Made by a program: the position numbers and the translations under genes. Of a stretch of 64,000 nucleotides of DNA, positions 1 to 64,000 are shown piece after piece. This DNA comes from Elusimicrobiota bacterium (GTDB lineage Bacteria; Elusimicrobiota; Elusimicrobia; UBA1565; UBA9628). Under the pieces are notes generated by a model. That model was not told the DNA's origin and did not search any database. It worked only from the letters and a program-made list of their open reading frames with translations. Every line of letters begins with the position of its first letter. The first letter of the stretch is position 1. The DNA lies in contig DAIDHI010000105.1 in assembly GCA_027452025.1 (NCBI GenBank), positions 1 through 64,000 on the forward strand, given 5' to 3'.

Positions 1-3
1 CTC

Positions 4-441
4 TTAGTAGCTCGTCCAGACGCTGTTCTTGGTGTCGGTGTGCGTGCAGTTGACGAACACCGTGCCCAAGTTGGCATCCCCGGCGAGGTTATTGTAGGCC
101 CACCCGCCCGCGTCGTCGCCCGAAGCTTCCAGGACGTCCACCGACGAGTCGACGTGGTAGTTCGGGGCCTTCGCCGCCGGAACGGCCGCCAGATACTTGC
201 CGGCGACCGTCAGCGCCGACAGGTCGGCCGGATACTGGCCTTCCATGTCGCCGTAGTAGATGCTCAGCGCCGAGCGAATCGAGCCGAGATTGCCCTTTGA
301 GGCGCCCTCGCTCGACTTGCGGATGAGGCTTGCGAACTTCGGGATGGCGATAGCCGCCAAGATACCAATGATAGCAACCACGATCATCAACTCGATGAGC
401 GTGAAGCCCGAAGCGCCCAAGCTTCTCTTGCTTCCTTTCAT
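4..441 (-). CDS. Type IV pilin / GspG-like prepilin
   Basis: Short basic leader followed by GFTLIELMIVVAIIGILAAIAIPKF, the class III prepilin N-methylation motif. Confidence 0.93.
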   Translation of the reverse strand: MKGSKRSLGASGFTLIELMIVVAIIGILAAIAIPKFASLIRKSSEGASKGNLGSIRSALSIYYGDMEGQYPADLSALTVAGKYLAAVPAAKAPNYHVDSSVDVLEASGDDAGGWAYNNLAGDANLGTVFVNCTHTDTKNSVWTSY

Positions 442-533
442 GCTATACCCCCTTTTTTGCCGTTATGATGAATGAAGGGTAAATAAGTTTGATCGGCAAA
501 TAATAGCATAGCCCCGTCAACTGGTGAAGTATA

Positions 534-554
534 CACTCCCGTCATGGGAGTGTC
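534..554. repeat. 8-bp perfect stem-loop (ACACTCCC-GTCAT-GGGAGTGT)
   Basis: Read directly; lies downstream of the minus-strand tRNA-Leu and upstream of the pilin gene. No U-tract. Confidence 0.7.
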
Positions 555-599
555 AATAGGACCGGGTGTGACTTTGGTCCGAGGAAGGATCGCGATGGG

Positions 600-683
600 T
601 GGGCAAGGGGGGACTTGAACCCCCAAGGCCTTGCGGCCACACGGTCCTGAGCCGTGCGCGTCTGCCAGTTCCGCCACCTGCCC
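600..683 (-). tRNA. tRNA-Leu (anticodon CAG)
   Basis: Minus strand GGGCAGGTGGCGGAACTGGCAGACGCGCACGGCTCAGGACCGTG...GGGGGTTCAAGTCCCCCCTTGCCCA: acceptor stem, CTCAGGA anticodon loop, long class II variable arm, GGTTCAAGTCC T-arm. Confidence 0.95.
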
Positions 684-748
684 TAAAGGCTTGCCCACCG
701 ATCGCCGCCGGCCGACGCCGACGCCGCTTGCGCGGGAGGTCTCAAGGA

Positions 749-763
749 TATCAAATTTTGATA
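749..763. promoter_or_regulatory. 15-bp perfect palindrome TATCAAATTTTGATA between divergent tRNA-Leu and smpB
   Basis: Arms TATCAAA/TTTGATA; 10 nt upstream of the smpB ATG; operator-like position. Confidence 0.4.
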
Positions 764-773
764 ACCTCGGTCC

Positions 774-1250
774 ATGCCGCAGAAGCCCAAGGACGAAAAG
801 GTGGTGGTCGCCACCAACCGGAAGGCCCGCCACCACTACGAGATCCTCGACACCTACGAAGCGGGCCTGAGCCTGCTCGGGCCGGAGGTCAAGTCCTTGC
901 GCCAGGCCCGGGCCTCGCTCGACGGCTGCTTCGGCCGGGAAGACAGCGGGCAGCTCTACCTGTTCAACTTCTACATCCCCCCTTATTCCTTCGCGACCGC
1001 CCAGCCGCCCGACCCCCGCCGCACCCGCAAGCTCCTGCTGCACCGCAAGGAGATCGCCAAGATCGCCGGCCGTCTTCAGACCAAGGGCCTGACGCTGGTG
1101 CCCCTCGAGATCTACTTCCGCCGGGGCTGGGCGAAGGTCGCGCTCGCGCTGGCGCGCGGGCGCAAGGGGCCCGACCAGCGCGACCAGCTCAAGAAGAAGG
1201 CCCTCGGCCGGGAAGCCGAGAAGTCGTTCCGCGGCTCCTACCGCGGCTAG
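774..1250 (+). CDS. smpB: SsrA-binding protein
   Basis: RKARHHYEILDTYEAGLSLLGPEVKSLR ... LYLFNFYIPPY ... RKLLLH SmpB-family sequence. Confidence 0.95.
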   Translation: MPQKPKDEKVVVATNRKARHHYEILDTYEAGLSLLGPEVKSLRQARASLDGCFGREDSGQLYLFNFYIPPYSFATAQPPDPRRTRKLLLHRKEIAKIAGRLQTKGLTLVPLEIYFRRGWAKVALALARGRKGPDQRDQLKKKALGREAEKSFRGSYRG

Positions 1251-1972
1251 AAGCGGATTCCCATGCCGGCTTCGCTGGCGCTCATGCCGTGCAGCAGCAC
1301 GTACGCCACGTTGATGTAGGCGAAGGTCCAGGGCCGGTACTGCATCCCCGCCGTGAAGCGCGTGCCTACGGCCGTGGTCATGGTGCCGTCCACCGAGGGA
1401 TCCGCCACCGAATCGCGCGCCGTGAGGGTCGTGCGGTCGATGCCGGCGCCGATGTAGGGCGTAAACACCTGAGTCCCCATCGAGCCGATCAGGTCGGCGC
1501 CGAAGTGGCTGGCCGAGAAGTCCTGCTCGGCGACGGAATTGGCGACGCCGCTGACCATGAGCTGGGGCGCCCACGGCTTGTCGTTGGTCTTGAGCAGCCC
1601 GTAGCGCAGGCCGCCCCCCGCGACCGTCAAGCCCTGATAGCTGATGCCGCGCACGAAGCCGTCGATGCCCCAAGGCAGGCCGATCTCGGCCTGGGCCCAG
1701 GGCAGGCCGAAGGAGTGCACGCCGTTGTCGCGCAGGATCGTGTCGTTTCGGTCGGGCTGAAATTGCATGACGCCGCGAGCGCCGACGTCCCAGCCCGACA
1801 AACCCAGCGGCCGCGCGCTGTGGAAGGTGGCCGAGCCGAGAATGCCGCCCAGGTCGCGGGCGAAGGGCTTGAGCGAGCCCTGCGTGGCGTACTGCCGGAA
1901 GCCCCCGTATTGGTCCGCGCGCGCCGGAACGGCCAAAGCGATCGCGGCGACGACCCACATCCATGACCTCAT
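1247..1972 (-). CDS. Outer-membrane beta-barrel-like secreted protein
   Basis: Signal peptide plus alternating amphipathic strands and terminal aromatic (GMGIRF). Confidence 0.55.
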   Translation of the reverse strand: MRSWMWVVAAIALAVPARADQYGGFRQYATQGSLKPFARDLGGILGSATFHSARPLGLSGWDVGARGVMQFQPDRNDTILRDNGVHSFGLPWAQAEIGLPWGIDGFVRGISYQGLTVAGGGLRYGLLKTNDKPWAPQLMVSGVANSVAEQDFSASHFGADLIGSMGTQVFTPYIGAGIDRTTLTARDSVADPSVDGTMTTAVGTRFTAGMQYRPWTFAYINVAYVLLHGMSASEAGMGIRF

Positions 1973-2724
1973 GAAAGCCTCCCGAAAGCCAGACGAAGAC
2001 CCTGCAGCGTCAAATCCGGCGCGTGCGCCGTGCCAGCCGGCAGATCGCGCAAAAACAGCGAGGACAGCCCCCCGGTGGCGATGACGCGCGCGCGCCCCCG
2101 CTCTCCCATTTGACGAAGCTCCCGCACCGTGAGTGTCAGCACCTTTTCAATCATACCTACATATCCGAAATAAAGCCCGGCCTCGATGCATTCTACCGTC
2201 TCGCGTCCGATGACCCGCCGGGGGCGGCGCACGGCGACCAACGGCAGCTTGGCCGTCTTTTCCGCCAAAGCCTGCGCGGCCATGTTGGGGCCGGGCAGAA
2301 TGGCGCCTCCCAGATAGTCGCCGGCGGCCGAGACGCAGTCGAAGGTCGTCGCCGTGCCGAAGTCGACGACGACCGCGGGAGCGCCATAGAGCTGCCGGGC
2401 GGCCAGGGCGTTGAGGATGCGGTCCGCCCCGACTTGGCCCGGATGGAGGACGCGCAGGCGCATGTCCAAGGGGCTTCTCGGGCCCACGAAGACGGCGCGG
2501 ACCCCGAAGGAACGCGCCAAGCCCCGGCGAATAGGCGCGTCCAGACGGGGCACGACGCTGCCGACGACCGCCGCGCAAACCGCGAGGCCCCGGCGGCGGC
2601 TTTCCCGCCGCACGGCCGCGATCTCGAAGCCCTCCGTCTCGTGCCGCCATTGCGCCGCCAGCCGCCGGCCCTCGAACGCCGCCACCGTGACATTGGTGTT
2701 TCCGACGTCGAGGGCCAGCAGCAT
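1969..2724 (-). CDS. coaX: Type III pantothenate kinase
   Basis: LLALDVGNTNVTVAAFEG; VVDFGTATTFDCVSAAGDYLGGAILPG. Confidence 0.95.
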   Translation of the reverse strand: MLLALDVGNTNVTVAAFEGRRLAAQWRHETEGFEIAAVRRESRRRGLAVCAAVVGSVVPRLDAPIRRGLARSFGVRAVFVGPRSPLDMRLRVLHPGQVGADRILNALAARQLYGAPAVVVDFGTATTFDCVSAAGDYLGGAILPGPNMAAQALAEKTAKLPLVAVRRPRRVIGRETVECIEAGLYFGYVGMIEKVLTLTVRELRQMGERGRARVIATGGLSSLFLRDLPAGTAHAPDLTLQGLRLAFGRLS

Positions 2725-2733
2725 TGCGTTCGA

Positions 2734-5370
<2,637 letters not shown>

Positions 5371-5390
<20 letters not shown>

Positions 5391-6954
5391 GCTTCTTCTT
5401 GACCGTCTCCACTTTCTTGTGCTTGAGGAAGTGGAAGGCGCGGATCACCTTGGCCCGCGTTTCCGAAGCCGGGATTACCTCGTCGATGTAGCCGTGCTGG
5501 GCGGCTTGGTAGGGCGAGGAGAACTTCGCGGTATAGTCGTTGATCAATTCCTGGCGCTTGCGCGCCGGGTCGGCGGCCTTCTTGATGTCGCTCTTGAACA
5601 GGATGTCGACGGCGCCCTGCGGGCCCATCACGGCGATCTCGGCGCACGGCCAGGCGTAGTTGAGGTCGCCGCGGATGTGCTTGGAGCTCATGACGTCGTA
5701 GGCCCCGCCGTAGGCCTTGCGCAGCACGACGGTCACCTTGGGCACGGTGGCCTGGCAATACGCGTAAAGCAGCTTGGCGCCCCGGCGGATGATGCCGCCG
5801 TATTCCTGCTCCATCCCGGGCCAGTAGCCGGGGACGTCGACGAGCGTCAAGAGAGGGATGTTGAAGGAATCGCAAAAGCGCACGAAGCGAGCGGCCTTTT
5901 CGCTGGCGTCGATGTCGAGGGCTCCGGAAAGCACCATCGGATTGTTGGCGACGACGCCGACGGACTCGCCGTTGAGCCTCATGAACCCGACGACGATGTT
6001 TCGCGCGAAGGCCTTGTGCACCTCCAAGAACTGCGCCCCGTCGGCGATCTCCCAGATGACCTCATGCACGTTGTAGGACTTCTTGGCCTCCATCTCGGCG
6101 ATCGCGTCGAGCTTGTCGCTCTTGCGCTGCGGATCGTCGGAGGGCATCGCCGCCGCGGGCTTTTCCCGGCAGTTTTGGGGAAGATACTCCACGAGCTCCC
6201 GGATCTGCCGGAAGCAGTCCTGCTCGCTGCCCGCCACGAAGTGGCAGACGCCGGACTTCGTGCTGTGGGTGCGGGCGCCGCCGAGCGACTCGAAATCGCA
6301 GCTCTCGCCCGTGGCCGACTTGATGACCTCCGGGCCCGTGATGAACATGTGGCTCGTGCCCTCGATCATGAAGACGAAGTCGGTGAGCGCCGGCGAGTAG
6401 ACGGCCCCTCCCGCGCAAGGGCCGAGGATGGCGGAGATCTGCGGCACGAAGCCGGAGGCCCGGACGTTGCGCCAAAATATCTCGGCGTAGCCGCCCAAGG
6501 ACTCCACGCCTTCCTGAATGCGCGCGCCGCCGGAGTCGCAAAGGCCGATGACGGGCACGCCGGCTTCGGTGGCCAGGTCCATGACCTTGCAGATCTTGTG
6601 CGCATGGGCCAGGCCGAGCGAGCCCCCCATGACGGTGAAATCCTGCGAATAGACGCAGACGGAGCGGCCGTTGATGCGGCCAAAGCCGGTGACCACGCCG
6701 TCGGCCGGGAGATAGCGCCGATCGAGGCCGAACTCGCGGGAGCGTTTCTCGACGAGGAGGTCGACCTCCTCGAAGCTGTCGTCGTCGAGCAGCAACTCGA
6801 TGCGCTCCCGCGCGGAGAGCTTGCCGGCCGCGTGCTGGGCGGTCTCGCGCTCGGGGCCGCCGCCGGCCATGGCCTTCTGCTTGCGCTTGAGCAGCTCCTC
6901 GGTCTTGGGGGAGAAGATGCTCTTGGGCTGCGAAGGCTTGCGAGCCTCAGCCAT
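5371..6954 (-). CDS. Acyl-CoA carboxyltransferase (propionyl-CoA carboxylase beta / methylmalonyl-CoA decarboxylase alpha)
   Basis: AAGKLSARERIELLLDDDSFEE; GPCAGGAVYSPALTDF; DVPGYWPGMEQEYGGIIRRGAKLLYAY. Confidence 0.93.
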
Positions 6955-7345
6955 GGCTCTCCACGAGCTCGACGAGCACGCCTTGGGCGCGCTTGGGATG
7001 CAGGAAGCAGACCCGGTGGCCGCGCGCGCCCGGCCGCGGGACGGCTTCGAGGGCCGGCAAGCCGTCTTGGGCGAGGCGCTTCATCCTGCCGCCGAGGTCT
7101 TGCACCGAAAAAGCCACATGATGGAGCCCCGGGCCCTTCGTCTTGAGGAACTTCGCGATGGCGCCCTCCGGCCCCGTCGGCTCGAGCAGTTCGAGCGCGG
7201 TCTCGCCGGCCTGGAGGAATGCCACCCGCACCTTCTGCGTCGGCACCTCTTCGCGGTGGACGGCCTCGAGGCCCAGGGCCTTTTTATAGAAGGGCAGCGC
7301 GCCCTCGATGCTCTCCACGGCGATGCCGATGTGGTCGACGGTCAT
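6947..7345 (-). CDS. mce: Methylmalonyl-CoA epimerase
   Basis: DHIGIAVESIEGALPFYKKALGL; HHVAFSVQDL; VCFLHPKRAQGVLVELVE. Confidence 0.92.
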   Translation of the reverse strand: MTVDHIGIAVESIEGALPFYKKALGLEAVHREEVPTQKVRVAFLQAGETALELLEPTGPEGAIAKFLKTKGPGLHHVAFSVQDLGGRMKRLAQDGLPALEAVPRPGARGHRVCFLHPKRAQGVLVELVESHG

Positions 7346-7352
7346 TGAGGCG

Positions 7353-7358
7353 ATTTTA
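7353..7358 (-). promoter_or_regulatory. -10 TAAAAT, 7 nt before mce ATG
   Basis: Read directly; no SD. Confidence 0.5.
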
Positions 7359-7491
7359 GACTTTTTTGACGCCGTTTCCTAGGGCGGGAGGGTCCTCTTT
7401 TCGAGTTATTCGAACCTCCGAGAAGGGTTCTGGCATGCCAAAACCCTCGGCGAAGATGACCGATTCTCGAATGGAAGGCCGGTCCGCCAGC

Positions 7492-7920
7492 CTACGCTTC
7501 GACGCAGGCCAGCCGCGCCAGCTTCTTGCGGCCCCGCGCCGGCGCCTTGGCGGCGGGCTTGGCCGCGCCCTCGGGCTTGGGAAGCTTGACGCTGAAGCGC
7601 CGGGGCTCGGACTCGGCGACGACGCCGGAGGACGTCGTGGTCCGCGCCGTGACGCGATAGGAACCCTTGGAATAGCCCGACCAGTCGTGCCACCAGTAGC
7701 CGACGGCCGGGCGGCACGGCCGCCACTCGCCGCCGTCGATCGAAACCTCGACGCGGTCGGCATCGGGGCTGGCGGCGACGCGGAACGTATACTCGGAGGA
7801 CACGACGACCTCTTTGTCTTGGGGAAAATCGACGACGGCGTAGGACGCGGGGACTGGGAGCGTCGGGGCGGCCGATTGCGGGGCCTCGGCCAGGGCGCTG
7901 CGGCTTCCGTGCTTTCTCAT
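7492..7920 (-). CDS. Small Ig-like-fold protein of unknown function
   Basis: GEWRPCRPAVGYWWHDWSGYSKGSYRVTARTTTSSG resembles Ig-like repeats; no clear signal peptide. Confidence 0.6.
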   Translation of the reverse strand: MRKHGSRSALAEAPQSAAPTLPVPASYAVVDFPQDKEVVVSSEYTFRVAASPDADRVEVSIDGGEWRPCRPAVGYWWHDWSGYSKGSYRVTARTTTSSGVVAESEPRRFSVKLPKPEGAAKPAAKAPARGRKKLARLACVEA

Positions 7921-7926
7921 GCGAGA

Positions 7927-7932
7927 ATTGTA
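7927..7932 (-). promoter_or_regulatory. -10 TACAAT, 6 nt before ATG 7920
   Basis: Read directly; abuts the meaB stop codon. Confidence 0.5.
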
Positions 7933-8880
7933 CTATTTTGCGAGGAGCCGCGCCCCCAGCGAAGCCGGATCCGTGCGGTGTTCGACGAGAGCCTCCAACT
8001 CGCGGATCCCGATCTTCTGAAGGGCGTCCTGATAGATGCGGCGCGAAAGATAAAGCGAGAGCTCCTCTCGGTGCTGCTCCATGAGCCGCCGGCGGCCCTC
8101 GCCGGCGCCCGCGAGGTAAGCCCAATGAGAGTCGAGGATTGCCGCCAGTTCCGCCACGCCCTCGCCCGTCGTCGCCGTCGTCGCCGTGACCGGGGTTTCC
8201 CAGGGCTTGGCCTCCTGGCCGGCCGCGCGGCCCAGGTTGAGCGCGGATCTGAGATCGCCGATCGCCTTGTCCTTGCCGGAAAGATCGGCCTTGTTGACGA
8301 CGAACACGTCGCCGACCTCCATGACGCCGGCCTTCATGGCCTGAATCTCGTCGCCCATCTGCGGCGTGGTGACGTAGACCACCGTGTCCGCCACTTTGGC
8401 GATGACCACCTCGTCCTGTCCCGTGCCCACGGTCTCGACGATGATCTTGGCGCAGCCGAAAGCCTCTAAAACGTGGATGGCGCCGAAGATCGAGTGCGAG
8501 ACTCCCCCCACCATCCCGCGCGTGGCGATGGACCGGATGAAGACCCCGGAATCCGTGGCATGCTCCTGGATGCGCAGGCGGTCGCCCAGGAAAGCGCCGC
8601 CCGAGATCGGGCTCGAGGGATCGACGGCAAGGACGCCGACCTTCAAGCCGGCCTTGCGAAATTGCGAGATCAGCCGTCCGGTCAGGGTGGACTTGCCCGC
8701 GCCGGGAGGGCCGCAGATGCCGATCTTCTGCGAGCGCCCGGAACTGGCGAAGAAGGAGCGGATGAGCGCGTCGGCGCCGGCCGCCTCGTCGATGATCAGC
8801 GACAGCGCCCGCGAAGCGGCCGCCGCGTCGCCGGCCAGCACCCGCTTGGCGAGGTCCGCCGCGTTACCGTTCCTGGCCAA
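7933..8880 (-). CDS. meaB: Methylmalonyl-CoA mutase-associated GTPase (MeaB/ArgK)
   Basis: [57 protein letters not shown]. Confidence 0.94.
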
Positions 8881-9277
8881 GGCTCTTGTTGAGGTAGTCG
8901 ACGATCGCCGAAAGCGGCGTGCCGGGGCCGAAGACCTCGCGCACGCCCTTTTCCTTGAGGGCCGGCACGTCCTCGTCGGGGATGATGCCGCCCCCGAAGA
9001 CCAGGACGTCGCCCAGACCCTTCTCCTTGAGCAGCGAGACCACCTGGGGAAAAAGCGTCATGTGCGCGCCCGACAGCAGCGACAAGCCGATGGCGTCGAC
9101 GTCCTCCTGGAGCGCCGCTTGGACGATCATCTCCGGAGTCTGCCTAATCCCGGTATAAATGACCTCGAATCCGGCGTCGCGCAGGGCCCGGACGATGACC
9201 TTGGCCCCGCGATCATGGCCGTCGAGGCCGGGCTTGGCGATGAGGATGCGAAAAGGCTTCTTTTGAGTCGCTACCAT
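8864..9277 (-). CDS. Methylmalonyl-CoA mutase, cobalamin-binding subunit
   Basis: [34 protein letters not shown] (DxHxxG B12 motif). Confidence 0.94.
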
Positions 9278-10386
9278 GTCCCCTCTGGATTGCCCATCAA
9301 GTCGACGAAGGTCTCGACGACCTTCGGATCAAAGCGGCTGCCGGCCCCGGCGCGGGCCTCCTGAACGGCTTTCTTGTAAAGCTCGTCGCCGCGCAGCCCC
9401 GCCATGCGCAGTTCCTCGACGCCCTCCACGAGGCCGAGGATGCGCGCGCCCAGCGGAATGTCCCCGCCCTTGAGCTTGCCCGGGAAGCCCGCGCCGTCGA
9501 AGCGCTCGTGATGGTGCCGGATGATCGGCAAGGCGCCCTCGAGCAGCTTCATGCCTTCGAGCATCTTGACGGAAAACAGCGGATGCGCCTCCTCGGCGAC
9601 GGCGGGAGCGCCGAGCTCCGCGGCCAAGCGCGGGTTCTTGAACGCCACGTAGCCGATATCGTGGAGCAGTCCGGCGTAATAGAGCATGCGATACTCGTAA
9701 TCCTCGACTCCGAGCGCGCGGCCGATGGCGCAGGCGAGCTTCGCCGCCCGGACGGGATGCTCGGCCATGCCGGGGCGCGCGGTCTCGATGACGGCGACGA
9801 GCAGCTCCAGGGCGTGCGAGAAGAAGTTCTTCTGTTCGGAGATGATTTTCGCGTTGGTGATGGCCACGCTGGCCAGCGAAGCGAGGCTCGAGCACAGCCC
9901 GATATCGTCGGGCGAGAAGCCCCCTTCGCGCTTATTGAGCACCTCGACGACGCCGACGAGATCTCCGCGGTAGAGCATCGGCACGCACAACAGCGAGCGC
10001 GTGATGAAGCCGGACGCTTTGTCGAACTTCCCGGCGAAGCGCGGGTCGGTCCTCGTGTCGTTGACGACCTCGGGCTCTCGATGCTGAGCCACCCAGCCGG
10101 CGATGCCCTGGCCGATCGGCAGCGTCATGGTCTTGAGAGCCTTCGCCTTCTCGCCCGACGCCACCTTGAAGAAGAGGTTCTTGCCGTCGTCGGAGACGAG
10201 CATGATCGCGCTCGCCTCGCAGTCCAGGAGCTTTTCTGCCGCGGCGCCGATCTTCTGCAGCAGGTAGTCGAGATCGATGGTGGAGTTGAGGCTCCCCGCG
10301 ATGGAGAACAGCTCGAGCGCCGTGTTGGTGTCGAAGCCGGCCTTGTCCTTGGCCTTGGCCGCTTGGGCCTTCGTCGTCTGCGCCAT
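9271..10386 (-). CDS. GAF + HD-GYP domain protein (candidate c-di-GMP phosphodiesterase)
   Basis: [42 protein letters not shown] variant: [30 protein letters not shown]. Confidence 0.88.
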
Positions 10387-12195
10387 TACTCCGTGCCTCC
10401 CAGGACCTCGCGCACCGACGTCAGGCCCATCTTCACCTTCTCCAGCCCGTCTTGCACGATCAGGCGCAGGCCCTCCTTCTGCGCCTCGGCGCGCACGGGA
10501 TCGGCGGCCACTTCCTTGAGGGCGAAGGCGCGCAGGTGATCGCTCATGACGAGCAGCTCGTGCAGGCCGACGCGGCCCTTGTAGCCCAGGTTCTTGCAAT
10601 TCTCGCACGTAACGTCCTTGGGCGGCGGGCCGAAGATCTTGGCGCCGGCGGGAAGATCGACGTTGTTCTCCTTGAAGATCTGGATCTCCTCCGGCGTCGG
10701 GTCGTGCGGGACTTTGCATTTCTCGCACAAGCGCCGCGAGAGGCGCTGGGCCATGATCGCCTTCATGGTCGTGGCCACCATGAAGGCCGGCAGGCCCATG
10801 TCGGTCAGGCGCGAGATCGCCGAGCTGGCGTCATTGGTGTGGATCGTGGAAAAAACCAGATGTCCCGTCATGGCGGCTTCCATGGCGATGTGGGCCGTCT
10901 CCTCATCGCGGATCTCGCCGACCATGATCACGTCGGGATCCAGGCGCAGGAAGGAGCGCAGCGCTGTGGCGAAGTCGAATTTCTTGCCCTCGCCGAGCTT
11001 GAGGTCGGGGTTGACGGGCACCTGCACGATGCCGTCGAGATTGTATTCGACAGGGTTTTCGGCGGTGAGAATCTTTATATCGGGCCGGTTGACGTGGTTG
11101 AGCGCGGCGTAGAGCGTGGTGGATTTGCCGGAGCCCGTGGGGCCGCAGACGAGGATGAGGCCGAAGTTCTTCTTGCCGCCGATGCCCTTGAGCAGCCCCA
11201 AGAATCTGTCGAGGGTATCCTTCAAGAAGCCCATCTTCATGATGTCGACCTGCACCGACTTGCGGTCGAGGATGCGCATGACGCAGGACTCGCCGTAGAC
11301 CGTGGGCACCATTTCGACGCGAAATTCGATCGGATTGCCCTGGGCCAGGATCTGGATGCGGCCCGACTGCGGGATGCGCCGCTCCGTGATGTTCATCGAG
11401 TTCGTCATGATCTTGATCTTGGCCGCCACGGCGCTGCGAAAGCCCCAGGGGATCGTGAAGGGCCCGGGCAAGAGCTGCCCGTCCACGCGGTAGCGCAGCA
11501 GTATCTTCGAATTCTTGCCCGTGGCGTCCTCGAAGGGCTCGATGTGGATGTCCGAGGCCTTGATCGAGAGGGCGCCCAGGATCACGGCGTTGACGAGCTT
11601 TTCGACCTCGGGGGCCGAAGCGTCCACCTCCGTGATCTCGGTCTTCTGATCCTCCCTCTGGACCTCGATGCTGCCCTCGCCGCCCGCGGAGACCTCGGCG
11701 CCTTCCTTGGTCTTGTCGACCACGTCGGCGATGAGCTTGCTCACCACCATGCCCTCGCCGCGCCCATAGGCGGCGTCGAGGGCCGAGAGGATGTCCTGGG
11801 GCAGGGCGAGGTAGGGCTGGATCTCGAGCCCGGTGCGCAGGGCGAGGTCCTCGGAGACGAAGAAATCGCGCGGGTCGGCCATCGCCACGAAAAGGACGCT
11901 CTCCTCCTTGGCGAACGGGATCGCCAGATGGCGCTTGGCCACGGCCTCGGGGATGATCTTGGCCGTCTCCGCCTCGACGTCCATCTGCGACAAGTCCACG
12001 GCCTTGACCTGCCACTCCTCGGAGAGGCACTTGAGCAGCTGCGGCTTGCTCATCAGGCTCGCGTCGAGCACGGCCTGCTGAAGGGGCTTTCCGGCCCTCT
12101 GCGCGGCGTCCTCGACCTGCTTGAGCTGCTCGACCGAGAGCAGCTTGCGCTCGGTCAGGATCTCCGAGACGGTCTTGCGCCGCTGCAGCCCGCCT

Positions 12196-12206
<11 letters not shown>
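10386..12206 (-). CDS. Type IV pilus / type II secretion assembly ATPase (PilB/GspE)
   Basis: Walker A GPTGSGKSTTLYAAL; AENPVEYNLDGIVQVPVN; GEIRDEETAHIAMEAAMTGHLVFSTIHTNDA; CEKC...CENC zinc site. Confidence 0.95.
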
Positions 12207-13775
<1,569 letters not shown>

Positions 13776-13779
<4 letters not shown>

Positions 13780-14126
13780 GCGATCTCCATTTGGTCGCCC
13801 GGGGCGACGGACCCGGCCAGGCTCCCGCCGGCCAGCTCGAGCACGCTGTGGGCGCGCAGGACCCAGGGCGAGACGCGCCACGGCTTGAGGTCCTCGATGA
13901 CGCGGACCACCTTGAGCTTCTTGTCGAGAAAAAGCACGTCGATCGAAAATTTCATGAAAAAGGTGTGGATCATCGGGCAGGGAATGATCCAGAGGCCCTC
14001 GCCGAGCTCGAGCGCGGCTTTCCCCAATAAACCACGGCTGCGGGACTGGTACGTCTCGGCCTTGCCGACCTTCGTCGCGACGGGCCGTCCGTGGGTTCGG
14101 TTGAAGGCGACCATGGCCGCCGCCAT
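13776..14126 (-). CDS. DUF192 family protein
   Basis: SRGLLGK...GLWIIPCPMIHTFFMKFSIDVLFLDKKLKVVRVIEDLKPWRV; start may be the ATG at 14114. Confidence 0.88.
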
Positions 14127-14145
14127 TTTAACAAACTAATGCGAA

Positions 14146-14207
14146 GGGTGTCAGACGTTGACTTGTTGACTTGTCTAGACAAGTCAACAAGTCAACGTCT
14201 GACACCC
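14146..14207. repeat. 62-bp perfect inverted repeat (family copy 1)
   Basis: GGGTGTCAGACGTTGACTTGTTGACTTGTCT|AGACAAGTCAACAAGTCAACGTCTGACACCC; every base of the 31-nt half is mirrored. Confidence 0.98.
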
Positions 14208-14214
14208 TGGTGAT

Positions 14215-16293
14215 TCAGTCGCTGAGAGGAAGGGGCTGCATGAAGCGCCGGTTGAGCTCGGCGTAGCGCCGCAACTCGGGCTTCTGGAACACGGCGGCGT
14301 TGAGGAGGTAGCGGCGAGCCACGGACGCCGCCCCTTTGCCGGAACCGTTGATCGTGGAGAGAAAGTCGGCCGCGACGGAGGTCGGGTCCACCAGGCTCAA
14401 GATCAGCTTCATCGCGTCGTCGTAGCTCAGGCGGCTGCTGGCCTGTCCCGAGATTAGGCGCACGAGGGCCGAGGTCCGCGCCTGGGCCGTCGCCGCCTCC
14501 TTGATCTTCTCGAAATCGCGCACCACGGCCTCGGCGCGAGCCTCCAGGAACTGGGCGGCGGAGACGTCGGAGGGATTAGACACCGTCTGCCCGGAGATGA
14601 CCTCTTGCATGAGCTCCCGGCTGTGACCGGCCAGGGACTGCGCGAAAGCCTCGAGGATTCGGGCCGGAGACGCCGCGACCAGCTCCTCGATCGCCTTCTT
14701 TCCGAGCACGACCGTCAGCGTGGCCTCCCCGGTGAAGCCCTTTTTCTCGGTCCCGGCGGGAAGCTCCACGGGAGGCGGAACGACGACGGGCCGCATCACA
14801 TCGGCCGTTTCCCGGGTCATCTTTAGGGCCTTGCGGCGGCTGGCGCGGAGATAGCCCTCCTGCCGGACATAGACGACCATCGGTTCTCCGTCGGCGCCGC
14901 CCGCCTTCACGACCGAGACCCCCGTGACGCTGCGCTGCACCTGCACGCGCTTCAGGTTGCCGTCCATGCCAGGAAAGTCGATCATCCCGCGCGAGTAGCC
15001 GACCGAGGCCGAGCGCAGGTCCAGCTCGCCCTGCGCCGGGTCGCGCGTGACGAAGCGGTCCTCGGAGCGCGATTTCGTGTGGTCGTAGTTGAGGAACATG
15101 GGCAGGCGGATATGCACGTAGCGCAACGTGCTTTTCTGGCGGTCGGCGCCGGCGAAGCTCGCGGAGGCTCCCATGGCGGCGCCGTTGGCGTCGGAAAGGC
15201 CGTCCAAGAAAGCGCGGATGCCGGCGTCGCGTCCGCCCAGCGGCAGGTCCTTGCGCAGCGCCGCCGGAGAAATCGCCGCGAGGTCTCCGTGCAGCGCGCG
15301 CTGCAGGCCCTCCATTTGGGCCTGATCGTTGGGATTGAGCAGATATTCCAAAACAACCTGGTCGGAGGTCGAGTCGGCGCTCGACGCCTCGAAGACGGCG
15401 GAAAGATACGTGTTGAGCGCGTCGGCCGCCGCCACCACGCCGACGTCGGCCACGGGCTTGCTCAGGGCGCGGGCCATGGCCTTTTCCACGTCCGGCTTGC
15501 CGGCGTTGATCGCCGGCAGGGGCGAGCCGATGATCTGCCCGTCCAAGGTCCGCGCCTGGATGCGGTCGATGCGCACCCGGAAGCGCAGGACGTCGGGGCT
15601 CATGCGATAGAGGGTGGCCATGCCGCCGCGCTGCTTGGAATATGTCAGCGACAGGATGAAGGCGCCGCTCAGAGCCGGCGAGCTGGGATAAAAGCCGGCC
15701 TGGGGTCCGATGCCGATCTGAAAGGACGCCGGGATCTTCCAAAGCTCGCCCACCTCCATCTTGGAGATGCGCTTGGCGCTCAGCGGAAAGGCGGTCTTGA
15801 AGCTGGTGACCTTGACGAGCTTGCCGAGTTGCTGGCAGGAATTGTCGTTTTGCAGCGGGCGAATGACGAGCGACTGGCCCTGGAACTCGCTGCTGAAGAA
15901 CATGGTCAGAGGCGCCGGGCCGGTCGTGTGCAAGAGCTTGCGCGAGTAGCCCATCGACAGGTCGATGTTGAGGCTGTCGATGAGGGCCAGCTGGCCGGAA
16001 GGATAACGGTAAAATTGGCGGCTGGCGCTGTTGGTGCCTCCGACGAGGAAGCCGTTTTCCCCCTGCTGCCGGCTCTGGCCCAAGCCGTTGTTGTCGCGGT
16101 AGCCGGCCTCGAAGGGGATCTTGTCGCAGATCTGGTGGAAGCCGCGGTTTTGCAGCTGGTCGTTGAAGCCGAGGACGGCGACGGCTTCCGGGCTGTCGTC
16201 GGCGAAGGCTCCCGAGGGATCGGCCGGCGTCCACGGCGTCTGAGTCGCCGCGGCGGCCAAAGACGCTATAAGGGGAAGCGCCGTCAAGATCAT
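14215..16293 (-). CDS. Large secreted protein of unknown function
   Basis: Signal-peptide-like N-terminus MILTALPLIASLAAAATQT; no family recognised. Confidence 0.75.
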   Translation of the reverse strand: MILTALPLIASLAAAATQTPWTPADPSGAFADDSPEAVAVLGFNDQLQNRGFHQICDKIPFEAGYRDNNGLGQSRQQGENGFLVGGTNSASRQFYRYPSGQLALIDSLNIDLSMGYSRKLLHTTGPAPLTMFFSSEFQGQSLVIRPLQNDNSCQQLGKLVKVTSFKTAFPLSAKRISKMEVGELWKIPASFQIGIGPQAGFYPSSPALSGAFILSLTYSKQRGGMATLYRMSPDVLRFRVRIDRIQARTLDGQIIGSPLPAINAGKPDVEKAMARALSKPVADVGVVAAADALNTYLSAVFEASSADSTSDQVVLEYLLNPNDQAQMEGLQRALHGDLAAISPAALRKDLPLGGRDAGIRAFLDGLSDANGAAMGASASFAGADRQKSTLRYVHIRLPMFLNYDHTKSRSEDRFVTRDPAQGELDLRSASVGYSRGMIDFPGMDGNLKRVQVQRSVTGVSVVKAGGADGEPMVVYVRQEGYLRASRRKALKMTRETADVMRPVVVPPPVELPAGTEKKGFTGEATLTVVLGKKAIEELVAASPARILEAFAQSLAGHSRELMQEVISGQTVSNPSDVSAAQFLEARAEAVVRDFEKIKEAATAQARTSALVRLISGQASSRLSYDDAMKLILSLVDPTSVAADFLSTINGSGKGAASVARRYLLNAAVFQKPELRRYAELNRRFMQPLPLSD

Positions 16294-16299
16294 GGGGTT

Positions 16300-16305
16300 A
16301 TTCTA
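16300..16305 (-). promoter_or_regulatory. -10 TAGAAT, 6 nt before ATG 16293
   Basis: Read directly; no SD. Confidence 0.55.
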
Positions 16306-16376
16306 GCCTGCGCGCTGGAAGTCCGCCTGGGCCATTAGGGGCCCGCCCGGCGGTCCAATGGACCCGGAAGGTCCGG

Positions 16377-18041
16377 TCAGCGGATGACGGCGAGGCGGCC
16401 CATGGTGTGGCCGGCCGAGGTGGAGACCTCGAAAATGTAGGTGCCCGAGGCGACGTAATTGCCGTCGCTGTTCTTGCCGTCCCAGGTCTGGCCCGAGAGC
16501 TGGCGCACGAACTCCCCCGCCGTGTTGTAGATCTTGATCGAGGGCGAGGAGCCCTGCAGCGACGCGGGGATGGTGATCGTCACGTCGCCCTGCTGGGAAA
16601 CGTGGAAGGGATTGGGGAAAGCGATCGCTTTCTGGTCGCCGGTGAAAGTGGCGAGCGTTCCGTCGATCAAGAGGCGCAGCGTCCTGAAACCGTCCGCCCG
16701 GCCCGCCCCCTGCATGGTCGAGGAGGCCCCGACGCTCTGAGCGCCGCCGCGAATATCCGTCTCGATTTGAGCCGGCGTGGTCGCCTGCTTGGCCGAGAGG
16801 ATCAGCGCCATCAGACCGGCGACGTGGGGAGTCGAAAAGGACGTCCCCGTGGCGCCGCTGGTGTAGTTGCCGTTGATCGTCGTCGTTTCGACGTTTTCGC
16901 CGGGCGCGACGACGCCGTGGTTGGCGAGCTCCGGCCCCCCGTTGGAAAACCACGAGATGCCGTCGCTGCCGTTGACGGAGCCGACGGGCATGATGCCGAC
17001 CGGGCTCGTTCCTTGGCCGGCGCAGTTGGCGGGCTCGTCGATCCCCGTCGGCGCGGGGTTATTCATCCCCGTCGTCGCGCCTTCGTTGCCGGCGGCGATG
17101 GCGAACGGAATGCCCGCCGCCACGGCGTTGTCGATGTCGGTTTGCAGAATCCCGGCGCCCAAGGTGCCGTCGCCGCTCGAGCAGACGGCGCCGGCCGCTC
17201 CCAGGCTCATGCTCACCACGACGTGCCCGGCCGCCCCGCTGTTTTGGAGCGTATTCTTCGCGTAATTGATGGCCTTGTCCACGGTGACGTCGTCGGTGAC
17301 GCAGCTATGGCCGGCCGCGTCCGAGCAGTCGGAGTTGCAGTCGGCGCTGTTGAAGACCCGAAGAGAGATCAGCTGCGCGCCCCAGGACATCCCCGCGATG
17401 CCCGTGCCGTTGTTGGCGGCGGCGCCGGCGATGCCGGAGGTTTCCGTGCCGTGCTCGCAAGCGGCGACGGGCAGCGAGTCCTGATGCTGCTGCCCGCTGT
17501 TGTCGGGGTCGAAGAACTGGCTGGCGATCGAAGGAGTGGAGACGTCGATGAGCTTGGGATGCAGGTCCGGGTGCGTGCCCTCGATGCCGGTGTCGATGAT
17601 GGCGATCGTGACCTTGCTCGTGCTTCCCGTCTCGTAATCCCACGCCGCCGGCATATCCATTTGGCCGAAAGACGTCTGCAGAGGAAACGACGGATCGTCG
17701 GGGACCTTCACGGGCCGATAGGCGTGGTCGGGAGCGACGCTGAGCACTCCATGGAGGGACGACAGCATTCGGATTCCGGTATCCACGGGCATCCCCGACG
17801 ACAGCCGCACCAGCGTCCACCCCGACGGCAGCTGCTCCCCGATCGCGGCCCCGGACTGGCCGACGATAGACGCCTCGTCCGGCAAGGTCGTCCCCGACGA
17901 GAAGCGCACCAGCAGCTGTCCGGAAACGACCTCGATCGAGCCCCCCAAACCTTTCGGCGACACGGCGCGGATCTTCTCCGTCTTGAGCGCGCTCGCGGGG
18001 GCAGCCAGCAGCAGCGCCGCGATTACGGCCGCGCCGCGCAT
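16377..18041 (-). CDS. Secreted S8 subtilase with C-terminal FlgD-Ig/T9SS-like sorting domain
   Basis: Triad IIDTGIEGTHPDL / CEHGTETSGIAG / GTSFSTPHVAGLMAL; C-term FPNPF...IKIYNTAGEFVRQLSGQTWDGKNSDGNYVASGTYIFEV. Confidence 0.92.
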   Translation of the reverse strand: MRGAAVIAALLLAAPASALKTEKIRAVSPKGLGGSIEVVSGQLLVRFSSGTTLPDEASIVGQSGAAIGEQLPSGWTLVRLSSGMPVDTGIRMLSSLHGVLSVAPDHAYRPVKVPDDPSFPLQTSFGQMDMPAAWDYETGSTSKVTIAIIDTGIEGTHPDLHPKLIDVSTPSIASQFFDPDNSGQQHQDSLPVAACEHGTETSGIAGAAANNGTGIAGMSWGAQLISLRVFNSADCNSDCSDAAGHSCVTDDVTVDKAINYAKNTLQNSGAAGHVVVSMSLGAAGAVCSSGDGTLGAGILQTDIDNAVAAGIPFAIAAGNEGATTGMNNPAPTGIDEPANCAGQGTSPVGIMPVGSVNGSDGISWFSNGGPELANHGVVAPGENVETTTINGNYTSGATGTSFSTPHVAGLMALILSAKQATTPAQIETDIRGGAQSVGASSTMQGAGRADGFRTLRLLIDGTLATFTGDQKAIAFPNPFHVSQQGDVTITIPASLQGSSPSIKIYNTAGEFVRQLSGQTWDGKNSDGNYVASGTYIFEVSTSAGHTMGRLAVIR

Positions 18042-18721
18042 GCCTCGTTTTCCTTGCGGATGATGCCGATCAGATCGTAGATGTCGCCCAGCTCGAACTC
18101 CGCGCCCGACTCCTTCGTGTCGAAGGTGTCGCCGTATTTGGCCCAGGCCGTGCGCAGGCCGACGTTCTTGGCGCCGACCATGTCGCGCTCGGCCCAGTCG
18201 CCGACCATGACGGTCTCCCCGGGCTTGGTGCCGAGCAGCTGAACGGCTTTCAGGAAGCCCTGCGGCGCGGGCTTCTTGGCGCCGGCGTCCTCGGCCGTGA
18301 CGACGTGGTCGAAGGAGTGGTGCAGGCCCAGGCCCACGATGCGCAGCCAGACCTCCAGGCGCGGCGCGTCGCTGACGACGGCCCGGCCGATGCCCATCTT
18401 CATGAGCTCGGCCAGCGTCAGGCCCACGTGCGGGTAGAGCGCCATCGTGCCGGCCTTGGCGCGGCGGTAGCCGACGATCGCCGCCGCCAGGATCTTGGGC
18501 TCGATGCGCCCGTATTCCTTCATGAGGACCTTGTCGAAGATCTTCTGGTCCTCGACGCCGTCCTTCCAATAGATCTCGAAGATCTTCTCGACCATGCTGG
18601 CCTTCTCAACCTTGAGCCCGGCGTCGATCATGCCCTCGACGGCCGAGTCCACGGAGGCCCGCTTCATCTTCATGAAGTCGGTGAGGGTGTTGTCGATGTC
18701 GAAGATGACGGCTTTGATCAT
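18023..18721 (-). CDS. HAD-superfamily hydrolase
   Basis: VIFDIDNTLTDF; AVVSDAPR; GAKKPAPQGF; VMVGDWAERDMVGAKNVGL. Confidence 0.9.
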   Translation of the reverse strand: MIKAVIFDIDNTLTDFMKMKRASVDSAVEGMIDAGLKVEKASMVEKIFEIYWKDGVEDQKIFDKVLMKEYGRIEPKILAAAIVGYRRAKAGTMALYPHVGLTLAELMKMGIGRAVVSDAPRLEVWLRIVGLGLHHSFDHVVTAEDAGAKKPAPQGFLKAVQLLGTKPGETVMVGDWAERDMVGAKNVGLRTAWAKYGDTFDTKESGAEFELGDIYDLIGIIRKENEACAARP

Positions 18722-19080
18722 GAGGGCAGGAGGTTGCGCACGATCGTGCGCAGCTGCTCGGCCTCGAAGGGCTTGAGGAGAAAGGCGGCCGCGCCCGCGT
18801 CGATGGCGCGCTGGCGCGTCTGCGGGTCGCTCATGCTGGTGCAGAGGATGAAGGGCACGCGCTCGGTCAGGCCCTCGCGCTTGGCCTGGGCGACGAACTC
18901 GAGGCCGGACATGCCGAGCAGGTTGATGTCGGAGATGATCAAGTCGAAGGGCTTGCCTTGGAGCGCGCTCTGCGCCTCTTCCATGCTCGCGCAGGCCGTG
19001 ATCTCGAAGTCCTTGAGCAGAAGGGCCATGAGCTCTTGGTAGCCGGCGTCGTCTTCGACGACCAGGACCCGTCGGCTCAC
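18718..19080 (-). CDS. Response regulator receiver domain protein
   Basis: VLVVEDDAGYQELMALLL; DLIISDINLLGMSGLEF; KPF. Confidence 0.9.
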   Translation of the reverse strand: MSRRVLVVEDDAGYQELMALLLKDFEITACASMEEAQSALQGKPFDLIISDINLLGMSGLEFVAQAKREGLTERVPFILCTSMSDPQTRQRAIDAGAAAFLLKPFEAEQLRTIVRNLLPS

Positions 19081-19085
19081 CGGGC

Positions 19086-19655
19086 TCAGCGCTCCTGTTT
19101 GACGCGCTCGATGTATTTGCCGGTGCGGGTGTCGACGCGGATGAACTCGCCCTGGTTGACGAACAGAGGAACAGAAATCTCCAACCCCGTGGACAGCACG
19201 GCCTTCTTGTTCATGTTGGACACGGAGTCGCCCTTGACGCCGGGCTCGGCCGACGCGATCTCGAGGACGACATTCGGCGGAAGCTCGATGTTCGTGAGCT
19301 TCTCGTCCACGTAGACGCCCAGGACCATCATGTTGTCCTGCAGGAACCTGGACTGCGCGCCGAGCTTCTCCTTCGGAAAGGAGACCTGTTCGTAGGTCTC
19401 GTTGTCCATGAAAACCGCCATGACGCCCTCGTCGTAGCTGTAGTTGAGCTCGCGCTTGGTGACCGGGACGTCGCGAAACTTTTCCTGCGTGGCAAAGGAG
19501 CGCTCGACCACGCTGCCGGTGGACAGGGAGCGCAGCGTGGTGCGCATCGAGGACTTGGACTGGGACATGCGGTGCATCTGGTAGTCGAGGACCTGCCAGA
19601 TCTGGCCGTCGTATTCGAAAACGGTGCCGGTCTTGAGTTCGGACGCGCTGATCAT
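19086..19655 (-). CDS. efp: Elongation factor P (atypical domain I tip loop)
   Basis: MISASELKTGTVFEYDGQIWQVLDY...GDSVSNMNKKAVLSTGLEISVPLFVNQGEFIRVDTRTGKYIER; AAGGAG SD upstream. Confidence 0.93.
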   Translation of the reverse strand: MISASELKTGTVFEYDGQIWQVLDYQMHRMSQSKSSMRTTLRSLSTGSVVERSFATQEKFRDVPVTKRELNYSYDEGVMAVFMDNETYEQVSFPKEKLGAQSRFLQDNMMVLGVYVDEKLTNIELPPNVVLEIASAEPGVKGDSVSNMNKKAVLSTGLEISVPLFVNQGEFIRVDTRTGKYIERVKQER

Positions 19656-19700
19656 GACTATCTCCTTAATCAGTATCAAAAAGGACTGCGACAGCAATGA

Positions 19701-19706
19701 TACAAT
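19701..19706 (+). promoter_or_regulatory. Extended -10 TGaTACAAT, 8 nt before ATG 19715
   Basis: Read directly; no SD. Confidence 0.55.
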
Positions 19707-19714
19707 ATTGCCCC

Positions 19715-20716
19715 ATGACTCGTTTAGCCCTCGGCAACGTCGGCGACGTCACGGCGATCCTCATCGGCCGGGTCGGAGACCTCATCGTGTCCACGCCGAT
19801 GCTGCGGGCGCTCAACCGGCATTGGCCGGGCGCTCGCATCCGGCTCGTCGTGCAGAGCGCCTGCGAGGACGCCGCCTCCCTCATCCCCTTCGTCGACGAC
19901 GTGAAGGTCCTGGGGCGCTGGCACAAGGCGGCCTCGCACATCCAGCTCGCCGCCGCGCTCGCGTCCGGGCCCTGCGACCTGCTCGTAGACCTGAACCCCT
20001 CGTTTTCGCGCACCTCCGCGGCGCTGGCCGCCCTCGTGCGCGCGCCGGTCAAGGCGGGCTTTCGAAAAGACCGGCTCGACTCGGTGTTCACCCATCAAGT
20101 CGAGGCGCCGGGCGAGCGCGAGCACATGCTCGAGCGCTACGCCCGCCTGTGCGCGCTGCTGGGCGCGCCCTACGAGCCGCTCATGGAGCTGAGGCTCAAC
20201 CCGGCCGACGAGGCCCGCGCCGAGCGGCACCTCTCCACTCTGGGGCTGCCCGACGGGCCCCGGGTGCTCGTGCATCCGGGCAATTTCAAGAAGTTCGACA
20301 ACCGCTGGCCCGAGGAGAAATTCGTGTCCCTCGTCGACCGCCTTCAGGAGGCCCGGCCCGACCTCCAGACGCTTTTCTTGTCCGGCCCCGGCGAGAAAGA
20401 GCGCGTCGACGCGATCAACGCCGCGCTCAAGAAGCCCTCGCGCGTGCTGCCGGCGATGCCCTTGGGCGTCATCGGCGCCCTGATGCGCCGCGTCGACCTG
20501 TGCCTGCTCAACGTCACCGGCACCACCCACTTGGCCGCGGCCCTGGACGTGCCCACCTTCTGTTTCTACGCGGGCTACACCGACGCCGTCTGGCGCCCGC
20601 GCGGCGCGCGGCATGGCGGCGTGGTCTCGCCTTCGTGGACGTCCTGCCGCGAGATCTCAGTCGACGAGGCCTGGTCGGCGCTGCAGCCCGCCTTGCCCGC
20701 GGCCAAGCGCGCTTAA
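19715..20716 (+). CDS. Glycosyltransferase family 9 (heptosyltransferase-like)
   Basis: AILIGRVGDLIVSTPMLRALNRHWPGARI; VLVHPGNFKKFDNRWPEEKF; NVTGTTHLAAALDVPTFCFY. Confidence 0.88.
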   Translation: MTRLALGNVGDVTAILIGRVGDLIVSTPMLRALNRHWPGARIRLVVQSACEDAASLIPFVDDVKVLGRWHKAASHIQLAAALASGPCDLLVDLNPSFSRTSAALAALVRAPVKAGFRKDRLDSVFTHQVEAPGEREHMLERYARLCALLGAPYEPLMELRLNPADEARAERHLSTLGLPDGPRVLVHPGNFKKFDNRWPEEKFVSLVDRLQEARPDLQTLFLSGPGEKERVDAINAALKKPSRVLPAMPLGVIGALMRRVDLCLLNVTGTTHLAAALDVPTFCFYAGYTDAVWRPRGARHGGVVSPSWTSCREISVDEAWSALQPALPAAKRA

Positions 20717-20809
20717 TCTCCCGTATCGCCCTCGAGCGGTCTCGCGCGCCGTCGTTTTTTAGTAGTCCATCTATTGCCGTTTGCCATAGCATTTTTCCCA
20801 TATTCCTGC

Positions 20810-20815
20810 TAGAAT
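20810..20815 (+). promoter_or_regulatory. Extended -10 TGcTAGAAT, 7 nt before ATG 20823
   Basis: Read directly; no SD. Confidence 0.6.
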
Positions 20816-20822
20816 TAGCGCC

Positions 20823-21641
20823 ATGGTCCTCGCGCCCGCCGCGTTGCTGGCCGCCGCCGCGCTCGCCGCGCCGGGCCCCAAGGCGGCCGGGCCCATGTTC
20901 CCGCCGGTGGCGGAGATACTGGGCGAAAGGACGGTCGTGCCGCTGCCCGGCTACGCCTCCAAGGCCCCCATGGATTTCGAGTCCCTGGTCAGCCGCCTTC
21001 ACTCGGGCGACCCGGCGATGCGCAAGCAGGCCGTCCAGGCTCTGGGCGCGCCGCAGAACATTCGGGCCGTGCCGTATTTGGGCGCCGTCGTCTTGCAGCT
21101 CAACGAGACGCTCGACATCCGCGTGGCGGCGGCGATGGCCTTGGGGCGCATCCGCAACTGGCGCTCGGCGATCTTCCTGCGCCAGTCGCTGCGCGACTCC
21201 TCGCGGGAAGTGCGCTTCGCCTCCGCGCTGGCGCTGGGGCAGTGCAAGAGCCGCGACGAAGTCCGGCTGCTCGGCGGCGCGCTCCTGCGCGATCCCGATT
21301 GGTGGGTGCGCTTCGCCGCGGCCGTGGCCCTCGGCGACGACCGCGATCCCAAGGCCGTCGCGGCGCTGGCCCGGGCCGCCGACGGCGACCGCGAGTGGCA
21401 GGTGCGCATGCAGGCGGTGAGGTCTTTGGGCCAGATCGGCTCCCGCCAGGCCGTGCACGCATTGGCGCGGCCGCTGCGCGATCCCGACGAGAGCGTCCGC
21501 GCCGCGACGGCGATGACCCTCGGCGACGTCGGCGGCGTCGACGCGGTGAGCCTTCTGGCCGAGGCCTTGCACGCGGAAACCCGCGATTTTCCCCGAAGCG
21601 TCATGCAAGGAGCCCTGCGCAAGCTCCTGGCTAGGCCTTAG
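20823..21641 (+). CDS. HEAT-repeat protein, secreted
   Basis: Repeats of the type DPAMRKQAVQALGA, REVRFASALALGQ, WWVRFAAAVALGD, ESVRAATAMTLGD. Confidence 0.85.
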   Translation: MVLAPAALLAAAALAAPGPKAAGPMFPPVAEILGERTVVPLPGYASKAPMDFESLVSRLHSGDPAMRKQAVQALGAPQNIRAVPYLGAVVLQLNETLDIRVAAAMALGRIRNWRSAIFLRQSLRDSSREVRFASALALGQCKSRDEVRLLGGALLRDPDWWVRFAAAVALGDDRDPKAVAALARAADGDREWQVRMQAVRSLGQIGSRQAVHALARPLRDPDESVRAATAMTLGDVGGVDAVSLLAEALHAETRDFPRSVMQGALRKLLARP

Positions 21642-21682
21642 GGCCGAACGGCCCTCCCCCGGCAGGGCCGTTGGGCCCTGCC
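21640..21682. repeat. Two adjacent GC-rich hairpins
   Basis: AGGGCCG-AA-CGGCCCT (21640-21655) and GGCAGGGCC-GTTG-GGCCCTGCC (21661-21682). Confidence 0.75.
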
Positions 21683-21701
21683 GCGCCGCGCCGAGGGGCG
21701 C

Positions 21702-21707
21702 TACAAT
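21702..21707 (+). promoter_or_regulatory. -10 TACAAT, 6 nt before ATG 21714
   Basis: Read directly; no SD. Confidence 0.55.
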
Positions 21708-21713
21708 GCCGCT

Positions 21714-22883
21714 ATGAGGCCGGAAAGCCGCTGCTCGCTGCTCATCGTCGAGGACGATCCGGAGTTCCAACGGATGGCTCAGTCGGCGCTCGCCTCGGCG
21801 GGCTACGCCGCGGCCTTTTCGGCGACGGCGGCCCAGGCGCAGGCGGAGCTCTCCGGCCGCCGCTTTCCGCTCGTGCTCGCCGGCCTGCGCCTGCCAGACG
21901 GCGACGGCCTCGAAGTCCTCGCTCAGTGCCGCAAGGCCGATCCTCTGGCGGTGGGCGTGGTGATCACCGGGCCGGCGGCGGCGCATCGCGCGCTGGAGGC
22001 GCTGCGCGGCGGCGCCTACGACTATCTGATGAAGCCCTGCGGAGCGGACTCGCTGTTGTCCTGCGTGCGCCGGGGCCTGGAGCATCACCGCCTGCGCGGC
22101 GCGCTCGTGCAGAAGGCGGCCCAGGTCGAAACCCTCGAAAAACAGCTGGCGATGAAAACCAGCTTCATCCAGAACGTCACCCACGAGCTCAAGAATCCCC
22201 TCTCCGTCATCTACGGCTATTCCGCCTTTCTTCTCAAGCAGCGCCACGAGTGCAAGCCCGAGGACCTGGACCGCAGCCTGCGCGCCCTGCACAATAACGC
22301 CGAACGTCTCAGCCATCTGCTCGAGGAGATGCTGGAGTCCTCGCGGCTTTCCAGCCAAAAGCTGGAGCTTTCGCGCCAGCCCGTGCCCGCCGCGCAGCTG
22401 GCCTTCGAGGCCGTCGAGGGCTTCAAGATCGTGGCCCAGAAGAAGGAGATCGTCCTGCGCTTAGGCCCCGTGCCCCAGGACCCGGTCCACGTCGACGCCA
22501 AGCGCGTCCACCAGATCTTCGCCAACCTCCTCTCCAATGCCCTCAAATTCACGCCCAAAGGCGGCTTTGTCGTGGTCGCCGGGCGCAAGGAGGACGGCTT
22601 CGTGCGCTTCTGGGTGCAGGACACCGGCTGCGGCGTCGCCGCGCAGGACCTGCCCCGCCTCTTCGAGCGCTTCTACCAAGTCTCGGCCACGAAAGCCCAT
22701 CACGCGGGCCTGGGCCTGGGCCTGGACATCTCCAAGGGGCTCGTCGAGCTGCACGGCGGGCGCATTTGGGCCGAGAGCGTCCCCGGCGAGGGCTCGACGT
22801 TCTTCTTCACGCTTCCCCTCGATCTGCACGCGCGCCGCGAGCGCGCCCCCGAAGCTCCCCGCCGCGCCGTCTCTCCCGACTGA
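21714..22883 (+). CDS. Response regulator receiver-histidine kinase hybrid
   Basis: LLIVEDDPEFQRMAQ...; NVTHELKNPLSVIYGY; FANLLSNALKFTPKGG; GLGLGLDISKGLVELHGG. Confidence 0.92.
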   Translation: MRPESRCSLLIVEDDPEFQRMAQSALASAGYAAAFSATAAQAQAELSGRRFPLVLAGLRLPDGDGLEVLAQCRKADPLAVGVVITGPAAAHRALEALRGGAYDYLMKPCGADSLLSCVRRGLEHHRLRGALVQKAAQVETLEKQLAMKTSFIQNVTHELKNPLSVIYGYSAFLLKQRHECKPEDLDRSLRALHNNAERLSHLLEEMLESSRLSSQKLELSRQPVPAAQLAFEAVEGFKIVAQKKEIVLRLGPVPQDPVHVDAKRVHQIFANLLSNALKFTPKGGFVVVAGRKEDGFVRFWVQDTGCGVAAQDLPRLFERFYQVSATKAHHAGLGLGLDISKGLVELHGGRIWAESVPGEGSTFFFTLPLDLHARRERAPEAPRRAVSPD

Positions 22884-22909
22884 TCCCCCGGCGCCGCCGT
22901 TACGGCGTT

Positions 22910-22986
22910 ACGGTGCCTGGCTTTGACTTATTTAACTTTTGGGCCTGAATGGCCCAAAAGTTAAATAAGTCAAAGCCAGGCACCGT
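22910..22986. repeat. 77-bp inverted repeat, 36-bp perfect arms, 5-nt loop (family copy 3, diverged)
   Basis: ACGGTGCCTGGCTTTGACTTATTTAACTTTTGGGCC-TGAAT-GGCCCAAAAGTTAAATAAGTCAAAGCCAGGCACCGT. Confidence 0.98.
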
Positions 22987-22992
22987 TAGTTG

Positions 22993-22998
22993 TAGAAT
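22993..22998 (+). promoter_or_regulatory. -10 TAGAAT, 7 nt before ATG 23006, adjacent to repeat copy 3
   Basis: Read directly; no SD. Confidence 0.55.
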
Positions 22999-23005
22999 GG
23001 GCGCC

Positions 23006-24889
23006 ATGCCGAGCGCACCGGCGGCGCCTTCCGGCGAGCGCCATCTCAAGCTCATCGCACGGGCCAGCGCGTCCGCGACGGCCGCGCTGTCGGCGGCCTC
23101 CATCGCGGGCTGGGCCATCCATTCCCCGGGCCTGGAAGCGCTTTTCCTCGGGTCCAATCCGGTCAGCTTGCCGCCGGCCTGCGCGCTGCTGCTTTGCGGC
23201 TTCTCGCTATTTTTCGCCTCCCGCGAGCCCGCGCCGCGGCCCACGCGCGCGGCCGGCTTGGCCGCGTTGGCCGCCGCCGTCTACAGCCTCGTCGCCGACG
23301 ACAGGAGACGCGCGGCCGCTCTAGGGCACATGACCTTCTTGAGCGCCCTGGTCCTCGCGCTCGTCGCCCTGGCGCTATGCCTCTCCGACCTCGTGGTGGC
23401 GGACTGGAGGCCGTCAAACGTCCTGGCCGCCGCGGCGTGGGCCTTCTCCCTCCTGGCCCTGGTCAGCCACCTCTATGGCGCCCGGCTTTTGCGAGGCGGC
23501 TTCGACATGGCCCTGCCCGCGGCGCTGATCTTTTTGATCCTCTGCTCCGGGCTGCTGACCGGGCGCCGGGGCCTCATTGCCGGACTGCTCGTGGAGCCGG
23601 GCCCCGGCGGCGTCGTCCTGCGGCGCTTCTTTCCCGCCGCGATCCTCGTGCCGGTCTTTCTCGGCTGGCTGCGCGTGCTGTTTAGCGACCTCTTTCTTCA
23701 GGCCGGAACCGGAGCGGCGGCGCTCTCGGTGACGATCGCCGCCGTCTTCGGCCTGCTGGTCATCCAGCTGGCCCTGAGAATCGATCGGGAAGCCGCGGTC
23801 TCGGAGCGCCGGCGGGCGTACTTCGACACCGCCGTCAACTCCGTCAAGGACTACGCGATCTTCCTGCTCGACGCCGAGGGCCGCATCCAGACGTGGAACG
23901 ATGGCGCGCGGATCATCAACGACTGGACGGCGGAGGAGATCGTCGGGCGTCCCCTCTCGATGCTTTATCCCCCGGAGGACGCCGAGCGAAGGGTCCGGCT
24001 CGAGCTGGAGGCTGCGGCGCGCGAAGGCCGCTATGAAGACGAGGGCTGGCGGGCGCGCAAGGACGGCAGCCTCTACTGGGCCGGCATCGTCTTGACGGCC
24101 CTGCGCGACGAACGCGGCCGCGTAACGGGGTTCCTGAAGGTCGCCCGGGACATGACGGAGCGGCGCCGGCAGGAGGCGCAGCTCAAAGAGACGCTGGAGA
24201 AGCTGCAGCGCTCCAACCAAGAGCTCGAGCAGTTCGCTTACGTGGCCTCCCACGACCTCCAAGAGCCCCTGCGCAAGGTCACGAGCTTCACGCAGCTCTT
24301 CGCCAAGCGCTACGCGAGCAAGGTGGACGCCACCGCCGCCGGCTACATCGGCTACATCGTCGACGGCGCCCAGCGCATGCAGAACCTCATCACCGACTTG
24401 CTGGCCTTCTCGCGTCTCGGCAGCCAGCCGCGCCTCGTGGAGACCGACCTCGGCGAGATCGCCCGGCAGGCCGTGACGGAGTTCGAGCTGGCCATCAAGG
24501 ACAGCGGCGCGAAGGTCGAGATCGAGGCCCTGCCCCGCGTCTCCTGCGACCCCGGGCGCATGCTACAATTATTCGAGAACCTCCTCGGCAATGCCCTGAA
24601 GTTCCGGGGCGCGGAGCGGTCCATCGTGCGCATCTTCGCGCAAAGAGGGGACGGCGGCTGGACGGTCTCGGTGGCCGACAACGGCATCGGCATCGAGCCC
24701 CAATATCACGATCAGATCTTCGCGATGTTCCGCCGGCTGCATTCTCGCTCGGAATACCCGGGGACGGGGATCGGCCTGGCGATCTGCAAAAGGGTCGTCG
24801 AGCAATTGGGCGGCCGCATTTGGGTCGAGTCGCGGCCCGCGAAGGGCTCGACGTTCCGCTTCACCATACCGGAGGCGCGAAAAGCATGA
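23006..24889 (+). CDS. Membrane PAS sensor histidine kinase (phytochrome-type HisKA)
   Basis: N-terminal TM segments; PAS FLLDAEGRIQTWNDGARIINDWTAEEIVGR; YVASHDLQEPLRKVTSFTQLF; GIGLAICKRVVEQLGG. ORF extends upstream into the repeat, but the ATG at 23006 is preferred. Confidence 0.92.
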   Translation: MPSAPAAPSGERHLKLIARASASATAALSAASIAGWAIHSPGLEALFLGSNPVSLPPACALLLCGFSLFFASREPAPRPTRAAGLAALAAAVYSLVADDRRRAAALGHMTFLSALVLALVALALCLSDLVVADWRPSNVLAAAAWAFSLLALVSHLYGARLLRGGFDMALPAALIFLILCSGLLTGRRGLIAGLLVEPGPGGVVLRRFFPAAILVPVFLGWLRVLFSDLFLQAGTGAAALSVTIAAVFGLLVIQLALRIDREAAVSERRRAYFDTAVNSVKDYAIFLLDAEGRIQTWNDGARIINDWTAEEIVGRPLSMLYPPEDAERRVRLELEAAAREGRYEDEGWRARKDGSLYWAGIVLTALRDERGRVTGFLKVARDMTERRRQEAQLKETLEKLQRSNQELEQFAYVASHDLQEPLRKVTSFTQLFAKRYASKVDATAAGYIGYIVDGAQRMQNLITDLLAFSRLGSQPRLVETDLGEIARQAVTEFELAIKDSGAKVEIEALPRVSCDPGRMLQLFENLLGNALKFRGAERSIVRIFAQRGDGGWTVSVADNGIGIEPQYHDQIFAMFRRLHSRSEYPGTGIGLAICKRVVEQLGGRIWVESRPAKGSTFRFTIPEARKA

Positions 24890-25320
24890 CCTTCTATCCG
24901 ATCAAGGTGCTGATGGTCGAGGACGACCCCGGCGACGTCGAGCTCATGCGCGAGGCGCTCAAGGACGCCAAGCTCTCCGTGCAAGTCGACGTCGTGGAGG
25001 ACGGCGTGCTGGCTATGGAGTATCTCAACGCCCGCTCCAAGGCCGACCTGCCCGACGTCATCTTCCTGGACCTGAATCTCCCCCGCAAGGACGGCCGGCA
25101 GGTGCTCTCGGATGTCAAGAAGAGCGAGAAGCTGCGCGAGATCCCCATCGTCGTCCTCACGACCTCCAAGGCCGACGAGGACATCCACATGAGCTACGGC
25201 CTGGGCGCCAACTGCTACATCACCAAGCCGGTGGACTTCGAGCAATTCGAGAAAGTCGTGCGCTCGATCGGCGAGTTCTGGTTCACCGTCGTGCGGCTGC
25301 CGCTTTACAAGGCCTCGTAG
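24886..25320 (+). CDS. Response regulator (Rcp1-like stand-alone receiver)
   Basis: VLMVEDDPGDVELMREALKDA; VIFLDLNLPRKDGRQVL; VLTTSKADEDI; ATGA overlap with the kinase. Confidence 0.93.
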   Translation: MTFYPIKVLMVEDDPGDVELMREALKDAKLSVQVDVVEDGVLAMEYLNARSKADLPDVIFLDLNLPRKDGRQVLSDVKKSEKLREIPIVVLTTSKADEDIHMSYGLGANCYITKPVDFEQFEKVVRSIGEFWFTVVRLPLYKAS

Positions 25321-26774
25321 ATCCGAGTCCCCTCCGAGGGCTCGGCATAGACCAGGCGGAACCGCGCGCCGTCTCGCAGCAGGGCATCGAGCCTCGAACC
25401 GGGCAGCAAGTCGCCGGGCGAGCGCAGGACGAAATCCTCGGGGGCGGCCACCACGTAGCGGGCCCCTTGCGCCGCCAGCCACGCCCGCAGCCCGGCGCCG
25501 TTGTAGACCCCGGGCAGGTGGACGACGCGGCGGCCGGTCGCCAAATACCAGCGGCCGTCCAGCTCGGCGGCGAGGACGGCCCCCTCGGGGACGTTGCGGC
25601 GAATCCAGCCGGCCGTCATCTCCGGGGCGCTGTTGGCGCCGTTGCGCTCCCACAGCGAAGCCCGCGCGACGCGCGCGTCGGCAGGCAGCGACAGCAGGAC
25701 GCTCAGCGCGGCCAAAGCCAGCCAGCCGCGTCGGGGCGAGACGCCCGAGCGCCGCGCGAGCACCCCGGCCCCGCGCAGCCAGTAAGCCGCGCACAGCGGC
25801 AGGACCGGCAGCGCGTAGCGGCCGGCCTGCTCGCTCCAGAGAAGGTGGACGATCAGAAACGCCGCGACGAAGAGCTTCGGCCAAAGCTCCCAGTCCGCCT
25901 CCCCCTCGGCGCGACGGGCTCCGTAGCCGGCCAGGACGACGCCCAGACCGACGGCGGCCGCCTCCAAGCCCCGCGCCGGCCACGGCCACCGCAGCAGGGT
26001 GGTCACGAACACGAACCGCAGGTAAAAGGACAAGTGCCCCCAAACGGGCGCCAGGCCCGGCGCCTGCGCCGCGTAGCGCAGCGAGCGGGCGGCTTGCGAG
26101 AAATAGGTCAGGCCGACGCCCGTCTCGGCGAGATTGCGGCCGACGAACGCGCCCGCCGGCAGGACGGCGGCCGCGGCGCTCCAGGCCGCCGGACGCGGTC
26201 TTCGCCGCCAAAGCAGCGCCGCGGCCGCCGAAAGCCCGAGCAGGGCTCCCGTCGGCCGCACCAGCGACGCCAGCGCGAAAGCGCCGAGCAGCGGCGCCCA
26301 ATCCCTCATCCGCTCGCCGGCCCAATGGCGCCGCGACCGCGCCATCGCGAAGGCGGCCAGCGCGAGCAGGGGCACGTCGGAAAGGACGGTGGCTCCCATG
26401 CTCACGGCCAGCGGGCAAAGCGCGAAGACGGCCAGCGCGCAGGCCCGCAAGGAGGCGGGCCAGCCGCTCCAGGCATCATAAAGGAAGGCCAGCGCGGCGG
26501 CCATGAGCAGCGTCGACGCCAGCTGATAGGGCCACAGCGCCCCGCCCGAAAGCGCGGCCACGGGCGACAGCAGCAGCGAAAAGCCGGGGAAATACTGGAT
26601 CAGCGGCGGCGCGCCGGGCACGCTGAGTTGGGCGTAGCGGCCGGACAACAGAGAGCGCGCGCCCATGATGTAGAAGGCGTCGTCGTTGAAGAAGCCCACG
26701 TAATACGCCCGACGGCACAGCCAATAGAGCGCGCAGGCCAGCGCGAGCAGGGCCCAGGGGCGAAGGCGCTTCAC
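25305..26774 (-). CDS. Polytopic membrane glycosyltransferase-like protein (GT39/ArnT-like)
   Basis: FFNDDAFYIMGARSLLSGRYAQL...; many TM helices; GTG start at 26774. Confidence 0.75.
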   Translation of the reverse strand: MKRLRPWALLALACALYWLCRRAYYVGFFNDDAFYIMGARSLLSGRYAQLSVPGAPPLIQYFPGFSLLLSPVAALSGGALWPYQLASTLLMAAALAFLYDAWSGWPASLRACALAVFALCPLAVSMGATVLSDVPLLALAAFAMARSRRHWAGERMRDWAPLLGAFALASLVRPTGALLGLSAAAALLWRRRPRPAAWSAAAAVLPAGAFVGRNLAETGVGLTYFSQAARSLRYAAQAPGLAPVWGHLSFYLRFVFVTTLLRWPWPARGLEAAAVGLGVVLAGYGARRAEGEADWELWPKLFVAAFLIVHLLWSEQAGRYALPVLPLCAAYWLRGAGVLARRSGVSPRRGWLALAALSVLLSLPADARVARASLWERNGANSAPEMTAGWIRRNVPEGAVLAAELDGRWYLATGRRVVHLPGVYNGAGLRAWLAAQGARYVVAAPEDFVLRSPGDLLPGSRLDALLRDGARFRLVYAEPSEGTRIYEAL

Positions 26775-27544
26775 GGCCCCAGCCTTCCCGGCAGGGCGAG
26801 GTAGGCCGAAAGAGGGATGCGCTCGGCGCGGGCGTCGACAGGGACGCCGCAGGAGGCCAAGGCCTGCTCCACGCGCTCGCGCGGCAGGCCCAGGGCGCCC
26901 GAGATAGGCGAGGCCGCCTTCTTGCGCCTCTGCGAAAAGGCCGCCTTGGCCACCCTGAAGAACGCGTCGCGGGCCGCGCCTTCCACGAGAGCCCGCGGAC
27001 GGCGCACGAGCCGCACGACGGCGGAGTCGACGCGCGGCGGCGGCGAAAAGCAGCGGCGCGGCGCCTCGCAGACGAGCTCCGCCTCCGCGGCGATCGCCGT
27101 CGAGAGCGTGAGCAGGCCGTAGTCCGGGCCGCCCGGGCCGGCGGCCACGCGCAGCGCCACCTCCTTTTGGAACATGAGCACGGCGCTGGTCCACCCCGGC
27201 CAGGCCAGGATCTTCTGCAGGATGGGCGCGCCGACGGCGTAAGGAAGGTTGCCGACGACGGTCCACCCGTCTTCGCCCAGCGTCTCCAAGCCGAAGCGGA
27301 GAAAATCCGCGGCGATCACGGAGGCCTTGCCCCCGCCCAGGCGCTCGGCAAGCGCCGCGGCCAGGCGTTCGTCCTTTTCCACGGCGACGAGACGCGCGCA
27401 GCGCTCCAGGAGCGCTCCCGTCAGCGCGCCGCGCCCCGAGCCGATCTCCAGGACGCGAGCCTGAGGACCAAGCCGCGCGGCCGCGACGATGGAGTCCCGC
27501 ACGCCCTCGTCGACGAGGAAGTGCTGCCCGAGCCTGGCGCCCAT
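26771..27544 (-). CDS. rsmA: 16S rRNA dimethyladenosine transferase
   Basis: LGQHFLVDEGV; VLEIGSGRGALTGALLE; VVGNLPYAVGAPIL. Confidence 0.94.
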   Translation of the reverse strand: MGARLGQHFLVDEGVRDSIVAAARLGPQARVLEIGSGRGALTGALLERCARLVAVEKDERLAAALAERLGGGKASVIAADFLRFGLETLGEDGWTVVGNLPYAVGAPILQKILAWPGWTSAVLMFQKEVALRVAAGPGGPDYGLLTLSTAIAAEAELVCEAPRRCFSPPPRVDSAVVRLVRRPRALVEGAARDAFFRVAKAAFSQRRKKAASPISGALGLPRERVEQALASCGVPVDARAERIPLSAYLALPGRLGP

Positions 27545-28950
27545 CAAGCCGGGCTGGCCAGCCCCTCTCGGGCGCGGCGCAGCAAGTCCAGCCCGTGCTT
27601 CCAGACGTCGCCGGCGCCGAGCGTCAGCACGACGTCGCCCGGCCTGATGTGGCGCGCGGCGTCGATCGCCGAGGTCAGCGGCGCGCAGGGCACGCCCGCC
27701 CTTTTCAAGGAATCGATGATCAGCCTCGAAGTGACCCCCGGTATCGGCTTTTCTCCGGCCGCGTAGACGTCCGTGACGAAGACGAAGTCGGCGCCGGAAA
27801 AGGCGGGGCCGAAGCGGGGCGCCAGGAGCTTGGTGCGCGTATAGCGGTGCGGCTGGAAGATCACGACGGTGCGCCGCGCCTTCCAAAGGCCCGTCACCGC
27901 GCGGAGCGTGGCCGCGATCTCGGTCGGATGGTGGCCGTAGTCGTCGACGAACCGGATGCCCCCGGCGGCGCCGAGCGCGTCGAGCCGGCGGCTGACCCCC
28001 GTGAAGCGCGACAGCCCGGCCGCCAGGCGGCGCAAGTCGAAGCCCAGGAAGTGGCCGACGGCCACCGCCGCCAGCGCGTTGAGGACGTTGTGGCGGCCCG
28101 CCACGCGCAGCGACAGCCGCGCCATGGGCCGGCCGCGCAGGCAGGCCGTGAAGCGAGAGCCCTCGCGCGACAGGCGCGCGCCGCGGGCCGTCCAGTCGTT
28201 GCCCCGAGACAGGCCGTAGGTGAGAACGGGCCGCTGCACCCCGGGCAGTATCTCCCGGACGCCCGGATCGTCGCCGCACAGCACGGCCGCGCCGTAGAAA
28301 GGCAGGCGGTGAAGGTAGTCGAGGAAGGCCTGCCGCAAGTTCTCCATGGACTTGTGATAGTCCAGGTGATCGTCGTCGATATTGGTGACGACGGCCGCCA
28401 GCGGCGACAAGAAGCGGAAGGAACCGTCGGACTCGTCGGCCTCCGCCACCATGTAGTCGCCCACTCCCAGGCGGGCGCTGGCGCCGATGTTCTTGAGCTG
28501 GCCGCCGATGATCATCGTCGGCCGCGCGCCCGCCGAGGAGAGCGCCATCGCGACCATGGAGGTCGTCGTGGTCTTTCCGTGGCTGCCGGCCACCGCGACC
28601 GTCCTTTTCATGCGCCCGAGCTCGGCCAGCATCTCGGCGCGCAAGATGACGGGAATCTTCGCGCGGCGGGCGAAGGCGAGCTCCGGGTTGTCCGCCGGCA
28701 CGGCCGAGCTGACCACGACCACCTGGGCGCCGCGGACGTTGGCGGCCGCGTGGCCGATGCTCACGCGCACGCCGCGCGCGTCCAGCCGCCGGGTGACCTC
28801 GCTTTCCTTGGCGTCGGAGCCGGAGACGTCATAGCCCAGGTTGGCCAGGACCTCGGCGATGCCGCTCATGCCCACGCCCCCGACGCCGACGAAGTGCACT
28901 CTCCGGAGGAAGGAGCCCATCAAGCCCGCGTCGCCGCCGCGGGCGCTCAT
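27544..28950 (-). CDS. murC: UDP-N-acetylmuramate-L-alanine ligase
   Basis: VHFVGVGGVGMSGIAEVLANLGYDVSGSD; VAVAGSHGKTTTTSM; DDYGHHPTEIAATL. Confidence 0.96.
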   Translation of the reverse strand: MSARGGDAGLMGSFLRRVHFVGVGGVGMSGIAEVLANLGYDVSGSDAKESEVTRRLDARGVRVSIGHAAANVRGAQVVVVSSAVPADNPELAFARRAKIPVILRAEMLAELGRMKRTVAVAGSHGKTTTTSMVAMALSSAGARPTMIIGGQLKNIGASARLGVGDYMVAEADESDGSFRFLSPLAAVVTNIDDDHLDYHKSMENLRQAFLDYLHRLPFYGAAVLCGDDPGVREILPGVQRPVLTYGLSRGNDWTARGARLSREGSRFTACLRGRPMARLSLRVAGRHNVLNALAAVAVGHFLGFDLRRLAAGLSRFTGVSRRLDALGAAGGIRFVDDYGHHPTEIAATLRAVTGLWKARRTVVIFQPHRYTRTKLLAPRFGPAFSGADFVFVTDVYAAGEKPIPGVTSRLIIDSLKRAGVPCAPLTSAIDAARHIRPGDVVLTLGAGDVWKHGLDLLRRAREGLASPA

Positions 28951-31280
28951 GAGCCTTTGGTCGCCGCCGGGCGCAGCATCCACTTAAGGCCTTCGCCGGC
29001 CGACCGGTCCTTGGGATTGAGCTTGAGCACCTCGCGGAAAGACGCGATCGCCGCCTGGTCCTGGCCGAGCATCACGTGGGCGACCCCCCGGCCGAGCAGC
29101 GCCGCCTCGTTGCGCGGCTCGATCTGCAGGGCGCGCTCGAATGCGTCGAGGGCTCGCTCGCCGTCGCCGACGGTGGCGTAGCCGAGGCCGGTGGCGACCC
29201 AGGAGTCGCTTTGCTGGGGATTGGGCGGAGGCTCCCCGGGGTCCGGCAGCACCTCCTCGACCAGCGACATCCAGCCCGTGCCGATGATCCACAAGCCCAG
29301 GTCGTTGCCGACTTGCCGCGGCTCGTAGGAGACCTTGGGCTGGCTGGAAGCGTCGCCGCGCCCGGAACCGGCCTCGCCGCCGGACCCGCCGCCGCCGGTG
29401 GTGACGTCCTGGAGGCGCTTGAAGGCAAGGTTCATGCCCAGGTGGACGTCGGTGTTCGGCGGGGCCTGCTGCATCGTTTTGCGCAAGTCGTCGATGATCT
29501 TGGAGATCTGGGCCGCGCGCTCGCGCGCGCTTCCGGAGGGGATCTCATACTCGCGGCGCAGGGCCTTCGGCGCCTCGCGCTCGGGCTCGAGCGTGCGCTC
29601 CAGGGCGTTTTTGAGCGAGGAGCGGCTCTCGGCGGACGCCTTGACCAGCTTGGGCCGGGGCGCGAAGATGACGTCGACTTGCAGGATCGCCCCCTGATTG
29701 AGCGGGACGCGCTCCAGGTTGTGCTTGAAGACGTCCAGAGGGTCGTTGGACGGCGGCTTGGGCGCCGCCGGCTTCTTCGGCTGCGAGGGCTTGGGCTGGC
29801 CGCCGTCCGGCGCCGGGCCGCGGGTCTTGCCTCCGGCGTAGGAGACCGCCAGCTGCAAGCCCGGGCCGCCCTCCTCCGGCGTCAGGTGGAAGGCGTCCAA
29901 GAACGTGGCGCGCGCGTCCTTGTCGTCGCCCTCCTGCAAATAGAGGCGACCCAGGCGAAAGCGCGCCACGGCGTCGCGCGCCTTGAGGTCCACGGCCCTC
30001 TTGAAGTCGCGGATCGCCGCGCGCAGGTCGCCGCGCCGCTCGTCGGCGGCTCCGAGCTCGAGCAGGGCGTCCTCGTAATCGGGATAATACTTGAGCGCCT
30101 CGCGCAGCTCGGTCACGGCGTCGGAGTCGCGCCCGAGCTTGCGGTAGAGCAGCGCCAGCTGATAGTGGTAGAGCGGCTCCTTGGGCGCCAGCTCGACGGC
30201 CTTGCGGAAGTGGTCCAGCGAGCGCAAGGTCAGGCCCAGGTTATCCTCGATCGAGCCGAGGTTCATCTGGATGTCCGGCCGCGAAGGATCGATCTCGGCC
30301 GCTTTCTTGAACTCCTCGTAGGCTTGCGGGACCATGCCCTTCCAGGCCAGCGAGATGCCGATGAGCATGTGCGTCTGCGCGTTGTTGGGATCCAGCGACA
30401 GGCTCTTGCGGTAATCGTCGAGCGACTGGTCCACCTGTCCGGTCCAGTAATGCGCGACGCCGAGCATCATGTGGGCCATCGGATCGTCCGGATTGGCCGC
30501 GACGGCGCGGGAGAACTCCTCGACGGCCAGCTCGTAGTCCTTGTCGTCGAGCAGCTGCGAACCGCGCGCCAGGTCCCGGCGGGCCTGCGAGGCCATGATC
30601 TCGTCCCAGATCGTCTCTTGGCCCGGCTCGGTGCGGGCCGCGCGGGCCGGCAGGCACAGGGCCAGCGCGAGCAAGGCGCAGGCCGCCGAGGCCAAGGCCT
30701 TCTTGACGCGCGGCAGCATGACCGAAAGGGCCCGGAAGCGGTGGCTCAAGGCGTTCTTTTCCTCGAGGCTGAGCTCGGCGAGCGTGCGGCCGAGGCCCGG
30801 GACCCGAAAGACGGGATCGTAGCCGAAGCCGTTTTCGCCCGCCGGAGCGCGGGCGATCTCCCCCTCGAGCCGGCCTTCCTCGAGGAGCGTCCGCCCCTGC
30901 GGCGAGGAGAGCGCCATCACGGTTCGAAAGACCGCCCGGCGCCGGCCCTCCGGCACGCCCGCCATCGCCGCGAGGAGCTTGCGGTTGTTCTCGGCGTAGG
31001 TGCAGCCGGGCCCGGCGTAGCGCGCCGAGAGCACTCCGGGGCTGCCGCCCAGCGCCTCGACCTCGAGCCCTGTGTCGTCGGCCAGAGCCCAAAGCCCGCT
31101 GCCCGAAGCCGCCTCGCGCGCCTTCTTGGCGGCGTTGCCCTCCAGGGTGGGCTGATCCTCGACCGTCTCGAGAATCTCGGGGAAAGCGTCGAGGCCGGCG
31201 AGCTCGACGCCTTCGGGCAGCAGGCGCGCGAGCTCCCGGATCTTGTGCTGATTGCGCGTCGCCAAAAGCAGGCGTGGCAT
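28947..31280 (-). CDS. In-frame fusion: RdgB-type (d)ITP/XTP pyrophosphatase then secreted-type TPR protein
   Basis: RdgB: LLLATRNQHKIRELARLLP...DDTGLEVEALGGSPGVLSARYAG...GENGFGYDPVF...KNALSHRFRAL; continues without stop into MLPRVKKALASAACALLALALCLPARA then TPRs. Internal ATG at 30719. Confidence 0.85.
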   Translation of the reverse strand: MPRLLLATRNQHKIRELARLLPEGVELAGLDAFPEILETVEDQPTLEGNAAKKAREAASGSGLWALADDTGLEVEALGGSPGVLSARYAGPGCTYAENNRKLLAAMAGVPEGRRRAVFRTVMALSSPQGRTLLEEGRLEGEIARAPAGENGFGYDPVFRVPGLGRTLAELSLEEKNALSHRFRALSVMLPRVKKALASAACALLALALCLPARAARTEPGQETIWDEIMASQARRDLARGSQLLDDKDYELAVEEFSRAVAANPDDPMAHMMLGVAHYWTGQVDQSLDDYRKSLSLDPNNAQTHMLIGISLAWKGMVPQAYEEFKKAAEIDPSRPDIQMNLGSIEDNLGLTLRSLDHFRKAVELAPKEPLYHYQLALLYRKLGRDSDAVTELREALKYYPDYEDALLELGAADERRGDLRAAIRDFKRAVDLKARDAVARFRLGRLYLQEGDDKDARATFLDAFHLTPEEGGPGLQLAVSYAGGKTRGPAPDGGQPKPSQPKKPAAPKPPSNDPLDVFKHNLERVPLNQGAILQVDVIFAPRPKLVKASAESRSSLKNALERTLEPEREAPKALRREYEIPSGSARERAAQISKIIDDLRKTMQQAPPNTDVHLGMNLAFKRLQDVTTGGGGSGGEAGSGRGDASSQPKVSYEPRQVGNDLGLWIIGTGWMSLVEEVLPDPGEPPPNPQQSDSWVATGLGYATVGDGERALDAFERALQIEPRNEAALLGRGVAHVMLGQDQAAIASFREVLKLNPKDRSAGEGLKWMLRPAATKGS

Positions 31281-31313
31281 GCGAATCCCCGAAATTGTAT
31301 CATTTTGTCCGTC

Positions 31314-31607
31314 ATGGTCCGCCTGGGCTGGCTGCCTCTTTTCGGCGCGCTTTTTCTGCTCGGAGCCTGCATGGCCGACCAGCAGGCCCTCGACATGACC
31401 GACGCCGGGGTCAAGGCCCGCATCGAGGCCAACCTCCAGGCCCAGCCCGACTTGGACCTGCGCTACGTCAGCCTGGACGTCCACTCCGGCATCGCCACGG
31501 TCTCCGGCATGGTCGCCAACTGGGACGACGAGAAGCTCGTCGAGCGCATCGTCAAGCGCACCAAGGGCGTCCAGCAGGCCGTCATCAACCTCGTCCCCAA
31601 AGAGTGA
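31314..31607 (+). CDS. BON-domain lipoprotein
   Basis: Lipobox LLGAC; VKARIEANLQAQPDLDLRYVSLDVHSGIATVSGMVANWDDEKLVERIVKRTKGVQQAVINL. Confidence 0.85.
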   Translation: MVRLGWLPLFGALFLLGACMADQQALDMTDAGVKARIEANLQAQPDLDLRYVSLDVHSGIATVSGMVANWDDEKLVERIVKRTKGVQQAVINLVPKE

Positions 31608-32593
31608 GCCCGGCCCGGACCGCCGCGCTGCGCCGCGCGCTGCTTCGCTGGTATGACGCGCGACGCCGGGCCCTGCCCTGGCGCGAGCGGGTAACGCCGT
31701 ATCGCACCTGGGTCTCCGAGATCATGCTGCAGCAGACGACGGTGGCGGCCGTCGTGCCCTATTATCTGCGCTTCCTGGAGCGGTTCCCGGACGTCCGCGC
31801 CCTGGCCGCCGCGCCGGAAGACGACGTCCTCAAGGCCTGGGCGGGCTTGGGCTACTACTCCCGCGCCCGCAACCTGCGCCGCGCCGCGCAGGCGATCGTC
31901 GCCGAGCACGGCGGGAAGTTTCCCTCCGACTACGACTCCGTGCTCGCCTTGCCCGGCATCGGGCGCTACACGGCCGGAGCGATCCTGTCGATCGCCTTCG
32001 GCCAGCGCCAGCCGCTCGTCGACGGCAACGTGATGCGGGTCTTTTCGCGGCTCTTCAAGGTCGAAGAGGACGTCAAGAAAGCGAAGGCCGCCGCCGCGTT
32101 CTGGGAGCTGGCCGCGCGCCTGCTGCCGAGGCGGCGCTGCGGCGACTGGAACCAGGCGCTCATGGAGCTGGGAGCGACGGTCTGCGTCCCCGAGGCGCCG
32201 TCTTGCGGGCTGTGCCCTCTCGCCAAGACATGCGCGGCCAACCGTCTCGGCCTTCAGGACCGCCTCCCCGTCATGCCCCCGCGCCGCGCCTGGGTGGACC
32301 TGCGCTGGAGCTGCCTGTGGATCGAGGACGCCGGGCGAGTGCTGCTTTGGAAGCGCGACGACAAGGAACGCTTCCTCCGGGGGCACTGGGGCCTGCCGGA
32401 GTCCCGGCACGTCAAAGCCCGCCCGGGCCGGCTGCTCAAGACGGCGCGGCATACCATCACCCACCACCGCATCGTCATCGATGTGCGCGAGGCCGCGCTC
32501 GCCGCGCAGGCGCCGCCGCAGGCCGAATGGGTGAGCCGCGCCCAGCTCGGCGAGCGCCTGGTTTCCTCGCTCTGGACGAAGTGCCTGCCGTAG
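31604..32593 (+). CDS. mutY: A/G-specific adenine glycosylase
   Basis: LPWRERVTPYRTWVSEIMLQQTTV; LPGIGRYTAGAILSIAFG; C-x6-C-x2-C-x5-C cluster; GTG start. Confidence 0.95.
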   Translation: MSPARTAALRRALLRWYDARRRALPWRERVTPYRTWVSEIMLQQTTVAAVVPYYLRFLERFPDVRALAAAPEDDVLKAWAGLGYYSRARNLRRAAQAIVAEHGGKFPSDYDSVLALPGIGRYTAGAILSIAFGQRQPLVDGNVMRVFSRLFKVEEDVKKAKAAAAFWELAARLLPRRRCGDWNQALMELGATVCVPEAPSCGLCPLAKTCAANRLGLQDRLPVMPPRRAWVDLRWSCLWIEDAGRVLLWKRDDKERFLRGHWGLPESRHVKARPGRLLKTARHTITHHRIVIDVREAALAAQAPPQAEWVSRAQLGERLVSSLWTKCLP

Positions 32594-32603
32594 GCCGCCC
32601 GCC

Positions 32604-32662
32604 GGTGTCAGACGTTGACTTGTTGACTTGTCGAGCAAGTCAACAAGTCAACGTCTGACACC
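32604..32662. repeat. 59-bp inverted repeat, 27-bp perfect arms, 5-nt loop (family copy 2)
   Basis: GGTGTCAGACGTTGACTTGTTGACTTG-TCGAG-CAAGTCAACAAGTCAACGTCTGACACC; arms identical to copy 1. Confidence 0.98.
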
Positions 32663-33604
32663 TCAGTGCGCCCAGGCCTCGAGGGAGAGGACTTGCGCCG
32701 GGCGGCCCTCGACGGAGAGGCGTGTCCCGGCCTTGGCCGATTCCAGGCGCACCATCGCGAGCGCGAGCGCGCCGCCGAAGCGCGGGGACGCGCAGGCGCT
32801 GGTCACCTTCCCGACCGGCTTTCCGTCCTGCGCGACCGGCGAGCCGGCCTTGGGCGGCTCTCCTTGAACCTTGAGCGCCGTCAGCAGGCGATTGACGCGC
32901 CCCAAATGATGGATGCGCGAGATCGTCTCCTGGCCCATGTAGCAGCCCTTCGTGTAGCTGATCGCCTCCTCGAGCCGGGCCTCGAGAGGGATCGTCTCTT
33001 CGTCGAGCTCGCGGCCGTAGGCAGGAATGCCGCGCTCGATGCGCCAAGTCTCGAAAGCCGCTTCGCCGGCCGGCGCGGCCCCGGCGCGCGCGAGCTCCTC
33101 GGAAAGGTCGTCGGCCGACAGCGCGAAGACGGCCTTTTCGTGAAAGCGCGGATAGGAGAACAGCTCGGCCTTGGGCAAGGCCAGCTGGCCGAAGGCCCCG
33201 GGCGGGCGCGCCCCGAACGCCTTCTCGATGACCTCGGACGCTCGAGGCCCGGCGAGCAAGGCCAGGCTCGTCGAGGACGACAGGTCCTCCATCTTCGTTT
33301 CGCTGAGCATGATCATCCTGCCGAGCACGGCCTTGAGGTTGGCGGCGGACTCGGGGCGCGCCAAGGCGAGGAGCGAGTCCCCGGCGTCGTAGAGCAGGAA
33401 CTCGGCCTGCGCGCGGCCCTTGGGCGTGAGCAGGCAGACGGGAAAGCCCTGGTGCGGCGCAAGCTTGGCCACGTCGTTGGTCAAAAGCCCGTTGAGAAAG
33501 GCGCGGGCGTCGGGCCCGCGGAAGCGCAGGCGCGCCCAGGCGCCGAGGTCGATGAGCGCGGCGCCGTTGGCGATCGCGTCGTAATCGGCGTGGGAGGGCG
33601 TCAT
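32663..33604 (-). CDS. YgfZ/GcvT-family folate-binding protein
   Basis: KGCYMGQETISRIHHLGRVNRLL (K-G-C-Y-x-G-Q-E); alternative start at 33691. Confidence 0.88.
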   Translation of the reverse strand: MTPSHADYDAIANGAALIDLGAWARLRFRGPDARAFLNGLLTNDVAKLAPHQGFPVCLLTPKGRAQAEFLLYDAGDSLLALARPESAANLKAVLGRMIMLSETKMEDLSSSTSLALLAGPRASEVIEKAFGARPPGAFGQLALPKAELFSYPRFHEKAVFALSADDLSEELARAGAAPAGEAAFETWRIERGIPAYGRELDEETIPLEARLEEAISYTKGCYMGQETISRIHHLGRVNRLLTALKVQGEPPKAGSPVAQDGKPVGKVTSACASPRFGGALALAMVRLESAKAGTRLSVEGRPAQVLSLEAWAH

Positions 33605-33693
33605 CGGGCTCAGAAAAGCATATTTGCCCGCTGGGCCGAAAGACGCAGCGCGGCTGGGCCGAAAGTCCGTCGTGAGGCGCGCTCCCGCCATGC

Positions 33694-33699
33694 TATCTT
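33694..33699 (+). promoter_or_regulatory. Extended -10 TGcTATCTT, 6 nt before ATG 33706
   Basis: Read directly; no SD. Confidence 0.5.
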
Positions 33700-33705
33700 G
33701 GCGCG

Positions 33706-35049
33706 ATGTCCCTCTCGGCCTTCCTGCTTCTGGCCGCGGCTCTTTGGCCCGCGCGCGCTCTCGATGCCGGAGCCCCGGTGCGCCTGCCCGCGCCCGCGCC
33801 CGCGCGCATCGCCTTCCTGAGGAACGCCGCGCTGGGCGCAGCGCCGTCGCTGGCCGGCCTCGACCCTCTTTCGCCGGACTTCGCGCAAGCCGTCGCGCCG
33901 CTGGCCGCCGTCCTCCCGGCTCACGCGACGGACGCGGACCTTCCGGCGGCCAAGGCCCGCGCCGCCGAGGCCGTGGCGCGGCTCGCCGTCCAAGCGCTCG
34001 AGACGGGGCGGCCCGAGGCGCTCGACGCCGTTTCCGGGCTGTGGGAGTGGTACGGCGGGCCGGCCGACGCGGCGCTGGCCCGGCTGCGCGACGAGCGGCG
34101 GCGACGCCGCGTCGCCCCGCTGCTGATCGCTCCCTTCGGAGAACGAACCGGCGGCGAGGAGCCTTCCACGCAAGCGCCTCCTCGCCCGGCCGAAGGCGGC
34201 CGTCTGTCCCCGCCCTCGCCGCCGAGCCCCGCCGGCCTCTCCTCGCCGCCGCCCCCGCCGCCGCGCAAAAGCGATCTGCCCGTGCGCGCCGCCACGGCGA
34301 GCGTGCTCGTGCCCGCCATCGTCGCCCTGATTCACGCCGGCGGGGCGGCGTTTTCGGCCTTCACGCTGGCGATCTGCGCGCTGTCGCTTCTGGAGTTCGC
34401 CGGTCTCATGGAAAAGAGCGGACGCGGGGTCAACAAGCCCGCGCTGCTCGGAGGCGGCATGGCCCTCGCCGCCAGCGCGGCGCTCGGCCTGCCGGTCGTC
34501 CCGGCGCTGGCCGGCTCGGCCGCCCTCGCCGGCGCCGCCGAGATTTGGGCGCGGCGGCCGTCTCTGGAGCGCGCCGCGGCCGCCGTGTTCGGCGCGGCCC
34601 TCTTCGGCCTGCTGCCCGCCCACCTGGCTCTCCTGCGGGCGCTGACTCCGCACGGCGCGGCGCTGACCCTCGCGGCCTTCGGGGCGGCCTGGTGCTCTGA
34701 CACGGCCGCTTATCTTTTCGGCCGGCGCTTCGGCCGGCGCAAGATCGCGCCGCGCGTCAGTCCGAACAAAACGTGGGAAGGCGCTTTCGCGGGCCTGGCC
34801 GCGGCCGTCCTCCTGCCCGCCGGACTGGCCGCGCTCTGGCCCGCGTGGCTGCCCCCGGCGGCGGCTCTCAAGATCGGCCTCGTCATGGGAACGCTCGGCC
34901 AGCTCGGCGGCTACGTCAATTCGATGATCAAGCGGGCCAACGGGGCCAAGGACTCGGGCAAGCTCTTCCCCGGCCACGGCGGGGCCATCGACCGGTTCGA
35001 TTCCTTCCTGCTGTCGGCCGCGCTGCTCTACTACCTGCTGCGGCCCTGA
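33706..35049 (+). CDS. CDP-diacylglycerol synthase (phosphatidate cytidylyltransferase) with secreted-type N-terminal extension
   Basis: SDTAAYLFGRRFGRRKIAPRVSPNKTWEG; SMIKRANGAKDSGKLFPGHGGAIDRFDS CDS signature. Confidence 0.9.
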   Translation: MSLSAFLLLAAALWPARALDAGAPVRLPAPAPARIAFLRNAALGAAPSLAGLDPLSPDFAQAVAPLAAVLPAHATDADLPAAKARAAEAVARLAVQALETGRPEALDAVSGLWEWYGGPADAALARLRDERRRRRVAPLLIAPFGERTGGEEPSTQAPPRPAEGGRLSPPSPPSPAGLSSPPPPPPRKSDLPVRAATASVLVPAIVALIHAGGAAFSAFTLAICALSLLEFAGLMEKSGRGVNKPALLGGGMALAASAALGLPVVPALAGSAALAGAAEIWARRPSLERAAAAVFGAALFGLLPAHLALLRALTPHGAALTLAAFGAAWCSDTAAYLFGRRFGRRKIAPRVSPNKTWEGAFAGLAAAVLLPAGLAALWPAWLPPAAALKIGLVMGTLGQLGGYVNSMIKRANGAKDSGKLFPGHGGAIDRFDSFLLSAALLYYLLRP

Positions 35050-35086
35050 CCCTCGGGGCCTAGGGACAAAGGACGCGCCATTTTCC

Positions 35087-35092
35087 TATACT
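35087..35092 (+). promoter_or_regulatory. -10 TATACT, 7 nt before GTG 35100
   Basis: Read directly; no SD. Confidence 0.55.
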
Positions 35093-35099
35093 CGGCGTT

Positions 35100-36047
35100 G
35101 TGAAGCTCGTCACTTTCGAGACCACGGACGGGCCGGGCGTCCCGCGCCTCGGCGCTCTCCATGACGGCCGGATCGTCGACCTGCGCGCCTGCGACCCGCG
35201 GCTGCCGGCCGACATGCTGGGCCTGCTCGACGCCGGGCAAGGCGCCTTGGACGCGGCCCGGCAGGCGCTGCGCGCGCCGAAGCGCTCTTACGCGCAGGCC
35301 GACGTCCGCTTGCGCGCCCCGCTCATGCCGCGGGCGCTGCGCGACTTCTTCGCCTTCGAGGAGCACGCCCTCCAAGGCGCCAAGCGCCGCGGCGAGCCTC
35401 TGGCACCGGCCTGGTACGAGCAGCCGGTCTACTACAAGGGCAACCACCGCGAGATCTACGGTCCCGGCGAGACCGTGCCCTGGCCGAGCTACACCCGCAA
35501 GATGGACTTCGAGTTCGAGATCGCCTGCGTCGTCGGCAAGCGCGGACGGGACATCCCGGTCGAGGAAGCGGCGCCCTACATCGCCGGCTACACGATCCTC
35601 AACGATTTCTCGGCGCGCGACATCCAGAAAAACGAGATGATCTGCCGCATGGGCCCGGCCAAGGCCAAGGACTTCGCCAACGGCCTCGGGCCTTGGCTGG
35701 TCACCGCCGACGAGCTCGCCCCCGGCGAGATCGACGACCTGAAGATGACCCTGCGCGTCAACGGCGAGGTCTGGAGCGAGGGCAATTCCGGCGGGCGCTA
35801 CTGGAAGTTCCCGCTCATGCTTTCTCACGTCTCCCAGGAAGAGACCGTCTATCCCGGAGACGTCCTCGGCTCGGGCACGTACTACCGCGGCTGCGGCCTC
35901 GACCTCGACCGCTGGGTGAAGCCCGGCGACATCGTCGAGCTGACGGTGGACAAGCTCGGCACGCTCTCGCACGCGATCGGCGCGCCCAAGGCCCAGAAGC
36001 GCCTGATCTATTCCGCCCAGGAGGCCGGCCATGGCGCTCGTCGTTAA
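35100..36047 (+). CDS. Fumarylacetoacetate hydrolase family protein
   Basis: FFAFEEHALQGAKRRGEPLAPAWYEQPVYYKGNHREIYGPGETVPWPSYT...DFEFEIACVVGK; LNDFSARDIQ. Confidence 0.92.
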   Translation: MKLVTFETTDGPGVPRLGALHDGRIVDLRACDPRLPADMLGLLDAGQGALDAARQALRAPKRSYAQADVRLRAPLMPRALRDFFAFEEHALQGAKRRGEPLAPAWYEQPVYYKGNHREIYGPGETVPWPSYTRKMDFEFEIACVVGKRGRDIPVEEAAPYIAGYTILNDFSARDIQKNEMICRMGPAKAKDFANGLGPWLVTADELAPGEIDDLKMTLRVNGEVWSEGNSGGRYWKFPLMLSHVSQEETVYPGDVLGSGTYYRGCGLDLDRWVKPGDIVELTVDKLGTLSHAIGAPKAQKRLIYSAQEAGHGARR

Positions 36048-37263
36048 GCGCGGACGGGTCCCGAAGACCCCGCACACCGAATTCTACGCCAAGGAGGGCG
36101 TGCTGGCCCTCGAGGAGATCCACGGCACCTACGGCTTCTCCGGCGCCTACGCTCGCAAGATGCACGTCAGGCGCTATCCGACCGAGCAGACCCGCGCCCC
36201 GCAGCCGGCGGGCTTCGAGTTGCGCCCGCGCTCGGCCGGAGAGCCCGTCCTCCAGCCCTTCCACCTGCTCGCCGGCCGCCTGCCCTACGGCGGCGACTTC
36301 GTTCGGGCCCGCAAGCCGCTGCTCTTCGGCCCCGCCACGACCGTTTCTGTCTCCAAGCCGGACCGCTCGACGCCGGAGGGAGAGTTCTTCCGCAACGGCG
36401 AGGCGCACGAGCTGGTGTTCGTCCAGGAAGGCGAGGGCACGCTAGCCAGCGAATACGGCGAGCTGCCTTTCGCCAAGGAGGACTACATCGTCGTGCCCAA
36501 AGGCACCACGGTCCAGTGGCGCTTGAAGAGCCCGAAAGCTTTCTTCTTCATCGTCGAGTCGCTCTACCCGGTGCACTTCGCCCCCCACCACCTCAACGCG
36601 CAGGGTCAAGCCACGCTCATGGCCCCCGTCGTCGAGACCGAGATCGGCCTGCCGGAGCTGCCCGCGGCCAAGGACGAGATCGGAGAGTTCCCGGTGCTCG
36701 TCAAGCACCACGGCGGCCGCCTGACGAGGCTCGTCCTGGGCCACCACCCCTTCGACGTGGCGGGCTGGGAGGGAGCGCTCTATCCCTTCACCTTCGCAAG
36801 CGCCAGCCACCACTCCATCGCCCGCGAGATTCATACCGCGCCGCCGGCGCGCCAGACCTTCCAGTCCGGCCAGGCGCCCTACAACGGCTTTTCGATCTGC
36901 ACCTTCCGCGCGCAGATCGAGGGCTGGCACCCGCAGGACATCCCCGCTCCCTACGCTCACTACAACGCCGACTCCGACGAGGTCATGTTCTTCTCCAACA
37001 CGAGCTACGGCGCCCGCAAGGGCGTCATCGAGCCCGGCTCGCTGACTTTTCATCCAGGAGCCCTGCCGCACAGCCCTCAGGGCGACGCGGCCGAGCGCTC
37101 GAAGTCTTCCCGCGGCAAGCTCTCCGACTACCTGGCCGTCATGCTCGACACCTTCTTCGAGTCCCTGGAGCCGACGCAGGCCGCCCTCGAGATCGCGGAC
37201 TCGGGCTATCCGCTCAGTTGGGCGCGCAAGGCCTCCGGCGAGGGCGTCTCCCCTTCGGCCTGA
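36031..37263 (+). CDS. hmgA: Homogentisate 1,2-dioxygenase family
   Basis: NGEAHELVFVQEGEGTLASEYG; CTFRAQIEG; PYAHYNADSDEVMFF and LPHSPQG align with the His/Glu/His iron ligands. Confidence 0.88.
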   Translation: MALVVKRGRVPKTPHTEFYAKEGVLALEEIHGTYGFSGAYARKMHVRRYPTEQTRAPQPAGFELRPRSAGEPVLQPFHLLAGRLPYGGDFVRARKPLLFGPATTVSVSKPDRSTPEGEFFRNGEAHELVFVQEGEGTLASEYGELPFAKEDYIVVPKGTTVQWRLKSPKAFFFIVESLYPVHFAPHHLNAQGQATLMAPVVETEIGLPELPAAKDEIGEFPVLVKHHGGRLTRLVLGHHPFDVAGWEGALYPFTFASASHHSIAREIHTAPPARQTFQSGQAPYNGFSICTFRAQIEGWHPQDIPAPYAHYNADSDEVMFFSNTSYGARKGVIEPGSLTFHPGALPHSPQGDAAERSKSSRGKLSDYLAVMLDTFFESLEPTQAALEIADSGYPLSWARKASGEGVSPSA

Positions 37264-37892
37264 TGGAGCTCGACCCGGAGTCGCTGCCCATCCGCGAGCG
37301 CTACGCGCTTCTCATCTCCTCGATCCTGCCGCGGCCCATCGCCTGGGTCTCGACGATCAGCCCCGAGGGCGTCCCGAACCTGGCGCCGTTCAGCTTTTTT
37401 ACCGGCATCACGTCCAATCCGATGACCATTTGCTTCTGCCCGATCAACAACCGCGACGGCCGGCCCAAGGACACGCTCGTCAACATCCGCGCGACCAAGC
37501 AGTTCGTCGTCAACCTGGTCACGGAGGCCATGGCCCAGCGCATGAACTTGACCTCGGCCCCCTTCCCCTACGGCGTCAGCGAGTTCGAGAAGGCCGGCCT
37601 GACGCCCGCCCCCGGCCGCAAGGTCCGCCCTCCGCGCGTCGCCGAGTCGCCCATTCAGATGGAGTGCGAGCTCTTCAAGCTCGTCGACGTCAGCGACGGG
37701 CCGCTCGGCGGCCACCTCGTCATCGGCAAGGTCGTCCATTATCACGCCGACGAAGCCGTCTGGAACGAAGGCCGCCCCCGCCACCAGGACCTCAAGGCCA
37801 TCGGCCGCATGGGCGGAGCCTGGTATTCGCGCACGCAGGACGCCTTCGAGATGCCCCGACCCATGACCGCTGCCGAGGAGCTCAAGCCATGA
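37263..37892 (+). CDS. Flavin reductase-like FMN-binding split-barrel protein
   Basis: ISSILPRPIAWVSTISPEGVPNLAPFSFFTGITSNPMTICF. Confidence 0.88.
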   Translation: MELDPESLPIRERYALLISSILPRPIAWVSTISPEGVPNLAPFSFFTGITSNPMTICFCPINNRDGRPKDTLVNIRATKQFVVNLVTEAMAQRMNLTSAPFPYGVSEFEKAGLTPAPGRKVRPPRVAESPIQMECELFKLVDVSDGPLGGHLVIGKVVHYHADEAVWNEGRPRHQDLKAIGRMGGAWYSRTQDAFEMPRPMTAAEELKP

Positions 37893-38659
37893 AGAAGCCT
37901 TTCCACAACCTCGTCGTAGACCACATGACCTTCCTGGTGGAGCCGCGCCTCTATCCCGTGACCTACGCGCTCTTTCGGATCGTCTTCGGCTGCGCGCCGG
38001 AGGACATCATCTACAACAAGCGCCGCACCTGGCCCGGAGAGCGCGAGGAAAAATCCATGACCTTCGCCGCGCGCCTGGGCCGCTACGACGAAGGCCAGGC
38101 CGCGGTCAACCAATCGATCATCGCCGTCGTCCAGCCCACCGAGCCGGCCAAGCAGTCCTCGCACGTGCGCGAGATCCTCAAGAATCGCGGCGGCTCCGCT
38201 CATTGGCAGCACATCGCCCTGCGCACGCCCGACCTGCTCGGCTTCCACAAATACGCCCTCGAGCGCGGCGTCAACTTCATCACGCCCATCCTCAAGGACG
38301 CCGACGAGGACTTGATCCAAGTCTTCTCCGGCGAGTGGACCCTGCCCGGAGCGCGGCCGACCGGCATCTTCTTCGAGTTCGTCCAGCGCGACCCCAGCCC
38401 CGAGCTGCTCAAGAAAATCGGCGCCGACCGCCAGGCCTTCTTCCGCGACAAGACGTTCCTGGGCCTCTATCAGGAGAAAGAAAGCGAGTATCAGAGCGGC
38501 AAGGTCCGGCCCTTCATCGACGAGGATCTCTTTTCGCGCGTTGAGAAGACTCTGGCCGGCAAGCCGGTCTGGGAGGTCGGCGAGCCCGAGCTGTCCCAGG
38601 TCGAGAACGCCATGCTAGAATACGCCAAGTCGCGCGCCGGCGCGACGTCACGGAGGTGA
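37889..38659 (+). CDS. Half-length 4-hydroxyphenylpyruvate dioxygenase-like protein
   Basis: VVDHMTFLV / WQHIALRTPDLLGF / GIFFEFVQR carry the three HPPD metal ligands; operon with hmgA and fah; 256 aa. Confidence 0.75.
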   Translation: MKKPFHNLVVDHMTFLVEPRLYPVTYALFRIVFGCAPEDIIYNKRRTWPGEREEKSMTFAARLGRYDEGQAAVNQSIIAVVQPTEPAKQSSHVREILKNRGGSAHWQHIALRTPDLLGFHKYALERGVNFITPILKDADEDLIQVFSGEWTLPGARPTGIFFEFVQRDPSPELLKKIGADRQAFFRDKTFLGLYQEKESEYQSGKVRPFIDEDLFSRVEKTLAGKPVWEVGEPELSQVENAMLEYAKSRAGATSRR

Positions 38660-38663
38660 CATC

Positions 38664-39092
38664 GTGAGAAAGATCGCGCTTTCGCTGCTTGCCGCAACCT
38701 TCGCCGCTCCCGCTTGCGCCCAGGCCGTGGCCACCCTGCCCGCCGTCTTTGCCCGGGCCCAGACGCTGGCCCGGCAGGCCCCGAAGGGCCGCCACTTCGA
38801 ACTCTTCTACGCGCGCGGACGCTGGCATTTTTTCATGAACCCCAATCCGCCCGGCTCCGGCCTCTTGCTCGACCTGACCCAGGGAGAGACCGTGCGCCTG
38901 ACGCTGACCAACGAGGCCTTCAACGACGTGGATGAAGAGGCCCTGTTCGACATCGACGCGGTGAACGTGCACGTGTTCCTGGAGTCGGCCGGCGATCAGA
39001 CGGAAGTCTCCTTCACCGCCCCCAAGGAAGGCATTTACTTCATCACCGAGGGCGGCGGCGTCATCGGCCGGATGGTCGTCAGGAAGGGCTAG
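38664..39092 (+). CDS. Small secreted protein, possible cupredoxin-like fold
   Basis: Signal peptide; LDLTQGETVRLTLTNEAF...TEVSFTAPKEGIYFIT; GTG start. Confidence 0.6.
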   Translation: MRKIALSLLAATFAAPACAQAVATLPAVFARAQTLARQAPKGRHFELFYARGRWHFFMNPNPPGSGLLLDLTQGETVRLTLTNEAFNDVDEEALFDIDAVNVHVFLESAGDQTEVSFTAPKEGIYFITEGGGVIGRMVVRKG

Positions 39093-39093
39093 G

Positions 39094-39783
39094 TCAGGGC
39101 TCGCCGGGGCCGGACCGCACGCCGCGCGCCGAAAAGCCCGCGCTCAGAAGCCCGAGCTCGGGATCGGCGAAACTCGCGCGCTCGAGCGCGCCCGCGTTGA
39201 GCGCGCGGCGGCCGGGCCGGAAGTCGAGCGCGCTCAAGACCAGGCGGCCGCTTCCCGGGAAATCCTCGCGAAAGTCGATGCCCTTGCGCGTCAGCTCGAC
39301 TGAGTCGAGCGAAGCGTCCTGCGAGCGGACCGAGGCCACCTGCATGGAATCCAGGTAGCCCTCGCTGATCAGGAAGCGGAACTCCAAGTGATATCCGCGC
39401 AGCTTCGAAGTCTTAGGAAACAAGGAGACGATCAGGCGGCGGTCTCCGCCGGAAAGCCGATAGCTCCGGGCTTTGGCCGTCGCCGGGCAAGAACGCCCGC
39501 GCCAGGCGAGCCTGCCCTTGATGCGCCGCCGGGTCAGCTGCCGCTCCCAAAAGTCTCGCGCGGCCTCGGCGTCGCCGCCGACGACCAGCGAGACGGGACG
39601 CCAATGCTTGGCCTGGGGATGCAGGCGCGCGAGAATCCGATGGACGGCCCTGGGCTTTTCCGGAGCCGGAGCCGTTTGAGTGGAGACCGCGACGGCCGCC
39701 GAAGTCGAGACCGCCGTCGTCGAGGACACGTCCTGCGCGGCCGCCGCGCCGCAAAACAAGAGCGCCGCCGCCGCCCACTCCAT
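39094..39783 (-). CDS. Secreted protein of unknown function
   Basis: Signal peptide MEWAAAALLFCGAAAA; TAATG overlap with the valS stop. Confidence 0.65.
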   Translation of the reverse strand: MEWAAAALLFCGAAAAQDVSSTTAVSTSAAVAVSTQTAPAPEKPRAVHRILARLHPQAKHWRPVSLVVGGDAEAARDFWERQLTRRRIKGRLAWRGRSCPATAKARSYRLSGGDRRLIVSLFPKTSKLRGYHLEFRFLISEGYLDSMQVASVRSQDASLDSVELTRKGIDFREDFPGSGRLVLSALDFRPGRRALNAGALERASFADPELGLLSAGFSARGVRSGPGEP

Positions 39784-42422
39784 TAGTCGAGGTACTGCAG
39801 CGTGTCCTTGATGCGGGCGAAACGCGCCTCGGCGGCGCCGTACTGCGCCTCGGCCGTGGCCACTTCCTCGCGGGGCGCCCGCGCGATGAAATTGGGGTTC
39901 TTCACCTTCTGAGCGATCTTCTGCAGCTCCGCCTCGGCCTTCTGCGCCTCCTTCTGCAGGCGCTGGCGCTCCGTGTCGAAGTCGATCAAGCCCGCCAAGG
40001 GCACGAAGAAGCTGAGGCCGGCCGCGACCGCCGTGGCGCTTTGCGCCGGCCGCCGCAGGTTCTTGGTGAACTCGACGGCTTCGACGCGGGCCAGGGCCTT
40101 GACGTAGCCCTGGTGCCCGGCGACCAGCGCTTCCGATTCCGGAGCGTCGCCGGCGGCGATGACCTTGATCTTGAGGCCCGGCGGGACGTTGAGCTGCGCG
40201 CGCAAGGCCCGCAGCTCGGAGATCACGCTCATCACCGTGCCCATGTCGCGGCGGGCCTCCTCGTTGGACCAATCGAAGGCCGTCCGGGGAGCCTGCGCCT
40301 TCAGGACGAACGCGGCCATCTCGCCGGAATAAGGCTTGAGCGCGGCGAAGAGCTCCTCGGTGACGTAGGGCATGAAAGGATGGAGCATCTTGAGCGTCCC
40401 GTTGAGGACTTGCACGAGAATGGCGCGAGCCGATTCCTTCTCTTCTCCCTCGATTCCCTGCAGCCGGATCTTGGCGAGCTCGACGTACCAGTCGCAGAAC
40501 TTGTCCCACAGGAAGCCGTAAAGCGCGTCGCCGGCGGCGGCGACGTCGCAGGACTCCATGGCTTTGCGGGCTTGCTCGAGCGCGGCTTGGTATTCGGCCA
40601 GGATCCACTTGTCGGCGAGTTCCAGGCAGCAATGGGAAAGAGTCTCCAGGGAATAGGGCCTGGCCGGACGCTCCGGCAGGTTCATGAGCACGAAGCGGGT
40701 GGAGTTCCACAGCTTGTTGGCGAAATTACGGGATCCCGTGATGGAGTCTTCCGCGAAGGGCACGTCGCGCCCCGGATGCGCCTGGACGACGAGCGAGAAC
40801 CGCAGCGCGTCGGTGCCGTATTTGTCCATCATCAAGAGCGGATCCACGACGTTGCCCAGCGACTTGGACATCTTCTTGCCCGACTTGTCCCGGACGATGC
40901 CGTGGATGATGGCGTCGGAAAACGGCGGCTGGCCCTGGAAGCGCAGGCCCATCATCTGCATGCGCGCGACCCAAAGATAGAGGATCTCGTAGCCCGTGAC
41001 CAGCACCGAGGTGGGGTAGTAGAACCTCAGGTCCTCGGTCTTGTCCGGCCAGCCGAACACCGACATCGGCCACAGCGCCGAGGAAAACCAGGTGTCGAGG
41101 ACGTCGGGGTCCTGCGTCCAGCCCTCGCCGGGAGACGAGGCGGCCACGACGGGCTCCTGGCTTTCCTTATACCAGACCGGGATGCGATGTCCCCACCAGA
41201 TCTGGCGCGAGACGCACCAGTCCTTGATGTTCGACAGCCACTCCCGATAGGGATTGGCCCAGTTCTGCGGGTGTATCTTGAACTGCCCCTTGTCGAGCGC
41301 CTCGATCGCCGGCTTGGCCAAGTCCCCCATCTTGACGAACCATTGCAGCGAGAGCAGCGGTTCGATGGCGGACCCGCAGCGGTAGCAGACCCCCACCGCG
41401 TTCTTGTGGTCCTCGGTCTTGACGAGCAGCCCCTCGGCGGCCAGGTCGGCCAGGACCTTGTCTCGGGCCTGCTCGCGGGAGAGGCCCGCGCAGCCTTCGC
41501 CCGCATCGGGCGTCATCTTGCCGTCCGGGCCGATGACCTTGCGCAGCCCGATCTCCGTGTGGCGCTGGAGAATCTCGAAGTCGTTGGGGTCGTGGGCGGG
41601 CGTGACCTTCACGGCTCCCGTCCCGAAGGTGGCGTCGACGTGCTCGTCGCCCACGATCGGGATCTCGCGCCCGGTCAAGGGCAGCTTGAGCTTGCGGCCG
41701 ACCAAGCCCAGGTAGCGGTTGTCGCGGGGGTTGACCGCCACGGCCGTGTCTCCGAGCAGGGTCTCCGGCCTGGTGGTGGCGACCACGAGCCCTTCTCCTT
41801 TGCCGTCGGCCGCGGGATAGCGGATGTGCCAAAGCTTGCCCTTGCGCTCCTCGTGCTCGACCTCGATGTCGGACAGCGCCGTGCCGCAGCGCACGCACCA
41901 GTTGACCATGCGCTCGCCCCGGTAGATCAGGCGCGCGTCCCACAGCGCCTTGAAGGCGGAGAAGACCGACTTGGCGCGCGCCTCGTCCATCGTGAAGGCT
42001 TCGCGCTGCCAGTCCAGCGCGCAGCCCAGCCTCTTGAGCTGGCCGAGGATGGTGCTCTTGGTGCTGCGCGTCCAGGCCTGCATCCGCTCCAGGAACTTCT
42101 CGCGTCCGAGGGCGTGACGGCTGAGACTCTCGCCCTTGAGCTGCTTTTCCATGACGTTCTGGGTCGCGATGCCGCCGTGGTCGGTGCCGGGCACCCAGCA
42201 CGTCTCGGCGCCGTGCAGCCGGTGCCAGCGCACGAGGACGTCCTGCAGGGTGTTATTGAGCGCATGCCCGATGTGCAGGGCGCCCGTCACGTTGGGCGGC
42301 GGGATGACGATCGAGAACATGCGCGCGCCGGCTTTCGGCTCGCTGTGGAACAGGCGCGCCGCCTCCCACTCCTGGAGCCAGCGGCTCTCGACGGGACCGG
42401 GGTCGTAGGCTTTATCGAGCAT
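39783..42422 (-). CDS. valS: Valyl-tRNA synthetase
   Basis: PPPNVTGALHIGHALNNTLQDVLVRWHRLHG; GTDHGGIATQNVMEK; KMSKSLGNVVDPL. Confidence 0.97.
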   Translation of the reverse strand: MLDKAYDPGPVESRWLQEWEAARLFHSEPKAGARMFSIVIPPPNVTGALHIGHALNNTLQDVLVRWHRLHGAETCWVPGTDHGGIATQNVMEKQLKGESLSRHALGREKFLERMQAWTRSTKSTILGQLKRLGCALDWQREAFTMDEARAKSVFSAFKALWDARLIYRGERMVNWCVRCGTALSDIEVEHEERKGKLWHIRYPAADGKGEGLVVATTRPETLLGDTAVAVNPRDNRYLGLVGRKLKLPLTGREIPIVGDEHVDATFGTGAVKVTPAHDPNDFEILQRHTEIGLRKVIGPDGKMTPDAGEGCAGLSREQARDKVLADLAAEGLLVKTEDHKNAVGVCYRCGSAIEPLLSLQWFVKMGDLAKPAIEALDKGQFKIHPQNWANPYREWLSNIKDWCVSRQIWWGHRIPVWYKESQEPVVAASSPGEGWTQDPDVLDTWFSSALWPMSVFGWPDKTEDLRFYYPTSVLVTGYEILYLWVARMQMMGLRFQGQPPFSDAIIHGIVRDKSGKKMSKSLGNVVDPLLMMDKYGTDALRFSLVVQAHPGRDVPFAEDSITGSRNFANKLWNSTRFVLMNLPERPARPYSLETLSHCCLELADKWILAEYQAALEQARKAMESCDVAAAGDALYGFLWDKFCDWYVELAKIRLQGIEGEEKESARAILVQVLNGTLKMLHPFMPYVTEELFAALKPYSGEMAAFVLKAQAPRTAFDWSNEEARRDMGTVMSVISELRALRAQLNVPPGLKIKVIAAGDAPESEALVAGHQGYVKALARVEAVEFTKNLRRPAQSATAVAAGLSFFVPLAGLIDFDTERQRLQKEAQKAEAELQKIAQKVKNPNFIARAPREEVATAEAQYGAAEARFARIKDTLQYLD

Positions 42423-42795
42423 CGGTTTGTCGCGGAACCTTCAGGATCTGGCGGATTTTCTCCATGAGCCGGCGACCGTCGATGGGCTTGGCGATATACT
42501 CGAAGGCCCCGGCCTGGATGCCGCTCAAGACGTCGATGGTCTCGCTGGAGCCCGTGAAGATCACCACCGGGATGCGCGCGAGCTCCGCGTCGGCCTTGAG
42601 GCGGCGCAGGAGGTCGAGACCGTTGAGGTCGGGCATGTAGAGGTCCATCAAGATGAGATCGGGCTTGGTCTGCCGGATGACGGCGTCGGCGACGACGGGC
42701 GATTCCAGGGTCACCGCGTCGAAGCCCTCGTGCTTGAGAGACAGCCGCACGGATTCGCGCACCAGGACGTCGTCGTCGATGATCAGAATCTTCAC
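42412..42795 (-). CDS. Response regulator receiver protein
   Basis: KILIIDDDVLVRESVRLSLKHEGFDAV; DLILMDLYMPDLNGLDLL; GTG start. Confidence 0.92.
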   Translation of the reverse strand: MKILIIDDDVLVRESVRLSLKHEGFDAVTLESPVVADAVIRQTKPDLILMDLYMPDLNGLDLLRRLKADAELARIPVVIFTGSSETIDVLSGIQAGAFEYIAKPIDGRRLMEKIRQILKVPRQTDAR

Positions 42796-44096
42796 AGAAG
42801 ATCGGAGGCCAGCGCCGCCAGCGGGCTGCGCTCGCTTTTGGTGAACGTGACGTGGCCGAAAAGCGGCTGGCCCTTGAAGCGCTCGACCAAATTGGTCAGG
42901 CCGTTGGACGCCGCGTCGAGGTAGTAATTGTCGATCTGGTAAGGATCGCCGGTGAGCACGATCTTGGCGCCCTGCCCGGCGCGCGAGATGATCGTCTTGA
43001 TCTCGTGGGGCGTCAGGTTCTGGGCGTCGTCGATGATGATGAGCAGGTTCGGGAGGCTTCGGCCGCGCAAATACGTCACGGCCTCGATCTCGATGGTGCC
43101 CTCCTCGATGAGCATCTGGATGTCCATGTCGGAGGTCTCGAGAGACCCTTTGGGGCGCTCCAGCAGATAGCTCAGGTTGTCGTAGATCGCCCCCATCCAG
43201 TTGGTGAGCTTCTCCTCCTTGGTGCCGGGGAGGAAGCCGATGTCGTGGCCGACGGCCACGACGGGGCGGCCGATGAGGATGCGCCGGTAGTGCTTCTCCT
43301 CGAGCGTCTGGTGCATGGCGGCGGCCAAGGACAGCATCGTCTTGCCCGAGCCGGCCACGCCGACGAGGGAGACGAGCTGGATGTCCTTGTTGAGCAAAAG
43401 CTCTAGGGCGAAGCGCTGCTCCGTGTTGAGCGGCTTGACGCCCCAGGGCGCGGAGTCCCCCTTGAGCAGCGGCACCAGCGCCCCGGCCTTCACGTCGAAG
43501 CGCGTGAGCGCGCTCTGCGAGCCGTGGCCCTTGAGGATGACGAACTCGTTGGGCACCAGCGCCCGCGGCGTCTGCGGCGGCGCCAGCCGCTTGTCGCGAT
43601 AGAACCGGTCTATGTCGGCGGAGGAGACCGCCACTTCCTGCCAGCCGCGGTAAAGCTCGGCGACGTCGACTTTCTCCTTCTCGTAGTCCTGGGTCTCGAG
43701 ACCCAGCGCTTCGGCCTTGATGCGCAGGTTGATGTCCTTGGAGATCAGGACGATCTTCTCTTCTTTTTTGCGCAGGAACTGCGCGCAGGCGAGGATCTCG
43801 TTGTCCTTGGTGCCTTGCGAGAACATCTTGGGCAGGCCGTCGGAGACCTGTATCTCCACCTTGAGCTTTCCCCCGTGCTCGAGGTTGACCCAATCGCTGA
43901 GCTTGCCCTGCTTGCGCAGCTCGTCGAGACTGCGCGCGATCATGCGCGCCGAGCGCCCGCGCTCGTCGTTGTTGCGCTTGAACGTGTCGAGCTCCTCGAT
44001 GACGGTCAAGGGCAGGACGACGCGCGCGCCCTCGAAGGCGAAAATGGCCTGAGGGTCGTGCAGGACGACGTTGGTGTCGAGGACGAATGTCTTCAA
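42792..44096 (-). CDS. PIN-PhoH family ATPase (PhoH2-like)
   Basis: TFVLDTNVVLHDPQAIFAF (PIN); LVGVAGSGKTMLSLAAAM; IIIDDAQNLTPHEIKTIISRAGQGAKIVLTGD; TTG start. Confidence 0.93.
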   Translation of the reverse strand: MKTFVLDTNVVLHDPQAIFAFEGARVVLPLTVIEELDTFKRNNDERGRSARMIARSLDELRKQGKLSDWVNLEHGGKLKVEIQVSDGLPKMFSQGTKDNEILACAQFLRKKEEKIVLISKDINLRIKAEALGLETQDYEKEKVDVAELYRGWQEVAVSSADIDRFYRDKRLAPPQTPRALVPNEFVILKGHGSQSALTRFDVKAGALVPLLKGDSAPWGVKPLNTEQRFALELLLNKDIQLVSLVGVAGSGKTMLSLAAAMHQTLEEKHYRRILIGRPVVAVGHDIGFLPGTKEEKLTNWMGAIYDNLSYLLERPKGSLETSDMDIQMLIEEGTIEIEAVTYLRGRSLPNLLIIIDDAQNLTPHEIKTIISRAGQGAKIVLTGDPYQIDNYYLDAASNGLTNLVERFKGQPLFGHVTFTKSERSPLAALASDLL

Positions 44097-45247
44097 GCGG
44101 CGGCCTCCGCGTGCTGGATTGCGTCGTCGAACGGCGGCACGAACTCCGAAAAAGCCTGGTTGGCGAGAAAGACCCCTTCGCGCGTGAGCTTGACCACGGC
44201 GCCCCGGCGCTCCACCAGCCCGCGCGCGGCCAGCCGCGCCCATTGCGGCGCGAACGCCTCCTCGAGCTCTCGCCCGGGCACGAAGCCCTCGACGAGACGC
44301 AGGCCCAGGAAGGCGCGCTCGCCCAGCTTCTCACGCCCTTGCAGGCGCTCCCTCTGGGCGGCCGGGCTTCGGCCGGCCTCGACGGCGTCGCAGTAGACCG
44401 TGAGGCGGTCCGCGTTGGACCAGCGCTCCCCGGCCAAGTAGGAGGCGGCCGAGCAGCCCAGCCCGATATAGTCGCCGTCCTGCCAGTAGATGCGGTTGTG
44501 CAGCGATTCGCGGCCCGGCCGCGCGAAATTGGAGATCTCGTAATGGCGAAGTCCCGCGGCGCGCAGGCGATCGAGGCTCGCCTCGAACATCTCGCGACAG
44601 AGAGCTTCGTCCGGCTCGACGTCGCGCTTGCCGTAGAGGGTGCGGTCCTCCACCTGCAGCCCGTAGAGCGAGACGTGCTCGGGCGAGAGCGCGAGCACGT
44701 CGTCGAGGCTTTTCAAGCACCCCTCGAGCGTCTGCCCCGGAAGGCCGTACATCAAATCCACCGAGACCGCCAAGCCCGCAACGGCCCGAGCCGCCCGGTA
44801 GACGCGCCGGAAGTCCTCGGCCGTGTGCCGGCGGCCGATGGACTTGAGCAAGGCGTCGTCGGCCGTCTGCAGGCCCAGGCTCAGGCGCGTGACGCCCGCC
44901 TCGCGCAGGACGGAAAGCTTCTCTTCGTCAAGGCTCTCGGGATTGGCCTCGAACGTCGACTCCTGAAAGCGAACGTCCGGGAAACAACGGCCGATGAGCG
45001 CGAAGAGCTCGCGCAGCTCGGGGGCGCTCAGCTCCGAAGGCGTGCCTCCGCCGACGTAGAGCGTCTCAGGCCGCCTCCCTTTATAGAGCCCGGCCTCCGT
45101 CTCCAGCGCGCGCAGGTAGCGCCGCGCAATGGCGTTTTGTCCGGAAAAAGCGGCGAAATCGCAGTAGTAGCACTTGATGGAGCAGAAGGGGATGTGGACG
45201 TAGAGGCCGAGTCGCGGGAAGTCTTGCACCTTCTCGAATTGTGCCAA
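44093..45247 (-). CDS. hemW: HemW-like radical SAM protein
   Basis: YVHIPFCSIKCYYCDFAAF; ETLYVGGGTPSEL; VSVDLMYGLPGQT; HYEISNFARPG; TTG start. Confidence 0.93.
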   Translation of the reverse strand: MAQFEKVQDFPRLGLYVHIPFCSIKCYYCDFAAFSGQNAIARRYLRALETEAGLYKGRRPETLYVGGGTPSELSAPELRELFALIGRCFPDVRFQESTFEANPESLDEEKLSVLREAGVTRLSLGLQTADDALLKSIGRRHTAEDFRRVYRAARAVAGLAVSVDLMYGLPGQTLEGCLKSLDDVLALSPEHVSLYGLQVEDRTLYGKRDVEPDEALCREMFEASLDRLRAAGLRHYEISNFARPGRESLHNRIYWQDGDYIGLGCSAASYLAGERWSNADRLTVYCDAVEAGRSPAAQRERLQGREKLGERAFLGLRLVEGFVPGRELEEAFAPQWARLAARGLVERRGAVVKLTREGVFLANQAFSEFVPPFDDAIQHAEAAA

Positions 45248-45281
45248 AATCCGCGCCGGCCGTCCAGACGCCGCTATTTGT

Positions 45282-45287
45282 TAGAAT
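45282..45287 (+). promoter_or_regulatory. Extended -10 TGtTAGAAT, 6 nt before GTG 45294
   Basis: Read directly; no SD. Confidence 0.6.
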
Positions 45288-45293
45288 GCGCGC

Positions 45294-48200
45294 GTGATCC
45301 TGCCGCTCCTCCTGTTCGCTCTCCCTCCGGCGCCCGCCCGCGCGGCGCAAAGCCCCGAGCGGGCCTGGACGGCTTTGACGCGCGACGTGCGCGCCGAGCC
45401 GCGGGATTTGGGCGTGCGCCCCGGCCGCTTTGCGCCCACGTTCCCGGTTCCCGCCGTCGAGCAGGTCCTGGCCGATCCCCTGCGCGGCCTGCCGCGCCTC
45501 AGGCGCTGGCTCTCCGACCTCTCGCGGCCGCTGTCCTCGCAGGAGGCGCTGCGCTTCGCCGCGGCGAGTCTGGGCGACAATCCCGCGCTGGCGAAGACGG
45601 CCTCCGCCGTCTCCTGCCCGGCCCTTCCGCCGGCGCTGCGGCCCGCCGTCGAGCGCCTGGCGGGGGCGCTGGCGGCCGACCAGCGCCTCGTCGCGAGGGC
45701 TGCGGACTCGATCCCGGCGGGCCTGCGCGAGCGCGCGCTGGCGCAAGTCGCAGCCCTGGCCCGCTCGCAAGACGTGCCTGCCCTCGACCCGGGCCTCTTC
45801 GATGAGCTCAAAGGCTTCCGGCAAGACGAGATGGAGGCCGCGGCCCGCGCCGCCGCGGCGGCCGTCGACGCCGCGCTGCCCCGGCTGGAGGCCGCCGCTC
45901 GCGGGCGGCCGTCCGGCCGCTGGACCTGCGCCACGCCGCAAGGCGGCGTCGTCGTCACGGGCGTCGAGGGCGGTCGCCACGGCGAAGAGGAGCTCTCGAA
46001 GACTCTGCTCGAGATCGGCCTCGGCGGCGCCTCGCGCTACGACGGGCCGGCCGCGGCGGCCGGGCCCGGGCAGCTGCGCGTCCTCGTCGACCTCGGAAGC
46101 GCCGTCATCGCGAGCACGGGCGCGGCCGCGGGCTCGGGCGCCTTCGGCGTGGGGCTGCTGTACCTGCCGCGGGCCTCGAACGCGCGGGTGCGCGCCGGAG
46201 ACCTCTCGCTCGGAGCCGGGCTCTTCGGCGTGGGCGCGGCGTTTATCGTCGCCGACGCGGCGCGTCTGGCGTGCGGGCGCTTCTGCGAAGGCGCGGCGGC
46301 CTTCGGCGAAGGCGTGCTCTCCGCGCAAGGCGACGGCGCTTCGCTGAGCGCCGGGCTCGCGGCCCAGGGCTTCGGCCTGACGCGAGGCGCCGGCGTGCTG
46401 CTGTTGCGGGGCGCGCGCGCGCGCCTCTCCTGCGGCCTGTCGGTGCCGGATCCCCGCGATGCCAAGGCTTCCCTCGGCCTCTGCCAGGGAGTCGGCTACG
46501 GCCCGCGCGCGTTCGCGGCCGGGGGCGTGGGAGTGGCCGACGTGCGCGGAGACGGAGCGCGCCTCGACTCCGGCTATTTCGCCCAAGGCGCCGGCTATTG
46601 GCACGGGCTGGGAGCGCTCTTCCTTTCCGGCAACGACGCCTCCGTCCGGGCCCGCCGCTACGATCAGGGCTCGGGCGTGCACATGGCGGCCGGCGTCTTG
46701 CTCGTCGACGGCCGCCGAGACCGCTTCGCCAATTGGGGCGTCGGCCCGGCCTTCGGCTGGGACCTGGGCGTGGGCGTGCTCGAGTCTCGCGGCCAGGACG
46801 ATCGATTCCAGGCCGATTGGGCCGCCGGCCGGGGCGAATACAACGGGCGCTCCCTCGTCTACGTCTCCGGGCAAGGCAACGAACTGCGCATGCCGGGGCT
46901 CGGCACCGCTGAGTTTCGACGCGGCGCTCCCGGCTACGGCCTCGCTCAGGTCTTGGGCCGCGGCAACCGCGTCTGGGCTCCGGGTCTGGCGCAGGCGACG
47001 CCCACGGGCTCCTTCGACGTCAGGACCAGCCCCTGGGGTGTTCTGCGGATTTCCGGCGGCGGACGACTGGACCCCGAGGTCTCGAGCCGCGCCGTCTCCT
47101 GGCCCGACGTCCACCGCTCCTCCGAAGCCGCCCGGGAAGAGGCCGAGCTGGCCGCGCTCGGGCCGCGTCCTCAAGCCGGCCCGGCCGCGCTGGCCTGGGA
47201 CCTGTACGTCGCCTCCCATTTTCCCTTTGTCCCCAGCGCCGTCTCCGAGGCCGCCGCGCGCGTGCTGACGGCCGGGCCGGAGGCGGCCGGCGACCTGCTC
47301 GAGCTCTACACGCCCGAGGCCTTCGACCAGGACCTCTGGATCCGCGCGGCGTTCTCGGCCCTGGGTCCCGGCGCCGCGGGGCCGTTGTCGCGCGAGCTCG
47401 CCAAGGCCCAGGGAGCGTCACGGGCGATGCTCGTCGATCTCTACCGCTACCAGCCCGCGGCGGCGGCGGTCTCGGCCGCGTTCCAACAATCGGCCGATCC
47501 CGATTGGCGCGCGCGCAAGGCGGCGGCCGCCGTACTAGGCTCGGAGCTCGGCTCCCAGGCCGGCGGCGAGCCGGGCCGCTTGCGCGACGTGCGGGCCTGC
47601 TTGCGGCTGCTGGAGGGGAAGTCCTCGCCCCAACGGCTGGCCCAGGCCCTCGGAGACATCCGGCCGCCCGAGCTCCTGTCCCTGCTCGCCCTGGCCGGCC
47701 CGGTAACCCCAAGGCAGCGCCTGGGACTCCTGTCGCTGGCGCCCAGCCCCTTCGATCCCGTGCCGCCCGAGCGCCTGCCTGGCTTCGCCGCCCTGCTCGA
47801 GACCGACGCCGGCGGCTTCAAGGCGGCGTTCGCCCGCGAGCTCGAGCAGGCCGCGGGCCTGACCGAGCTTGCGCGCGCCTCGCTCAACGGCTCGCTTTCC
47901 GACCGCGAGCCCGAGCCTGAGGTCGCCGCGGCCGCGCTGGTCTCCCTCGGCGCCATCGGCCGGCCGGACGACGTCGGCGCGCTGGAGCGGCGCCTGAACG
48001 ACCCGCGCGCGCCGATTCGCGAGGCGGCCTCCTTTGGCCTGGCCGAGATGGGCGAGGCGGCGAAGTCCGCGCTGGCCCAGGCGCTTAAGGACCCCTCGCG
48101 CCGGGCCGCCGCCGTCGTCGCGGCCGCGCAGAGCTCGGATCCCGGCGTCCTTTCCCTCCTGAGCGAGGCGATGAGGTCGTCCGACGCGTCCACCCGGCTT

Positions 48201-48368
48201 CTCGCCGTCGCCTCTCTTTCCGCCCTGCAGACCACGACCTGGGGCCGGCGCAAGGACTTCGCGCAGGCGCTTTCCGCGCTGGCTGCGGGCGACTCGTCCG
48301 CCTCGGTGCGCGCCTCGGCCGCGGCCGTCCTCGGCGATATCCAGCCGGCCCAGGTGGCGCGGCGATGA
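45294..48368 (+). CDS. Large secreted protein: Gly-rich beta-solenoid-like repeats followed by HEAT-like repeats
   Basis: Signal peptide; ~26-28-residue units (xxGxxxQGxGxxxGxGxLxxxGxxxxL) about 46026-47080; C-terminal HEAT-like helices; GTG start. Confidence 0.75.
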   Translation: MILPLLLFALPPAPARAAQSPERAWTALTRDVRAEPRDLGVRPGRFAPTFPVPAVEQVLADPLRGLPRLRRWLSDLSRPLSSQEALRFAAASLGDNPALAKTASAVSCPALPPALRPAVERLAGALAADQRLVARAADSIPAGLRERALAQVAALARSQDVPALDPGLFDELKGFRQDEMEAAARAAAAAVDAALPRLEAAARGRPSGRWTCATPQGGVVVTGVEGGRHGEEELSKTLLEIGLGGASRYDGPAAAAGPGQLRVLVDLGSAVIASTGAAAGSGAFGVGLLYLPRASNARVRAGDLSLGAGLFGVGAAFIVADAARLACGRFCEGAAAFGEGVLSAQGDGASLSAGLAAQGFGLTRGAGVLLLRGARARLSCGLSVPDPRDAKASLGLCQGVGYGPRAFAAGGVGVADVRGDGARLDSGYFAQGAGYWHGLGALFLSGNDASVRARRYDQGSGVHMAAGVLLVDGRRDRFANWGVGPAFGWDLGVGVLESRGQDDRFQADWAAGRGEYNGRSLVYVSGQGNELRMPGLGTAEFRRGAPGYGLAQVLGRGNRVWAPGLAQATPTGSFDVRTSPWGVLRISGGGRLDPEVSSRAVSWPDVHRSSEAAREEAELAALGPRPQAGPAALAWDLYVASHFPFVPSAVSEAAARVLTAGPEAAGDLLELYTPEAFDQDLWIRAAFSALGPGAAGPLSRELAKAQGASRAMLVDLYRYQPAAAAVSAAFQQSADPDWRARKAAAAVLGSELGSQAGGEPGRLRDVRACLRLLEGKSSPQRLAQALGDIRPPELLSLLALAGPVTPRQRLGLLSLAPSPFDPVPPERLPGFAALLETDAGGFKAAFARELEQAAGLTELARASLNGSLSDREPEPEVAAAALVSLGAIGRPDDVGALERRLNDPRAPIREAASFGLAEMGEAAKSALAQALKDPSRRAAAVVAAAQSSDPGVLSLLSEAMRSSDASTRLLAVASLSALQTTTWGRRKDFAQALSALAAGDSSASVRASAAAVLGDIQPAQVARR

Positions 48369-49258
48369 GCGCCTTCAAAGCCGGCTTTGTCGCGCTCCTG
48401 GGACGCCCCAACGCCGGCAAGTCCACGCTGCTCAACCGCATCCTCGGCGCCCGGCTGTCGATCGTCTCCGCAAAGCCCCAGACCACGCGCCACAAGATCG
48501 TGGGCATCCTGGACGGCAAGGACTACCAGGTCTGCTTCCTCGACACTCCGGGGCTCATCCCGTCGCCCTCCGACCCGCTCCAACGGGCGCTTCGCCGCGC
48601 CGCCAAGCAGGCCGCGCAAGACGACGCGGACATCATCGTCTTGCTCGTCGAGCCCGAGAAGCCTTCGGCGGCGGACTTGGAGGAGCTCGGCGGCCTGTCG
48701 CGCTCGGGCGTGCCCGTCATCCTCGCCCTCGGCAAGGCCGACATCGAGGCGCGCAAGCCCTTCCACGACGCCGCGCTCAAGGCCTACGCGGAGGCGGTCA
48801 AGCCGGCCGCCGTCCTGCGCGTCTCCGGCCTCAAGGGAGACGGCGTCGACCAACTGCTGCGCGAGGTGGTCGCGCGCCTGCCCGAGTCGCCCGCGCTCTA
48901 CGAGCCGGGACAGCTCTCCGACCGCTGGGAGCGCTTCTTCGCCGCCGAGATCGTGCGCGAGAAGGTCTTCGAGCTCTACCACGAGGAGATCCCGCACGCC
49001 ACGGCCGTCGTCGTGGAGCACTTCTCCGAGCAGCCCGGCCGGCCCGACGAGATCGCGGCCACGCTGTATGTGGAGCGCGACGGCCAGAAAGGCATCCTGC
49101 TCGGCAAGAAGGGCGAGGCGCTGCGACGCTTGTCCGACCGCTCGCGCCAAGCCATCGAAGCCTTCACCGGCCGGCCCGCCGTCTTGGACCTATGGGTCAA
49201 GGTGCGCCACAACTGGCGCAAGGACCCGAAGGCGCTGGCCGAGTTCGGCTACCTTTAG
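48365..49258 (+). CDS. era: GTPase Era (atypical G4 motif)
   Basis: VALLGRPNAGKSTLLNRILG; FLDTPGL; C-terminal KH region KGILLGKKGEALRRLSDRSRQAIEAFTGRPAVLDLWVKVRHNWRKD. Confidence 0.94.
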   Translation: MSAFKAGFVALLGRPNAGKSTLLNRILGARLSIVSAKPQTTRHKIVGILDGKDYQVCFLDTPGLIPSPSDPLQRALRRAAKQAAQDDADIIVLLVEPEKPSAADLEELGGLSRSGVPVILALGKADIEARKPFHDAALKAYAEAVKPAAVLRVSGLKGDGVDQLLREVVARLPESPALYEPGQLSDRWERFFAAEIVREKVFELYHEEIPHATAVVVEHFSEQPGRPDEIAATLYVERDGQKGILLGKKGEALRRLSDRSRQAIEAFTGRPAVLDLWVKVRHNWRKDPKALAEFGYL

Positions 49259-49273
49259 CGCTCGGCCCCGGTG

Positions 49274-50041
49274 CTAAGGCAGGAGCTCCGCGGCCGCTTC
49301 CGCCTGCGTCGCGGGTCTGGCCGGCGTCAAGGAGTGGAGCGGCGGGGCGAGCGCGACCTGCGCCGCTTCCTTGGGCGGCTCGGGAGCCGCGATCTCGGAC
49401 GCCTTGATTTCCGCCGTCGAGGGGCGCGCCGGCGCGGGAGCGGCCGCAGACGGCATCTCAATCGAGGCGGCCGGCCCAGGCGGGCCCAGCAGAGACGCCA
49501 AGACCGCCGCGACCTCCTTGACCGCCGCCTTCGGCGGCTTGCGCATGTTGTGGTCGGCCGGAGAGCCCGGCTCGCCGCCCCAGGCGTTGTGCCATTCCAG
49601 CCCCGTCAACGGGCGGCCGGGCGAGGCCGTGCCGTAGACGAAGGGAGCGATCACGTCCAAGAAGGGACCTCCGAGGTAGCTCGTGACCATCCTGACGTCG
49701 ACGGCCAGGACGGCGCCCACGCCGCGACCCTTCAGCTTGGCCAGGACGTCGCCCTGCTGGAGCGTGTCCAGGCGGCCGGGCGCCCGCGCGCTGCCCGTGA
49801 TCTCCTCGAGCAGCCGGGAGGTCTGCGCGGTATCGAGGATGCTGTAGCCGCGCGCGCGCAGCTCGCTGGCCAGCGCATCGCCGACTTCCGGGCGGTTCGA
49901 GGTCGTGACGAGCGCGCCTGCCGGCTCGGACAGCGGCTTGCCCACCACCACGAATTTCGAGCCGCCGCAAGCGCTCAGCAGCGCCGCAGTGCAGGCGGCG
50001 AGTGCGGCGCGGCCGGCGCCGCGATCCTGGCTGGTCGGCAT
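49274..50041 (-). CDS. Lipoprotein of unknown function
   Basis: Lipobox LLSAC; Ala/Pro-rich C-terminal tail. Confidence 0.65.
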   Translation of the reverse strand: MPTSQDRGAGRAALAACTAALLSACGGSKFVVVGKPLSEPAGALVTTSNRPEVGDALASELRARGYSILDTAQTSRLLEEITGSARAPGRLDTLQQGDVLAKLKGRGVGAVLAVDVRMVTSYLGGPFLDVIAPFVYGTASPGRPLTGLEWHNAWGGEPGSPADHNMRKPPKAAVKEVAAVLASLLGPPGPAASIEMPSAAAPAPARPSTAEIKASEIAAPEPPKEAAQVALAPPLHSLTPARPATQAEAAAELLP

Positions 50042-50052
50042 CGCCGCCCAGT

Positions 50053-51783
50053 TTATCCTCCGTCGCTCCTCGCGTCAAGCCATGCCCGCACCTCGCGGGC
50101 CGAGAGGCAGTTGAGCACGTCCCGAGGCGTCAGCCACGCCCGCCGCGCGATCTTGACGGCCATCTCCATATAGCGGAATTCGCGCGTCGAATGCGCGTCG
50201 GTATCGAGGGCGATCGGACAGCCGAGCTCGCGCGCCCGCTGCGCGCGCACGTCGTCGATGTCCTGGCGGTCGGGCTGGCCGTTGATCTCGAAAGCCGTGC
50301 CGGACTTCGCCGCCGCGGCCATGACCATCTCCGCGTCGAAGGCGTAGGCGGGCCTGCGGTTGATCAGGCGTCCGGACAGATGGCCGACGATGTCGACGCG
50401 GCGGTTGGAGGCCGCCTTGACCAGGCGCGCCGTCATCTCGGCCTCGCTCTGCTTGAAGCGCGAGTGCACCGAGCCGATGACGACGTCGATCTCGTCCAGG
50501 ACGTCGTCGGGATAGTCCATGCGCCCGTCTTCGAGGATATCGACCTCCATCGAGCGCATGAGCGCGATGCCGCCGATCTTTCTTTCCAGGCGGCGCACTT
50601 CGGCGATGGTCTTGCGCAGCCGGGCCGCCTTGAGGCCCTTGGTCATGTAGAGCGACTGCGAGTGGTCGGCCAGCGCCACCCATTCCCAGCCCCGCTCCTT
50701 AGCCGCCCGCGCCATCGCCTCCAGGCTCTGGCGGCCGTCGGTGTAGGTCGAGTGGTTGTGAAAGTCGCCGCGCACGTCCTCGAGCTCGACGAGCCTGGGA
50801 AGTTTTCCCTGCCGCGCGGCGTCGATCTCGCCGCGGTCTTCGCGCAGCTCGGGCGGGGTCCAGGCCAACCCGAGAGCCGCGTAGACGTCCTCCTCGGTCC
50901 TTCCGGCCACGGGCCGCTTCTGGTTCTTGTCGGACAGACGGAAGACCCCGTATTCGTTGACGGTCAGGCCCTTCTTGAGCGCGAGGGCGCGCAGGGCGAT
51001 GTTGTGGGCCTTCGAACCCGTGAAATAGACCAGAGCCGCCCCGAAGGACTGCGGCGGAACGACGCGCAGGTCGCACTGCGGGCCGGCGAGCAGGTTGACG
51101 CTCGCCTTGGTGCCGCCCTGGGCGATGACTGAGCGCACCTGCGGCAGCTTCACGAAGGCCGCGATAGCCTCGGAAGCCGACTTCGAGGCGCATAATATAT
51201 CGATGTCGCCCACCGTCTCGCGCCCGCGCCTAGTCGAGCCGGCGACCTCGGCGCGCAGGACCCCGGGCAGCTGCCGCAGCCGAACCGCCAACTCCTCGGC
51301 GATCTGCGCGGCCTCCAGGCAGAGAAGGCGCGGTTTTTCCCGGGCGAAGGGCAAGCCCTTGAGGACGTTCTCCTCGGCCTTGGGGCCGAAGCCAGGCATC
51401 TCGCGCAGGCGCCCGGCGCGCGCCGCGTCCTCGAGGGCCTTGAGATCGGCGATGCCGGCTTCGAAAAGGTGCCGGGCTTTCTTCGGTCCGAGTCCGGGCA
51501 GGCGCAGCATCTCCTGCAGCCCGACGGGGAAGCGCCGTCGCAGCGCTCGCAGCTCGCCCCACGTCCCGCAGCCGGCGACCTCCTTGAGGTGGGCGGCGAT
51601 ATTGGAGCCGATGCCGGGGACCTCCAGGACCTCCTTTTCGGGCATCTCGCAGACGGGCTTGGGCAGCGCGGCGACTGCGAAAGAGGCGCGCTGGTAGGCC
51701 CTCACCTTGAATGGATTGGCGCCCGCAAGCTCCAGAAGGACGGCCATCTCGGAAAGCAGCGCGGAGGCCTCGGCGTTGGTCAT
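50053..51783 (-). CDS. polX: Family X DNA polymerase with PHP domain
   Basis: HhH motifs VPGIGSNIAAHLKE, LPGLGPKKAR; AGSTRRGRETVGDIDIL; PHP GDFHNHSTYTDGRQSLEAMA...ALADHS. Confidence 0.95.
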   Translation of the reverse strand: MTNAEASALLSEMAVLLELAGANPFKVRAYQRASFAVAALPKPVCEMPEKEVLEVPGIGSNIAAHLKEVAGCGTWGELRALRRRFPVGLQEMLRLPGLGPKKARHLFEAGIADLKALEDAARAGRLREMPGFGPKAEENVLKGLPFAREKPRLLCLEAAQIAEELAVRLRQLPGVLRAEVAGSTRRGRETVGDIDILCASKSASEAIAAFVKLPQVRSVIAQGGTKASVNLLAGPQCDLRVVPPQSFGAALVYFTGSKAHNIALRALALKKGLTVNEYGVFRLSDKNQKRPVAGRTEEDVYAALGLAWTPPELREDRGEIDAARQGKLPRLVELEDVRGDFHNHSTYTDGRQSLEAMARAAKERGWEWVALADHSQSLYMTKGLKAARLRKTIAEVRRLERKIGGIALMRSMEVDILEDGRMDYPDDVLDEIDVVIGSVHSRFKQSEAEMTARLVKAASNRRVDIVGHLSGRLINRRPAYAFDAEMVMAAAAKSGTAFEINGQPDRQDIDDVRAQRARELGCPIALDTDAHSTREFRYMEMAVKIARRAWLTPRDVLNCLSAREVRAWLDARSDGG

Positions 51784-51789
51784 GATCCG

Positions 51790-51795
51790 ATTCTA
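51790..51795 (-). promoter_or_regulatory. -10 TAGAAT, 6 nt before polX ATG 51783
   Basis: Read directly; no SD. Confidence 0.55.
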
Positions 51796-51854
51796 GAACC
51801 GATCGGGGTAAAGCGCAACGAAGACGCCGTCACGACGTTTTGCTTAAATAGCCC

Positions 51855-53894
51855 ATGAATCACCGAAAGCCCGCTTTTCTGGTCCTTCTTCTCGTCGGCG
51901 CCGCGGCCCGCTGCGGCGCCGACGAGGGCATGTGGACCCTCGACAACCTTCCCAAGGCGCAGCTTGAGCGCCGCTATCACTTCACGCCCACCCGCGACTG
52001 GCTCGAGCGCGCGCGACTTGCCTCCGTGCGCTTCAACGACGGCGGCTCGGGAGCCTTCGTCTCGCCGGACGGCCTGGTCCTGACCAACCATCACGTCGCG
52101 CTCGGCCAGCTCTCCAAGGTCTCGACGGAGAAGAACGACTACGTCAAGAACGGCTTCTTCGCCCGTACTCCGGATGAGGAGCTTAAGTGCCCGGACCTCG
52201 AGCTCAACGTCCTGGAATCCATGCAGGACGTCACGCGGCGCGTCCTCTCCGCGGTCAAGCCGCGCGCGCCGCTGCGAGTCCAAAACGAGCAGCGCAAGGC
52301 GGCCATGGCGCGCGTCGAGAAGGAATGCTCGAGAAAAACCGGCCTGCGCTGCGACGTCATCGAGCTCTACGAGGGCGGCGAGTATTGGCTCTACCGCTAC
52401 AAGAAATACACCGACGTTCGGCTGGTCATGGCCCCGGAGCAGCAGGCGGCCTTTTACGGACGCGACCCCGACAATTTCACATACCCCCGCTTCGACCTGG
52501 ATTTCGCGTTCTTCCGCGTCTACGAGAAAGGACGCCCCGTCCGTCCCAAGCAGTATTTCCGCTGGAGCCCCCGCGGCGCGGCCGATGGGGAGCTCGTCTT
52601 CGTCACGGGCAACCCGGGTTTCACGGAGCGCCAGAAGACCGTCAGCCAGCTCGAGTTCGACCGCGACACCCGGCTGCCGCTGCATCTGCAGCGCCTGAAG
52701 TCCCTCCGGGCCGCCCTCGAGGCGTACTCGGCGGGCGGCGCCGAGGAAGCGCGGCGGGCGCAGGGCCTCCTCTTCATGCTGCGCAACTCCGTCAAGGCTC
52801 TCGACGGCGAACTGAGAGGCCTTCAGGACCCCAAGCTCATCGCCCTCAAGCGCGAGCGGCAAAAGCCGCTGCGCGCCAAGGCGCCGGAGGCCTTCGACAA
52901 GATCGCGCAGGCGCAGAAGCTCCTGGAGTCTCGCCAAAAACAGCGCGAATTCCGAAGCCTCTTCGGCTCCAAGCTCGCCATGTTCGCCATGACGATCGTG
53001 CTGGAGTCCGAGGAGACCGCCAAGCCCAACGACCGGCGCTTCGAGGAGTTCCGCGACTCGAACCTGGACTCGCTCAACTTCCGGCTGCTGTCGCCGGCGC
53101 CCGTCTACCCGGACCTGGAGCAGGCGGCGCTCACCGACATCCTCGGCCAGGCGCAAAACAGCCTCGGAGCGGACGATCCCTGGGTCAGGGCCGCGCTTCA
53201 GGGCCGCGCACCCGCCGACGAGGCGCGGGAGCTCGTCGCCGCGACCAAGCTCGCCGACCCGGCCGTCCGCAAGGCCCTGGTGCAGGGCGGCCTCAAGGCC
53301 GTCGACGCCTCGGACGACCCTCTGATCCTGTGGGCCAGGCGCCTGGACCCCGCCTACCGCGAGCTGCGCAAATGGCATGAGGACAACATCCAGAGCGTCG
53401 AGGCCTTGGAGGGCAATCGCATCGCCAAGGCGCGCTTCGCGCTCTACGGCAAGTCCGAGTATCCCGACGCCACGTTCACGCTGCGCTTGAGCTTCGGCAA
53501 AGTCGCCGGCTACGACGAGTTGACGACCCGCGTGCCTTACAAGACCACGTTCTACGGCCTCTTCGACCGCGGCGCGTCTTTCGACGACGCGGGTCCTTAC
53601 CAGATCCCGGCCAGGGTCGACGCCGCCAGGAGCCGCCTCGATCTTTCCGTGCCGCTCGACTTCGTCGCCACCAACGACATCGTGGGCGGAAATTCCGGCA
53701 GCCCCGTGTTCAACCGGGACGCGGAGCTGGTCGGTTTGATCTTCGACGGGAATATCCAGAGCCTGGTCTGGGACTACGTCTATTCCGCCCAACAGGGCCG
53801 CGCCGTGGCCGTCCATTCCTCCGCCATCCTCCAGGCCTTGCGCAAGATCTACGGGATGGACGCCCTGGCCGACGAGCTCGAGGCCAAGCGATGA
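51855..53894 (+). CDS. S46 family dipeptidyl peptidase (DPP7/DPP11-like)
   Basis: DEGMWTLDNLP; GSGAFVSPDGLVLTNHHVA; TNDIVGGNSGSPVFNRDAELVGLIFDGN. Confidence 0.94.
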   Translation: MNHRKPAFLVLLLVGAAARCGADEGMWTLDNLPKAQLERRYHFTPTRDWLERARLASVRFNDGGSGAFVSPDGLVLTNHHVALGQLSKVSTEKNDYVKNGFFARTPDEELKCPDLELNVLESMQDVTRRVLSAVKPRAPLRVQNEQRKAAMARVEKECSRKTGLRCDVIELYEGGEYWLYRYKKYTDVRLVMAPEQQAAFYGRDPDNFTYPRFDLDFAFFRVYEKGRPVRPKQYFRWSPRGAADGELVFVTGNPGFTERQKTVSQLEFDRDTRLPLHLQRLKSLRAALEAYSAGGAEEARRAQGLLFMLRNSVKALDGELRGLQDPKLIALKRERQKPLRAKAPEAFDKIAQAQKLLESRQKQREFRSLFGSKLAMFAMTIVLESEETAKPNDRRFEEFRDSNLDSLNFRLLSPAPVYPDLEQAALTDILGQAQNSLGADDPWVRAALQGRAPADEARELVAATKLADPAVRKALVQGGLKAVDASDDPLILWARRLDPAYRELRKWHEDNIQSVEALEGNRIAKARFALYGKSEYPDATFTLRLSFGKVAGYDELTTRVPYKTTFYGLFDRGASFDDAGPYQIPARVDAARSRLDLSVPLDFVATNDIVGGNSGSPVFNRDAELVGLIFDGNIQSLVWDYVYSAQQGRAVAVHSSAILQALRKIYGMDALADELEAKR

Positions 53895-54580
53895 CGCTGG
53901 ATCTTTCGGACCATGAGCCCGTCCTGGGCCGCCGCATCCTCGTGACCGGCGCCTCCAGCGGCTACGGACAGGCGGCCGCGCTGGCGCTGCTCAAGCAGGG
54001 CGCGCGCGTGGCCGGCTGCTCCCGCGGCGAGGAGGGCTTGAGGCTGGTGGAGAACGCCGGCGGCCTGGTCGCCGCCTGCGACGTCTCCAAGCCCAAGGAC
54101 GTGTCGCGGCTGATGGCCGCCGTCCGCAAGCGCCTGGGCGGTCTCGACGCCGTGGTCAACAACGCCGGGATTTTGCTGCGGCGAGGGCTGCTCGAGATGG
54201 ACGAGGCCCAATGGGAGCAGACCGTGGCGACGAACCTGACCGGCCCTTGGCTCGTCACCCGCGCCGCGCTGGACCTCATGCCGCGCGGCTGCGTGGTCAA
54301 CGTCACCTCGGGGCTCGGCTGGGTTCCCATGAGGCCCTACAGCGCCTACAGCGTCAGCAAGGCTGCTCTCAACATGCTCACGCGAGCCTTGGCCGAAGAG
54401 CTGGCCGCGACGCATCGCGTCAACGCCGTGGACCCGGGAGTCGCCAGGACCCGGATGAACCCGCAAGCCACCGGCTCCCCCGACGCCGTCGTGCCCGTCA
54501 TCCGCGCGCTCGCCTGCGCGCGGCCGGAGGGGCCCAACGGCCTGTGCTTCAAGAAAGACGGCTCCCAGACTCCCTGGTGA
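53891..54580 (+). CDS. SDR-family oxidoreductase
   Basis: ILVTGASSGYGQAAALALLKQGARVAGCSR; VVNNAGIL; YSAYSVSKAALNML. Confidence 0.93.
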   Translation: MTLDLSDHEPVLGRRILVTGASSGYGQAAALALLKQGARVAGCSRGEEGLRLVENAGGLVAACDVSKPKDVSRLMAAVRKRLGGLDAVVNNAGILLRRGLLEMDEAQWEQTVATNLTGPWLVTRAALDLMPRGCVVNVTSGLGWVPMRPYSAYSVSKAALNMLTRALAEELAATHRVNAVDPGVARTRMNPQATGSPDAVVPVIRALACARPEGPNGLCFKKDGSQTPW

Positions 54581-54581
54581 G

Positions 54582-55094
54582 CTAAGGCAGGAGGTATTGG
54601 TGGAAGGCCAGCCCCGGCCGGCCCGCCGCCGCGATCTCCCCCTCGAGCTGGCCGTAGGCGAAGCCCTCCAGCTGGAACACGACGGCCAGAGGCTTGTGCC
54701 GCTCCTCCTGCTTGAAGACGAAGACCAGTCCGTCCTTGGCCGACTCGATGCGCTCGGGGGTCGGAAAGATCCGGCGTATGCGCACGGCGTCGACGTAGCC
54801 GTAGTTGAGCGACAACCGGTAGCGCCCGTGGCTGGCCAGACGGGGCGCGAGCTGAACCCGCAGCGTGGTCGGAGCCGCGAAGCGGTCGAGCCGGTCGTAT
54901 TCCAGCTTGACCGCGCCGGCGGCGTCGGCCATCGTGGCTCGGCTGAAGGCTTCGACGCCGACCATCCCCGCCACGACGACGGCCAGCGGCAGAGCCATCA
55001 CGACCTGCCACAGCAGTCTCGTGACGCGCGCCGCCCGGTCCGGGTCCAGCCGGCCGGCCGCGTCCATCCCGTCCGCTCCTTGAGCATTGGACAT
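54582..55094 (-). CDS. Single-TM protein of unknown function
   Basis: One TM segment near the N-terminus; GGGAGG SD upstream of the ATG at 55094. Confidence 0.65.
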   Translation of the reverse strand: MSNAQGADGMDAAGRLDPDRAARVTRLLWQVVMALPLAVVVAGMVGVEAFSRATMADAAGAVKLEYDRLDRFAAPTTLRVQLAPRLASHGRYRLSLNYGYVDAVRIRRIFPTPERIESAKDGLVFVFKQEERHKPLAVVFQLEGFAYGQLEGEIAAAGRPGLAFHQYLLP

Positions 55095-55198
55095 GATCCC
55101 TCCCGCGTGGCCACACTGCGCAGCGATCATAGAACGGCGGGAGCGCGCCCTTCCATGGCGGGCGGTTAAACAGTGCGTGGGGACGGCGTGACGGCGGG

Positions 55199-56125
55199 CT
55201 ACTTGGCGGGGCCGGCGACCTGCCCGAAGAGTTCCTTGAGCCCTCCCAACGATCCCATGACGCCCGCGGCCTCGTAGGGAAGGAAGACGACCTTGTCGGC
55301 GTTGGCCGCGATCTGGTTCAAGGAGTCGAGGTATTTTTGGGCGATGAGGTATTGCGCGGAGTCGAGCTTCGTGATGGCCTGGGTGATGAACTGAATCGCC
55401 TGGGCCTCGGCCGACGCCACCTTGAGGCGCGCCTCGGCTTGGCCCTCGGCGGAGAGGATGGCCGACTGCTTCTGGCCCTCGGCGCTGACGATCTGCGACT
55501 GCCTGAGGCCCTCCGCGCGCAGGATCGCGGACGCCTTCTCTCCCTCGGCGGTCGTGACGACGGCGCGGCGCGTGCGCTCCGCCGTCATCTGCTTTTCCAT
55601 CGTGAGGCGGATGTCCTCGGGCGGCGTGATGTTCTTGAGCTCGATGCGCACGACCTTGACGCCCCAGGCCTGCGTGGCCGCGTCGAGGGCCGAGCGCAGC
55701 TGGGTGTTGATCGTGTCGCGCGAGGTCAGCGTGTGGTCGAGGTCGAGGTTGCCGATGACGTTGCGCAGCGCCGAGAGCGTCAGTTGCTCGATGCCCCAAT
55801 GGAGGTTTTGCACCTCGTAGACGGCGGCCACGGGATCGACGATGAGGTAGTAGATGACGGCGTCGACCGTCATCGTGACGTTGTCGCGGGAGATCACCTG
55901 CTGGGGCTCGATGGGCGTGATCTGCTCGCGCAGGTCGACGCGCTGGCGCACGTTGTCGAGGAACGGCACGATGATGTTCAAGCCCGCCTCGGCCTTCTTG
56001 TGGAAGCGGCCCAGGCGCTCGATGAGGAGCACCTGCTTCTGCGGCACGATCTTGATCGTGTTCATGATCACGGTGAGGACGAACACGGCGCCCAGAGCCA
56101 CGACGACGGTCACGATCAGTCCCAT
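55199..56125 (-). CDS. SPFH/stomatin-like protein (QmcA-like)
   Basis: IKIVPQKQVLLIERLGRFHKKAEAGLNIIVPFLDNVRQRVDLREQ; NVIGNLDLDHTLTSRDTIN. Confidence 0.93.
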   Translation of the reverse strand: MGLIVTVVVALGAVFVLTVIMNTIKIVPQKQVLLIERLGRFHKKAEAGLNIIVPFLDNVRQRVDLREQITPIEPQQVISRDNVTMTVDAVIYYLIVDPVAAVYEVQNLHWGIEQLTLSALRNVIGNLDLDHTLTSRDTINTQLRSALDAATQAWGVKVVRIELKNITPPEDIRLTMEKQMTAERTRRAVVTTAEGEKASAILRAEGLRQSQIVSAEGQKQSAILSAEGQAEARLKVASAEAQAIQFITQAITKLDSAQYLIAQKYLDSLNQIAANADKVVFLPYEAAGVMGSLGGLKELFGQVAGPAK

Positions 56126-56557
56126 TCAGCCTCCCACCGGCCGCACGATCAAGCGGATGCCCCGCGAGCCCACGATCTCCACCTCAGCGCCGGCCGAAAT
56201 CGGCCGCTTGTCGGCGCTGTCGGCGGCCCAGTCGGTGCCTTCGACGAGGACGCGGCCGTGGCCGCCCGCCGCATCGAGGGCCTCGACCACGCGGCCGCGG
56301 CGGCCGACCAGCTTCTCCGTGCGCGAAGGCACGCCCGGGGCCGCGGCGATCTTATGGACGATGCGCGAGCGCAGGAAAGTGAGCAGGATCAGGCTGGAGG
56401 CGCCGAAGACGACGGTCTGCGCCCAGACCGGCTGGCCTACGGCGTCGAGGGCGGCGGCGATGAGCGCGGAGACGGAGACCAGCGTGAAGCCGAAAGGCCC
56501 CGGCAGGATCTCGATGATGATGAACAGCAGCGCGATGCCAAGCCAAACCCAGACCAT
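56126..56557 (-). CDS. NfeD-like membrane protein
   Basis: TM segments then an OB-like domain (GRRGRVVEALDAAGGHGRVLVEGTDWAADS); paired with SPFH gene. Confidence 0.85.
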   Translation of the reverse strand: MVWVWLGIALLFIIIEILPGPFGFTLVSVSALIAAALDAVGQPVWAQTVVFGASSLILLTFLRSRIVHKIAAAPGVPSRTEKLVGRRGRVVEALDAAGGHGRVLVEGTDWAADSADKRPISAGAEVEIVGSRGIRLIVRPVGG

Positions 56558-56685
56558 GCCCGCCCATCCTAGGACTTGCCCCCGTCGTTGTCAAGAACGC
56601 GGCGGCCCTTGGACCCAAACGCGGATAGGCCAAAAGAGCGGCGCGCGGCGGCCGGAGGGCTCGTGCGCTTCGGGCTCTCGGGCTC

Positions 56686-56691
56686 TAAAAT
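56686..56691 (+). promoter_or_regulatory. -10 TAAAAT, 6 nt before ATG 56698
   Basis: Read directly; AGGG present but too close to the ATG for normal SD use. Confidence 0.5.
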
Positions 56692-56697
56692 AGGGAA

Positions 56698-57270
56698 ATG
56701 AGCCGCCTTATGGCCCTGGTCCTCGGGGTCGCGCTCTGCCTTCCCGCGCGCGCCGCGGAGGTGGCGGCGCCCGCGCAGGTCATCCTCATCCGCCACGCCG
56801 AGAAGCCCGCCGAGGGCAATGACCTCAGCCCGCGCGGCTTTCAGCGCGCCCGGGCGCTGGTCTCCTTTTTCCAGACCAATCCCGCCGTCACGCGCTTCGG
56901 GCCGCCAGCGGCGATCTACGCGGCCAAACCCAAGGCCGACGGCGCGCAGGCGCGCCCTCTGGAGACCGTGCAGCCGCTGGCCAAGGCGCTGCGCCTGGCC
57001 GTGAACACGGATTTCCGCAAAGACGACGTGGCCGGCCTGGCGGCCTCCGTCATGAAGGATTCCGCCCATGCCGGAAAGACCGTCCTGGTCGCCTGGCAGC
57101 ACCACCTCATCCCGCGCATCGCCAAGGCGCTGGGAGCCGCGCAGGCTCCCGACTCATGGCCGGGCGAGGTCTTCGACCGCGCCTGGATCATCGATTTCGA
57201 CGGGCGCGGCAAGCCGGTCTCTTTCCGGAACATTCCCCAGCGCCTGCTGCCCGGCGACAGCGGCAAGTAG
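56698..57270 (+). CDS. Secreted histidine phosphatase-like protein
   Basis: QVILIRHAEKPAEGNDLSPRGFQRARALVSFF (RHxE); VAWQHHLIPRI. Confidence 0.75.
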   Translation: MSRLMALVLGVALCLPARAAEVAAPAQVILIRHAEKPAEGNDLSPRGFQRARALVSFFQTNPAVTRFGPPAAIYAAKPKADGAQARPLETVQPLAKALRLAVNTDFRKDDVAGLAASVMKDSAHAGKTVLVAWQHHLIPRIAKALGAAQAPDSWPGEVFDRAWIIDFDGRGKPVSFRNIPQRLLPGDSGK

Positions 57271-57274
57271 GCGG

Positions 57275-58584
57275 TTAGGCCGGCGCTTTCGCCGCGGACT
57301 TGCCCTTGCGCTTGCCCGCCGTCCGGGCGAAGGAGTTTTCGAGGTCCCGGATGATGTCGACGGGGCTTTCCAGCCCGATCGACAGGCGCACCCCGTCGAC
57401 GCCGCGCATGGCCCCCTCGCCGGAATACGCGGAGTGCGTCATCCCCGAAGGCATCTCGATCAAGGTTTTCACGTGGCCGAGGCTCACGGCGAGCGTGATC
57501 GAGTAGGCGTTCTGCGCCACGTCGTCGACGAAGGCCGCCGCGTCGATCTTCGCGCCGTCGAGGCGGAAATAGATCATGTTGCCCGGGGCGAACTCCCCGT
57601 CGAAGTCGATCATCTGTCGGCGGGCCAGCTCCTTTTGCGGGAAGCTCGCGAGGCCCGGCCAGCGCACCTCGCGCACGAGCGGGTTTTTTTCCAGAAAGCG
57701 GGCTACTTTCTCGGCGCTGTATTGCTGGCGCTTAAGGCGGACGGGCAAGGTCGGCAAGCCGTAGACGAGGATCGACCAGGCCGACTTGGCCGACAGCACG
57801 CCGCCGAAATCCTTCCGATACCACTTCAGGTCGTGGTAAAGCCCCTGCGGGGCGATCACCGCGCCGCCGACCTCCGTGCCGAAGCCCCCGATGTTCTTGG
57901 TCAGGCTGTGCACGACGATGTCGGCGCCGTGCTCGACGGGGCGCTGGCAAAAGGGCGTGGCGAACGTGCTGTCGACGACGAGCAGCAGACGGTTGTTGTC
58001 GCCGCGCCGGCGGTTGACCTCGTCGCGCGCGCGAGAGAGAGCCTTGAGGTCGACGAGATCGAGGGTGGGATTGACCGGCGTCTCGCAGTAGAGCACTCGC
58101 GTCTTGGGCCCGATGACGGAGGCGACCTTCGCCGGGTCGCGGAAATCGGCGCGCTTGACGTTGATGCCCTGCCGCGGATACCACTTCTCGAAGAGGGAGT
58201 GGGTGCAGCCGTAGAGCAGGTCATGGGCGACGACCTCGTCTCCCGAGCGCAGAACGGCTCCGAGCGCGCCGGAGACGGCGGCCATGCCGGAGGCGAAGGT
58301 CAGACAGGCGTCGCCGCCTTCGAGCTGCGCGAGCTCCCCTTCGAGCATCTCGCGCGTCGGATCGTCGAGGCGGTCGTAGATGTAGATCGGCTCGGCGTCG
58401 TCGCCGACGGGATTGCCGTATTCGCAAAAGCCCCGCGCGCCGCGCGACACCGACTGCAGGCGGTACGTGCTCGACGAAGTCATCGGCGGCACGACATGCC
58501 TCGAAAAGTCCCACTTAGTCGTCTTGTCCGGGCCGTGGACGATCCAAGTGGTCTTGCGGTAGCCCTTGAGAACCTGCCTCTTCT

Positions 58585-58588
<4 letters not shown>
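57275..58588 (-). CDS. Cys/Met metabolism PLP-dependent lyase (methionine gamma-lyase / cystathionine gamma-synthase family)
   Basis: FASGMAAVSGALGAVLRSGDEVVA; VVDSTFATPFCQRPVEHGADIVVHSLTKNIGG. Confidence 0.93.
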
Positions 58589-60552
<1,964 letters not shown>

Positions 60553-60560
60553 CAGGCGAT

Positions 60561-60566
60561 ATTATA
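60561..60566 (-). promoter_or_regulatory. Consensus -10 TATAAT, 8 nt before speA ATG 60552
   Basis: Read directly; no SD. Confidence 0.6.
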
Positions 60567-60568
60567 GA

Positions 60569-60964
60569 TCATTTCCCCGACGAGCGCTTGAGCTCCAGCG
60601 CCGCCGAGTTGACGCAATAGCGCAGGCCCGTGGGCTTCGGGCCGTCGTCGAAGACATGTCCCAGGTGCGAGCCGCACTTCGCGCAGACGATCTCCGTTCG
60701 GACCATGCCGTGGCTCTCGTCGGACCTCGCCGCCACGGCCTTGTCCGTGGCCGGCTCGTAGAAACTCGGCCAGCCCGTGCCGGAGTCGAACTTCGCCTTC
60801 GAGGAAAACAGCGGCTCGCCGCACACCACGCACTCGTAGGTCCCGGCGTCGTGGCAGTCCCAGTATTTGCCGCTGAACGGCGGCTCCGTCGCCGAGCACC
60901 GCGTGACGCGGTATTGCTCGGGCGTCAAACGCTTCTTGAGCTCTTCGTCGCCGCGTTCAGTCAT
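60569..60964 (-). CDS. msrB: Peptide-methionine (R)-S-oxide reductase
   Basis: YRVTRCSATEPPFSGKYWD; YECVVCGEPLFSS; FDSGTGWPSFYEP; CAKCGSHLGHVFDDGP; RYCVNSAAL. Confidence 0.95.
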   Translation of the reverse strand: MTERGDEELKKRLTPEQYRVTRCSATEPPFSGKYWDCHDAGTYECVVCGEPLFSSKAKFDSGTGWPSFYEPATDKAVAARSDESHGMVRTEIVCAKCGSHLGHVFDDGPKPTGLRYCVNSAALELKRSSGK

Positions 60965-62135
60965 CGGGCGGAGCGATCGGTCCGGGCTCCGTCTTGGCGT
61001 AGGGCGCGGCCACGCCGGCCTTGGCGACGTAGCCGAAGCCCCAGGTGTCCGGCGTTGCCGCGGCGGCGCGGTAGTCCGCCAAGGCGTCGGCGCGCCGTCC
61101 CAGCGCGTCCTCGAGCTGCCCGGCGCGGACGCGAGCCCAGACGGCCCAGCGGCTGGGGCGGCCGCCAAAATCAACCGTCTCGGCTTGCCTAAAGGCCGCC
61201 AACGCCTCCTCGTGCCGGCCGAGGCGCCAGAGAGCGCAGCCGAGAGCGACGCCGCCCTTGCCCGCCTCGATCGCGTCGTACTTCCCCTCGCGGACCAAGC
61301 TCAGAAAGGCGCGCGCGTCGGCGGCGGCGTCCTCGTAGCGGCCCCCCTCGTAGAGAGTCACGACCTCCGCGGCATGCATCATCGCGCTGCCCGGATAGAG
61401 CGCGCGCAGGCGGCGCATGATGGCGAGAGCCTTCTCCGGATCGCGGGCGCCCCAGCGATCCTCGGTATATATCTCGACGAGCAGGATCATGGCGTTGGCG
61501 CGCGAATAATGGCCCCGCCGCGCCACCATCTCCAGCGTCCGGATGCCGCGCAAACGGTCGCCTCGCAGCACGAACTTGGCCAGCGCTCCGATGAAGCGCG
61601 GGTAGACGTCGGTGTAGTAGTCGTACATGCCGACGCCCAGGTAGCAGTCCCAGCACCGGGGATCGGCCTGGACCGCCAGCCGCGTGATGGAGACGGCCTT
61701 GCGGCCCTCGAGATAGCCGCGAATCCATTGGTGCCGGATGATGGCCAGGCGGCTGGCCAATCCGTAGGCCGCGCCCAAGGTCATGAGGCCTTGAGCGTCG
61801 CCCGGATGCGCCTTGACCCAGCGCTGACCGACCGAGATCGTCTGCTGAGTCCTGCGCGCGAAGGAGTCGAGCAGCCTCGGGTCGCCCTGGTCCGTGCCGT
61901 AGACGTAGCGCGTCCAATCGACCCCCGCCAGGCCCATGTAGGCGTGGGGCTCGTCCGGGGCCAGGGCGATCGCCTTGCGCGCCGCCGTCTCGGCCTCGTC
62001 GAAGCGCATCTGATAAATGTCGTCGATGCCTTCCGTGAGCCAATGGTCGAGCTCGGGAGTGATGTAGGGCGTCGACCACGCGCGCGCGGGACAGGCGAGC
62101 CACGCTCCAAGCAAGGCGGCCCCGGCGAGGAACAT
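60957..62135 (-). CDS. Secreted TPR-type protein
   Basis: Signal peptide MFLAGAALLGAWLACPARA; helical TPR-like repeats throughout. Confidence 0.7.
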   Translation of the reverse strand: MFLAGAALLGAWLACPARAWSTPYITPELDHWLTEGIDDIYQMRFDEAETAARKAIALAPDEPHAYMGLAGVDWTRYVYGTDQGDPRLLDSFARRTQQTISVGQRWVKAHPGDAQGLMTLGAAYGLASRLAIIRHQWIRGYLEGRKAVSITRLAVQADPRCWDCYLGVGMYDYYTDVYPRFIGALAKFVLRGDRLRGIRTLEMVARRGHYSRANAMILLVEIYTEDRWGARDPEKALAIMRRLRALYPGSAMMHAAEVVTLYEGGRYEDAAADARAFLSLVREGKYDAIEAGKGGVALGCALWRLGRHEEALAAFRQAETVDFGGRPSRWAVWARVRAGQLEDALGRRADALADYRAAAATPDTWGFGYVAKAGVAAPYAKTEPGPIAPPDD

Positions 62136-62178
62136 AGGCCGCTAGTCTATCTATTTCCTATAATAGGCGTCCATTTCC

Positions 62179-63198
62179 ATGAAAGCGGTTCTTTACAAGG
62201 ACTCCCATGGGGCCACTTTGCGCGACATCCCCGTGCCGCGCATAGGCGCAGGCGAGGCCCTCGTCGCCATGGACGTCTGCGGCCTGTGCGGCACCGACAT
62301 CATGAAGCTGGCCATCCGCGCCAAGACGGCGATCCTCGGCCATGAGCTGGCCGGACGCATCGCCGAGCTCGGCCGGGGCGTAGAAGGCTTCGAGGTCGGG
62401 GACCGCGTCGTCGTCGCGCACCACGTGCCTTGCCTGTCCTGCCACTATTGCCGGCGCCAGAGCTACTCGATGTGCCGCCAGTTCAAGGCCACCAACATCG
62501 ATCCGGGAGGCTTCGCCGAGTACGTGCGCATCCCGGCGCTCCACGTGCGGCACACGATGCTCAAAATCCCGGATCAGCTCGATTCCCGCTCGGCAAGCCA
62601 AACCGAGCCGCTGGCGTGCTGCCTGCGCAATGCCAAGCGTCTCAACGTGGGCCCGGGCGATACCGTGGGCGTCGTCGGGCTCGGAGCCGTCGGGCAGCTG
62701 ATGGCCCGCGTCCTCCACCATGGCTTCAAGGCCGCCGTCGTCGGCCTCGATCTGGACCCGGCCCGCGCCGAGGCGATGAACGGGTGGGCCAAGGGCTTCA
62801 CCAACGCGGCGGCCGCTCAACGCGAGATTTCCGGCTCGACCGACGGCCGCGGGCTGGACGCCCTCATCTTCACCGCCGGGACCCCCGAGCTGGCGGCCGA
62901 ACGCCTGGCCTGGGTGCGCGACGGAGGCACGCTCAACGTCTTCGCGAGCTTCCATCCCGACCCCCGAATGACCCTCAACCTCAACGAGATCTATCACCGC
63001 GAGCTCACGGTGGTCAGCAGCTATTCTCCCGGCCTCGAGGACCTGCGCGAGGCCCTCGACCTCATCGCCAGCGGCCGCGTGCCCGTGCGATCCATCGCGA
63101 TGACGGACTACGATCTGGAGCACTTCGACGCGGCCGTCTCGGACGTGCGCGCGCGCAAGGCGGTCAAGGCCGTGCTGCGGCCCGCGGGCGCCCGATGA
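62179..63198 (+). CDS. Zinc-dependent MDR alcohol/sorbitol dehydrogenase-like protein
   Basis: CGLCGTDIMKL; ILGHELAGRIAELG; C-x2-C-x2-C-x7-C lobe CLSCHYCRRQSYSMC; VGVVGLGAVGQL. Confidence 0.93.
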   Translation: MKAVLYKDSHGATLRDIPVPRIGAGEALVAMDVCGLCGTDIMKLAIRAKTAILGHELAGRIAELGRGVEGFEVGDRVVVAHHVPCLSCHYCRRQSYSMCRQFKATNIDPGGFAEYVRIPALHVRHTMLKIPDQLDSRSASQTEPLACCLRNAKRLNVGPGDTVGVVGLGAVGQLMARVLHHGFKAAVVGLDLDPARAEAMNGWAKGFTNAAAAQREISGSTDGRGLDALIFTAGTPELAAERLAWVRDGGTLNVFASFHPDPRMTLNLNEIYHRELTVVSSYSPGLEDLREALDLIASGRVPVRSIAMTDYDLEHFDAAVSDVRARKAVKAVLRPAGAR

Positions 63199-63872
63199 AA
63201 ACCGAGGCCCATCTGCGCGCCGAGCTCGTCTCCTGCGCCCGCGGGCTGGCGCAGCGCAATTTCTGTCCCTCGACCTCGGGCAACCTTTCGGCGCGCCTCG
63301 ACGCCTGGCGCATCCTGGTCACGCCCACCGGGGTGCCCAAGGCGCTCCTCTCGGCGGAGGACCTCGTCGTCGTCTCGCCCGAGGGCCGCAAGCGTTTCGG
63401 GCGCCGCAACCCCACTTCCGAGCTCGATATGCATCTGCAAATCTACCGCCTGCGGCCCGACGCGGGCGCCGTCGTCCACGCCCATCCGCCGCTGGCCACG
63501 GCTTTCGCCTGCGCCGGTATCGCCCTCGACCAGCCGATCGCCTCGGAATTCTCGATGGCGGTCGGCAAGGTCCCTTTGGCGCCCTACGGCACGCCCGGCA
63601 CGCCGGAGCTCGCCGCCGCGATGGAACGCCTGATCCCGGACCACACGGCTATCCTGATGGGCAACCACGGCCTCGTCGTCTACGGCAAGGACGTCGCCGA
63701 CGCCTGCGGGAAGATGGACCTCGTCGAGCATTTCGCCGAGATCGTGCTCGCCACCCTCAAGCTCGGCCGCCAAGCGGAGCTGTCGCCCGAGGAGCTGCGC
63801 CGCCTCAACGAGGCCGCGCGGCGCTACGCGACCGGCGCCGGGCCGCTGGCGATCACCGGAGGCGGCAAGTGA
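63195..63872 (+). CDS. Class II aldolase/adducin family protein
   Basis: STSGNLSARL; VVHAHPPLATAFA; AILMGNHGLVVYG. Confidence 0.92.
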   Translation: MKTEAHLRAELVSCARGLAQRNFCPSTSGNLSARLDAWRILVTPTGVPKALLSAEDLVVVSPEGRKRFGRRNPTSELDMHLQIYRLRPDAGAVVHAHPPLATAFACAGIALDQPIASEFSMAVGKVPLAPYGTPGTPELAAAMERLIPDHTAILMGNHGLVVYGKDVADACGKMDLVEHFAEIVLATLKLGRQAELSPEELRRLNEAARRYATGAGPLAITGGGK

Positions 63873-64000
63873 AGAAGATGCGCGCCGTGATGTTCTACGC
63901 CCCCAAGCAAATCCGCCTCGTCGAGGTCCCGCTGCCTTCTCCCGGGCCGGGAGAGATCGTGGTCAAGGTCGGCGCGGCGCTGACCTGCGGCACCGACTTC
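63869..64000 (+). CDS. Second MDR zinc dehydrogenase, truncated by window end
   Basis: VKKMRAVMFYAPKQIRLVEVPLPSPGPGEIVVKVGAALTCGTDF; GTG at 63869 or ATG at 63878. Confidence 0.8.
   Translation, partial: MKKMRAVMFYAPKQIRLVEVPLPSPGPGEIVVKVGAALTCGTDF

Follow-up and report, generated by a model that had tools for sequence, protein, structure and literature searches.

A palindrome between two sensor-kinase genes of an Elusimicrobiota bacterium belongs to one of four hairpin families, whose arms correspond one-to-one to the ends of four Y1 tyrosine transposase elements

What is the palindrome at positions 22910–22986 of this 64 000 nt stretch of DNA (hereafter the window), and how is it related to two smaller hairpins in the same window? 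Its two arms (22910–22945 and 22951–22986) are each 36 nt long and 100 % complementary around a 5 nt loop, TGAAT, as the original prediction of a 77 bp hairpin with perfect arms had it, and they form the longest perfect inverted repeat of the window. Folded as single-stranded DNA this segment has a calculated energy of −46.2 kcal mol−1 (z = −16.9 relative to shuffled sequences). Judged by homology with the other copies, the element itself is the 73 nt GGTG...CACC segment at 22912–22984 (arms GGTGCCTGGCTTTGACTTATTTAACTTTTGGGCC, no strand assigned), and the outer AC/GT pair is a chance extension. The hairpin, here called copy 3, is intergenic, its two neighbours being sensor-kinase genes of the same orientation: a gene for a response-regulator and histidine-kinase protein (21714–22883, + strand), whose stop codon is 28 nt before the hairpin, and one for a PAS/HisKA/HATPase sensor kinase (22997–24889, + strand), whose start is 12–21 nt beyond it. 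An intrinsic terminator was considered and rejected, since a scan of 22910–22986 gave no terminator-like site, there being neither a stem with a T run in this interval nor a T-tract near copy 3. An Rfam scan of the window matched no family other than a single tRNA gene, at 600–683 on the − strand. No empty site was found for copy 3, as a DNA search with this region returned only kinase paralogues.

The other two hairpins, also without an assigned strand, each sit between converging ORFs. Copy 1 (14147–14206, apex GTCTAGAC) separates ORFs 12121–14139 (+) and 14215–16293 (−), and copy 2 (32604–32662, apex GTCGAGC) lies 10 nt past the stop codon of a mutY-like gene (+) and is followed by a gcvT-like gene (−). 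All three window copies carry TTGACTT at arm positions 12–18, as had been noticed, and from this a superfamily of palindromes had been proposed in which both an end (GGTGYCWGRC) and a TTGACTT core are constrained. A scan of the source genome (3.25 Mb in 105 contigs) with this end-plus-core profile at up to two mismatches gave 57 forward and 60 reverse matches, 117 altogether, and none for the reversed control; a pattern of paired ends found 39 strict hairpins with 0 in the controls, and about 49 hairpins when one mismatch per end is permitted. The constrained end is thus upheld, both here and in the bacterial family to which this genome belongs, 20 of whose 44 genomes have strict GGTG hairpins while the control gives 0 throughout.

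The hairpins fall into four families: A (24 hairpins, arms GGTGTCAGACGTTGACTTGTTGACTT, including copies 1 and 2), B (eight, arms GGTGTCAGACTTTCACTTTTCACTT), C (eight, arms GGTGTCAGGCYTTGAATT...) and D (nine, mostly GGTGCCTGGCTTTRACYT..., including copy 3). The constrained core did not survive this comparison. TTGACTT is missing from families B (TTTCACTT) and C (TTGAATT) and from most of family D, where seven of nine copies carry TTTAACTT, TTTAACCT or a similar sequence, and so is not a general core; in relatives the TTGACTT core position varies freely. Most hairpins are intergenic, no more than some 30 nt away from a stop codon or start. Flanking direct repeats do not exceed 3 nt in the 49 copies, and this length is reached in only two of them. 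Three contigs (C27, C40 and C80; the end of L066 and the starts of L068 and L073) terminate inside hairpins, so the assembly breaks at palindromes and copies may have been missed.

Searching with PF01797 identifies exactly four Y1_Tnp genes in this genome (E-values 2×10−8 to 4×10−13), and each lies between the inverted ends of one hairpin family. The four elements so defined, of 907, 887, 935 and 921 bp, each carry one Y1 (RAYT-type) tyrosine transposase, with no second ORF seen in these 0.9 kb units, and are bounded by terminal inverted repeats (TIRs) of about 27 nt whose left and right ends differ at 0–2 of 27 positions. The hairpin families match these TIRs over about 24–27 nt, and for 49 of 49 hairpins the TIR of the same family is the best match, with a mean identity of 0.96–1.00 over 24 nt versus 0.62–0.79 for the other TIRs; the TIR that copy 3 itself matches best belongs to the RAYT element of contig C60, whereas the family A transposase is encoded on C44. 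A 94 nt family D copy (C67:26533) retains the TAACTAA/TAACTTA difference by which the left and right ends of the D element are told apart, as a derivative formed by internal deletion should. The HuH motif NHFH and the motif YxxxNP are present in all four transposases, and three of the four have Y[IV]HLNP together with NHFH, motifs of TnpA-Y1 subclass 2.1. HxFQxR is also present in the proteins, as is a C-terminal tail, which in one of them matches HTH_38 weakly. They score 61–77 bits against the NCBIfam model REP_Tyr_transpos, under its cut-off of 80, and their only match of solved structure is E. coli TnpA-REP (4er8), which is weak (E-value 0.0098).

We therefore consider it probable, at roughly 85 %, that copy 3 is a non-autonomous element consisting of two back-to-back TIRs and belonging to family D of four, each family being mobilized in trans by its cognate Y1 tyrosine transposase of the RAYT/TIRYT type. 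At the level of sequence, this reading is supported by the one-to-one match in ends between four elements and four families, by the dispersed and mostly intergenic copies, by empty sites that lack a target duplication, by arms that are nearly invariant with mostly mirrored changes, and by the variable apex. Copy 3 differs from the other two window hairpins as a member of family D, which is tied to a different transposase from that of family A, and not through drift of one palindrome. That the three window hairpins are a single drifted family, in which copy 3 has decayed or diverged from the others, might be supposed from their common ends and from TTGACTT at the same offset, but it is scarcely credible: the family of copy 3 scores 0.96 against the D element but 0.66 against the A element, TTGACTT is absent from other D copies, and the existence of two separate transposase elements, A and D, contradicts it.

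The arms and apices of the hairpins behave very differently. Across the hairpins the apex is 4–9 nt long and different in almost every copy, whereas the arms are nearly invariant; between copies of family A the arms differ at 0.016–0.022 per site and the 7–9 nt apex at 0.41–0.48, and 23 of 24 apices are distinct. Pairing within the family A apices is nevertheless retained, with 48 paired positions versus 37 when the halves are reshuffled between copies (P=0.0008). In the relative G016 nine copies have nine different apices, and their arms are the same apart from two single changes. The original prediction held that every divergence is mirrored in the opposite arm, and this is largely but not wholly so: relative to the family consensus there are 20 mirrored and nine one-sided arm changes in this genome (four degenerate or duplicate copies being excluded), and the nearest pairs among the strict hairpins of relatives have 42 mirrored versus three one-sided. 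These counts are not independent, as changes are common to subfamilies, and a strict search is biased towards ends that are symmetric. The copies look young because their arms are so alike, and an apex changing at an ordinary rate after insertion would not reach such differences in copies of this age. At two homologous loci (on C74 and C80, with 91 % flank identity) the same apex is kept, which weakly suggests that the apex changes on copying and not in place, the pairs being few and a mixture of strains possible. A pair at the enolase site (C40/C105) was dropped as weak for dating apex change, since these contigs may represent two strains. We note that the loci concerned (L056:2423–4075 at the end of C105, and L057 at the end of C40) are homologous enolase/phosphomannomutase-type loci that both carry a family A hairpin; although both are in one assembly, their overall identity is about 75 %, rising to a high level close to the hairpin, and strain mixture, contamination or recombination are candidate readings of this duplication.

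The sites of insertion have features of their own. In this genome the flanks follow a motif, hairpin-NNN-AGGAG (log-likelihood −1898 versus −1958±7.6 in shuffles), in which AGGAG is often the Shine–Dalgarno sequence of the next gene. Within genus g2, eight spacers that align on both flanks contain a hairpin in two species, mostly with arms that differ, whereas random placement would give 0.6–1.6 such shared-spacer pairs for 2500–1000 spacers. At the purA site an intact hairpin is present in six of 15 spacers, each of another family; these include family A in this genome (C43), the GGGG type in G016 and the AGGGTCAG type in G003, and the site is empty in the close relatives G005, G015 and G018, where the junction is clean and target duplication is absent. 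This assembly contains two purA-like genes, L271 (C76) and L275 (C43), with a hairpin at the C43 copy only. A third site has intact hairpins in eight of 16 species, all of different families, the remainder comprising one inside-out palindrome, two remnants and five empty sites; the inside-out palindrome, AAATTAACTTAGGTGCCTGGCACCTAAGTTAATTT in G010 (L309), has the usual outer end at its centre. The purA and third sites were chosen since two or three species shared them, and even when those species are discounted the occupancy is far above the hairpin density of roughly one in 200 spacers. A fourth site (L203) has related hairpins in two species only. Some intergenic addresses are used repeatedly by different families in different species, and target preference, host selection and in-place replacement are candidate causes. 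Such reuse is not general, since none of the relatives with readable sequence has a palindrome of at least 12 bp at the 3′ end of mutY, the location of copy 2. A glmS-like pair (C96/C67) that had seemed to reuse the same edge was rejected, as its hairpins are actually on opposite sides of the gene. We found no report of site reuse in the literature searched, which was that outside subscription journals.

Genes matching PF01797 are present in 32 of the 44 genomes of the family, and these 32 contain 198 hairpins, versus five in the 12 genomes that lack such genes. The numbers of transposases and hairpins are correlated (Spearman 0.59, P=2×10−5; Fisher P=0.039; both without phylogenetic correction), with an association that is not absolute: 14 of the 32 transposase-positive genomes have no strict hairpins, and two genomes have hairpins without a detected transposase gene. 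The identity of TIR and hairpin arm recurs in relatives (L098/G004, L100/G012, L104/G014 and L142/G015), and among Elusimicrobia/Elusimicrobiota records the TIR of L112 is identical to that of L105, and that of L142 to a G015 hairpin. Across the phylum matches were obtained in 33 of 341 genomes, few of them outside the order and these often of another make. Three relatives at the level of class (G218, G192 and G200) have another layout, in which GGTGCCAGGCACC mini-palindromes pair up with inverted copies, possibly another type of element. Of 80 related transposase loci, which represent many phyla, 52 are flanked by TIRs of 13 nt or more, many of which start GGGGTCAG. Hairpins of the GGGG type are found in ten of the 44 family genomes and not in the genome studied here.

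The closest published counterparts would seem to be the terminal repeats of TIRYTs/TIRtrons, in which, according to Di Nocera et al. (2013; PMC3733652), a Y1 tyrosine transposase gene lies between long TIRs that are also dispersed as families, in part as dimers, with a motif GGGGWSAS common to some but not all of the TIRs described there. The likeness extends to the RAYT-type Y1 transposase (PF01797 with NHFH and YxxxNP in all four), to flanking TIRs of about 27 nt that are unrelated to REPs, and to dispersed TIRs, which here are 49 back-to-back pairs. GGGGWSAS fits the TIRs starting GGGGTCAG at related transposase loci as well as those hairpins of relatives that begin GGGGTCAG..., which use the same sites as GGTGTCAG hairpins, but it does not fit the GGTGYCWGRC ends of this genome (GGTGTCAG or GGTGCCTG); and the parts of that work consulted mention neither four transposase–hairpin pairs in a genome, nor long near-perfect hairpins with variable apices, nor site reuse. 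The transposases themselves resemble TnpA-Y1 subclass 2.1 (Quentin et al., 2018; PMC6006769) in their NHFH, Y[IV]HLNP and FQ motifs, their long C-terminal tail of helix–turn–helix character and their low copy number. In that survey genes of this subclass had no REP-like repeats in their vicinity, whereas here dispersed hairpin families match the element ends. With IS200/IS605 they have in common the HuH/Y1 catalytic domain and the lack of target duplication, but YxxxNP replaces YxxxQ, and there is neither a subterminal arm hairpin nor a visible second ORF. A DDE-type MITE was rejected because no target-site duplication was found (direct repeats of 3 nt at most, in two of 49 copies, and a clean empty site).

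Could the hairpins instead be REPINs or BIMEs, that is, doublets of true REP sequences moved by a REP-type RAYT? Bertels & Rainey (2011; PMC3116915) describe non-autonomous inverted doublets that form a hairpin, with every type or repeat family tied to one RAYT and a middle that is less conserved yet still paired through compensatory changes, all of which is found here together with the intergenic location. Our hairpins number tens of copies and not hundreds, however, and the full-length element and the hairpin have the same ends. They may well work like REPINs, but by definition they are not REPINs, because a GTRG tag (GTAG/GTGG) is present at 0 of 49 hairpin ends and there is no hairpin within one arm, single arms folding no better than shuffled sequences. 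Moreover, NHFH and Y[IV]HLNP link all but one of the proteins to subclass 2.1, which has no REP in the published survey (PMC6006769), and we regard this reading as unlikely. A somewhat weaker candidate still, and an improbable one, is that the hairpins are fixed host regulatory structures (terminators, mRNA stabilizers or translation insulators) whose arms are conserved by functional selection. The placement of most hairpins close to stop codons or starts is what such a role would predict, as are the AGGAG flanks that in several cases are the Shine–Dalgarno sequence of the next gene and the occupation of some sites in many species; yet each of the four arm families equals the ends of a transposase element, close relatives have empty sites, and neither a T-tract terminator near copy 3 nor any Rfam family except the tRNA was found. 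The turnover of REP classes described by Nunvar et al. (2013; PMC3686654) likewise places different repeat classes at orthologous positions in related strains, but there the repeats flank the RAYT gene, whereas the sites reported here are ordinary intergenic ones far from a transposase.

If the hairpins are indeed paired TIRs mobilized in trans, the long palindrome would fold when the DNA is single-stranded, the cognate transposase would cut at the GGTG/CACC ends and rejoin them, and the element would move as a single strand, with excision and insertion as in TnpA-REP and IS200/IS605. Two observations speak against this reading: single arms lack the subterminal hairpin that known REP and IS200/IS605 substrates have, and hairpins and transposase genes are incompletely associated across the family. 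The change of apex and the equalizing of the arms could take place around copying, through fold-back copying or repair within the hairpin. We can tentatively imagine a stronger version, rather doubtful as a whole, in which transposition rebuilds each new hairpin from one arm through fold-back copying, giving identical arms and a new apex, and in which there are also standing chromosomal addresses where families insert or replace one another in turn, through a transposase preference for stop-codon/Shine–Dalgarno junctions or a benefit to the host from any hairpin.

The link to transposases, the variable apex and the recurrent sites are additions to what had been predicted for this locus. Subclass 2.1 transposases, which are poorly studied and were reported without associated repeats, are now joined to a large population of palindromic elements, and four enzyme–substrate pairs in one genome provide a natural test set for DNA recognition by Y1 transposases. 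The contrast between invariant arms and a near-unique apex, together with the reuse of sites by different families, bears on how REPIN-like elements copy themselves and on whether bacteria tolerate or use them.
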